A stretch of DNA of 40,895 bases from Candidatus Gastranaerophilales bacterium. GTDB taxonomy: Bacteria > Cyanobacteriota > Vampirovibrionia > Gastranaerophilales > Gastranaerophilaceae. Positions 1-40,895 of the stretch are shown in pieces. Within the stretch, counting starts at the first letter, position 1, and each line of letters begins with the position of its first letter. The translations under genes were made by a program, and so were the position numbers. The notes beneath the pieces are model-generated. The model did not search any database. It worked only from the letters and a program-made list of their open reading frames with translations, and had not been told where the DNA came from. The DNA lies in contig CALVAW010000016.1 of the NCBI GenBank assembly GCA_944325655.1, forward strand, positions 1 through 40,895. Direction: 5' to 3'.

Positions 1-8
1 CACACGCT

Positions 9-2189
9 TTAATACATTTCGCCCATTCCGAAGGTGAAGAAGCCTGATTTTCTGTCGATTCCACAGGTATTTGTGAGCGGAATACCATAATCAAGATTGA
101 TTGGTCCAAGACCCGGTATAAACACTCTTAAACCTACACCTGCAGTTATAGCATAACCCGGTTTATCATATATTTCAGAACCTACAGATTTGTTAAATAA
201 TGTTCCTGCATCTACAAATGCCGCCAATCTTAAATTGTTAAGAAAAGAGTTGGAAGTAAGTCTGTCTATAAACGGTATAGGAACTCTAACTTCAGCACTT
301 CCCATCATATATCCGTCGCCTACACCGACTTCAGAGATGTTAAAGCCCCTTATCGTATATGGTCCGCCAAGAGCAAAACCTGCAAACTCAGGCATGTCTC
401 CATGTATTTTTCCGCCTGCTCTTGCAGTTAAAACTATTGAAGATTTTTTGCCCAAAGGAGCAAATTTTCTTATCATACCATGTAATTTTCCGAATGTTTC
501 CCCTGAAATTCCAAGATTTTCTTCAAACATTGCTCTTGCAAGAACACCTCTTCTGGCATTAACCGCGCTGTCTCTTGTATCATAAGTAAGAGCCGGAGTA
601 ATTTTTATAAAGAATCCTCCGTCAAGTTCCTTTTCACGCAATGCCCAAGGAACCCCATGTTCAGCATATTTTCTTCTGATGGTTCCTTCATCTCCTTCGG
701 ATAAAGAGACGCTTTCAACGCCGAACCCGATTGAACCGGCAAGATTTTTATATGTTATAAATTTTCTTGATATAGTCGCTTCCGCGCCAAATCTTTTTTC
801 TATAGCAAGCGGAACCTGGTAACTTCCGTAATATCTTGCAAATCCTCTTATGGCGAGTGATTGATTTTCTCGTTTGAACATTGGTTCAAGGAAGCTTATT
901 TCGCCCTGTAAATTGGCTTTGTTTATTACAGAGCTGTCATTCATTAGAATACCTGTGCCGGCAAGCAGATTTAAGTTAAGTTTTTGTCCTAAACCTCTAA
1001 AGTTGTTTTCTCCAAATCCTACAGAACCAAAAAATCCGGATGCCGAATCTATACCTACACCCAGAGATATTCTTCCTGTTCTTTGTTCTTCAAGTGCGAT
1101 ATAAACATCATATAATCCGGTGCGCTCATCTTGTTTCAGTTCACGCTGAACATCTTTAAAAGCTTGCGTACCCATTAATCTTAAAATGTCTGAGCGCATT
1201 GTATTTTCATTATATACGCAACCCGGTTGAAGAAAAATATTTCTTTTAACGATAAAATCTTTTGTTTTGCTGTTACCTTCTACAATAATATCGCCTATAA
1301 TTCCTTCATCAATTTCTATGTTAATATATCCGTCAGGATCATCCGAGACTTTTGATACCCTTGCCAATATATAGCCTCTTGAAGAATATAATTCTTGGAT
1401 TTGGTTTATAGCATTATTGAGGCTTAAAATATTTTGCGGTAAGCCTTTATATTCGTTTAAAATCCCCATTATTTCTGATGTAGGTATGCTCTTATTACCT
1501 GTTACATTAAAACCGGCAACGGGGGGATTTTCTTCAAGAATAATTCTCAATCTTACATTATTGTCGTCTATTTTAATCGGTAGTGCCCTGATGTTTTGTG
1601 TAAAAAATCCTGTTCCGTATAGTGCTCTTAAATCATTTGAAATTTCAGAGCGGATATATTGATATCCTTCTTTTGACTTTATTTGGTCTTTAATGTAGCT
1701 TGCATCAAGCAAGTTGTTGCCATATATTTCCACTTCTTTGATATATACCAAATCAGTGTCATTTATGTAGGTTTTTTGCTCTATTTCATCTGTTGTTATA
1801 GGATTTTCTTCTTCAAATGTTTCCTCTTGTATGATTTCATTTTGTTCTGTTTTTTCTTTTTTATTTTTACGTTTAAAATTAAAAAAGCTTCTTTTTTTCT
1901 TAATTTGGTTGTTAACTTTTGCTTCTTCTCCTTGAACAGTTGAATTTGAATACATTTCATCATCTTCGTCTTCAAAAGTTGAAAAAGTTGATTTATCAAG
2001 CGGAACTTCTTCTAATTTGAGTTCTTTTGGAGGTTTGTCGACTTTTGGTTTTTTCTTGAAAGTAGATTTTATATTTTTAATTTTTTTAAACTCTTTTACG
2101 TCAATTCCTTCAGCACAAAAGGCACTTTGTCCCATTAACAAAGATAAAAACATCAGTAGTGATAAAAGTTTTATATGAAATTTTTTCAT
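9..2189 (-). CDS. bamA: BamA/Omp85-family outer membrane assembly protein, 726 aa
   Basis: This is an outer-membrane beta-barrel of the BamA/Omp85 family, which inserts other barrel proteins into the outer membrane. Residues 1-26 form a signal peptide ending in FCA. A charged low-complexity linker rich in Lys and Glu follows to about residue 145. Three POTRA-like repeats come next, beginning near YIKEVEIYGN, PVAGFNVTGN and GDIIVEGNSK. The barrel runs from about residue 370 (GRISLGVGIDS) and contains the YTIRGF lid-loop motif typical of the family. The chain ends in an aromatic residue, as expected for a barrel. Three POTRA domains match cyanobacterial Omp85 rather than the five of proteobacterial BamA. 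The start ATG has a weak GGAA ribosome site. The long basic linker after the signal peptide is unusual. A TamA-like paralogue is possible, but the three-POTRA layout favours the main assembly factor. Confidence 0.9.
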   Translation of the reverse strand: MKKFHIKLLSLLMFLSLLMGQSAFCAEGIDVKEFKKIKNIKSTFKKKPKVDKPPKELKLEEVPLDKSTFSTFEDEDDEMYSNSTVQGEEAKVNNQIKKKRSFFNFKRKNKKEKTEQNEIIQEETFEEENPITTDEIEQKTYINDTDLVYIKEVEIYGNNLLDASYIKDQIKSKEGYQYIRSEISNDLRALYGTGFFTQNIRALPIKIDDNNVRLRIILEENPPVAGFNVTGNKSIPTSEIMGILNEYKGLPQNILSLNNAINQIQELYSSRGYILARVSKVSDDPDGYINIEIDEGIIGDIIVEGNSKTKDFIVKRNIFLQPGCVYNENTMRSDILRLMGTQAFKDVQRELKQDERTGLYDVYIALEEQRTGRISLGVGIDSASGFFGSVGFGENNFRGLGQKLNLNLLAGTGILMNDSSVINKANLQGEISFLEPMFKRENQSLAIRGFARYYGSYQVPLAIEKRFGAEATISRKFITYKNLAGSIGFGVESVSLSEGDEGTIRRKYAEHGVPWALREKELDGGFFIKITPALTYDTRDSAVNARRGVLARAMFEENLGISGETFGKLHGMIRKFAPLGKKSSIVLTARAGGKIHGDMPEFAGFALGGPYTIRGFNISEVGVGDGYMMGSAEVRVPIPFIDRLTSNSFLNNLRLAAFVDAGTLFNKSVGSEIYDKPGYAITAGVGLRVFIPGLGPINLDYGIPLTNTCGIDRKSGFFTFGMGEMY

Positions 2190-2345
2190 CTATTCCAAGT
2201 CAAGTTTAGACAATAATGCTTATGAATAATATTATATATCTAAAATAAACTAAGTCCAAATAAATTAACAAAATCAGTCATTTGCCTGACTTGTGCCATG
2301 TAAATTGTTACAAAATTATTAATTAAGTTTAAAAATCCGATTATT

Positions 2346-2351
2346 TATAAT
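2346..2351 (+). promoter_or_regulatory. -10 box of the sigma region 4-like gene
   Basis: A perfect TATAAT lies 28 nt before the ATG at 2380. An AAGGG ribosome site sits between them at 2363-2367. The -35 region is weak. This is a conventional promoter with a short leader. Confidence 0.5.
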
Positions 2352-2379
2352 AGTATTTTATTAAGGGTCGGTGTATGCA

Positions 2380-3045
2380 ATGAAAAAAATTCAAATAAAC
2401 AATGACCATAGAGTTTTAATTGAGTCTGTCATCAGAGAAAGTCCTAAATTTAAAGGACATGAAGAGTTGATGGATTTGTTTTTTGATGCAATTTATAAAA
2501 AATCTTATTTATTGATTGATGCAATACGTGATATGTCAAGATTAAGAAGGCATTTGATTTTGATTTGCGATTCTTGCATGGAACAGATAATAAAAGAAAA
2601 ACAAAAATTTGATGATTTGCAATTATATAAACAAATTGAACAGAAGGCTAAATTAAAAGAAGAAATTGTGAGCGTTAAAAAAACTCCTCTTGAAGAAAGG
2701 GAAGAGCTTGAGAATGAGTTTGAACGTCATAAAATAAAACAAGATATAGTAAATCTTAAAGAAGAAATACAAAGAAGCGAAAAGTATGATGCGGTTGAAA
2801 TGTTGATTGATCCTTTGGAATTTTGTCCTCAAAAAAGAGTGTCGGAACATACTGTGGATAAATTAATTCAAATAGTTAAAATGATTAGTGAACAATATCC
2901 TAAAAAGCGTTATTATGAAATATTTTCACTTCGTTATCTAAAAAGATACAATCAAATGGAAATTGCTCGTGAAATGAAAATTTCTCAAGTTGAGCTTTCA
3001 AAAAGGTTTGTTGAGTTAATAAAGCTTACTCAGGAAAATATTTAA
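2380..3045 (+). CDS. Sigma-70 region 4-like DNA-binding protein, 221 aa
   Basis: The C-terminal 55 residues read as a sigma-70 region 4 helix-turn-helix: YYEIFSLRYLKRYNQMEIA followed by MKISQVELSKRF. This is the pattern used to contact -35 elements. The first 150 residues are helical and charged, with a coiled-coil-like stretch rich in Glu and Lys (about 70-130). They show no recognisable sigma region 2, so this may be a divergent sigma factor or a transcription regulator that borrowed region 4. I place the start at the ATG at 2380 rather than the in-frame GTG at 2371, because AAGGG at 2363 is better spaced for it. The gene is divergent from the bamA-like gene and its stop directly abuts that of pgeF. 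Confidence 0.6.
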   Translation: MKKIQINNDHRVLIESVIRESPKFKGHEELMDLFFDAIYKKSYLLIDAIRDMSRLRRHLILICDSCMEQIIKEKQKFDDLQLYKQIEQKAKLKEEIVSVKKTPLEEREELENEFERHKIKQDIVNLKEEIQRSEKYDAVEMLIDPLEFCPQKRVSEHTVDKLIQIVKMISEQYPKKRYYEIFSLRYLKRYNQMEIAREMKISQVELSKRFVELIKLTQENI

Positions 3046-3738
3046 TCATTTAAGCTTAATAATCGCACTATGTCTTAATTGAGTTCCGTTTTCTTTTCTG
3101 TACGAAAAGAATTTGTCGTTGTCTTTAACTGTGCAAAATGGACAAATGTCAATTTTTTCAACCCCGATTTCTTTTAGCTGCATTTCATTTATTTTTTTTA
3201 AATCAGCATAATTATTTTTAAAAAGATTTTTTGAATTAGAAACGGTTTTATTTAGTGCTTCAATTGCTTCATTTGATGTTTCGAAATATTCAAAAGAAAT
3301 ACAAGGACCAATAAGAGCAATTATATTTTTTGGTTTTGAATTATATAATTTTTGCATTTTTAAGACTGTTTTTGCTGCAATTTTTTTTGCCGTTCCTCTC
3401 CAGCCTGCATGTGCAATTGCTGCTATGTTTAAATCATTGTCATATAGGATTATGGGAGTGCAATCGGCAAAATTAAGATAAATTGCTATATTTTTATCTT
3501 CTAAAATTAATGCATCGGTGTTTTTGTATTCTTTTTGTGTTTCTTTTGCAACTTCGATATTGTCGCCATGGGTTTGATTGGGGGAGATTAAATTCTCCGG
3601 TTTTATTTTCAAATATTTACAAATTAATTCTTTATTATCTTTTACTGTTAAATTTCTTGTTGTAAAAAAATGTTCCAGATTATTTAAAAAATCCGAACAA
3701 TATACATCTTTTCCTTCAATTTGTTTGACATAAAACAT
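3046..3738 (-). CDS. pgeF: PgeF/YfiH family multicopper-laccase-fold protein, 230 aa
   Basis: This belongs to the YfiH/PgeF family (purine nucleoside phosphorylase LACC1-like fold; in E. coli it edits peptidoglycan precursors). Family signatures are intact: NQTHGDN, the HAGWRGTA block with the metal-binding His, IGPCISFEYFE with the conserved Cys, and the C-terminal CPFCTVKD plus FFSYRKENGTQLRHSAI. The length is slightly below the usual 240-250 aa. The start codon lacks a Shine-Dalgarno site and sits 6 nt after an extended -10 box, so the mRNA is probably leaderless. The gene shares a promoter region with the divergent TSCPD gene. Whether it acts in nucleoside metabolism or peptidoglycan editing cannot be told from sequence. 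Confidence 0.9.
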   Translation of the reverse strand: MFYVKQIEGKDVYCSDFLNNLEHFFTTRNLTVKDNKELICKYLKIKPENLISPNQTHGDNIEVAKETQKEYKNTDALILEDKNIAIYLNFADCTPIILYDNDLNIAAIAHAGWRGTAKKIAAKTVLKMQKLYNSKPKNIIALIGPCISFEYFETSNEAIEALNKTVSNSKNLFKNNYADLKKINEMQLKEIGVEKIDICPFCTVKDNDKFFSYRKENGTQLRHSAIIKLK

Positions 3739-3754
3739 AAAAAAATTATATCAT
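3725..3754 (+). promoter_or_regulatory. Promoter of the TSCPD gene
   Basis: A perfect TTGACA (3725-3730) is followed after 18 nt by TATCAT (3749-3754, five of six matches). The -35 lies inside the first codons of the divergent pgeF gene, and the -10 overlaps the pgeF -10. The two promoters should therefore compete for polymerase. Confidence 0.55.
3745..3753 (-). promoter_or_regulatory. Extended -10 promoter for leaderless pgeF
   Basis: On the minus strand the sequence reads TG-A-TATAAT, a perfect extended -10. It is followed by six T residues and then the pgeF ATG. Transcription would start at or within a base or two of the start codon. The box overlaps the -10 of the divergent TSCPD gene. 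Confidence 0.6.
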
Positions 3755-3776
3755 ATTAAAAAAGAGGATTTATTTT

Positions 3777-4052
3777 ATGAAGGAAAATATTAACTATAAA
3801 ACATCAGGCACTTGTTGCAGGCAAATTAATTTGGAAGTCGAAGATGATATAATTAAAGATGTTGAATTTATTGGTGGTTGTGACGGTAATCACAAGGGCA
3901 TAAGAAATCTTGTAATAGGCATGAATATTAATGATGTAAGTGCAAAATTAAGGGGAATTACTTGCGGAGCAAGACCTACAAGTTGTCCTGATCAGCTTGC
4001 GGTGTGTCTTTTAGAGTATATAGAAGCTCGAAAATCTAAAGTATCCGTTTAA
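3777..4052 (+). CDS. TSCPD-domain protein (TIGR03905-like), 91 aa
   Basis: This small protein matches the TIGR03905 group. The family resembles the TSCPD domain found at the C-terminus of some ribonucleotide reductases. Visible motifs are GTCCRQI near the N-terminus, the GGCDGNHKGI block, and ITCGARPTSCPDQLA near the C-terminus, which carries the TSCPD signature. The many conserved cysteines suggest metal or redox binding, but the function is unknown. The ribosome site is AGAGG, 9 nt before the ATG. The gene is transcribed away from pgeF by an overlapping promoter. Confidence 0.8.
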   Translation: MKENINYKTSGTCCRQINLEVEDDIIKDVEFIGGCDGNHKGIRNLVIGMNINDVSAKLRGITCGARPTSCPDQLAVCLLEYIEARKSKVSV

Positions 4053-4072
4053 TGTAAAATTAAGTGTATTTC

Positions 4073-4110
4073 TTGCCTTTAATCTGTTTTTGTTATAGCA
4101 TAAGCTTATG
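4073..4110 (+). promoter_or_regulatory. Leaderless promoter and palindrome at the NrtR-like gene
   Basis: TTGCCT (4073-4078) is followed after 15 nt by TATAGC (4094-4099), preceded by the extended -10 dinucleotide TG at 4091. The ATG comes 8 nt after the -10 and there is no ribosome site. A perfect 12-nt palindrome, CATAAGCTTATG (4099-4110), ends in the start codon and could be an operator for the encoded regulator. That last point is inference. Confidence 0.45.
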
Positions 4111-4794
4111 AGAACATTTGCAGAAACAAAAACGCATGAAGTTACAGTCGATGTTGTAATTTTAACAATTCATAACAACAAGCTAAAAGTCCTTCTCGTC
4201 AAACGTGAAAATGAACCTTTTAGAGGCAAATGGGCTATTCCGGGCGGATTTATCAGGTTATCTGAAAATATTGATGATGCTGCTCTTCGTGTTTTGAAAG
4301 AGAAAACAACAGTCCAAAATATTTATCTTGAACAGTTGTATACTTTTGGAGACCCCTTGCGCTATCCGAATGCTCGTGTCATTACATGTGCTTATTTTGC
4401 ACTTTTGAGAGCGGAAGATATTAAATTAGATATTAAAAATACCGAAGGAGTAGCTGATATTCAATGGCATGAAGTTGAGAAGTTGCCTCCTTTAGCATTT
4501 GACCATAAAGAAATTATTGAATATTCTTTAAAAAGAACACGTGAAAGATTAGAGCTTTGTCCTATTGCTTTTCAGTTGTTGCCTAAAAAATTTACACTTA
4601 CGGAATTGCAAAAGTCGTATGAATTAATTTTGAAAAAAACATTAGATAAGCGTAATTTTAGGAAAAAAATGCTTTCATCGAATATTTTGGTTGAAACAAA
4701 TGAATATACGAAATCTGTTTCAAAACGACCGGCGGCTTTGTATTCTTTTGATAATATTACTTTGAATTCAAAAAGAGGGCATTTCTTCTCGTAA
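4108..4794 (+). CDS. NrtR-like transcription regulator with degenerate Nudix domain, 228 aa
   Basis: The protein has an N-terminal Nudix fold (about 10-145) and a C-terminal winged-helix region (about 155-225). The latter contains LPKKFTLTELQKSYELIL and a segment with KRNFRKKML, the layout of NrtR regulators. NrtR proteins sense ADP-ribose derivatives and control NAD or sugar metabolism genes. The Nudix box begins at G47 and keeps E53, R61 and E65. However, V62 and K66 replace two of the metal-binding glutamates, and T68 replaces the usual Gly. It is therefore probably a ligand sensor rather than a hydrolase. No NAD gene lies next to it, so its regulon is unknown. The gene appears to be leaderless. 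Confidence 0.8.
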   Translation: MRTFAETKTHEVTVDVVILTIHNNKLKVLLVKRENEPFRGKWAIPGGFIRLSENIDDAALRVLKEKTTVQNIYLEQLYTFGDPLRYPNARVITCAYFALLRAEDIKLDIKNTEGVADIQWHEVEKLPPLAFDHKEIIEYSLKRTRERLELCPIAFQLLPKKFTLTELQKSYELILKKTLDKRNFRKKMLSSNILVETNEYTKSVSKRPAALYSFDNITLNSKRGHFFS

Positions 4795-4800
4795 AATGTT

Positions 4801-4839
4801 AAATATTTTTAAATTTCTGCCGCAAATTTTAAAATATGT
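4801..4839. repeat. AT-rich inverted repeat after the NrtR-like gene
   Basis: Arms 4803-4816 and 4824-4837 pair at 13 of 14 positions around a GC-containing 7-nt loop (ctgccgc). It begins 6 nt after the stop codon and may form a weak terminator. It also overlaps a possible -10 (TATGTT, 4835-4840) for the next gene. Confidence 0.45.
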
Positions 4840-4851
4840 TAGTTTTTAGGT

Positions 4852-5076
4852 ATGAAGACTTTTTTTCAAGATGAATTTATGAACAGAAAGCTGCTTTCAA
4901 GGCTTGTTAGAGAAATAAGAAAAGAGCAACTGAATAAAACAATAAATGAAATTGATTATTTAAACGAATTGCAAACGCATGTTTTATACGGTTCCGGTTT
5001 TGAAAAACAGCAAAGTTCCCAATTGGAATTTATTAAAAAAATAAATAATGCAAAACGACAAAATTTACAGGCATAA
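4852..5076 (+). CDS. Small hypothetical protein, 74 aa
   Basis: This is a basic, helical protein with no recognised domain. Residues 12-35 (RKLLSRLVREIRKEQLNKTIN) look amphipathic. The gene overlaps the DUF2344 gene by 29 nt, so the two are probably translated together and belong to the RNase E operon. It occupies the place where other bacteria often have the radical SAM partner of DUF2344, but it shows no resemblance to a radical SAM protein. The AGG just before the ATG is too close to be a good ribosome site. Confidence 0.6.
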   Translation: MKTFFQDEFMNRKLLSRLVREIRKEQLNKTINEIDYLNELQTHVLYGSGFEKQQSSQLEFIKKINNAKRQNLQA

Positions 5077-5728
5077 ATTAAAAATTACAAAAAAAAATGA
5101 ATTAAGGTTCATCTCCCATCTTGATTGGCAGGGATTAATTTTAAAGATTTTCAGGCGTTTAGATTTGAAGCTTGTGCTTTCTGAAGGATTTAGTAAAATG
5201 CCCAAGGTTTCATATTCTCCCGCATTGCCGATTTTTATTGAATCTGAATGTGAAATAGTTAATTTTCAGACACATGAACCCCTGAAAGATAATTTTTGCG
5301 ACGAATTTGAAAAATGTTCTCCTAACGGGATAAAGATTGTATATTTGAAAGAGCAGGATGAAAATGAACCTAAATCTTTAGAAAATTATATACAATGGGC
5401 TAAGTATGAAGCAAAAATTAATTTTGAAAAAAATCATGTTTACAATTTAGATAAAATAAGATATATTATAGAAAAGTGTTTATCTTCTGATGAATTGTTA
5501 ATCAAGAAGAAAACTAAAAAAGGTATAGAAAAAATTGTAAATTATCGAAATTCCCTAAAATCAATTGAGATTAAGGATGATTGTCTTGTTTTTATATTAA
5601 AAACGGGGCAGAATGAACAAATTCCGTCTTTACGTGCAGACGAATTTCTTAAAAGTTTATTTAAAGATGATTTATCTTTTAGAATAAGAAGGGTTGATTT
5701 TTTCGATACTGACTTGAGAGTTATATAA
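5048..5728 (+). CDS. TIGR03936/DUF2344 radical SAM-linked protein, 226 aa
   Basis: The N-terminal half carries the family signature: LRFISHLDWQGLILKIFRRL, then LVLSEGFSKMPKVSYSPALP, then FIESECEIV. In many bacteria this domain is fused to, or encoded beside, a radical SAM protein and lies just upstream of RNase E/G, as it does here. Its biochemical role is not established. The C-terminal half is divergent and lysine-rich. The gene overlaps the preceding 74-aa ORF and ends 17 nt before rne. No radical SAM gene is present on either side. Confidence 0.85.
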   Translation: MQNDKIYRHKLKITKKNELRFISHLDWQGLILKIFRRLDLKLVLSEGFSKMPKVSYSPALPIFIESECEIVNFQTHEPLKDNFCDEFEKCSPNGIKIVYLKEQDENEPKSLENYIQWAKYEAKINFEKNHVYNLDKIRYIIEKCLSSDELLIKKKTKKGIEKIVNYRNSLKSIEIKDDCLVFILKTGQNEQIPSLRADEFLKSLFKDDLSFRIRRVDFFDTDLRVI

Positions 5729-5745
5729 GTTTAAAGGATTTAAAA

Positions 5746-7533
5746 ATGACAAAAAAAATTATTATTTCGGAAAAAGATAATATTGCTGCTTTAATGGAAG
5801 ATAATAAAGTATCTGAATTTTTTGTTTCTAAAGGCGATGTTTTATTGGGTGATGTATATTTATCACGTGTTGATAATATTTTGCCTTCAATAGAAGCTGC
5901 ATTTGTAGATGTTGGAATGAGTGATAAAATGGGTTTCATTCATACCGATGATATTATGGGAAAAGGGACTTTAAAAGAAAAAGTAAAACCTAATCAAAAG
6001 TTAATTGTTCAAGTAGTAAAAGAACCTACAGGGCATAAAGGTCCAAGGGTTACAACCGCTTTATCTTTGCCGGGAAGATTTTTAGTGCTTTTGCCTGATG
6101 AAAAGGGTGTAAATGTATCTAAAAAAATTACTTCGCAAAAAGAAAGAGCCAGATTAAAGTCTATTGTCAGTCTTTTAAAACCTGTCGGAGTGGGGGTTAT
6201 AGTTAGAACTGAAGCAGAAGGACAGACTGATGCAGAAATTCAAGAAGATTTAGAGATTTTGCTTGAAAAATGGAATTCTATCGTAAATGCTGCAGACAGC
6301 GCAACTCCTCCTACTTTGTTATATAGAGATCAAGATTTGTTGTATAGGGTCATAAGAGAAGCTTGTGATTCAAATGTTGATGAGATTATTGTAGACACTG
6401 CTTTTGCGCTTCACAGAACAACTCAATTATTGCAACATTGGAATATGCAAGTTAAAGTTGTAATGCATAAGGGAAATGAACCTTTACTTGTCGCAACCGG
6501 AGTTAACAAGGAAATAATTAATTCTCTAAATACAAAAGTTAATTTGCCTTTGGGCGGATATTTGTTTATTCAACAAACAGAGGCATTAACCGTTGTGGAT
6601 GTTAATTCAGGCAAGTTTACAAGTTCTTCAAATCAGGCTGAGACAATATTGAAAACAAATATACAAGCGGCAGATGAAATTGCTCGTCAGCTAAAATTAA
6701 GAAATATTGGCGGTATGGTTGTCATAGATTTCATAGATATGGCAAGCAGAATGGATAAATTAGCGTTATTAGAGCATTTCGAGCTTGTTTTGGAAAAAGA
6801 TAAGGCAAAACCGCAAATCGGGCAATTATCGGATTTAGGACTTGTTGAGTTGACAAGACACAGACAAGGACAGAGTTTATCTGAAATATTTACAAAGAAA
6901 TGTGACAAATGTCAGGGGCAAGGTTTTATTATTGATGAATTAAAATTTGCAACACCTACTTCGGTTGGTGAAAACAGAGCAAAAATGAATAAAATAAAAG
7001 GTCCGTTCGGTTCAAATTTCAGCTCAAATAATGAGAATATTCCTAATCAAAAAAATCATAAATTTGATAAAAATCAAAGACGCGATAAGAATAAAAATCG
7101 TCAAAATAAAGAACAGTTGCAACAGAATTTATTTGATAATTCCGAAAATCAACAAAATTTGTCAAAAATTGAAGTAAGCGAAATGATTGACGATTTAATA
7201 AAAGACGTTGTTATCGATGGTGCAAAAGATGCAATAGAGGAAAGAAACGCTTTTAATTCAGAAGATAATACGGAAAGTTCTGAAATGAAAACTGCAGTCG
7301 CACAAGCAGTTGTAGAAATAACCGAAGAAAAGCAGGATGAAAAAGCTGTTTCAAAAATTGATTCTCAAGGTGAAAAAACAGAAAATAAAGATGAAAAGCC
7401 CGAGTCTAAAAAACTTTCACGAAAAGCAAAGAAAACAAGAAAGAAAGAAACAGAACCGGAAAATAGTGCTGCTATTGAAGAAAAACCAAAAAAAAGAACA
7501 AGGAGAACTAAAAGTGCTAAAACGTCTTCATAA
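5746..7533 (+). CDS. rne: Ribonuclease E/G, 595 aa
   Basis: This endoribonuclease cleaves single-stranded AU-rich RNA and matures rRNA. An S1 RNA-binding domain (about 34-110, including AAFVDVGMSDKMGFIH) leads into the DNase I-like catalytic domain. The Mg-binding aspartates correspond to D285 in TVVDVNSG and D328 in MVVIDFID. The Zn-link CxxC is C386-C389 (CDKCQGQGF). A disordered Lys/Glu/Asn-rich tail begins near residue 420. The compact size and N-terminal sequence resemble cyanobacterial RNase E. The tail ends in a basic stretch (KKRTRRTKSAK) where cyanobacterial enzymes carry an arginine-rich nonapeptide that binds PNPase. The ribosome site is AAAGGA. The 3' end overlaps the next gene by 20 nt. 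Confidence 0.95.
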   Translation: MTKKIIISEKDNIAALMEDNKVSEFFVSKGDVLLGDVYLSRVDNILPSIEAAFVDVGMSDKMGFIHTDDIMGKGTLKEKVKPNQKLIVQVVKEPTGHKGPRVTTALSLPGRFLVLLPDEKGVNVSKKITSQKERARLKSIVSLLKPVGVGVIVRTEAEGQTDAEIQEDLEILLEKWNSIVNAADSATPPTLLYRDQDLLYRVIREACDSNVDEIIVDTAFALHRTTQLLQHWNMQVKVVMHKGNEPLLVATGVNKEIINSLNTKVNLPLGGYLFIQQTEALTVVDVNSGKFTSSSNQAETILKTNIQAADEIARQLKLRNIGGMVVIDFIDMASRMDKLALLEHFELVLEKDKAKPQIGQLSDLGLVELTRHRQGQSLSEIFTKKCDKCQGQGFIIDELKFATPTSVGENRAKMNKIKGPFGSNFSSNNENIPNQKNHKFDKNQRRDKNKNRQNKEQLQQNLFDNSENQQNLSKIEVSEMIDDLIKDVVIDGAKDAIEERNAFNSEDNTESSEMKTAVAQAVVEITEEKQDEKAVSKIDSQGEKTENKDEKPESKKLSRKAKKTRKKETEPENSAAIEEKPKKRTRRTKSAKTSS

Positions 7534-7939
7534 AATTTTTTTAACAATTATTTTGTTTAATTGTTTGTTTTTTGTGCCTTTTGCAGCTCAATGCGAACCT
7601 TTGAGTGATAATGCAAATAATTCATCTCAAATGGATTTAGTAGTTAACGAAGTCAGTGTTAAGGATTTGGATATAGATCCGATTAATACCGAAAAAGTTA
7701 AAAAATCTGTTGTTCCGGATACAAAAAAAGAGAGCAAAAAAGTTATAGGACTTTTTTTAAAGACAATGATAGCCGTTCTTTTTAGTGCTGTTATAGTTTA
7801 TTTAATATTGTTATTTGTTAAAAAGTTTTATGGCACTGCTTTTTATAAAAATGAGTATGAAGAATTTGAAGGTTTGGATTTGTCCACTCCCACAAATAAG
7901 ACAGATGCGCTAAAATCTTTTTTAAACAGAACAAAATAA
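7514..7939 (+). CDS. Secreted/membrane protein with single C-terminal-half TM, 141 aa
   Basis: I place the start at GTG 7514, because AGGAG at 7501-7505 is ideally spaced and the reading frame upstream lies inside rne. Residues 1-28 form a signal peptide ending near AAQC. A polar segment of about 50 residues follows. A single membrane helix (about 84-105, FLKTMIAVLFSAVIVYLILLF) leads to a 35-residue tail. The layout (short extracytoplasmic part, one helix, cytoplasmic tail) is like FliO, but I cannot identify it by sequence. It is cotranscribed with rne and its ribosome site lies inside rne. Confidence 0.7.
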   Translation: MLKRLHKIFLTIILFNCLFFVPFAAQCEPLSDNANNSSQMDLVVNEVSVKDLDIDPINTEKVKKSVVPDTKKESKKVIGLFLKTMIAVLFSAVIVYLILLFVKKFYGTAFYKNEYEEFEGLDLSTPTNKTDALKSFLNRTK

Positions 7940-7960
7940 AAAAACCGCAAATTGCCGTTA

Positions 7961-8230
7961 TTAAGCAACTATGTCGTTATTTATGTTTAGTATTTCTGCT
8001 TCATTTGGCAATCCGCGGGTTTTTAAAAGAATATCAACAATGTGTTTCATTTGACATTTAAAGGAGTATTTTGCTTTGGTAATTGGGCATATTGCGCAGT
8101 TGCAGTTTATTTTGTAACATTCAAGAGCGCTTAAAGTCCAGTTTTGCACAATAGAATCAGATATTATGCCGTTAGTTTGACAAATAAATTGCTCGTCGTC
8201 AAAATCATACCCGTAACTTTTAAACAACAT
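7961..8230 (-). CDS. Cysteine-rich small protein, 89 aa
   Basis: No family was recognised. Six cysteines are present; five fall within about 21 residues in CYKINCNCAICPITKAKY followed by SFKCQMKH, which suggests a zinc or iron-sulfur site. The rest is polar, without signal peptide or membrane helix. The start is firm: AAAGGGG precedes the ATG by 3 nt or so. The gene is convergent with the rne operon (21 nt apart) and divergent from the HCP-like gene. A run of seven T residues just after its stop on the minus strand may help termination. Confidence 0.65.
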   Translation of the reverse strand: MLFKSYGYDFDDEQFICQTNGIISDSIVQNWTLSALECYKINCNCAICPITKAKYSFKCQMKHIVDILLKTRGLPNEAEILNINNDIVA

Positions 8231-8386
8231 ATTCCCCTTTAAAGTCGTAGTAAATCTTATATAATTCTATTATGCGCTAATTTTTTATTTTTTTCAAATT
8301 AATCCTATAAATGTAGTAGTTTTTATTTTGTTTTATTTGTATTTAATATTAAACTTTTTGGGGATTATTTTTTTAATAAAATAAAA

Positions 8387-8392
8387 TATTCT
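8387..8392 (+). promoter_or_regulatory. Possible -10 of the HCP-like gene
   Basis: TATTCT lies 6 nt before the ATG and no ribosome site is visible. An alternative is TAAAAT at 8382-8387 with TTGGGG 18 nt upstream. Either choice gives a leader of 0-6 nt. Confidence 0.35.
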
Positions 8393-8398
8393 TTTATT

Positions 8399-9877
8399 AT
8401 GTTTGAATTTTTTAAAAATATTGCGGATAAAAATGCGTGTCAATTATCGGGTGTTTGTTCAATTCATCCGAGCGTGAATTCTTTGTATGAATTATTATTA
8501 AGCGAAGCAAGAATGTGTGCTTTTTATTTGGTAAAATTGAAAGAATTTAAAATTTTAGACAAAAGCATAGAAAAATTGTTGATAGAAGTATTGTCTATTT
8601 TTTTAATAAATACAAGTTTTAATCAAAAAAAATATTTGGATCTTTTTAAAAAATTAAATTTGTATAAAAATAAAATAAAAGAAAAATATATAGAATATTG
8701 TTCTAAAAATCAATTGCCATGTGAAGTAATTAATAATAATTTTGAAATTAAAGACAACACAACAATAAATGAATTAATAGAATTTTCTCAAAATAATATA
8801 GTTAATCGTCAAAAAAATTGTGATAAAAAGAAATTCAGATTGTTTGAACTTATTACTATTTTTGCAAGATTGTCTGCTATAGATGTTGTTAAAATAAAAA
8901 AATTAGAGCCTGATTTTGATAATTTTGATTATGAAATTATAAGGTTTTTTGCTTTGACAAACGGATATTCCATAAGAGATGAAAAAATTGTAAGAAGAAT
9001 CATGGAATTTTCGGATGTTGCGTCAAAAATCCATGAAAAATTATTTGAAGTTTATGAGCAAAATTATGGCAATAAAGAAAGCGCATCTGTTGTTGTAAGT
9101 CCTATAAAAGGTCATTGTATATTGGTTTCAGGGGACGACTTGGATGAGCTTGATAAAATTTTGAGTAACCTTAAAAACATGAAACTTCAAGGTTTTTTAA
9201 AAGAAGATATTAATGTATATACTAATGGTGCGTTATTTTTAGCACATTTTTATCCTTATTTTAAAAATAATGAGTTTTTAAAAGGACATTACGGAACAGA
9301 CAGTGCAGAATATGATTTTTCAATTTTTCCGGGGTCAATATTGATTACTCAAAATTTTATTCAAAAAATAGACAGTTTATACAGAGGTGAAATATTTTCA
9401 AATAAATTGATTTCTTTTAATAAAGTATTTGATATTGAAAATGAAAATTATAAGCCGGTAATTGAATCTTCGCTTAAGCTCGAGGGATTTTTAAATAATG
9501 ATGAGAAAAAGATAATTAATATAAGCTATGATGCCGGTGATGTTTATAAAATTATAGATGATTTTACCGATAAAGAGGTTGTTATAGTTACCGGTAAAAT
9601 TGATGGAAAAACCCTTAGCATTTATAACAACAAGAAGATTATAAATTTGAATTGTCCTTGTGAAGCCGATATTTTACCGGAGGCAATTAAAAGATTAAAA
9701 GCAAAAAATGTCGAAATTACCTTATTTTTTGCACAATGTAATCTTGTAAGTTTATTTATGGTTTTATCATTATTAAATCAAGATTTAAAAATAGCGCTTG
9801 CAAATTGCCCTCAGTCTCTTATAAATCCTCATGTTATAGAGGCTTTAAAAGATGATTTTATGATTGATATAATTTAA
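8399..9877 (+). CDS. Degenerate hybrid cluster protein (Hcp/prismane) homologue, 492 aa
   Basis: Segments align by eye with hybrid cluster protein (Hcp, hydroxylamine reductase/NO reductase). Residues 14-47 match the N-terminal GVC region. Residues 237-300 match the Hcp block that reads SGHDL, NVYTHGEM, AHGYP, with LVGNYG after it. Residues 309-321 match FPGxILMTTNC. Residues 393-403 match the GGCDG region. Residues 441-492 match the C-terminal block around SWYEQKA and LGPTLPAFLxPNV. The ligand positions differ: D246 for His, A278 for Glu, F320 for Cys, I401 for the persulfide Cys, and FFAQCN for SWYEQK. The frame is intact, so it looks like a conserved pseudoenzyme rather than a decaying gene. 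Its role is unknown. It is shorter than typical Hcp (about 540-550 aa). Confidence 0.7.
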   Translation: MFEFFKNIADKNACQLSGVCSIHPSVNSLYELLLSEARMCAFYLVKLKEFKILDKSIEKLLIEVLSIFLINTSFNQKKYLDLFKKLNLYKNKIKEKYIEYCSKNQLPCEVINNNFEIKDNTTINELIEFSQNNIVNRQKNCDKKKFRLFELITIFARLSAIDVVKIKKLEPDFDNFDYEIIRFFALTNGYSIRDEKIVRRIMEFSDVASKIHEKLFEVYEQNYGNKESASVVVSPIKGHCILVSGDDLDELDKILSNLKNMKLQGFLKEDINVYTNGALFLAHFYPYFKNNEFLKGHYGTDSAEYDFSIFPGSILITQNFIQKIDSLYRGEIFSNKLISFNKVFDIENENYKPVIESSLKLEGFLNNDEKKIINISYDAGDVYKIIDDFTDKEVVIVTGKIDGKTLSIYNNKKIINLNCPCEADILPEAIKRLKAKNVEITLFFAQCNLVSLFMVLSLLNQDLKIALANCPQSLINPHVIEALKDDFMIDII

Positions 9878-9893
9878 TTTATTTTAAATTATA
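9868..9893. terminator. AT-only inverted repeat spanning two convergent stop codons
   Basis: TATAATTTAA (9868-9877) and TTAAATTATA (9884-9893) are perfect 10-bp arms around a 6-nt loop. The left arm contains the stop of the HCP-like gene and the loop/right side the stop of the GH13 gene. It may act as a bidirectional terminator, but with no GC pairs this is uncertain. Confidence 0.35.
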
Positions 9894-12800
9894 AAGGCTT
9901 GCCATATACTTAGTTTGTTTGTTATATTCCATTGGAACATAGAAATTTTCAACGGTTTCTCTAATATCTATCGGACTTCCGTCTTCTGATATAATTGTTT
10001 GGTTTTTTACAACGTATGTTTTGTTGTCATCAATGTATTTTTGTCCGACAAAGATTTTTCTTTTTAATTTTGTTCCTTCTTCCAGAGGACATTGATTTGC
10101 ACTGTCTTTAATCGGAATGCCTCCTAAAGTGTATTGGCGTTGAAAATCGCGAGCGTTATTTGAATTTTCTCTTCTTGAAACGCCGTTATTTGTAATTACG
10201 CTTATAACCCTTGAACCTTTGTCATCGTATTTAAATATGGGCCATAAATCTAAATTTTCTTTTCCGGACGGATTAAAGGGGTTTAATTTATCGATAATTT
10301 TTCTTATAATATCATGATTTCCGTTTATGTCATTAATTTGTAAGTCTTTAGATAAAAACTCTTTATATTCTTTTTCGTCTTTCATTTTTGTTTTTATTAA
10401 TTTAATAACTTCATCGAAGCTTATATTTTTTGCCTGAGCATATTCATTGATTTTTTCTCTGTAATATAAGATTGCTCCGGGGTGGATTCCATCAATCGAG
10501 CTAAGATATTTTAATGAAATTCCAAAGCCGTCTCTTATTGCGCTTAGCCCGTTTTGTTTGTATAAACTCGAGATGGCATTCATTTTGGTGTAATATTGTC
10601 TGTATCCTTCTCTTTCTTTTAAGTTACGCAGAGCTTGATTACGATTTTGTACATAAACATTTTTAGATGAAGTTTCATAGCCGGTTTGAGCGTACTCGGT
10701 TCCGTAATATATAGTAGGAGTACCCATTAGTGCATTCATAACTTCCCAAAGTCCTTCTTGCAATTTCATTGAATTTGCAAGTATTGTATAATGAAAATTC
10801 CATATTTCATCTTCATTTTCAAAACCTGCGTTTTTAAATAAGTCTCTTATGGATATTTCATAAGGGGCATTTCCAAATGCTTCTGCTCTTTTGAAGTTTG
10901 GTCTTGAAGAATAATTTGTTTTACCGTTTATAAGGTTTCTTAAGGAATTTAAAAGTGCTTCTTTTTTTGTAAAATTATTTTCATAAAGTTTATCTATTGT
11001 TTGTTGCATTACCATGCCTACTGCGATTGCTTTTGCCGATATATTTATAAAGTCTGTTCTTCCTGTGAGGTTTTTTGCTATTTCTTTTTGATTGTCTGTT
11101 GCATTTTGCATATTTAGTTTTGAAAATAGTTCCATATCTAAAGGCAGAGTGTGCAAAAGGCGTGGCTTATCGTGGTTATCTGTAAACATGTGGGAAAGTA
11201 TAGCATAATTAGGTTGATTATTTGAAACAAATTCTTCCATTTTATTTTTAAGTTGAATTATGTTTCCTGCATCTAATGATCTGTTTGTACCGTTTTCAGG
11301 GTCGACCCCCAAATATGCGGATAAATTATTGAAATAAGCATCATAATTAGAGCTTGTTGTTGCGCCGATTTTATTTATAAATTCAATTTCTTTTATGTAT
11401 GGGAGTTGATTGCTGTGTTCGTTTTGTTCACCGTACGATAGAGATTCTTTTGCTTTAGCAAGTCTTTTATCAAAAAGTTTTTCAGGCATATTATTTTTTT
11501 TATTAGCAAAAGACCATAGGTCGGTTATTTCTGCAATTACGTACGCAGAAGGATTATATTTTTTGACATTTGAAACAAAATTAATCCAAAAGTCTTCTAC
11601 GCCAGGGATATTTTTATCTCCTTCCCAAATACTTTGCATACTTGTGTTTCCATCTCTCGTACTGTCTAAATCGCCTATGTCTTTAGCTGCATCAAATCTC
11701 CAGTTTAGACCGGCTTTGCCTTGAATTACGATATTTTCTGCGAGTTTAAAGTCTTCTAAATTTATATTTTTTAGTTCGGATTGCATTTTTTGTTTTATTT
11801 TCAAGACATTTGCGCTGTTTATGCCTTTTCTTATTTTTCTGATTACTGTTGCTCTTTCTTCTTCTACGGTGCTTTCATTTGTCGCATTCATAGAAGCAAG
11901 AGATATATTTTTTAGTGCATCAAGATTAATTGTTCCGTTTTCATTGATTGCTTGCGGACACATTGCTGCTATTAAAATATTTTTAATTATTGTAGGAGTA
12001 TATAGTTTTGTTACGTATGTCCTATATTCATTATTTTGTTTGTATTCATCAGGGATGGCTTCATTGATTGTGTTTTGGATAATTGTTTCAAGAGTTTCAA
12101 GGGTGCCTTTTGAAAGAAATTCCTGATTAAATTCAGGTTGAGCGAATATTGCACTCAAATCAGGGTCAGTTTCAATTGATTGTAACGGAAATTCTTCGAT
12201 ATATGTTCTTACTGTTTTATTTTCATCCAGTATAGGTGAGCGCATTGAAGAAATTGAGCTTTTAATTTCTTCATACATTTTTTGCGAGATATCATTTTGT
12301 TTTGCTGTGTCAAATTTTTCAGAATCGCTCATTAAAGCTGTTTTTAAGATTAAATTTGATTGAATTGTTTCAGACCAGAAACTCGCAACTTTATATAGGT
12401 AATTTCTTGCATTAAAGAAACCTTCTATATTAGCTTTTTCATTTGTGGGATTTGACAGGTTCATTTTTATTATGTCTCGATTACCATCCCAGTAATTTGC
12501 GCCTGAAGCTTTTGCTTTTGTCGTTATAATATAATTCGGGAAGGTTAAAAAATCATTTAAATCAGTTATGTCGCTTAAAAGAACAGCTTTTTGTCCTTTG
12601 AATGCTTTTAATTTTTCCTTATCATCGGGTGAAATCTCAAAATAGTAAGGAATTATCGAATCCTGATGTGAAACTATTTCATAATGATCATTAGGTTTTT
12701 TATCGTATGCTTTTATTAATTCATCGGAGTTTTGTTGCTTCTCGCTTGATAGGCGCTTATCAAAAAATTGGATATATGTTGCTTTATGCCTATTGTAATT

Positions 12801-13733
12801 TTTTTGTTGAGGGCTGTTTACTATACGAACTCCTATGTAGTCAAAAGGATTTATTTCATCGTCATAACTTCTGTCCGGCAAAATGCCTAATTTTGGTATG
12901 TCATCAATTTTTAACATATTATAAAAAGGAGACTGCTTACCCCATTTTAAAACATGGTGCACTATCGGAGATTGAATCCCTTGAGATGTGAATGCACCAT
13001 CTGCAACATATCCTTTGCCACGTTTATACAGTTCAAAAATAAATTCTTTGAAATCTTCAATATTTGTGCATTGAAATTGGTTGTTAGGCCAGTATTTGTG
13101 ACTTGATATAGGGTCGTTTCCAATGTCCGGCGTGGATATTATATATCTGTAGCTGTCTAATTCATCTGTATTTTTCAGTAGATATGTAAGTCCTTTTATG
13201 CTTCCGCCAAGTTTGTTGAAATGATTTCGAACGAAATTAGGGTCAATATTTTTTAATGTTCCTTCAGGCGTTAAAACCGCATCTGAATCTATAAAACTGT
13301 GGCGCATAGTACCTGTTTTCGGGGAGATTATGTAATTATTATTTTGCTCAATGAGATTCATTCTTGTGCCATCATTGAGTTTTATTGTTTTGGATTCATC
13401 TGTAATATATCTTGCGGTTTTAGCTTTTTCGTTTACGATTTTGTATCTGTATGCAAAACCTTTTGAAAGTTCACGGAGATTTTCTTGACTCAACTCTAGC
13501 GGTTCATCAGAGTTAAAATTAATTTCCATTATATCTTTATATTGTGGTGTTATATATTGTTTTGTATCTTTGTTTTGTGCCAATATGGCAATTTGAAGAA
13601 CTGCTCTTTCGTTTTTTCTGTCAAAAGGAGGAGCGATGAACTTATAAACAGGTGTATTGTCGGCATGATATGTACCTTTCATGCCTTTAAATTTCAAGTT
13701 GTTTTCTTTTATTTTCTTAATAGATAAATCCAT
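9879..13733 (-). CDS. Giant GH13 alpha-amylase-family protein, 1284 aa
   Basis: This is an alpha-amylase-superfamily enzyme, probably cytoplasmic because it has no signal peptide. An N-terminal beta domain resembling those of branching/pullulanase types spans about 15-150. The four GH13 regions are readable: region I around D245 (YVADGAF), region II with the nucleophile D681 (LNWRFDAAKDIGD), region III with acid/base E735 (YVIAEITDLW), and region IV with D855 (FTDNHDKPR). TPTIYYGTEYAQTGYE follows. Regions I and II are about 435 residues apart, against roughly 80-100 in ordinary GH13 enzymes, so a very large helical insertion sits in the B-domain position. All catalytic residues remain, so it is probably active on alpha-glucan. 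It is last in a four-gene operon; AAAAGGAAAAG is its ribosome site. Confidence 0.8.
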   Translation of the reverse strand: MDLSIKKIKENNLKFKGMKGTYHADNTPVYKFIAPPFDRKNERAVLQIAILAQNKDTKQYITPQYKDIMEINFNSDEPLELSQENLRELSKGFAYRYKIVNEKAKTARYITDESKTIKLNDGTRMNLIEQNNNYIISPKTGTMRHSFIDSDAVLTPEGTLKNIDPNFVRNHFNKLGGSIKGLTYLLKNTDELDSYRYIISTPDIGNDPISSHKYWPNNQFQCTNIEDFKEFIFELYKRGKGYVADGAFTSQGIQSPIVHHVLKWGKQSPFYNMLKIDDIPKLGILPDRSYDDEINPFDYIGVRIVNSPQQKNYNRHKATYIQFFDKRLSSEKQQNSDELIKAYDKKPNDHYEIVSHQDSIIPYYFEISPDDKEKLKAFKGQKAVLLSDITDLNDFLTFPNYIITTKAKASGANYWDGNRDIIKMNLSNPTNEKANIEGFFNARNYLYKVASFWSETIQSNLILKTALMSDSEKFDTAKQNDISQKMYEEIKSSISSMRSPILDENKTVRTYIEEFPLQSIETDPDLSAIFAQPEFNQEFLSKGTLETLETIIQNTINEAIPDEYKQNNEYRTYVTKLYTPTIIKNILIAAMCPQAINENGTINLDALKNISLASMNATNESTVEEERATVIRKIRKGINSANVLKIKQKMQSELKNINLEDFKLAENIVIQGKAGLNWRFDAAKDIGDLDSTRDGNTSMQSIWEGDKNIPGVEDFWINFVSNVKKYNPSAYVIAEITDLWSFANKKNNMPEKLFDKRLAKAKESLSYGEQNEHSNQLPYIKEIEFINKIGATTSSNYDAYFNNLSAYLGVDPENGTNRSLDAGNIIQLKNKMEEFVSNNQPNYAILSHMFTDNHDKPRLLHTLPLDMELFSKLNMQNATDNQKEIAKNLTGRTDFINISAKAIAVGMVMQQTIDKLYENNFTKKEALLNSLRNLINGKTNYSSRPNFKRAEAFGNAPYEISIRDLFKNAGFENEDEIWNFHYTILANSMKLQEGLWEVMNALMGTPTIYYGTEYAQTGYETSSKNVYVQNRNQALRNLKEREGYRQYYTKMNAISSLYKQNGLSAIRDGFGISLKYLSSIDGIHPGAILYYREKINEYAQAKNISFDEVIKLIKTKMKDEKEYKEFLSKDLQINDINGNHDIIRKIIDKLNPFNPSGKENLDLWPIFKYDDKGSRVISVITNNGVSRRENSNNARDFQRQYTLGGIPIKDSANQCPLEEGTKLKRKIFVGQKYIDDNKTYVVKNQTIISEDGSPIDIRETVENFYVPMEYNKQTKYMASLYNLK

Positions 13734-13744
13734 AACTTTTCCTT

Positions 13745-13758
13745 TTATAGTCCTATAA
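13745..13758. repeat. Short palindrome before the giant GH13 gene
   Basis: TTATAG and CTATAA form perfect 6-bp arms with a 2-nt gap, immediately upstream of the ribosome site of the 1284-aa gene. It lies in the only sizeable gap of the operon (52 nt). It could be an internal operator or RNA hairpin; low information content makes chance possible. Confidence 0.25.
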
Positions 13759-13785
13759 TTCCCTTTTGTTTGTTATATTTAACAT

Positions 13786-15672
13786 TTAGTTTAGGTATTT
13801 TTGTTGCATAACATTTTTTGGGTCAGATAATTTTTCAATTTCACTGTTATCAATTTCAAAGACGCATGCTCTTGAAGTACCCAGTTCAGCGGTAACTGTA
13901 CCGTTTTTGTTGTTTTGGAATTTACATTCTTCTCCATATTTAGGCATTAGATTTTTGAATTTTTGTTCCGCTTTTAACCCAGGTATAGTTATTTTTCCGC
14001 CTATGGGTTTATTTACATTTCTGTTACCTATAAATACAAGAGTTTTTCCGTCTTTATGTCTTGCAAATGCAATAATTTCAGGGTTGTTTGTCGGTAGTAT
14101 AATGAATGAACCTTTTGTAATAACGTCTTTAGCGTTTTGCATATTTAATTTTATATCGGAATTTTTGTTAACTTCGTTATATTTATTATCTCTGAGAGAA
14201 AATGCGGTTTTTATAACGTTTTCAATTTCCGGGAATTTGCCTCCGGGTTTTCTTGATTTATTGAAAATATCTATTCTGCCTGTATGAACAGTACATTCAT
14301 GGTTGTTGGTTTCAGTTTCTTTAACGATAGCATGGTCATACGGATATATATAGAAATCGCCTGTTTGTGTGCCATCAATCATATAAGGATTTAATTGCGG
14401 CAGCATTCCTTGCAAAATGCTTGTAAACATTACCCATGGAGCTCCTCCGTATAACATTGGAGAAGAGTCATCATGAGTTGCAAAAGAGCCGATTAAAGAT
14501 TTCGGTTTTCCGATTTCATTGTTTAAATCAATATTTTCTTTGACATAATCATATAATTGTTGGGCTTGTGTCCATTCATTAAAGATATGATATTGACCGT
14601 AGTATGAATCAAAGCCTACTTCAAGCAGTTCTTTTGGTCTGTCGTAAGGCATATTTAATTGAGGTGAAGCATCTTCATGTGTATATGTTTCTGCAAGCCA
14701 AGCAAATTGAGGATCTTTAGCATGAGAATAATTAATTATAACGTTCCAAAATTCAACAGGTTTTGCTCTGCCGACGTCTGCTCTTATACCATCAAAACCA
14801 AGTTCTACGCACATATCTACATATTTTTTATGTAAATCAAGTACAGGAGTGTTTAGTTCACGAGTTTCCTCGTTTTTAAACGGTTTTAACATTCTTATAT
14901 CTTGCCATCCTTGAGGAACTTTTTCTTTGCCGTTTGCATCCACAGCCATCATTTCAGGGTGTTTATTTGCAAAATCAACACTTCCGCAGGACGGTAAATC
15001 TAGCATTGCTTTAATATTACGCTTATGACATTCTTCTAAGAATAGTTTACATTGTGCTTTTGCAACATAAGGGTCATTTTTGTCCATTTTTGTTAATTTT
15101 TTACCGCTTAGTTCAAAATATATTTCTTCTATTCTTTTTTTGTATTTTTCAGGTGGGTTTTCTTCAACAATTTCCGGATCTATTGCAAGAAAATCAGCCG
15201 GTGAATATAATGAGCCTGCCGTTCCCATTGCATTTGTTTTTCCTGTGGGGTGTATAGGAAGTATGTGTAAAGTATTAAAACCTGTATTTTTAATTTCATC
15301 AAGTCTTTCAATAGCATTAATTAAATTTCCGGATTTTTCATCACCTTGTATTAATTCATTGCCGTCTTTGTCTTGAGCGTTCATTGTTCTGATTATTACG
15401 CCAAGTATTTGAGCTTCGTTGTTTAAAAACATTGATTTTAAATTGTTTTTATAATTTTCTATTGTAGTCGGTTTTGAAATTTGGATTGTCGAAGCAACAT
15501 TAGTTGCTAATATTTGTTTTGATTGAGCCAGTACCATTTTTTTTAAAAGAGGGCTATATTGTGTTTTAGAAGGCATATTAACATTAACAACTTGTTTTTT
15601 GCTGTTTTGAGGTCGCATTGGTTGCATTTTCATTGTTTGTGCCAGCATAGGACTAATAAGTGAATTTATCAT
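13786..15672 (-). CDS. GH13 alpha-amylase-family glycosidase/transglycosidase, 628 aa
   Basis: A second GH13 enzyme without signal peptide. The barrel starts near residue 85 (ILGVIIRTMNAQDKDGNE), followed by FNTLHILPIHPTG. Catalytic regions are intact: region II GFDGIRADVGRAKP with nucleophile D299, region III FAWLAETY with E328, and region IV GSFATHDDSSP with H400-D401. Region I is atypical, reading MLDLPSCGSVDF instead of the usual DxVxNH. The N-terminal 75 residues are outside the fold and begin with ISPMLAQ, resembling the N-terminus of the next protein upstream (ISPILQN). Exact activity (hydrolase, transferase or phosphorylase-like) cannot be assigned. It overlaps the 893-aa gene by one base (TAATG), indicating coupled translation. 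Confidence 0.8.
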   Translation of the reverse strand: MINSLISPMLAQTMKMQPMRPQNSKKQVVNVNMPSKTQYSPLLKKMVLAQSKQILATNVASTIQISKPTTIENYKNNLKSMFLNNEAQILGVIIRTMNAQDKDGNELIQGDEKSGNLINAIERLDEIKNTGFNTLHILPIHPTGKTNAMGTAGSLYSPADFLAIDPEIVEENPPEKYKKRIEEIYFELSGKKLTKMDKNDPYVAKAQCKLFLEECHKRNIKAMLDLPSCGSVDFANKHPEMMAVDANGKEKVPQGWQDIRMLKPFKNEETRELNTPVLDLHKKYVDMCVELGFDGIRADVGRAKPVEFWNVIINYSHAKDPQFAWLAETYTHEDASPQLNMPYDRPKELLEVGFDSYYGQYHIFNEWTQAQQLYDYVKENIDLNNEIGKPKSLIGSFATHDDSSPMLYGGAPWVMFTSILQGMLPQLNPYMIDGTQTGDFYIYPYDHAIVKETETNNHECTVHTGRIDIFNKSRKPGGKFPEIENVIKTAFSLRDNKYNEVNKNSDIKLNMQNAKDVITKGSFIILPTNNPEIIAFARHKDGKTLVFIGNRNVNKPIGGKITIPGLKAEQKFKNLMPKYGEECKFQNNKNGTVTAELGTSRACVFEIDNSEIEKLSDPKNVMQQKYLN

Positions 15673-18353
15673 TATTTAGCACCCCCTGTTTTTTTGTTTT
15701 CCGGATACTCTTTTTTTATTTTTCCGAATAACGGTTGAGCTAAAAGTGTTATTGCGACGAGCCCGATTGCCATCGGGGCAAATATTTTCAGCCAACTTTT
15801 GTTATTAAATAATTTTGTTGCGAAATTTTTTATTTGTTCCGAGATACTGCTTGTTTGCAATGTTTTTTCGGTATGTTTACCAAAATCCCTGTTAATTTCT
15901 TTTAATGCTTTAATTATATTTTCTATCTCGGGTATTTCATTCTTTTCTGCTTGGAATGCTTTTGCATTAAATATCGCATTAATTAAATTGTTATAATTTT
16001 CTTTATTATGCATTTCTGCTGCAGTGTTTCTTGTGGCAATGCATCCGTCATATATAATTTTTCTTGCAGCTTCGATACCTTCAGATCCGAACTGTTCAAA
16101 TATACCTTCTTTAACTCGTCTTTCGAAATTAGCACAAATTAGAGCTTTAACTCTTGTGAAATCGATATCTGTTTTTTTGTTTTTCAAATATTTTGTAAGT
16201 GTATTGAATATGTGTTGAGGTTCTTGCTTGCCGCCAAGAATTGCATGGGTTAGTTCGGGAACATCTTTACCTTTTATGATTTCATTAATCCACACATAAT
16301 TATCTTTTTCAATATAAGTTATAAAGTTTTGAAATTCATTTTCTTGTATAAGTTTATTATTGGGACCGAGGATTCTTTTAAGAGTTTCTTTAAGTTTTTC
16401 GGCAGCTTGGTTTCCTTCATTTTTTGTACTTAAATACGTGTTTATTGCCTGTGTTAATTGATCTAGTTTTTCGAAGCATGTTTTGTCATCTTGTGTTACT
16501 GTAAATAATTTCATTAATGTTGAAGTATCAAAAAGTTTTGTCAATGCATCTTCTTGAGCTTTATTTAAACCTTGAAGATTTAATGTTCGAATTGAAGTGC
16601 GCTTGGGAGCATCGGCAATTTCGGTACTGTATTGATCAAATATTTCCATCATCCAAGCTTTGTTATTTGCTTGAATATTATATTTAAAATTATCAAATAA
16701 CGCTGTATTTTTAACAAGAGGAAAATCTTTACCGAAAGCTTCTTCAAGAGCTCTTCTGTAGCTTTCGCTGTCTGTTTTACCTCCTTCGATAAATCTTTGT
16801 GTTATTTCAAAAAATTGGTGCAATTTTTCTTCGTATTCAGTATCTTTACTTATTATTGATAATATTTGTTTTTTTATAAGTTCTTGGGTTGCTTCAACCG
16901 TTTGTGTTTTCATGGTTTTGAGATCATCGTAGTTTTGAATACCAAGTTTTTCAATAAGTTCATTTATTATTCTGTTATATTGTCTTGTAGTTATAGACTC
17001 TGATTTTGAACCTGCAACAGGATTGAGTATGCTTAGGTATGCTTTAATTCTTCCTTTTATTCTTGAAAGTATGTTGCTATTGTAATTTCTTATTGCCTCA
17101 AAGAAGCTTTCGTTGTTTACTTTTATTGATGTAATTATTTTACTTTCTTGTTTTTCTGCAATTCCGGATTCTTTTAAGATTTGTCTTAATCTTTCAAGAG
17201 TTTTTTCTTCTCCAAGACGACTTATTATTGTATTGATTTCTTCTTCGGTGAGTTTTGCTTTTGCAGCACCAACAAGCAGTGAGCTTGCAGAAGGTTTTTC
17301 GGTATTTCTAAGTACTTCTTTTAAACTATCAATGTCAATGGTGCATTTTTGTTCGCGTATTTTTCTTAAAGTTTCCGTAAGATTGTTTGATTTTAATTGT
17401 TCCAGAGGTTTTCTATCATCAGGATTTTTAAATTTATCCAGTATATTATCCAGTTGAAGTAATTTTGCAAGTCTGTCATAAAATGCATCTGTTAATTCTT
17501 TACCTTTGAATTCCGCAAATAATGCTTCCAAATCTTTAACATTGCTTAAGTCTTGTTGCTTTATAAGGTATGCGTTAAGAGCATTTTGATTTGAAAGAAT
17601 TTCGTTTGCTTTTTTAAATTCATGTTCAATAACTGCATTTTCAACTTTAGGTTGAACATAATTTCCTATGAGTGCTGTCATAAGAGGAGTTGCAAAACCT
17701 GCAGTTGCCATCCAGAGCGTTCTGTTTTGAAGAGCTGTTTTTTGTCTTTTTCTGAGCCATTTTTCTTCAGCACTTGGTTCTTCGGGGTTGATACCCATTC
17801 TTTTCATTTCTTTTATTTTTTGTTCTTTTGAATGTAAGCCCGTAGGGATAAATTGGTTATCTAAATATAAATCTTTTTTGTCTCCTTGAGCGCTTATATA
17901 TTTTTCATCTATGGGAAATCCGTGTATAATTCTTGCAGGTAAATTTATGAATATTTTTGGCCATAATGCCATTGACGCAAAGAAAGTTGTTCCGCCTATA
18001 AATTGCATTATAGCTTCTGTTTTTGTTTTTGCGTGAGCTGCCAAGAATGATGCAATAAGAAGTGCTCCGGCTTTCATGCCTAAGTCGTTTATTCTTCCCA
18101 AGTTATTATCATTCATTTTACCGGTTTTAGTCGCTTTGAAGAAATTTTTAACGTCATTAAAGTTGTCTTTTACAGCAGACGCAGTTCTTTTTATCGGACC
18201 TTCTTTTACGAGTTTTGCTTTAGGGTCGTTTGGTTTAACATCATTTGCGTGTTGTTTTAGATTTTCATATATTCTTTCATGATGCAAATTGTTTGGTTTA
18301 TTTCCATTTGTATTTATATTTAATCTGTTTTGCAGGATGGGACTTATAGTCAT
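15672..18353 (-). CDS. Large membrane protein with about 600-residue helical insert, 893 aa
   Basis: I do not recognise this family. Hydrophobic segments lie near residues 93-110 and 115-135 (LLIASFLAAHA and FIGGTTFFASMALWP), near 212-233 (LWMATAGFATPLMTALIG), and close to the C-terminus (IFAPMAIGLVAITLLAQPLF). About 600 charged, helical residues lie between the third and fourth. The hydrophobic framework resembles that of the 333-aa protein encoded just upstream: KTALQNRTLWMATAGFATPL here, against TTALENISKYIVAATGVALG there. The N-terminus starts MTISPILQNRLNIN. One-base TAATG overlaps join it to both neighbours. Its job may be to tether or regulate the GH13 enzymes at the membrane; that is inference from the operon only. 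Confidence 0.6.
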   Translation of the reverse strand: MTISPILQNRLNINTNGNKPNNLHHERIYENLKQHANDVKPNDPKAKLVKEGPIKRTASAVKDNFNDVKNFFKATKTGKMNDNNLGRINDLGMKAGALLIASFLAAHAKTKTEAIMQFIGGTTFFASMALWPKIFINLPARIIHGFPIDEKYISAQGDKKDLYLDNQFIPTGLHSKEQKIKEMKRMGINPEEPSAEEKWLRKRQKTALQNRTLWMATAGFATPLMTALIGNYVQPKVENAVIEHEFKKANEILSNQNALNAYLIKQQDLSNVKDLEALFAEFKGKELTDAFYDRLAKLLQLDNILDKFKNPDDRKPLEQLKSNNLTETLRKIREQKCTIDIDSLKEVLRNTEKPSASSLLVGAAKAKLTEEEINTIISRLGEEKTLERLRQILKESGIAEKQESKIITSIKVNNESFFEAIRNYNSNILSRIKGRIKAYLSILNPVAGSKSESITTRQYNRIINELIEKLGIQNYDDLKTMKTQTVEATQELIKKQILSIISKDTEYEEKLHQFFEITQRFIEGGKTDSESYRRALEEAFGKDFPLVKNTALFDNFKYNIQANNKAWMMEIFDQYSTEIADAPKRTSIRTLNLQGLNKAQEDALTKLFDTSTLMKLFTVTQDDKTCFEKLDQLTQAINTYLSTKNEGNQAAEKLKETLKRILGPNNKLIQENEFQNFITYIEKDNYVWINEIIKGKDVPELTHAILGGKQEPQHIFNTLTKYLKNKKTDIDFTRVKALICANFERRVKEGIFEQFGSEGIEAARKIIYDGCIATRNTAAEMHNKENYNNLINAIFNAKAFQAEKNEIPEIENIIKALKEINRDFGKHTEKTLQTSSISEQIKNFATKLFNNKSWLKIFAPMAIGLVAITLLAQPLFGKIKKEYPENKKTGGAK

Positions 18354-19354
18354 TATGCCACCTCGAATTCTTTTTTGGTATCAACTTTTGATTTCATTGT
18401 ATTTGGTTTAGATTTAAAACCTGCAGTCGGAATCAACCAAGTTAATAAAGTGGCTGCTGCTGAACCTATTAATAGTGCTTTACCGTAATTTTTTGTTATA
18501 AAGTTTCTGTTTTGTCCGTTCCATAATTGCTTAAATCCGTTTTTGAGGGCTGTTAAAATGCTTTTTGGTTTTAATAATTTGATATTTTCAAATGCTTTTT
18601 GAAAACCGAGTGCTACACCTGTGGCTGCAACAATATATTTGCTTATGTTTTCAAGAGCCGTAGTTCTTACTTTTACTTCTCTTATAAGTGGCCAAGCTGT
18701 TTGGTTTGGTGCGTTTTGTTTGGTTTTGTAGCCTGCTTTTTTCAAAATTATATCTTCATAAGCATAAATATTTCCATGCTCCAGTTCTCCCCAGACTGCG
18801 GTTTTATCTTTTCTCGGAAAGTCTGCAGAATCAAAAACACCCGGATATTGTGTTCTGACTAATCCTTTTTCCTGGTTGTTTTCAGGCAGTTCATTTATTT
18901 TATTTAAAAGTTTCCAATCAAGGTTAATACCTGTTGAAGCATATATTCCCAAATGGGCTATCTTTTTTGAAAGCCATTTGCCAAGTCCATATAAGATAAC
19001 TCCTGCTCCCATTCTTTTTGCAAATTTTGCGGCTGCCTTACCGTCCAGTTGGTTAAATGCTTTATTTGAAGCAGCATACAAACCTATAAGCATTCCGCTT
19101 CCTATAATGTAGGGAACCATGCCGAGTGATAAATATTCATAAAAATTACTGTTTTTAGAGCCGGCAAAACCTTTCGGAAAATATGTAAAAATATCGTTTG
19201 TGAGTTTGTGTGCTCCGGCTTTGATATCCATAAAAGGACCTTGTTTTGGAATATGAGGCTCTGTTTTATATATTTTTTCTTTTTTGTCTTCTTTTGATAC
19301 GTAATACCCCGTTCTTGGAAGATTGTCAAAGTTTAAACCTGAAATTTGTTGCAT
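18353..19354 (-). CDS. Multi-pass membrane protein, first gene of the GH13 operon, 333 aa
   Basis: No family was recognised. Four hydrophobic segments can be seen: YLSLGMVPYIIGSGMLIGLYA, the MGAGVILYGLG region, SKYIVAATGVALGF, and KALLIGSAAATLLTWLIPTA. A loop of about 100 polar residues lies between the second and third. The arrangement parallels the 893-aa protein. I start at ATG 19354 because GGGG lies 5-8 nt upstream; an in-frame TTG at 19369 is less likely. It is the promoter-proximal gene of a four-gene minus-strand operon with the two GH13 enzymes. The intergenic region upstream (19355-19575) is shared with the divergent STAND-TPR gene and has no clear promoter for this side. Confidence 0.6.
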   Translation of the reverse strand: MQQISGLNFDNLPRTGYYVSKEDKKEKIYKTEPHIPKQGPFMDIKAGAHKLTNDIFTYFPKGFAGSKNSNFYEYLSLGMVPYIIGSGMLIGLYAASNKAFNQLDGKAAAKFAKRMGAGVILYGLGKWLSKKIAHLGIYASTGINLDWKLLNKINELPENNQEKGLVRTQYPGVFDSADFPRKDKTAVWGELEHGNIYAYEDIILKKAGYKTKQNAPNQTAWPLIREVKVRTTALENISKYIVAATGVALGFQKAFENIKLLKPKSILTALKNGFKQLWNGQNRNFITKNYGKALLIGSAAATLLTWLIPTAGFKSKPNTMKSKVDTKKEFEVA

Positions 19355-19539
19355 TTTTACCCCAAACAACTAAACACACACATTTATATAAACAACACTA
19401 AATTGTAATTTTTGCCTTTTGTTGTTAAATATTCTTTACAATTTTTAATAATTAAATAAACCTTAAAACATACACCTAATAATCTTTGTGGCTATGACAA
19501 TTGTTTATTATAATAAATTATTTTTGAACATTTATACTA

Positions 19540-19569
19540 TTGCAAATAATGTTAAAAATTATGTACAAT
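19540..19569 (+). promoter_or_regulatory. Promoter of the leaderless STAND-TPR gene
   Basis: TTGCAA (19540-19545) and TACAAT (19564-19569) are separated by 18 nt. The ATG at 19576 begins 6 nt after the -10, with no ribosome site. A perfect 14-nt AT palindrome (TTTATTATAATAAA, 19504-19517) lies upstream; its role is unknown. Confidence 0.5.
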
Positions 19570-19575
19570 AATACT

Positions 19576-21912
19576 ATGACTCAAGGCTTTTTTCAATTTA
19601 ACAATTCTATTATAAATGAAATTCTAAATTTTGTCATATCTACTTTCGACTTACTCTACATGGATGGTCCCAAGGGTTCATCAAAAAGCGAAACAATAAA
19701 CAAAATTATACCCCGTCTTGAGGAAGATAACCTTGTTTTTCAGCATTTTTGTTTTGAAAATTCGGTAATAGATGATTTTTTGTTGAATTTTTATGATGCG
19801 TTAAGAAATTTTTCAATTGCCCAAAAAATTTCTTTAAAAAAGTTTACAGAAGGTAATTTTAAAGAAAAAGTCAGTCATTATTTTAAGACCATTAACGCAA
19901 ATTGCGTAATTGTGGTTGAAAATTTTGAGAAAGTAGATAAAAATATTGAAATTGTTGATTTTCTTTCTCATCTTGCCGGATATGAAAATGTAAAAATAAT
20001 CATTGTTTCAAGAAATGCAGGGGCTAATTTATTCAGATTTAAAAAAATTAGGGTTAAAACACTCGAGATAGAGCAAATAGATAAGAAAGATTTTAAATCA
20101 AGACTTTCTGTTTTGTCTGAACAATTGGATGATGATTTGCAGGAGAATTTTTACGAAATAACCGAAGGACTTGAATTATATTTAAAGATGGCTGTTAAAT
20201 ATTCGGGTGTTACCGGTATTTCAATAAAAGATTTGTTAAATGAATATGAAAGAAAAAATATAAGTTCAAGAATAAATTTTGAAGAATTTATGGTGTCTAA
20301 GTTTGTTTCATTGACTCCCGGCATATATCAGGGTTTGTTTAAAATTTTATGCACTTTGTCACATCCTGTGAGTATGACTTTTTTAAGTGAATATAAATTG
20401 GGAGACATTTCTCATATTGAATATTTATCGAAAAATTTTTTAATAAGTTTTTTTAAAGATGAAATATATGTAAAAGATTATTTTAAGCAATATATAGTTA
20501 AAACATTCTCCATACAAGAAAAAATGTCTTATTATAAAAACTTAATTGAAATTTATGAAAATGAATTGACAAAAAGTCCTAAAGACAGACTTTTAAGACT
20601 TTCAAGGGAGTCAATAAGAAAAGAAATAGAATATTTTAATTCCCTTATTCCGGCTATAAATTCTCCCGATAAAAGTCAAAAGGCATTTTCATATTTGGGA
20701 ATTACTTCTTCTTCCTGGCATGATGAGAAGTTGCATCAAAAGTCGAAGTTGTCGGAAAAACTCAACAAAATTAAGGAGAGAAAAAAATTTTTATCTGAGG
20801 AAGATAATAATCTTTTGATTAAAAAAAGACTTGAAGATTTGGGTCAAAAATCTTTAATAGATGAAAGCAAAGAGAAAAACAGACTTTTTATAATTAATCT
20901 AATAAACAGTTCACGAGATTTTTCAAAACAATATCAATATCAAGATGCTTTATCGGAATTAAAAAGAGCTTATGAGGTTGATTATAACGGAGAATTCAGA
21001 ATAGAGATTTTATCTCTTGAAGCAAAAAATTATGAATATTTAAATGAGTATAAAATAGCTCAAAATTATTATGAAATTGCTTTGGATATTGCATTAAAAA
21101 ATGGCGATTCGAGAGTTTGCGAGCTTGAATATTCTATCGCCAATTGTTTAAAAAATCTTTATAAAATAGATGATGCGAAAGAAAGATTTAAATCTATAGC
21201 AAGTAATGAAAATAATTCAAAAGGATATAGAGCAAGGGCCTATATAGAAATAGCTCAAATTGAAGAGGCAGATTCAAAATTAAAAGAAGCAATCAGAAAC
21301 TATGACAGAGCGCTTGAGCTTTCTTTGGGAAAAAATAAGGAGCTTACTGCAAAAATATACTATAAACTTGGTGTTTTGTACGATGAAAATCAAGATATAG
21401 AAAATGCAATAAAATATTACAGAAAAAATTATACTACAAGCTCTGAAAGGAATGAGAACAAATATTATTCAGCTTCGCTTACAAATCTTGCATTGATTTA
21501 TATGGATATGGAAAATTATAAAGAAGCAATTGATTTTTTGAAGCTTGCTCTTTTATACGACAGCGAAGTCAATGATTATGAGAACATGTATTTTTCTCAA
21601 AAAGAGCTTGCAAAATTGTATGCTAAAAGTGATGAAATAACGGCAATAGGTTATTTTAAGCAGGCGTTGTCATCTGCTCAAAAGTTGAATGATAGTTTTA
21701 AAACTGCTCTTGTTTATTTTGAAGCAGGTGAATTTCATTATGACAGAGGTAATGATGAAAAAGCACTTGTTAACTTTTTATGTGCTAAAGAAGCTCTTAA
21801 AAATACTTCTGATAATGAAAATATATCCAGAGTTAATCAAAGAATAAAAGATATTAAAATTCGTCTTGACAGTATTACATATAATTCAATAATGGAAAAG
21901 TATGATAAGTGA
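19576..21912 (+). CDS. STAND-like NTPase with C-terminal TPR repeats, 778 aa
   Basis: The N-terminal half looks like a STAND-type P-loop NTPase. A modified Walker A is at 31-38 (GPKGSSKS, with Ser where Gly precedes the Lys). A Walker B-like strand is CVIVVENFEKV (about 115), and a sensor-like IIIVSRN follows. A helical winged-helix-like region spans about 230-340. From about 440 onward there are tandem TPR-like repeats, for example ALSELKRAYEVDYNGEF, AIRNYDRALELSLGKN and AIDFLKLALLYDSE. Such proteins usually act as signalling switches or transcription regulators with TPR sensing. I chose ATG 19576 over upstream in-frame starts because the promoter -10 lies at 19564-19569. It overlaps rsmG by 11 nt. 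The partner or ligand is unknown. Confidence 0.7.
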   Translation: MTQGFFQFNNSIINEILNFVISTFDLLYMDGPKGSSKSETINKIIPRLEEDNLVFQHFCFENSVIDDFLLNFYDALRNFSIAQKISLKKFTEGNFKEKVSHYFKTINANCVIVVENFEKVDKNIEIVDFLSHLAGYENVKIIIVSRNAGANLFRFKKIRVKTLEIEQIDKKDFKSRLSVLSEQLDDDLQENFYEITEGLELYLKMAVKYSGVTGISIKDLLNEYERKNISSRINFEEFMVSKFVSLTPGIYQGLFKILCTLSHPVSMTFLSEYKLGDISHIEYLSKNFLISFFKDEIYVKDYFKQYIVKTFSIQEKMSYYKNLIEIYENELTKSPKDRLLRLSRESIRKEIEYFNSLIPAINSPDKSQKAFSYLGITSSSWHDEKLHQKSKLSEKLNKIKERKKFLSEEDNNLLIKKRLEDLGQKSLIDESKEKNRLFIINLINSSRDFSKQYQYQDALSELKRAYEVDYNGEFRIEILSLEAKNYEYLNEYKIAQNYYEIALDIALKNGDSRVCELEYSIANCLKNLYKIDDAKERFKSIASNENNSKGYRARAYIEIAQIEEADSKLKEAIRNYDRALELSLGKNKELTAKIYYKLGVLYDENQDIENAIKYYRKNYTTSSERNENKYYSASLTNLALIYMDMENYKEAIDFLKLALLYDSEVNDYENMYFSQKELAKLYAKSDEITAIGYFKQALSSAQKLNDSFKTALVYFEAGEFHYDRGNDEKALVNFLCAKEALKNTSDNENISRVNQRIKDIKIRLDSITYNSIMEKYDK

Positions 21913-22549
21913 AAAGCAAATAGAAGTTTTAGAAAATGAATTAAATTTAAGACTTGACAATGAAACGACGGAAAAGCTTAATTTATGGTTTGAAATTTTT
22001 GTTAAATATAATGAGCATACAAATTTAATGAGCTCTAATGATATAAATGTTATTTTTGAAAAACATGTTTTTGACTCTCTTGCAATAATAAAATGGGATA
22101 AATTTAAAAGTAAAAAAATGATATTAGATGTCGGCACAGGCGGCGGCTTTCCAAGTGTTATTCTTTCAATTTGTTTTTCGGATAAAAAGATTATTGCTAA
22201 TGATTCAAGAATAAAAAAGATAAATTTTATAAAAGAAGCTAAAGAAATTTTGAAGCTGAATAATCTTGAAATATGTTATTCAAGAATAGAAGAGGTTGAT
22301 TGTTTGGGGGCGGATTTGATTGTTTCTCGTGCAGTTGGAAAAATCAAGGATGTATATGAGCTTTCAAAGAAACATCTTGCTTGCGGCGGAGATTTTTTGA
22401 TTTATAAGTCGAAGCTTGTATCTTTTGAAATAGAAGAATTTAAAAGAAAATATAAAAATGCTAAATTTGAAATAATTTCATATAATCTTCCTTTGGAAGA
22501 AAATTTTGATAGAAATTTGGTTATTTTACATTCATTTAATAAGGCTTGA
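21902..22549 (+). CDS. rsmG: 16S rRNA (guanine-527-N7) methyltransferase RsmG, 215 aa
   Basis: RsmG (GidB) methylates G527 of 16S rRNA using SAM. Family motifs are LNLWFEIFVKYNEHTNLMSS, then FDSLAIIKWDKF, the SAM-binding ILDVGTGGGFPSVILSI, and IVSRAVGKI. The length fits the family. Its ATG lies inside the end of the STAND-TPR gene (11-nt overlap), so translation is coupled. Its tail overlaps the tail of engB on the opposite strand by 18 nt. Confidence 0.93.
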   Translation: MISEKQIEVLENELNLRLDNETTEKLNLWFEIFVKYNEHTNLMSSNDINVIFEKHVFDSLAIIKWDKFKSKKMILDVGTGGGFPSVILSICFSDKKIIANDSRIKKINFIKEAKEILKLNNLEICYSRIEEVDCLGADLIVSRAVGKIKDVYELSKKHLACGGDFLIYKSKLVSFEIEEFKRKYKNAKFEIISYNLPLEENFDRNLVILHSFNKA

Positions 22550-23113
22550 AATTTTATTTAAAATTTCATCTGAATAGTATTTGTTTTTTGATGAAAAAGC
22601 TAAAACGTCATTTTGAAATTCGTTTTTTATTATTGCAATTTTTTTTGCAATTTCATTTCTTGAAATATAGTCGCATTTTGTCAAAATGTTAAAACAGGGA
22701 ATGTTGTTGTGTTTCAACCAAGTTTGCATTTGAATATCATTGTTTTGAATGTCATGTCTTGCATCAATGAATTGTATGGTAGAAATCAAACCTTTTCTTT
22801 TGAGAAGGTATTCTTCCAGATTTTTTTGCCAAGATTCCTGTTCTTTTTTTGATACTTTTGCAAAACCGTATCCCGGAAGGTCGGCTAATATAAATGGCTT
22901 GAAATCAGTTTGTATTTCAAACAGATTAATGAGACGTGTTTTGCCCGGGGTATTGGAAGTTTTTGCAAGCTTAGATTGATTAACCAAAGTATTTATAAAA
23001 CTGGATTTACCCACATTTGAACGTCCGAGAAGGGCAAATTCGGGCATGTTAAAAACAGGACACAGTTTTAAATTGGGAGAGCTTATTAAAAATTTTGCAT
23101 TTTTTATCTTCAT
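22532..23113 (-). CDS. engB: Ribosome biogenesis GTPase EngB/YsxC, 193 aa
   Basis: This is a small essential-type GTPase of large-subunit assembly. G1 is GRSNVGKSS (30-38), the G2 region is TPGKTRLINLF, G3 is DLPGYGFAKVS, G4 is LTKCDYIS and G5 is SSKN. The length is typical. It is 4 nt downstream of the 89-aa gene and probably cotranscribed from that gene's leaderless promoter. Confidence 0.93.
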   Translation of the reverse strand: MKIKNAKFLISSPNLKLCPVFNMPEFALLGRSNVGKSSFINTLVNQSKLAKTSNTPGKTRLINLFEIQTDFKPFILADLPGYGFAKVSKKEQESWQKNLEEYLLKRKGLISTIQFIDARHDIQNNDIQMQTWLKHNNIPCFNILTKCDYISRNEIAKKIAIIKNEFQNDVLAFSSKNKYYSDEILNKISSLIK

Positions 23114-23117
23114 ATAT

Positions 23118-23387
23118 TTAAACTGCCGTTTGAGCTTGTTTTTCTTTAAGGGCTTGTTTTTTTAGCATTTGTCTTTTATATATAACACTGCTTAAAAGAT
23201 TATAAGCGCTTTCGCTATTGATTACGTTAATGTTGATTTTATCGTCCGTTAATTCAACATTAATTGATTTGCTCGATATAAAATCAGACCTAAAACCCGT
23301 GATTTGTATTATCCTGTTTTTTAAGATAGATAAGGGTAAGGCAATAAACTCTTCAAATGAATCCATGATTTTATTTTTGCTTTTCAT
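23118..23387 (-). CDS. Small hypothetical protein, 89 aa
   Basis: No domain was recognised. The N-terminus is helical (MDSFEEFIALPLSILKNRI). A central part with alternating beta-like residues (SINVELTDDKININVI) follows, then a basic, Gln/Lys-rich C-terminus. It is the first gene of a two-gene unit with engB. A perfect extended -10 lies 7 nt before its ATG and there is no ribosome site, so it is a strong leaderless candidate. Confidence 0.6.
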   Translation of the reverse strand: MKSKNKIMDSFEEFIALPLSILKNRIIQITGFRSDFISSKSINVELTDDKININVINSESAYNLLSSVIYKRQMLKKQALKEKQAQTAV

Positions 23388-23394
23388 TAAAATA

Positions 23395-23403
23395 ATTATA
23401 ACA
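23395..23403 (-). promoter_or_regulatory. Extended -10 for the leaderless 89-aa gene and engB
   Basis: On the minus strand the sequence reads TG-T-TATAAT, then seven bases, then the ATG at 23387. The divergent speE -10 is only about 17 bp away. Confidence 0.6.
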
Positions 23404-23420
23404 AATACTAAATTTTTTTG

Positions 23421-23426
23421 TATAAT
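23421..23426 (+). promoter_or_regulatory. -10 box of speE
   Basis: A perfect TATAAT precedes speE by 35 nt, and AAGGA (23451-23455) provides a normal ribosome site. No clear -35 is visible. Confidence 0.5.
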
Positions 23427-23461
23427 TATGAAACAAGTTTAAGATAAATAAAGGAAAAGAA

Positions 23462-24313
23462 ATGGCTGAGAAATTGTATCATGAAATTACGCCCGAAGGT
23501 TTTGGCATTGCCATAGAAAATGATAAAGATTTATTTTCAGATAAATCACCGTATCAAGATGTTGACGTTTTTCATTCAAGAGCTTTTGGTAACGTTTTGA
23601 CTTTAGATGGCTTGATGATGGTTACAGAGCGTGATGAATTTTTCTATCATGAAATGATTGTTCATATTCCCATGTTGTCTCATAAAAATCCTCAAAATGT
23701 TCTTGTTATAGGTGGCGGAGATGGCGGAACGGTTCGTGAGCTTTTAAAATATGATTCAATTAAACATATAGATATGGTCGAAATAGATGGAATGGTAATT
23801 GAGGCTTCAAAAAAATATTTTCCAACAGTTTCATTGGGACTTAATGATGCAAGAGTTTCTGTTCTTGTTCAGGATGCCGTTGACTTTATTAAAGATAAAG
23901 AAGATGAATATGACGTTGTTTTAATTGACTCAACGGATCCTATCGGCCCTGGAGAAGGTTTATTTAATGAAAGTTTTTATAATAATGTGAAAAGAGCGCT
24001 AAAAAAAGGCGGAATAGTTGTTCCTCAGACAGAGGGACCTTTTGCTCAGAGTGAAAATATGAGAAAAACTTATGCGCTTTTAAGAAAAGTGTTCAAAAAT
24101 GTTGCGCCATATTGCGGTCCGATGCCGACATATCCCGGCGGATATTGGTCTTGGGGTTTTTGCAGTGATGATGTAGAGATTCCTTTAGATTCTTCAAAAA
24201 TTGACGAAACTCGTGCAGATAAAATTTCTAAAACCTGTAAAATTTATAACAGAGCCTTGCATAGTGCAGTATTTTGTGTGCCTAATTTTGTGTCGGAACT
24301 TGCAAACGGGTAA
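23462..24313 (+). CDS. speE: Spermidine synthase (polyamine aminopropyltransferase), 283 aa
   Basis: SpeE transfers an aminopropyl group from decarboxylated S-adenosylmethionine to putrescine. Seen motifs are FGNVLTLDGLMMVTERDEFFYHEM, the binding loop VIGGGDGGTVRELLKY, VEIDGMVIEASKKYFP, and the catalytic segment IDSTDPIGPGEGLF. The length is typical. The ribosome site is AAGGAAAAG. It is followed after 2 nt by aroA in an apparent operon. Confidence 0.93.
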   Translation: MAEKLYHEITPEGFGIAIENDKDLFSDKSPYQDVDVFHSRAFGNVLTLDGLMMVTERDEFFYHEMIVHIPMLSHKNPQNVLVIGGGDGGTVRELLKYDSIKHIDMVEIDGMVIEASKKYFPTVSLGLNDARVSVLVQDAVDFIKDKEDEYDVVLIDSTDPIGPGEGLFNESFYNNVKRALKKGGIVVPQTEGPFAQSENMRKTYALLRKVFKNVAPYCGPMPTYPGGYWSWGFCSDDVEIPLDSSKIDETRADKISKTCKIYNRALHSAVFCVPNFVSELANG

Positions 24314-24315
24314 AA

Positions 24316-25632
24316 ATGGAAGATGTATTAAAAATCAAAAAATTTAAAGGTTATTTATCGGGAGAAATTACAATTCCTCCCGATAAATCAATTTCGCACA
24401 GGAGTCTAATAATAGCTTCCATTGTTTCCAAACAAACCGGCAATAAAATTAGGATTAAAAATTTATCTTTAGGAAAAGATTGTGTAGCGACATTGGAAAT
24501 TCTTAAAAAAACGGGAGTGTCTTTTGAATATTTATCCGAAAGAGAGTTGATTGTTGATGCGAAAAAAGCTTTTTGTTCTCCTGATAATTTTTTGGATTGC
24601 GGAAATTCGGGAACTTCAGCAAGATTACTTTCGGGTTTGTTTTCTTCCATAGATGGTTTTAAATGTACTTTTGTAGGCGATAAAAGTCTTGAAAAGAGAC
24701 CAATGGCAAGAATAATTAAGCCATTAAGTCTTATGGGCGCTTCAATAACTTCAAATGCGGATAAAATGCCATTGAATATTGAAGGAAGGCAGCTAAAAGC
24801 AATTACCTATGAGTCTCCGATTGCTTCTGCTCAGGTAAAAAGCGCAATATTATTGGCAGGATTAAATGCTTGCGGTAAAACAATTGTTTATGAGCCTTAT
24901 CTTTCCAGAAATCATACAGAAATAATGCTTGAATATTTAGGAGCTAAGATTAAATTCGGCAAGAGCGAAGCGGGTTTTTGGACAAGCATTGAAAAGAGTT
25001 CTTTTTTGTCTAAAACCATTGAAATAGCAGGTGATATATCTTCTGCAGCATTTTTCATGGTTGCGGCAGCCATTATTCCAAATTCAAAAATATTAATTAA
25101 AAATGTCGGCATAAATCCTACAAGAGTCGGTATCTTAAAAGTATTTGATCAGGCAGGAGTTAATTATTTTATTTTGAATAAAAGAATTATATCAAATGAA
25201 ACTGTTGCTGATATTGAGGTTTGTTATACGGAGAATATTAAGCCTTTTAAAATAAGCGGAGATATAATACCTGAATTAATAGATGAAATTCCGGTAATTG
25301 CCGTACTTGCAGCCGTTGCAAAAGGAAAAAGTTGTGTAGAAGATGCCTTTGATTTAAGAAATAAAGAATCTGACAGAATAAGTACTATTGTTGAAAGTTT
25401 TAAAAAGTTTGGGATTAAAATTGAAGAAAAAGAAGACGGGTTTATTATTTTTGGCGGCGAGATTATAGAAAAAGATGTTTTTTTAAAAACCCATCTTGAT
25501 CATAGACTCGCTATGAGCTATTACGTTCTTTCAATGTTAAATAAAGGAAGTACCGTTATAGACGGATTTAGTTGTGTTGAAACTTCTTTTCCGGAATTTG
25601 CGGATTTAATGAAGCAAATAAAACAATTTTAG
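24316..25632 (+). CDS. aroA: 3-phosphoshikimate 1-carboxyvinyltransferase (EPSP synthase), 438 aa
   Basis: AroA joins shikimate 3-phosphate and PEP in the shikimate pathway. Signatures are PPDKSISHRSLIIASI near the N-terminus, LDCGNSGTSARLLSGLF, KRPMARIIKPLSLMGA, SRNHTEIMLEYLGA, RNKESDRIS, and HLDHRLAMSYYVL near the C-terminus. The length is full. It sits 2 nt after the speE stop and 10 nt before the DUF4145 gene, so the three are probably one transcript. Confidence 0.94.
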   Translation: MEDVLKIKKFKGYLSGEITIPPDKSISHRSLIIASIVSKQTGNKIRIKNLSLGKDCVATLEILKKTGVSFEYLSERELIVDAKKAFCSPDNFLDCGNSGTSARLLSGLFSSIDGFKCTFVGDKSLEKRPMARIIKPLSLMGASITSNADKMPLNIEGRQLKAITYESPIASAQVKSAILLAGLNACGKTIVYEPYLSRNHTEIMLEYLGAKIKFGKSEAGFWTSIEKSSFLSKTIEIAGDISSAAFFMVAAAIIPNSKILIKNVGINPTRVGILKVFDQAGVNYFILNKRIISNETVADIEVCYTENIKPFKISGDIIPELIDEIPVIAVLAAVAKGKSCVEDAFDLRNKESDRISTIVESFKKFGIKIEEKEDGFIIFGGEIIEKDVFLKTHLDHRLAMSYYVLSMLNKGSTVIDGFSCVETSFPEFADLMKQIKQF

Positions 25633-25642
25633 AGGAAAAATC

Positions 25643-26452
25643 GTGGCAGGTAATTTTGATTTTTTAAAAAGTACAGATAAAGAGCTTTTTTCTTTAATTA
25701 GAGACAGTGAAAAACTTTTTAGGGATGAATATTTTAATCAATGTGCAGTTCAATTAAGGATTTTTGCTGAAAAAACCGCTAAAAAAGTTTTGGGACAGGA
25801 TTCTAAAGAAATGACTTTTGATGATACAATCAATTGTCTTAAAGATAAGATTCAAACGCAGGAAGAAAAAGAATTTGTAGAAGATTTATTTTTTATTAAG
25901 CGTGCAGGTAATAAATGTGCTCATGGCGAAGATATAGCTCCGACGGAAGTGTTAGAGGCAATTAGACGAGCATTTGAAATTGCAATAAATTATTCATATT
26001 CTAAAAAGAAAGATGAAAAAATAAAGAAGCTGTGCTTTGATGAAACGTTATTAATTACCGAAAAGCCCCAAAAAGAGCAAAAACTTGTAGATGAATATAT
26101 AAGACTTGCTCAAGAAGAAAGAGAAGAATTTCTTAATCTAAAACAGGGAGAGTTTAATTCTAATGTTGAAAAAACAATTGACGGAAGAAAAGATGAAAGT
26201 TATGTAAGTAAAGTTAATAAGTATAAGAAAAAGTCTAAAAAAGAATTAACTCCCGCGCAAAAGAGGGTTAAAGAAAAAATTAAACAAGCAAGAAAAGTAA
26301 TCAAAGAAAAAGTTAATAAATCGACAAAATCCAAAAAAAGTTCAAAGAAAAAACAAAAAGTCTCTAAAAATAAATATATAAAACATATAGTTTTTATGAT
26401 ATTTGTAACAATTTCGGTTATTTTATTAACAAAAATGATATTTTTTTTCTGA
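25643..26452 (+). CDS. DUF4145-like protein with basic linker and C-terminal TM anchor, 269 aa
   Basis: The N-terminal 120 residues look like a DUF4145/HEPN-related helical domain: FLKSTDKELFSLIRDSEKLF, then NQCAVQLRIFAEKTAKKVLG, then RAGNKCAHGEDI. The last part resembles the RxxxN/H motif area of HEPN proteins. A lysine-rich, disordered stretch follows (about 190-245). The chain ends in a single membrane helix (HIVFMIFVTISVILLTKMIF), as in tail-anchored proteins. Start GTG 25643 has AGAGG at good spacing. HEPN proteins are often RNases or toxin components; this function is not shown here. Confidence 0.65.
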   Translation: MAGNFDFLKSTDKELFSLIRDSEKLFRDEYFNQCAVQLRIFAEKTAKKVLGQDSKEMTFDDTINCLKDKIQTQEEKEFVEDLFFIKRAGNKCAHGEDIAPTEVLEAIRRAFEIAINYSYSKKKDEKIKKLCFDETLLITEKPQKEQKLVDEYIRLAQEEREEFLNLKQGEFNSNVEKTIDGRKDESYVSKVNKYKKKSKKELTPAQKRVKEKIKQARKVIKEKVNKSTKSKKSSKKKQKVSKNKYIKHIVFMIFVTISVILLTKMIFFF

Positions 26453-26528
26453 TTTTTGCAATTTCACCTTGAAAAAATACTTTATATAATTAGATGTTAT
26501 TTGTGGAAGTTTATTGAATGGATAAAGT

Positions 26529-26696
26529 ATGGACAGAATTGAAAGAAATGAAAAAATCAATGATGATTTGTCAAAAGATATAGAATTGTTTAACGATTTT
26601 TTATCTTTTGAATATTATGATTGGCGAATAAAGTCGCTTGCTGAAAAAATTAAACTTAAAAATTATAAACCAAATAGTAAAATTTATAATTTTTAA
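26529..26696 (+). CDS. Small ORF, 55 aa
   Basis: An ATG at 26529 opens a 55-codon frame beginning MDRIERNEKINDDLSKDIEL, a charged helical protein ending in KIYNF. It fills the gap between the DUF4145 and HAD genes. A TATAAT lies at 26485-26490, but no strong ribosome site is visible. A competing ATG at 26518 opens a shorter frame. It is unrecognised and may be spurious. Confidence 0.4.
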   Translation: MDRIERNEKINDDLSKDIELFNDFLSFEYYDWRIKSLAEKIKLKNYKPNSKIYNF

Positions 26697-26717
26697 TTTT
26701 TATGATATTTTAATTTT

Positions 26718-27446
26718 GTGGAAAATAAAATATTATTTTTAGATTTTGACGGAGTTTTATTCGACACTTTAAGAGAAGTTTATCTTGTAAACAGGTGTTG
26801 TTATAATAATACTTCGTTTTTTAGTGCTGTAGATGAGAAAAATTACAGTCTTTATTATAAATATAAATTTCTTATTTATAATATTTGGATGTTTTATTAT
26901 TTTAATCCTTTAATTTTTAATAATGTAAGAGAAGAAGACATTATACCTTTGTTTAGAAAAGCTGTTTTGAACAGGGATAAAAAAGAAGAAGAGAAATTTT
27001 GTGAAGAATTTTTAAAAATACGGGAAAATTTAATAAAAAATTATAATGATTTTTGGCAAACTTTAGAAAAACCTTATGAGTTCTTTTTTGAAATAAAAAA
27101 ATTATACGAAGAAAAAAAGATAAATTTTGTTATTGCTTCCAAGAAAAATAAAACATCAATTTTGAAAAGGTTAAATTTTTACGGATTAAATTTTGAAGAT
27201 AATAAAGTATTTGCTCGGGAGATTTTGAATAATTATTCTTCAAAAGCGGAATTTATGAATGAATATATGTTATCAAACGGATATAAAAGCGCACTTTTTG
27301 TTGATGACAATATAAATAATATTGTTCCGTGTAAAAATTATAAAAATATTAAAACAATTCTGGCTCTTTGGGGAAATATTGAGCCTGAAAGCAAGGGTTA
27401 TACGCAAAAAGAAGCTATATCAGAAATAATTGAATATTTTAAATAA
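26718..27446 (+). CDS. HAD-superfamily hydrolase, 242 aa
   Basis: A haloacid-dehalogenase-type phosphatase. The DxD nucleophile motif is D9-x-D11 (LFLDFDGVLFDT). Motif II is around VIASKKNK and motif IV is ALFVDDNINNI. The cap region (about 20-100) is helical and rich in Tyr and Asn. The substrate is unknown. The only plausible start is GTG 26718. It has no ribosome site, and a TATGAT lies 11 nt before it, so the leader may be very short or absent. Confidence 0.75.
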   Translation: MENKILFLDFDGVLFDTLREVYLVNRCCYNNTSFFSAVDEKNYSLYYKYKFLIYNIWMFYYFNPLIFNNVREEDIIPLFRKAVLNRDKKEEEKFCEEFLKIRENLIKNYNDFWQTLEKPYEFFFEIKKLYEEKKINFVIASKKNKTSILKRLNFYGLNFEDNKVFAREILNNYSSKAEFMNEYMLSNGYKSALFVDDNINNIVPCKNYKNIKTILALWGNIEPESKGYTQKEAISEIIEYFK

Positions 27447-27494
27447 TGCTCACGCAAAAAAATATTTTTATAAGTTTTATACCCTTAGTTAGTG

Positions 27495-27523
27495 TTGTTT
27501 TTTTGTTAAAAAAATGATATTAT
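27495..27523 (+). promoter_or_regulatory. Promoter of the 114-aa gene
   Basis: TTGTTT (27495-27500) and TATTAT (27518-27523) are 17 nt apart, with the extended -10 dinucleotide TG at 27515. A GAGGG ribosome site lies 6 nt before the ATG at 27551. Confidence 0.55.
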
Positions 27524-27550
27524 CTATCCGACATAAGGCGAGGGTTAAAA

Positions 27551-27895
27551 ATGGTCGATAACAGGGGTATATCTCCTATACCTAGTTTTAATTTTAAATC
27601 AGGCGATGCTTCAGGAATGGCAAATAAAATGTCTGAGGAAAAAATGGGACAAGGCGGGGAGTATTTTGCTCAGGAGATGCAAGAGGAAGAAGAAAGAGAG
27701 CAAAAAAGCAATTATCAGGACCGTTCAGCACAGTTAAGGGCTTCTTTGGATAGTTTAGCTATGGTTAATGCCGGTTCTATTATGTTCAAGAAATTTGTTA
27801 AAGAAAAAGAACAGGAAAATAAAGAAAAAAAACAAAACAAGAACAAAAAGCAATCGGAAGAAAAGGAAGAAAGCGAAGTAACGGTCGAAGATTAA
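27551..27895 (+). CDS. Small charged hypothetical protein, 114 aa
   Basis: Unrecognised. The N-terminus (MVDNRGISPIPSFNFKSG) shares the ISP-hydrophobic pattern with two proteins of the GH13 operon. A Met/Glu/Gln-rich middle (about 28-55) precedes a helix containing RASLDSLAMVNAG. The C-terminal 35 residues are Lys/Glu repeats, likely disordered. A strong promoter and ribosome site support it being real. Confidence 0.65.
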   Translation: MVDNRGISPIPSFNFKSGDASGMANKMSEEKMGQGGEYFAQEMQEEEEREQKSNYQDRSAQLRASLDSLAMVNAGSIMFKKFVKEKEQENKEKKQNKNKKQSEEKEESEVTVED

Positions 27896-27982
27896 GTTTT
27901 GTAACAAAATAATTTAATTTTGAAATTAGATAATCTTTATATACTTTATATATATGTAAGCAGTGATTAAAGGAAAATAAAG

Positions 27983-28153
27983 ATGAAACTTCAAATAACT
28001 GAAAATTTCGATCAAAAACTTGCAGAACTTTATTCTTCCAAAGTTACTGTTAATCTGGATACTAAATCAACAGTTGACCCTAATCAAATTTTTAATTCAA
28101 TGGAATTAATTGCAGTAAATCATAAAGCAATGATTAATTTCAGATTAAGATAA
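27983..28153 (+). CDS. Small ORF, 56 aa
   Basis: A 56-residue protein beginning MKLQITENFDQKLAELYS and ending MINFRLR. AAAGGA lies 8 nt before the ATG, a good ribosome site. It shows no known domain, signal peptide or membrane helix. Its stop codon is 2 nt from the dnaX stop on the opposite strand, the same tight convergent packing seen elsewhere in the window. Confidence 0.6.
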   Translation: MKLQITENFDQKLAELYSSKVTVNLDTKSTVDPNQIFNSMELIAVNHKAMINFRLR

Positions 28154-28155
28154 AT

Positions 28156-29943
28156 TTATTCTATAATTCTCCCGTTAAATTGTTCAATCATTTCTTGAAC
28201 TTTCGGGCTGTAATATTTTTTTTCGTTTTCTTTTTTTTGCTCTTCGTTTTTATCTTCTTTGTCGGTTTTGATAGCGTCATAAGATGCTTCTGTATTTTCA
28301 TTTTGATTTGATATAGGTATCTCCGGCGGCCTTTTCGGCATGTTTGAAGATATTTTTGGTTTTACTTCAATAGTTTTTTGCGAAGAGTCAATTTTAATGA
28401 ATTCAATTTTAAAACCCTTGTATGTTGCATCAACTCCGGCTTGCAGCAGAGGCAGTTTGGAGCTTGATTTTGCTTGTATGATTAAATTTTCGTTCAAAAA
28501 TCCAAGGGTAATTTTTTGGTTTTCTATCTTTACAAGTTTGGAGACTCCCGAATAAAAGGCCTTTGCCGGTAGCGAAGGGATTGCGTTTACTATTTTTGTC
28601 CAAGCCTCAGCCTCATTTAATTTTTCGCTGTTTTGAACAACATCTTCTTTTTGATTTTCAAAATTTATTTTTTCGATAACTGCTTGGTTTTCTTCATCTG
28701 TGTCGTTTTTTTGATTTTGTTCAATATTATCTCTATCTTGGATTTCTTGTTTTATAATTGGTTTTTGTATTTCTGCTGTGGTGTTTTGTGTTTTTTGCGT
28801 TTGTAAAATCGGTGCAGTAGAAGCAGGGTTTTGAATATTTTGTAAATCTAATTTACAAGCTCCAATGACTGCAAGTTCCATCCAAAGATAAGGGTTTGTG
28901 GATATTTTAATTTCTTTATAATATTCAATAATTGTATTAAGTATTTTTATTGTCTTGTTTTTATCAAGGTTTAAAGTTCTTATCTTTTCAATATCTTCTT
29001 TAATTAAGGTTGTGAATTTTGTGATGGAGCTGTCATCGGTTGAATTAAGGGTCAGTATAGTATTTTTTAAAAATTCTATAAAGTTTTCGGCTAAATTTCT
29101 CGGCTCGTTGCCTTTTGCATATATGTTATCAACGTCATGCAATGCTAGTTCTATATTTTCGTCATTTATATCTTTTAAAAGATTTAACAACGTATCAAAA
29201 TTGATTTTTCCGAGCAAATCTTCTATCAGTTCTTTTGTTATTTCTTCTTTTACACCTAAAATACTTACTTGATCCAAAAGAGCAAGAGAATCTCTTAAAC
29301 CGCCGGAGACATTTTTTGCGATTGTAAATAATGCTTCATCAGTTATTTTTATATTTTCCAAATCGGATATTTGTCTTAAACGTTTTATAATGTCTTCTGT
29401 TGTAATTCTTCTCAAATCAAATCTTTGACAACGACTTACTATTGTCTCCAAAACTTTATGCGGTTCGGTGGTTGCAAGAATAAATATAACGTTTTCCGGA
29501 GGTTCCTCAAATGTTTTTAAAAGAGCATTAAATGCATCATTTGACAGCATGTGTACTTCGTCGATGATAAAAATTTTATATTTTCCGTTGATAGGAGCAT
29601 ATTGTACTTGTGAAATAAGTTCTTTTGCGTCTTGTATGCCTCTGTTTGAAGCGGCGTCTATTTCTATTACGTCTAATCCTGCGGCATTTGTTATATCAAC
29701 GCAGCTTGCACATTTTTGACATGGAGTTAGAGTCGGGCCGTTTACGCAATTTAAGGATTTTGCAAAAATTCTTGCACTCGAGGTTTTTCCCGTTCCTCTC
29801 GGACCGCAAAAAAGATACGCATTTGCAATACGATTTAATTCTATTGCATTTGATAATGCTTTAACAAGGCTTTCTTGTCCGATGATATCTTGAAAAGATT
29901 GCGGACGGTATTTTCTAAATAACGGCAAATAATTTTCCTTCAT
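28156..29943 (-). CDS. dnaX: DNA polymerase III clamp-loader subunit tau/gamma, 595 aa
   Basis: DnaX is the ATPase of the clamp loader. Seen in order: YRPQSFQDIIGQE, Walker A FCGPRGTGKTSSA (about 46-57), a zinc module with cysteines near 66-81 (CQKCASC), EIDAASNRGI, Walker B IFIIDEVHML (124-133) and NALLKTFEEPP. Domain III ends near residue 370. A Gln/Asn/Glu-rich linker and a C-terminal tau-like domain follow. Within the linker the in-frame heptamer A-AAA-AAC at codons 411-413 is followed in the -1 frame by a stop after three codons. That would make a 416-residue gamma-like product. The gene has TATAAT 6 nt before the ATG and no ribosome site. Confidence 0.95.
   Translation of the reverse strand: MKENYLPLFRKYRPQSFQDIIGQESLVKALSNAIELNRIANAYLFCGPRGTGKTSSARIFAKSLNCVNGPTLTPCQKCASCVDITNAAGLDVIEIDAASNRGIQDAKELISQVQYAPINGKYKIFIIDEVHMLSNDAFNALLKTFEEPPENVIFILATTEPHKVLETIVSRCQRFDLRRITTEDIIKRLRQISDLENIKITDEALFTIAKNVSGGLRDSLALLDQVSILGVKEEITKELIEDLLGKINFDTLLNLLKDINDENIELALHDVDNIYAKGNEPRNLAENFIEFLKNTILTLNSTDDSSITKFTTLIKEDIEKIRTLNLDKNKTIKILNTIIEYYKEIKISTNPYLWMELAVIGACKLDLQNIQNPASTAPILQTQKTQNTTAEIQKPIIKQEIQDRDNIEQNQKNDTDEENQAVIEKINFENQKEDVVQNSEKLNEAEAWTKIVNAIPSLPAKAFYSGVSKLVKIENQKITLGFLNENLIIQAKSSSKLPLLQAGVDATYKGFKIEFIKIDSSQKTIEVKPKISSNMPKRPPEIPISNQNENTEASYDAIKTDKEDKNEEQKKENEKKYYSPKVQEMIEQFNGRIIE
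28694..28711 (-). promoter_or_regulatory. Candidate -1 frameshift site in dnaX
   Basis: The minus strand has an in-frame slippery heptamer A-AAA-AAC (28711-28705), within a run of seven A residues. A -1 shift reads CGA-CAC-AGA and stops at TGA (28696-28694). The position matches the gamma-forming site of E. coli dnaX (about residue 430). No clear stimulatory stem-loop was seen. Confidence 0.4.
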
Positions 29944-29949
29944 AGTTTG

Positions 29950-29955
29950 ATTATA
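29950..29955 (-). promoter_or_regulatory. -10 box of leaderless dnaX
   Basis: Minus-strand TATAAT followed by six bases (caaact) and then the dnaX ATG. No ribosome site fits in between. The -35 region is weak. Confidence 0.5.
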
Positions 29956-30011
29956 ATATAAAAATTAAAAGATTGAAATTTACTATTTTTTATTAAAAAT
30001 TTAATACCTGC

Positions 30012-30043
30012 CCGACTGTCTAATTTGGATATTAGACAGTCGG
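30012..30043. repeat. Perfect 13-bp inverted repeat between dnaX and the response regulator
   Basis: CCGACTGTCTAAT (30012-30024) and its exact complement (30031-30043) flank the loop ttggat. It lies between two genes transcribed away from each other, so it is not a terminator of either. No T-run follows directly. It may be an operator or a structured RNA element. Confidence 0.7.
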
Positions 30044-30126
30044 CTAATTAACTAAAAAGTTTTTACAAGATAGTATTAATCCAAGAATTATTTATTAACT
30101 ATACAAGACGAGAAAGGATTAAATTA

Positions 30127-30825
30127 ATGAGCCAACAAACGGTTAGTAGAAATGCCGCGAAAGATGTTCGCGTAATTATTGTGGAGGATTATAAGTTAAC
30201 GAGAGTTGGTTTAAGGTACGCTTTGAATGAGATTGAAAATATTAATGTCATTGCTGAAGCGCAAAATGCAGAGGTAGGTTTAGAATTAATTAAAAAAGAA
30301 CAACCTGATGTTGTTTTGATGGATTTAGGACTTCCGGGTATTAACGGATTAGAGGCAACAGCAAAAATAAAGGTGATATCACCTAACACAAAAGTAATCA
30401 TTTTAACTTCTCATGACAGAGAAGAAGAGGTTATTGCTTCTTTGGGTTCGGGTGCAAGCGGATATTGTCTTAAAGATATTGATCCGATTACGCTATCCGG
30501 AGTTATTAAAAATGTTGCAAAAGGTGCATGCTGGATTGATTCTAATGTTGCACATTTAGCTTTAAAATTCTTCCCGAAACCGGAGAGCACCGAGATTATG
30601 AATTCGTCTCATAATATAGATTCTAAAGCTAAATTAACGGAAAGAGAAAATGAAGTATTGAAGTTATTGGTGCAGGGCAAATCCAATACTCAAATAGCTC
30701 AAGAATTAATTGTTTCTGTACATACTGCAAAAGCTCATGTTTGCTCAATTTTGCAAAAGCTGTGCGTGGATGATAGAGTTCAGGCAGCAGTCAAAGCCAT
30801 AAAAGAGGGAATTGTATCGGTATAG
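30127..30825 (+). CDS. NarL/FixJ-family response regulator, 232 aa
   Basis: A two-component regulator. The receiver domain (about 14-130) has acidic residues E20 and D21, phospho-acceptor D66 (VVLMDLGLPG), T94 in ILTSHD and the conserved Lys in CLKDID. The output is a LuxR-type HTH (about 170-230): LTERENEVLKLLVQGKSNTQ followed by VSVHTAKAHVCSILQKL. The tail VDDRVQAAVKAI resembles cyanobacterial NarL-type regulators. No histidine kinase gene is nearby. GAGAAAGGA is a good ribosome site. The 13-bp inverted repeat upstream could be its own operator. A strong terminator follows. Confidence 0.92.
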   Translation: MSQQTVSRNAAKDVRVIIVEDYKLTRVGLRYALNEIENINVIAEAQNAEVGLELIKKEQPDVVLMDLGLPGINGLEATAKIKVISPNTKVIILTSHDREEEVIASLGSGASGYCLKDIDPITLSGVIKNVAKGACWIDSNVAHLALKFFPKPESTEIMNSSHNIDSKAKLTERENEVLKLLVQGKSNTQIAQELIVSVHTAKAHVCSILQKLCVDDRVQAAVKAIKEGIVSV

Positions 30826-30830
30826 TACTT

Positions 30831-30868
30831 AAAAGCAGATATTTTTTAATATCTGCTTTTTATTTTTT
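30831..30868 (+). terminator. Rho-independent terminator after the response regulator
   Basis: A perfect 13-bp stem (30831-30843 with 30848-30860, AAAAGCAGATATT) has a TTTT loop and a T-rich tail. It begins 5 nt after the stop codon. The promoter of the adenylate cyclase starts within the tail. Confidence 0.85.
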
Positions 30869-30879
30869 TAAAAGTATTA

Positions 30880-30885
30880 TACAAT
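30880..30885 (+). promoter_or_regulatory. -10 box of the leaderless adenylate cyclase gene
   Basis: TACAAT ends 7 nt before ATG 30893 and no ribosome site is present. Any -35 would lie in the T-tail of the preceding terminator. Confidence 0.45.
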
Positions 30886-30892
30886 ATTGTCT

Positions 30893-32842
30893 ATGGAGTT
30901 TAAACAAAGAAACACAAAGTTTTTATTTCCGGTTTTTGTATTTATTTTTCTTGTTATATATTCTTTAACCGCTTCTTTTTTGCAATTAAAATCTTATAAT
31001 ATTATGAATAAATTGACGATGAATAATAAGATTTCTTCGTCTGATGTTGTGTTGGTTGTAATTGACGATAAGTCGCTTCATGATATAGGCAGATGGCCTT
31101 GGAAGAGAAAGTATTATCTTGAAATTTTTGATTATTTTGAAAATTATACCAATGTTAAATTAATCGGGTATGATGGTTTGATAATGGCGCCTGACAGTGA
31201 ACATCCTGAGTCTGATAAAAAATTTTTTTCAAGGATAGGAGATTTCAAAAAACTCATTGCCGGTGTGGCATTTTCTTATGATAAATTTGAAAAAAACATT
31301 AATGAACAAGAATATGATGATATTTTAAAAACAAAAACAGATATTAAAATAATAGATAAACGTGCCAAGAAATATCGTATAAAGAGCCGTTTTAAAAGTT
31401 TTACTTCGTTTCAAAAGGAATATTTTAAAAATGTCTCGTCTTTGGGATCGGTTGATGTTCCTGAAGATTTTGACGGTTATATAAGAAAATCTGCTCAGCT
31501 AATAAATTATAAGGGTAATTTTTTTCCGTCACTTGCACTAAATATGTATTCTAAATATACGGGAATAAAAGAGTTTATTTTAACTGATAATTATATTTAT
31601 GGTTTCTCAAATGACTATACTCTGAAAGTACCCGTAAAAAGCCGCTTCGGCATGGTTTTAAATTATATTTGTTATTATAAAACTAAAGATGGCATATATT
31701 CACATAAAAAATATTCCGCTTCCGATATTATTAATTCTTATAGAGCAATTAAAAAAGGAGAGATTCCATCGATAAAATCCGAAGAGTTTAATAATAAAAT
31801 TGTTTTTATAGGCGCCAATGCGCAAGCTCAGGCATTATCTGATATTCAAAGGACTTCGATTTCGGAAAATTTCTCCGGTCTTGATATACAAGCTACAAAT
31901 TTTGATAATTTAATATCTAATAATTTTTACAGAGTAACGAGTCCTTTTTATAATTTTTTAATTTGTGCGGGTATTTTTATTTTAGTTTTTATTTTGGCAA
32001 TTACAATGTCTATAACCGGAGCATTGTTATCCAGTGTTTCGGTTATGTTGATTTATTTGTTGTTTACATTTTTTATGTATTACAATAAAATCGCAATTAG
32101 TTTAATTTTACCTGAATTATTTGTTATAGTTGCTCTTGCATGCGCATATTCCTATAGATATTTATTAGAAGATAATAAAAAAGTTAAAATTCAAAGGGCG
32201 ATGGGAAAATATCTTTCTTATGACGTAATGCAAAATGTGGTGAAAAATATTGATAATATTTCTCTTGGCGGCAAAAGAGCCGATATTACGGTTTTATTTG
32301 CTGATATCAGGAATTTTACATCTATATCTGAAAATATGGATGCAAATTCGGTTACAATGATTTTGAATGAGTATTTTTCTGCTTTGGTGCCCATTATAGA
32401 GGAGCATAACGGCATTTTGAATAAGTTTATGGGAGATGCTGTTCTTGTTATCTTTGGAGAACCAAAGAAAAATAAAAATCATGCTCTCGATGCCGTTCGT
32501 TGCGCCGATAGGATGTTAAAAAAAGTTAAATATCTGCAAGAAAAATGGATTGATGAAGGTAAACCAAAAATTGAAATTGGAATAGGAATTTCAACAGGCG
32601 AAGCATTTATAGGAAATATAGGTTCTACAGAGCGTTTAGAGTATACGGTAATAGGTGATACCGTTAATACGGCGAGTAGAATTGAAAATTATAATAAAGT
32701 TTACAGGACAAACTTTTTAATTAGTGAATCAACTTATGAAAGAGTTAAAGATTTTGTTGATGCAATTACAATAAAAAATGTTGTAATAAGGGGAAAAACG
32801 AATAAAATAAATTTATATGAAGTAATCAGGCTTGTAGAATAG
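30893..32842 (+). CDS. CHASE2-domain class III adenylate cyclase, 649 aa
   Basis: A membrane cyclase making cAMP in response to an extracytoplasmic signal. TM1 (about 10-28) is followed by a CHASE2 sensor (about 35-345; SSDVVLVVIDDKSLHDIGRW is its typical start). Three more membrane helices lie at about 350-425. The catalytic domain (about 455-640) has metal aspartates in LFADIRNFTS and FMGDAVLVIFG. The adenine-selecting Lys is in NKFMGD, and VIGDTVNTASRIE carries the Asn and Arg catalytic residues, so ATP rather than GTP is the expected substrate. I start at ATG 30893 because the -10 lies 7 nt before it. No cAMP receptor is in the window. Confidence 0.9.
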   Translation: MEFKQRNTKFLFPVFVFIFLVIYSLTASFLQLKSYNIMNKLTMNNKISSSDVVLVVIDDKSLHDIGRWPWKRKYYLEIFDYFENYTNVKLIGYDGLIMAPDSEHPESDKKFFSRIGDFKKLIAGVAFSYDKFEKNINEQEYDDILKTKTDIKIIDKRAKKYRIKSRFKSFTSFQKEYFKNVSSLGSVDVPEDFDGYIRKSAQLINYKGNFFPSLALNMYSKYTGIKEFILTDNYIYGFSNDYTLKVPVKSRFGMVLNYICYYKTKDGIYSHKKYSASDIINSYRAIKKGEIPSIKSEEFNNKIVFIGANAQAQALSDIQRTSISENFSGLDIQATNFDNLISNNFYRVTSPFYNFLICAGIFILVFILAITMSITGALLSSVSVMLIYLLFTFFMYYNKIAISLILPELFVIVALACAYSYRYLLEDNKKVKIQRAMGKYLSYDVMQNVVKNIDNISLGGKRADITVLFADIRNFTSISENMDANSVTMILNEYFSALVPIIEEHNGILNKFMGDAVLVIFGEPKKNKNHALDAVRCADRMLKKVKYLQEKWIDEGKPKIEIGIGISTGEAFIGNIGSTERLEYTVIGDTVNTASRIENYNKVYRTNFLISESTYERVKDFVDAITIKNVVIRGKTNKINLYEVIRLVE

Positions 32843-32852
32843 GGTTAAAATT

Positions 32853-35246
32853 TTGGGTTTTGATGAAATATATGAAAAAGTAAAAAAAGCTCTTACTTTG
32901 GAAATAAAGTACCAATATATAAATTTTGACGGAAGAAAAACTAATTTTTCAAAATTTATGACGAGTATTTTGTATGATGTTTTAAAAAGAATAAATAAAA
33001 TAGAAAAACAAAATGTTGCAAATCTGATTAATTTATTTGAAAGTTATGCTTTTGATAGTGTGTCTAATCGAAAATATACAATAGATAGAACTCTTGAGCT
33101 TTTTGACAGACTGAGAAAACAAATTAAGCCGAGAAATAAAAAAAATTTACAAGAGAAACATTGTGAATTTAAAGAAGAAATAGAAGAAGTTGATGTTACT
33201 TTTGTGAAAGGAGTCGGTCCTCGGATTTCCAAGTTATTTAATAAAATCGGTATATTTAAAGTCAAAGATTTAATTGAATATTATCCTAGAAAATATGCCG
33301 ATTATAAAGGACAAAGCAAAATCAAAAATTTAAAACTTGGTGAAAACGTTACTATTTACGGGACAATTGCAAAAGTTCAACATTTTACCACGCAAAAAAA
33401 ATTAACCATATTTACAATTTATATTAAAGATTCAACCGGAATTATACCTGTTAATTTATTTGTTAAAACAAATAACAGAAGGATTATAGAGCATTATAAA
33501 AAAATGTATCCTGTAAATTCTACCGTTATGGTATTGGGAACGGTAAAATTTGACGATTACAATTCAAGAACAACATTGGATAAAGTTCAAATTCAGGTAT
33601 TGGGGGAAAGTGGAGAAATTGAATTTGATAAAAACAGGATTGTACCGATATATCCTTTAACTGAGGACTTAAATTCTAAAACTCTTGTAAATGCTATAAA
33701 GAATGCGCTTGAAAAATTTTGGGATAAGATATATGAACCTTTACCTGATTATATTTTAGACGAACTTTTTTTGGTAAAAAAAAGAAATGCAATATCAACT
33801 CTGCATTTTCCTTCTTCGTTTGAAGAAATTGAAAAATCAAGATACAGGCTTGTATTTGAAGAATTTTTTTCTTTGCAGCTTAATCTTGCTTTGTTAAGAA
33901 AAGAAAGTGAAGAAAATGAATCTATTAAATTGGAAATTAAAAAAGGGGGTTTGGTAGATAAATTCATCAATAGCTTGCCATTTGAATTAACTAATGCACA
34001 AAAAAAAGCTGTTGATGAAATATTAAAGGATTTAGGTTCTTCTAAGCCAATGCAAAGATTGCTTCAGGGGGATGTCGGTTCGGGAAAAACAGTGGTAGCA
34101 TGTATAATGCTTTTATGCGCCATTGAAAATGGATACCAAGGAGCAATCATGGCTCCTACAGAGATTTTAGCTCTTCAGCATTATAGGAATTTTTCATCTT
34201 GGCTTACTCCTTTAGGTTTAAGTGTAGGTTTGTTTATTGGTAAAAGTACGCAAAAAGCTAAAAAAGAAGCCTATATTAATTTAAGAAACGGTCAAACTCA
34301 TATAGCCGTTGGTACCCATGCTCTAATACAAGAGGGGGTAGAATTTAATAATTTAGGAGCAATCGTAATAGATGAGCAGCATAGGTTCGGTGTTAAACAA
34401 AGAAACGCTTTATTGAATAAAGGAAAAATGCCTCAGATGTTAAATATGACTGCTACACCAATACCAAGAACACTTGCTTTAACTTTGCATGGCGATTTGG
34501 ATATGACGATAATGAATGAGCTGCCAAAAGGAAGAAAGCCTGTTATAACAACTCTTGGCGGAATACAGGAAAGAAAGAAAGCTTATGATTTGATTAAAAG
34601 AGAGATATTTTTTAAGCATCAGGCTTATATAGTTTATCCTTTGATAGAAGAATCAGAGACTATAACCGCAAAAGCAGCTACTCAGGAGGTTAAAAAACTT
34701 CAGGAAGGCGAATTTCAAGGATATAAGATAGGACTTTTACACGGTAAAATGTCAAATATTGAAAAAGACGAAGTTATGAATGATTTTAAAAACGGTAAAT
34801 ATGATATACTCGTCTCTACTACGGTTGTTGAGGTTGGAGTTGATAATCCGAATGCGACCGTTATTATAATCGAAAATGCTGAAAGATTTGGTTTATCTCA
34901 ATTACATCAATTGAGAGGGCGTGTGGGAAGGTCTGATGAACAATCCTACTGTGTTTTAATTACAACAAGTTCGACAGTAGATGTTAAAAAACGATTAAAT
35001 ATAATGACAAAAACAAATGATGGTTTTATTATTTCTCAAAAAGATTTAGAATTGAGAGGTCCTGGAGAATTTCTCGGTACAAGACAATCCGGCCTTCCGG
35101 ATTTTAATCTTGCAGATTTAGTTAATGATGTCGAGATTTTAGATGTTGCAAGAAAATATGCGTTTGAATTTGCAGAAAATAAAAATATCGAAGACTATCC
35201 TCTATTAAAAAATGAAGTGTTGAGTCATAATCTTTTTAGGGGCTAA
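32853..35246 (+). CDS. recG: ATP-dependent DNA helicase RecG, 797 aa
   Basis: RecG rewinds stalled replication forks and branch-migrates junctions. A wedge/OB domain (about 110-270, VKGVGPRISKLFNKIGI) is followed by the helicase core: Walker A GDVGSGKTVVA, DEQHRFGVKQR, MTATPIPRTLALT, then VVEVGVDNPNAT and QLHQLRGRVGRS. An N-terminal extension of about 100 residues makes it longer than E. coli RecG (693 aa), as in cyanobacteria. The start is TTG 32853, supported by AGGG 8 nt upstream. That site overlaps the stop of the cyclase gene. Its last 4 nt overlap the end of fliN on the other strand. Confidence 0.95.
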   Translation: MGFDEIYEKVKKALTLEIKYQYINFDGRKTNFSKFMTSILYDVLKRINKIEKQNVANLINLFESYAFDSVSNRKYTIDRTLELFDRLRKQIKPRNKKNLQEKHCEFKEEIEEVDVTFVKGVGPRISKLFNKIGIFKVKDLIEYYPRKYADYKGQSKIKNLKLGENVTIYGTIAKVQHFTTQKKLTIFTIYIKDSTGIIPVNLFVKTNNRRIIEHYKKMYPVNSTVMVLGTVKFDDYNSRTTLDKVQIQVLGESGEIEFDKNRIVPIYPLTEDLNSKTLVNAIKNALEKFWDKIYEPLPDYILDELFLVKKRNAISTLHFPSSFEEIEKSRYRLVFEEFFSLQLNLALLRKESEENESIKLEIKKGGLVDKFINSLPFELTNAQKKAVDEILKDLGSSKPMQRLLQGDVGSGKTVVACIMLLCAIENGYQGAIMAPTEILALQHYRNFSSWLTPLGLSVGLFIGKSTQKAKKEAYINLRNGQTHIAVGTHALIQEGVEFNNLGAIVIDEQHRFGVKQRNALLNKGKMPQMLNMTATPIPRTLALTLHGDLDMTIMNELPKGRKPVITTLGGIQERKKAYDLIKREIFFKHQAYIVYPLIEESETITAKAATQEVKKLQEGEFQGYKIGLLHGKMSNIEKDEVMNDFKNGKYDILVSTTVVEVGVDNPNATVIIIENAERFGLSQLHQLRGRVGRSDEQSYCVLITTSSTVDVKKRLNIMTKTNDGFIISQKDLELRGPGEFLGTRQSGLPDFNLADLVNDVEILDVARKYAFEFAENKNIEDYPLLKNEVLSHNLFRG

Positions 35247-35665
35247 TTGTTTATATTTTTGCCAAGACTTGTGCTTGTAACTCTTACGCCAAATTTATCT
35301 TCAATTACTATAACTTCTCCTTTAGCAACAAGTTTTTCATTAACGTATATTTCAACTTGCTCGCCTGCAATTTTTTCAAGCTCAACTATAGAGCCTTTTT
35401 CCATCTCCATTACTTCTTTAATTGAAGATTTTGTTCTGCCCAATTCGACACTTATATGCATTAAAACATCTTGCATAATATCAAGATTTTTCTTTATTGA
35501 GCGGTTTGCAGGAGCTTCTTTGAATTCTTGAAATTTGACAGGTCGAACGGTGACGAGCTCTTGAGTTGAATTATTGTTTTCGATTTGCTCGTTTTTTTCA
35601 ATTTTATCTTTTGTTTCATCGAAGGATGAATTTTCGTTATTCAATTTTTCTTCTTTTTCTTCCAT
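35243..35665 (-). CDS. fliN: Flagellar motor switch protein FliN, 140 aa
   Basis: FliN is a C-ring protein of the flagellar switch. The C-terminal SpoA domain is clear: MHISVELGRTKSSIKEVMEM, then GSIVELEKIAGEQVEIYVNE and KLVAKGEVIVIEDKFGVRVT. The first 65 residues are acidic, low-complexity linker. It is 2 nt after fliL and is the last gene of a three-gene minus-strand unit. Convergent overlap with recG is 4 nt. Confidence 0.92.
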   Translation of the reverse strand: MEEKEEKLNNENSSFDETKDKIEKNEQIENNNSTQELVTVRPVKFQEFKEAPANRSIKKNLDIMQDVLMHISVELGRTKSSIKEVMEMEKGSIVELEKIAGEQVEIYVNEKLVAKGEVIVIEDKFGVRVTSTSLGKNINN

Positions 35666-35667
35666 CT

Positions 35668-36276
35668 TTATTGAATTATAAATTGTCCGAAGCTAACTCT
35701 CATAACTTCTCTTTGACCTTCAAAAATATTGTTTACCATCTCAAGAATTTCTTCTTTCGCTATTTCTTTTCCTGTAGGAGTCGATAGCTCATCAGATGTT
35801 TTATTAGATAAAACCGAAATAACGGCATCTCTGATTGCAGGTTTATATCTTTCCATTTCCGCAATTATAGCAGCTTCAGGATCAACTGCAGTTGCACCAT
35901 GACCTCCGGAAGGAGCCGGATTTTCAGCTTCTGCCATTTCGGCTTCTGTTTTAGACAATTCCATAGCTATTCCGACTTTTAAATATCTTCTGTGTGTGGT
36001 ATCGGCAAGATTTAATATAAATTCTCCTAAATCCAATAATATTCCTTCTTGTCTTATATCTTCTCCTTCTTCTTCCGTTTGTTCTTCCTGAGGAAGAAGT
36101 TTCGCTATTTTTCTATTCATGGATGAATCAATCATAAAATACATGATTAGCATTGAAACGATTACCACAACAATTAATATGACATTGTTTAGTATCATAA
36201 TCATATTGGGAGTAAGTTCCAAAGACGGTTTTTTATTGGGATTTTTATCTTCTTTATTATCTACAGGCTTTACCAT
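35668..36276 (-). CDS. fliL: Flagellar basal-body protein FliL, 202 aa
   Basis: FliL surrounds the stator at the inner membrane and supports torque. A short cytoplasmic N-terminus precedes one membrane helix (about 25-47, MIMILNNVILIVVVIVSMLI). The periplasmic domain includes LLDLGEFILNLADTTHRRYLKVGIAMEL, the typical FliL core. An inserted Ala/Glu/Pro-rich loop (about 115-135) is unusual. The ribosome site GGAGGAAAT is strong. It lies between the 310-aa secreted protein and fliN. Confidence 0.88.
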   Translation of the reverse strand: MVKPVDNKEDKNPNKKPSLELTPNMIMILNNVILIVVVIVSMLIMYFMIDSSMNRKIAKLLPQEEQTEEEGEDIRQEGILLDLGEFILNLADTTHRRYLKVGIAMELSKTEAEMAEAENPAPSGGHGATAVDPEAAIIAEMERYKPAIRDAVISVLSNKTSDELSTPTGKEIAKEEILEMVNNIFEGQREVMRVSFGQFIIQ

Positions 36277-36291
36277 ATTTCCTCCAAAATT

Positions 36292-37224
36292 TTATAACCA
36301 GTTATCTTCTTTTTTGTGAAATATTTTATTTTTTAAATTTATTATACCGTTTTTTGTTTTATTTCCAAAATTTACTATTCCGTTTTTTGTTGAATTGGTA
36401 ACATCAACTATGTTTTCTTTTGTGTCGTCTTTTAATTTGTCTGTATCCCATTTTTTTCTTTCAATTTCGGATAATTCTTTTTTTACTCCTATGTTGTGTT
36501 TGTCTTTAGCATATTGTTTGATGTTTTCCCTTGTTATTGCTGTCGGGGGTTCGACAAAATTAGGATTTAACATCTTCATTTTAACATTATATGCAATATC
36601 AGGGCTTATATATTTGGAGTATTCTTTTAAACGTAACATTCCTTCATAGTTGTTTGATATTGTTGTATCAAGATTTTTCATTTTATTATTACGTATATTT
36701 TTAGCATAGATACTTTCCCAAAGCACAATTTCTTTTTCAACATCCACAAAACTTACATAAACTGAAACTCTGTGTGTCGGGTTAACAACATCCATTCCTG
36801 AAATATTTAAAACATTCCACATTGTGTTTTTAAGAAAATCACGTTGTATATCCATTCCCATGGTTATTACAACCATTTTTTTGACCCCTATCTTTTTTGC
36901 GATTTTTTTTAAAAGCGGATATTCTATATTATATCCTTGTTGGAGTCCTTGAAGGGATTCTAAGTCGTATTGTCTTATGCCTGCTTGTTTTAGTGCACTT
37001 TGTGCAGAATCAATCGGAATAACTTGTACGTTTCTTCTTATCAAGCTTGCTCTTACGTCTTGAGCGAAAAATTCAGGAGTTCTGAAATATGCGTTATAGT
37101 AGTTTACAGGTGTTAGCAAGGTATCTGTTATGATACCGATTTTTTCAAGTGCAAAACAGTTTAAGTTGCAAAAAGTGAAAAAACAAAGCACCAATACGAC
37201 TTTTTTTACAAATCCCCTTATCAT
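36292..37224 (-). CDS. Secreted hypothetical protein in the flagellar unit, 310 aa
   Basis: Not recognised. Residues 1-25 are a signal peptide (VVLVLCFFTFCNLNCFA) with cleavage likely before LEK. A mixed alpha/beta domain (about 26-185) includes IGVKKMVVITMGMD and SVYVSFVDVEKEIVLWES, resembling periplasmic proteins that form stress- or outer-membrane-linked folds. The C-terminus has short repeats with the pattern KNGI-N-(L/F)-x-NK. A flagellar role is inferred only from its position upstream of fliL and fliN. A GATAAT lies 9 nt before the ATG and there is no ribosome site. Confidence 0.6.
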   Translation of the reverse strand: MIRGFVKKVVLVLCFFTFCNLNCFALEKIGIITDTLLTPVNYYNAYFRTPEFFAQDVRASLIRRNVQVIPIDSAQSALKQAGIRQYDLESLQGLQQGYNIEYPLLKKIAKKIGVKKMVVITMGMDIQRDFLKNTMWNVLNISGMDVVNPTHRVSVYVSFVDVEKEIVLWESIYAKNIRNNKMKNLDTTISNNYEGMLRLKEYSKYISPDIAYNVKMKMLNPNFVEPPTAITRENIKQYAKDKHNIGVKKELSEIERKKWDTDKLKDDTKENIVDVTNSTKNGIVNFGNKTKNGIINLKNKIFHKKEDNWL

Positions 37225-37354
37225 AGTAATAAAATTATCGAATATATTTTATTCAATTAAAATCATATATTTAGTTGATTTTTTTGACTTTATTAAAATT
37301 TTTATTAAACAGTTATTGTAAATCAGTCGTAAACGTATATAGGAAAGTATATTT

Positions 37355-37366
37355 ATGGATTTATAA
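37355..37366 (+). other. Three-codon minigene (M-D-L) coupled to fliJ
   Basis: AGGAAAG (37341-37347) is well placed for the ATG at 37355. That frame is ATG-GAT-TTA-TAA, and its stop shares a base with the fliJ ATG (TAATG). The fliJ start itself has no nearby ribosome site, so fliJ may depend on reinitiation after the minigene. Confidence 0.4.
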
Positions 37367-37851
37367 TGCCTTTTTCTTATAGATTGCAAAAAATTCTTGA
37401 AATTAGAATAAGAAAAAAAGAACAACAACTGCAAGCAGTTATAAAAGCTCAAAGCGAGGTTGATAGAATTGAATTATTGATAATAAAAAATCTTCAGCAG
37501 ATAGATGATTTAACAAAACAAATGAGAAAAGCCGATCCTATGATGTATGAACAATATGATAAATATATTAAACATTTATGGGAAGAAGATAAAAAATTAA
37601 AACAACAAAAACTGGAAGCTCTCGAAGTTTTGGAGAAAGAAAAAGAATTGTTGAAATTAAGAGAGCAGGAAGTAAATGTTTTAGAAAAACATAAGGAACA
37701 TCAAAAAGAAAATTATATACAAGAACAAAAAGCACTTGAGCTTAAAGAATTAAATGAAATCGGTTCACAAAGGTCTTTTATAAAAAATCGAGAGAAAAAA
37801 GAAGATATTGAATTAGAAGAATATATAGAAAAAATAAAAAATGGAAATTGA
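37366..37851 (+). CDS. fliJ: FliJ-like flagellar export chaperone, 161 aa
   Basis: FliJ is the coiled-coil stalk of the flagellar export ATPase. The N-terminus FSYRLQKILEIRIRKKEQQL matches the FliJ/YscO start (F-x-(Y/F)-x-L-x-x-hLxhR). The whole chain is predicted coiled coil, rich in Glu, Lys and Gln. It overlaps the FliK-like gene by 11 nt and so heads a fliJ, fliK-like, hook/rod operon. Confidence 0.8.
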   Translation: MPFSYRLQKILEIRIRKKEQQLQAVIKAQSEVDRIELLIIKNLQQIDDLTKQMRKADPMMYEQYDKYIKHLWEEDKKLKQQKLEALEVLEKEKELLKLREQEVNVLEKHKEHQKENYIQEQKALELKELNEIGSQRSFIKNREKKEDIELEEYIEKIKNGN

Positions 37852-38491
37852 TACTATATCAAAACAAGAATATAATGAAGATTTGGTTCAAACTAATTTA
37901 AGAGAAATTTTTGAACCGGAAAGTTATATAAGTGTAAAAGATGCTAATCCTTTTTACAGTGTTAAAACACGTCTCCAAGAGATAATAGAGAATTTGATTT
38001 CACCAAAAGAGATTAATTTTGAAGAGGAATTAAATGCTAAATTTTTGGAGTTGGATTTTGGTTCGGAATTTGATATAGACGCTACAAAAATTGGTGTTCA
38101 AGATGCCATATTTTTTGTTAACTTGTTAAATCAGCAAAACATTATTAATTATTCGGTTGATGATAACGGCATTAATTTGACAACATCACAAGATAAAAAA
38201 ATAAATGCAACAAAGTCTCTTATAAATGTCCTTCAAACTTCCCTTGATACCAATAAACCGATAAGATTGGATTTTGATAGGGATGTTACCGTTATATTAA
38301 AACTCGATAAAGACGGTAAAGTTCAGGCACATTTTATTCCGGGGACAGCTGAGGTTGAAAGTTATTTAAAAAATAATATACAGTGTTTGAAACAAAGATT
38401 TGATGATGAAAATATAAATTATTCTTCATTGGGATATTCGAAATACAGAGAAGAAAATCAGTCTAAAAGACAAAAAAGGAGCGATAAATGA
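37841..38491 (+). CDS. Short FliK-like flagellar hook-length control protein, 216 aa
   Basis: The C-terminal third resembles the FliK Flg_hook domain: PIRLDFDRDVTVILKLDKDG, then KVQAHFIPGTAEVESYLKNN, then a helix with CLKQRFDDENINYSSLGY and a basic Gln/Arg tail. FliK uses this domain to switch export specificity at FlhB. The chain is about half the usual length, and the long Pro/Gln-rich ruler region is missing. The gene order fliJ, this gene, hook-type gene agrees with the assignment. It overlaps both neighbours (11 and 4 nt). Confidence 0.6.
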   Translation: MEIDTISKQEYNEDLVQTNLREIFEPESYISVKDANPFYSVKTRLQEIIENLISPKEINFEEELNAKFLELDFGSEFDIDATKIGVQDAIFFVNLLNQQNIINYSVDDNGINLTTSQDKKINATKSLINVLQTSLDTNKPIRLDFDRDVTVILKLDKDGKVQAHFIPGTAEVESYLKNNIQCLKQRFDDENINYSSLGYSKYREENQSKRQKRSDK

Positions 38492-39321
38492 GAGATTCAT
38501 ACATAAATGCAATGAATGTACAAAAAACGACCGTTCATTGGATGAATGCAATATCGGAAAATCTTGTTAATATGTATACTCCCGGGTACAGGGAAAATCA
38601 AGTTACATTTAAAACATACCTGGACGCTGCTGTTCCTGACAGAATTCTTAAAAATCAAGGGCAAGGAAAGGCTATTCCGGGTACTTCAAATGAAAATATT
38701 TTTCTTGAAGGCAACGGCTTTTTTGTTTTAAGAAATGACGAAGGAAGAATAGCTTATACTCGCTTGGGAGAATTTAAATTTGACGGAGAAGGCGTTTATA
38801 GAGCGGCTGACGGTTCTAAAGTTCAGGGATATATATTGAATGATAAGGGTGAAATTATGTCAGGAACAAAATCGCTTGATAACGATTCTTTTCAAAATAC
38901 GATTGCTCAAGGCGGAGCGTTATCAGTTCCTACTACTGAAATAAAATTGTGGATAGACCCCGATAATGGTAAATATTTGGGCAAGTATGATGAATTTGAA
39001 ATAAAAGGAGACGGAATTTTATACGGAAAAGCTAATAACGGCAAAGATTCTGCACCTTTATATAAGATTGCAGTTATGAATTTTCATAATCCTCAGGAAC
39101 TTTTTGAGTATAAACAGGGACAATATCTTGAAACTGAATATTCGGGAAAACCGGTTATCGGCAGAGGAGAAATCAGAAGCGGGTTAATAGAGTTGTCTAA
39201 TATTGATTTTAAAGCTAATGCCACATATTGGCAGGAAGCGCAGACTCAGCTTGATTTATCGGGAAAAATAATGTCTACATATAAACAATTGTTAGAATCT
39301 GCTATGGAATTATTAAGTTAA
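38488..39321 (+). CDS. Flagellar hook/basal-body rod protein (FlgE/FlgF/FlgG family), 277 aa
   Basis: An axial flagellar protein. The N-terminal helix ends in ISENLVNMYTPGYRENQVTF, the variant of the NLANxNTxGYK motif. The core contains FLEGNGFFVLRNDEGRIAYTRLGEFKFDGEG. The C-terminus returns to the paired helix: GEIRSGLIELSNIDFKANAT and on to the Leu-rich end. FlgG is about 260 aa, so length suits FlgF/FlgG better than FlgE, but no neighbouring rod genes settle it. It overlaps the FliK-like gene by ATGA. Confidence 0.82.
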   Translation: MRDSYINAMNVQKTTVHWMNAISENLVNMYTPGYRENQVTFKTYLDAAVPDRILKNQGQGKAIPGTSNENIFLEGNGFFVLRNDEGRIAYTRLGEFKFDGEGVYRAADGSKVQGYILNDKGEIMSGTKSLDNDSFQNTIAQGGALSVPTTEIKLWIDPDNGKYLGKYDEFEIKGDGILYGKANNGKDSAPLYKIAVMNFHNPQELFEYKQGQYLETEYSGKPVIGRGEIRSGLIELSNIDFKANATYWQEAQTQLDLSGKIMSTYKQLLESAMELLS

Positions 39322-39332
39322 ATTGCAATAAA

Positions 39333-39338
39333 TATAAA
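39333..39338 (+). promoter_or_regulatory. Possible -10 of the leaderless 261-aa gene
   Basis: TATAAA lies 7 nt before ATG 39346 and no ribosome site is present. The -35 is not clear, so the gene could also be read through from the flagellar operon. Confidence 0.35.
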
Positions 39339-39345
39339 TTAAATT

Positions 39346-40131
39346 ATGAAAAAAATATTTATCTCTCTCAATTTAATAATATTGTATTTCTTCTTCGCAA
39401 TCGGCATTGCATATTGTGAAGAAGATTTTTTCCTTGATACGCCTTTTGAAAATCCTTCTGAAAAAGTTAAAATGCTGCAAAATGAAGAAGCAAAAGATAA
39501 CAAAGACTTAACTGAAAAAAAATCAAGTTGGTTTTCTAAAATTTTTAAAAGAAAAAATAAAAAAGATTCAGAAGAGGAACAAAAAGGTTATTGGGGGGTT
39601 TTGCCTGATATAGGAAGAGACTTTCAATATAAAAGACAAGAATTTGCTTCAAGTAAAAATGAAGATTTAAAAACGCCCGAAAAAAAGGATTTATCGGGTG
39701 ATGAGTTGAAAAAAGCACCTTATGATGATGCTTTATTTTTGGATGTTATTGTTAAAAAAGATAAATCATCAAATTATTTAAATGACTTACAAAAAACAAA
39801 ATTTGCTCTTTTAAATTTAAAAAAATGTATTGAAGAAAATGGTGATATTCAGCGTTTCAATGCTTGTGTCAATATGATAGATTTATATACTAAAAATCTT
39901 AAAACAAAATATCAAAATAAGTCAGAATCTTTTAAAGAAAGTTATATTGATATATTAACAACAAATTATCATGCAAAGGTTTTAGGCAATTTGTTGTATG
40001 ATTCCAATTATTATGCTCGTTATATTCCTACTATGCAAGGAAAATACAGTGAACAAAACATTGAAAATGAAAAACAAAAACTTTTAGTTAGAATAAATAA
40101 GACGCTTTTTTTAATAAATGGTGAGTCATAG
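39346..40131 (+). CDS. Secreted hypothetical protein, 261 aa
   Basis: Unrecognised. Residues 1-24 form a signal peptide (FFFAIGIAYC before EEDF). A charged linker contains SSWFSKIFKRKNKKD, strikingly similar to SFFNFKRKNKKEK in the linker of the BamA-like protein. From about residue 130 a helical domain includes LKKCIEENGDIQRFNACVNM, with two Cys about 11 residues apart. The gene follows the hook/rod gene by 24 nt, and its stop directly abuts that of the pilin on the other strand. Confidence 0.6.
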   Translation: MKKIFISLNLIILYFFFAIGIAYCEEDFFLDTPFENPSEKVKMLQNEEAKDNKDLTEKKSSWFSKIFKRKNKKDSEEEQKGYWGVLPDIGRDFQYKRQEFASSKNEDLKTPEKKDLSGDELKKAPYDDALFLDVIVKKDKSSNYLNDLQKTKFALLNLKKCIEENGDIQRFNACVNMIDLYTKNLKTKYQNKSESFKESYIDILTTNYHAKVLGNLLYDSNYYARYIPTMQGKYSEQNIENEKQKLLVRINKTLFLINGES

Positions 40132-40725
40132 CTAGTATGCCAGACCGCTTTCGTTTAATCCTATAACATAAACATCTTTTCCGAGTGTATTTGGTCCTTT
40201 TGTTCCGTCAACGTCTACATATAATTTACCCCAACATTTTCCGCTGCCGTTTATTATTGTTGCAGTGTTTGGCATGTAGTAATCAGGGCAATCTTCAATT
40301 TCTGTTACTTCAAAACCTATATACATATTTCCGGGAAGCTTAGCGCCTTTAATTTCTTCATCTGAACAGAAACTCGTGTAATCACAGAAATTAATTCCGG
40401 TGTTTTCAAATTTAAGATAATTGCCATATAAATTTAGAACTTCTTCGGTATTTGCATTTATACCCGATGAATTTACAAGAGTATATTCCCAATCTCCCGC
40501 TACATTTGCCATGAAACTTCCCGTAGGACAGCTTTCAGTTTCAGAGTCTCTTATTTTAACCGACGCTTGTTGTACACTCTCAAAAGCTTTAAATGCGCTT
40601 GCTATATATGTTTTTTCCGTAAAATCTTTTGTTTTTACGTTTTTTATCATAATTAATGCTATAAATCCGATTATAACAAGACAAATCAAAATTTCAGCAA
40701 GAGTAAACGCTTGTTTTTTGTTCAT
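40132..40725 (-). CDS. Type IV pilin-like/pseudopilin protein, 197 aa
   Basis: A class III signal peptide: KKQA/FTLAEILICLVIIGFIALI, with Phe at +1 and Glu at +5, as cut by PilD. After the N-terminal helix comes a globular domain with several cysteines (SCPTG, FCDYTSFCSDEE, EDCPDYY, GKCWGK), which could form disulfides. The C-terminus includes LYVDVDGTKGPNTLGKDVYV, typical of pseudopilin-like proteins with a calcium/Asp loop. It likely belongs to a type IV pilus or type II secretion system. The ribosome site is AAAGGAT. No pilus assembly genes lie in the window. Confidence 0.85.
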   Translation of the reverse strand: MNKKQAFTLAEILICLVIIGFIALIMIKNVKTKDFTEKTYIASAFKAFESVQQASVKIRDSETESCPTGSFMANVAGDWEYTLVNSSGINANTEEVLNLYGNYLKFENTGINFCDYTSFCSDEEIKGAKLPGNMYIGFEVTEIEDCPDYYMPNTATIINGSGKCWGKLYVDVDGTKGPNTLGKDVYVIGLNESGLAY

Positions 40726-40789
40726 ACTGTAATCCTTTTTATAGAGATTATAAAATTTTTTTGCATATTTCGCAAATATTTTTTAAATT

Positions 40790-40815
40790 AAAAGAGCCTC
40801 TTTTGAGGCTCTTTT
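40790..40815. terminator. Bidirectional hairpin terminator
   Basis: Perfect 11-bp stem (AAAAGAGCCTC, 40790-40800, with 40805-40815) and a TTTT loop. It lies directly after the partial minus-strand gene at the right edge, whose transcript it should end. The longer T-tail is on the plus-strand side. Confidence 0.8.
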
Positions 40816-40895
40816 TTATGCATTGTATCTTTTGAATATGTTTCTGTATCCTAGCGTTGCTTCTTGATCTGTGGCATTTGTTTCTTCGTTGTTTG
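40816..40895 (-). CDS. C-terminal end of a gene cut by the window edge
   Basis: An open minus-strand frame enters from the right edge and stops at 40816-40818. It encodes a tail ending ATLGYRNIFKRYNA. The terminator right after the stop supports a real gene. The product is unknown; only about 25 residues are visible. Confidence 0.5.
   Translation of the reverse strand, partial: NNEETNATDQEATLGYRNIFKRYNA

Follow-up and report, generated by a model that had tools for sequence, protein, structure and literature searches.

Glycogen metabolism in bacteria is usually pictured as a soluble process, and two carbohydrate-active enzymes encoded directly behind two membrane proteins raise the question of whether some bacteria might handle such a polymer at the membrane instead. 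The locus lies in a 40,895-nucleotide stretch of Candidatus Gastranaerophilales DNA (contig CALVAW010000016.1), called the window below, whose open reading frame list holds four consecutive genes on the minus strand between 9879 and 19354, in the order M1, M2, GHs, GHb (Table 1). A first-pass annotation had read them as one operon, and the operon proved real, with all four frames at that place and strand and their contiguity kept in relatives. For M1 the listing begins at TTG 19369, and ATG 19354 was preferred, being the next ATG and agreeing with the family alignment. The first three genes had been said to be joined by one-base TAATG overlaps; both junctions, M1/M2 and M2/GHs, do read TAATG with an overlap of one base, and a purine-rich stretch precedes each of them. 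GHs and GHb are separated by 52 nt, in which no minus-strand terminator-like site was found. The overlaps suggest translational coupling and not stoichiometry, so the fixed protein ratios once derived from them were an over-reading.

Table 1. Coordinates of the operon, its junctions, its flanking genes and the sites of a recurring N-terminal motif (plain numbers refer to the window)
Feature	Position	Strand	Description
M1	18353-19354	-	Membrane protein, 333 aa from ATG 19354; in no curated family
M2	15672-18353	-	Membrane protein, 893 aa; in no curated family
GHs	13786-15672	-	GH13 enzyme, 628 aa; signal peptide not apparent
GHb	9879-13733	-	GH13-like enzyme, 1284 aa
TAATG overlap, M1 stop / M2 start	18353-18357	-	Sequence GGTGGCATAATGACT
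TAATG overlap, M2 stop / GHs start	15672-15676	-	Sequence GGGGGTGCTAAATAATGATA
Gene beyond M1	19540-21912	+	790-aa protein with TPR repeats
Gene beyond GHb	8399-9877	+	492-aa protein, prismane / hydroxylamine reductase match
F-x-G/S/A motif sites	GHb residues 13-17 (window near 13690); M1 N-termini, most genera; L219:7350; L104:2-60; L221:8275-9942		

Scanned as single sequences, all four proteins stayed below the Pfam and NCBIfam cut-offs, and because of this the set looks anonymous. The flanking genes were also inspected. The TPR protein, divergent from M1, has a P-loop-like GSSKSE-type start (GPKGSSKSE) and stays next to M1, with an rsmG-like gene after it, in genera g1, g18 and g22. A 1104-aa gene near the operon in g18 and g22 turned out to be RNA polymerase beta and is unrelated. 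The 492-aa protein, convergent with GHb, matched its family at E 1.8e-43 and scored 149 bits against an NCBIfam equivalog cut-off of 367, as a diverged relative of the hybrid-cluster protein.

M1 and M2 were contiguous in all 80 database loci, with a spacing of -16 to +2 nt, and GHs followed M2 directly in 78 of them, the remaining two showing M1-M2 only; GHb stood behind GHs in 29 of the 80. The order is thus conserved in Gastranaerophilales, as the first-pass annotation needed it to be. Most of these loci were labelled Candidatus Gastranaerophilales, Melainabacteria or 'uncultured bacterium' and a few otherwise (e.g. Fusobacterium sp. CAG:439, Heliobacteriaceae), and the four nearest database relatives of M1, with 79-84% identity, all carried the label Candidatus Gastranaerophilales. 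Across a sample of the phylum, M1 was present in 173 of 386 genomes, every one from Gastranaerophilales except G361, which belongs to another order of the same class. The M1-M2-GHs core was found in Gastranaerophilales families f1, f3, f4, f6 and f7, and in f5 an M2-GHs pair was found at a contig end.

The distribution of GHb was looser. It matched at E <= 0.001 in 110 of the 117 order genomes, and since a few of these matches are generic or fragmentary, the true count is about 105. GHb lay immediately after GHs in f1 (three genera), f3, f5 and f7, and away from the core in most genera, including most of f1, though those genomes retain it; the neighbours of relocated GHb had no recognisable glucan link. 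With the linked form known from four families and GHb lying beside M1 in G361, the linked state is probably ancestral. A GHs match was absent from six order genomes (G002, G009, G011, G015, G022 and G024), all six of which also lacked a credible GHb, and M1 was absent from all three of them that were tested. These results showed that the conserved unit is the three-gene core M1-M2-GHs, whose contiguity is not due to chance, and that GHb stands outside this invariant core; the four-gene unit first proposed therefore holds for its first three genes, while its last is often elsewhere.

Both enzymes qualify as GH13 by sequence similarity together with the catalytic Asp, Glu and Asp of regions II, III and IV, and the intact catalytic residues credited to them beforehand were invariant in our alignments; their placement within GH13 is by profile match only. 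In GHs these residues are R297/D299/E328/H400-D402, set in near-fixed motifs: M(L/I)D(L/M)PSCxSxD in region I, GIRADVARAKP in region II, WLAE(T/S)Y in region III and THDD in region IV. The GHs profile matched 4gkl (E 5.9e-23), 1gju (8.9e-21), 3dhu (7.3e-18) and GlgE (1e-14). GHs has no N-H in region I, a trait of 1gju and GlgE that sets it apart from 4gkl and 3dhu and appears to lean towards the transfer type. The same genome encodes a GHs paralogue on contig C1 (L060:8496-10160), 33% identical, which retains the PSC and GIRADV motifs and has a hydrophobic N-terminus resembling a signal peptide, suggesting a GH13 group with a putative exported branch and a membrane-coupled branch.

The residues R679/D681/E735/N853-D855 of GHb are likewise intact, with D681, E735 and D855 unchanged across the nine members aligned. 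It carries the motifs DGAFTSQ, RFDAAKD and NHDKP, the latter two found in nearly all copies, and approximately 400 residues separate DGAFTSQ from RFDAAKD, that is, conserved region I from region II. The GHb profile was nearest to neopullulanase-type GH13 (2wc7, E 4.7e-15; 1sma; 1jib). PF00128 was reached by three of the nine family members, with a best E of 2.3e-16; the GHb of the window by itself gave no Pfam match over cut-off. At the N-terminus, F15-x-G17 is invariant. An export signal was seen in neither GHs nor GHb.

M1 and M2 are distant paralogues, aligned by hhalign over 167 columns with a probability of 89.6 and E 1.9e-6. Family-averaged hydropathy showed strong hydrophobic segments in M1 near residues 88 and 307 and weaker ones near 129 and 247, and in M2 three strong segments and one weak; the peaks are modest, and it is from hydropathy only that transmembrane character and topology are read. 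M2 consists of a conserved N-terminal membrane domain (about 78-230), a variable helical middle and a conserved C-terminal hydrophobic segment. Basic tails after the last segments of both proteins suggest a cytoplasmic C-terminus. No Pfam match was obtained among 20 M1 orthologues, and no curated transporter or membrane-synthase family of Pfam or NCBIfam was reached over cut-off by either protein. AlphaFold modelled both proteins as mostly helical, at moderate confidence (pLDDT 71 and 74); a Foldseek comparison with the PDB gave no hit at E <= 0.001 and helical matches at E > 0.1 only, and the best VIA-align Z for M1, 5.5, is in the range of common helical arrangements. No convincing fold could be assigned in this way, from which a new fold does not follow. 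The only PHROGs match, with an E of 0.006, was to a family of 57 residues whose function is unknown. Of the description as two multi-pass membrane proteins without recognised family, the second part stood in Pfam, NCBIfam and the PDB fold comparison, including the absence of any known transporter or synthase family over cut-off, and 'multi-pass' is a reading of hydropathy only.

The best evidence of GHs working at the membrane protein came from G361. As found in this single-contig assembly, the one genome from which the fusion is known, the gene after M1 encodes a single 1030-aa protein that comprises M2 and GHs: an M2-like membrane domain (profile positions 115-228, E about 1e-33), then at 493-511 the C-terminal hydrophobic segment, the stretch SKTSRRRKEG after it, and a GHs domain at 523-1030. 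M1 lies directly upstream of the fusion gene, and GHb is divergent and adjoins M1. The fusion indicates that the enzyme can share one polypeptide with the membrane protein, so that the membrane attachment first supposed for the system gained a physical link in one genome of another order; tethering of GHs is strongly suggested by this predicted protein.

We examined the glucan genes in and around the locus. No glgA, glgB, glgC or glgP is present in the operon, in agreement with the claim that it is not a glycogen operon, and the genome does carry GlgA (contig C48), an alpha-glucan phosphorylase (C8) and a GlgX-like enzyme (C13) elsewhere, together with a GH13 protein with a signal-peptide-like start on C8. 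It also encodes a GT5 starch-synthase domain protein of 886 aa whose N-terminus carries a hydrophobic segment (contig C26, L064:526-3186). Such membrane-anchored GT5 proteins, mostly 870-1000 aa with a GGLG motif and an N-terminal hydrophobic segment, were found in many order genomes, with a patchy distribution in a pairwise search. In G006 (L221:5310-13087) two anchored GT5 genes flank an atypical GlgC-like gene, and this GT5-GlgC-GT5 cluster may be a second glucan locus linked to the membrane. In family f7, and there only, the gene directly behind GHb encodes a GH13+CBM48 protein (GlgB/TreZ-like), and in g18 relatives a GlgC-like gene precedes M1 at a distance of about 7 kb. Among the f1 genera is a group in which the core comes directly after kdsD-, kdsC-, queD- and uppP-like genes in the same direction. 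Given these differing neighbourhoods, glucan genes in some and kdsD/kdsC/queD/uppP-like genes in others, context alone leaves the polymer unsettled.

GHb, M1 and some of the anchored GT5 and GlgC-like proteins have in common a short N-terminal F-x-G/S/A motif (ISFTG, VSFKG, INFSA), perhaps a sorting tag specific to the lineage. When neighbour genes were tested for such a tag in general, 320 clusters showed no clear enrichment of an N-terminal F-x-G.

From the computed gene order, motifs, fusion, paralogy and co-occurrence we infer complex formation, sidedness, substrate and reaction as follows, and we give an even chance to the reading that the locus is a membrane-tethered module for remodelling alpha-glucan (glycogen or maltodextrin). 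The paralogues M1 and M2 would probably assemble into a heteromeric scaffold within the cytoplasmic membrane, which would hold GHs at the cytoplasmic face; that side is favoured because GHs has no signal peptide and a basic stretch follows the last hydrophobic segment in M2 and in the fusion. GHs, as a putatively retaining GH13 enzyme, would probably transfer or release short, maltosyl-sized units on alpha-1,4-glucan chains, judging from its nearest relatives, and the neopullulanase-like GHb would probably act on that polymer where its chains are short or branched. Between them the two enzymes would shape or mobilise glycogen or maltodextrin at the membrane, alongside soluble GlgA and phosphorylase of the ordinary kind and, in many relatives, a GlgA-like synthase anchored in the membrane. 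Contiguity of the core, the M2-GHs fusion, the paralogy of M1 and M2 and the joint absence of GHs, a credible GHb and, in the genomes tested, M1 support this reading, as do the conserved active-site motifs, the alpha-glucan enzymes among the nearest solved relatives and the glucan genes nearby or in the genome. Against it stand the occurrence of the fusion in one genome, the GHb of most genera, unlinked and among neighbours with no recognisable glucan link, the patchy anchored GT5, the modest hydropathy peaks, and the kdsD/kdsC/queD/uppP-like genes ahead of the core in several genera, which would also fit an envelope role.

Other explanations were weighed against tethered remodelling. An M1-M2 passage could import maltodextrins or export alpha-glucan, with GHs and GHb processing the sugar at its cytoplasmic mouth, which would account for the coupling of glucan enzymes to a dedicated membrane protein pair and for the genome's putative secreted GH13 enzymes, as these would generate external maltodextrins. 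However, M1 and M2 reach no transporter family over cut-off, have no credible transporter fold and carry few and modest hydrophobic segments; we consider such transport unlikely, a new transporter being still compatible with these findings. A module that makes or trims a cell-envelope alpha-glucan or glycolipid, and not storage glycogen, would suit the f1 genera with the core directly behind the kdsD/kdsC/queD/uppP-like genes, and it has a parallel in mycobacteria, where part of the GlgE-made glucan goes to the capsule (PMC11046441). That neighbourhood is missing, however, in the window's genus and in most families, and since queD and the panD-like gene on the other side are unrelated, it may be a mere long gene run; with no export signal in GHs or GHb either, an envelope role seems distinctly improbable. 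The frequent location of GHb elsewhere in the genome would be expected if cytosolic maltodextrin enzymes merely shared a transcript with functionally unrelated membrane proteins, but the M2-GHs fusion, the order-wide near-zero spacing and the shared absence would be difficult to account for if no functional link existed, which makes a chance association very improbable.

Tethered remodelling thus remained our preferred reading, and the operon suggests that these bacteria may handle glycogen at the membrane. The first-pass annotation is partly supported. Glycogen storage potential has been mentioned for Gastranaerophilales (PMC5877343, PMC4040986, PMC3787301). Published work on this operon was not found in a literature search of partial coverage, which is weak evidence. 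A wider scheme is possible, though doubtful: in a lineage-specific system parallel to the soluble glycogen pathway, M1 and M2 would serve to nucleate a glycogen body, or to hold it, at the cytoplasmic membrane, GHs and GHb would prime or trim it there, and atypical GlgC and anchored GlgA-like synthases would build it. The literature search found no arrangement matching such a membrane-held glycogen body. A conserved operon by which GH13 enzymes are tied to a dedicated membrane pair would, already by itself, point to glycogen being spatially organised in these non-photosynthetic relatives of cyanobacteria. An abundant gut order has for the most part retained the operon, which was also seen in one genome from a different order of the class. 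The operon brings together two membrane protein families without prior name and two unusual GH13 groups.

Compared with known systems, GHs resembles GlgE in being a GH13 enzyme with an aligned catalytic region, in KPVxFW after the nucleophile and in the lack of N-H in region I. The Asn after the catalytic Asp in GlgE (GH13_3) is the maltose-1-phosphate site; this residue is N in GlgE (RVDN) and V in GHs (RADV), in nearly all copies. GHs also sits beside two membrane proteins and not beside glgB, which is absent from the window operon and from the core surroundings in most genera, whereas glgE and glgB share one operon (PMC11046441). Lacking both the post-nucleophile Asn and the glgB linkage, GHs was rejected as a GlgE. 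The Thermotoga maltodextrin glycosyltransferase (1gju) shares with GHs a PRT stretch near the barrel N-terminus and a region I without N-H; as solved it has no membrane partner, and its His three residues past the nucleophile is R in GHs. The 'alpha-amylase' 4gkl, which we take to be Thermotoga neapolitana AmyB, and 3dhu, the best and third profile matches, share the D-x5-P-x2-FW motif with GHs, but both have N-H in region I and are single soluble enzymes. Neopullulanase and cyclomaltodextrinase (2wc7, 1sma, 1jib) are like GHb in region I, including DG(A/V)F, and in a (V)LKxG..SP stretch, while GHb has no N-H there, is about twice as long and has regions I and II about 400 residues apart. With classical glycogen operons (glgBXCAP), none of whose genes stands in this operon, the locus likely shares its polymer, and the genome has GlgA, phosphorylase and GlgX-like genes in common with them; what sets it apart is its two membrane proteins.
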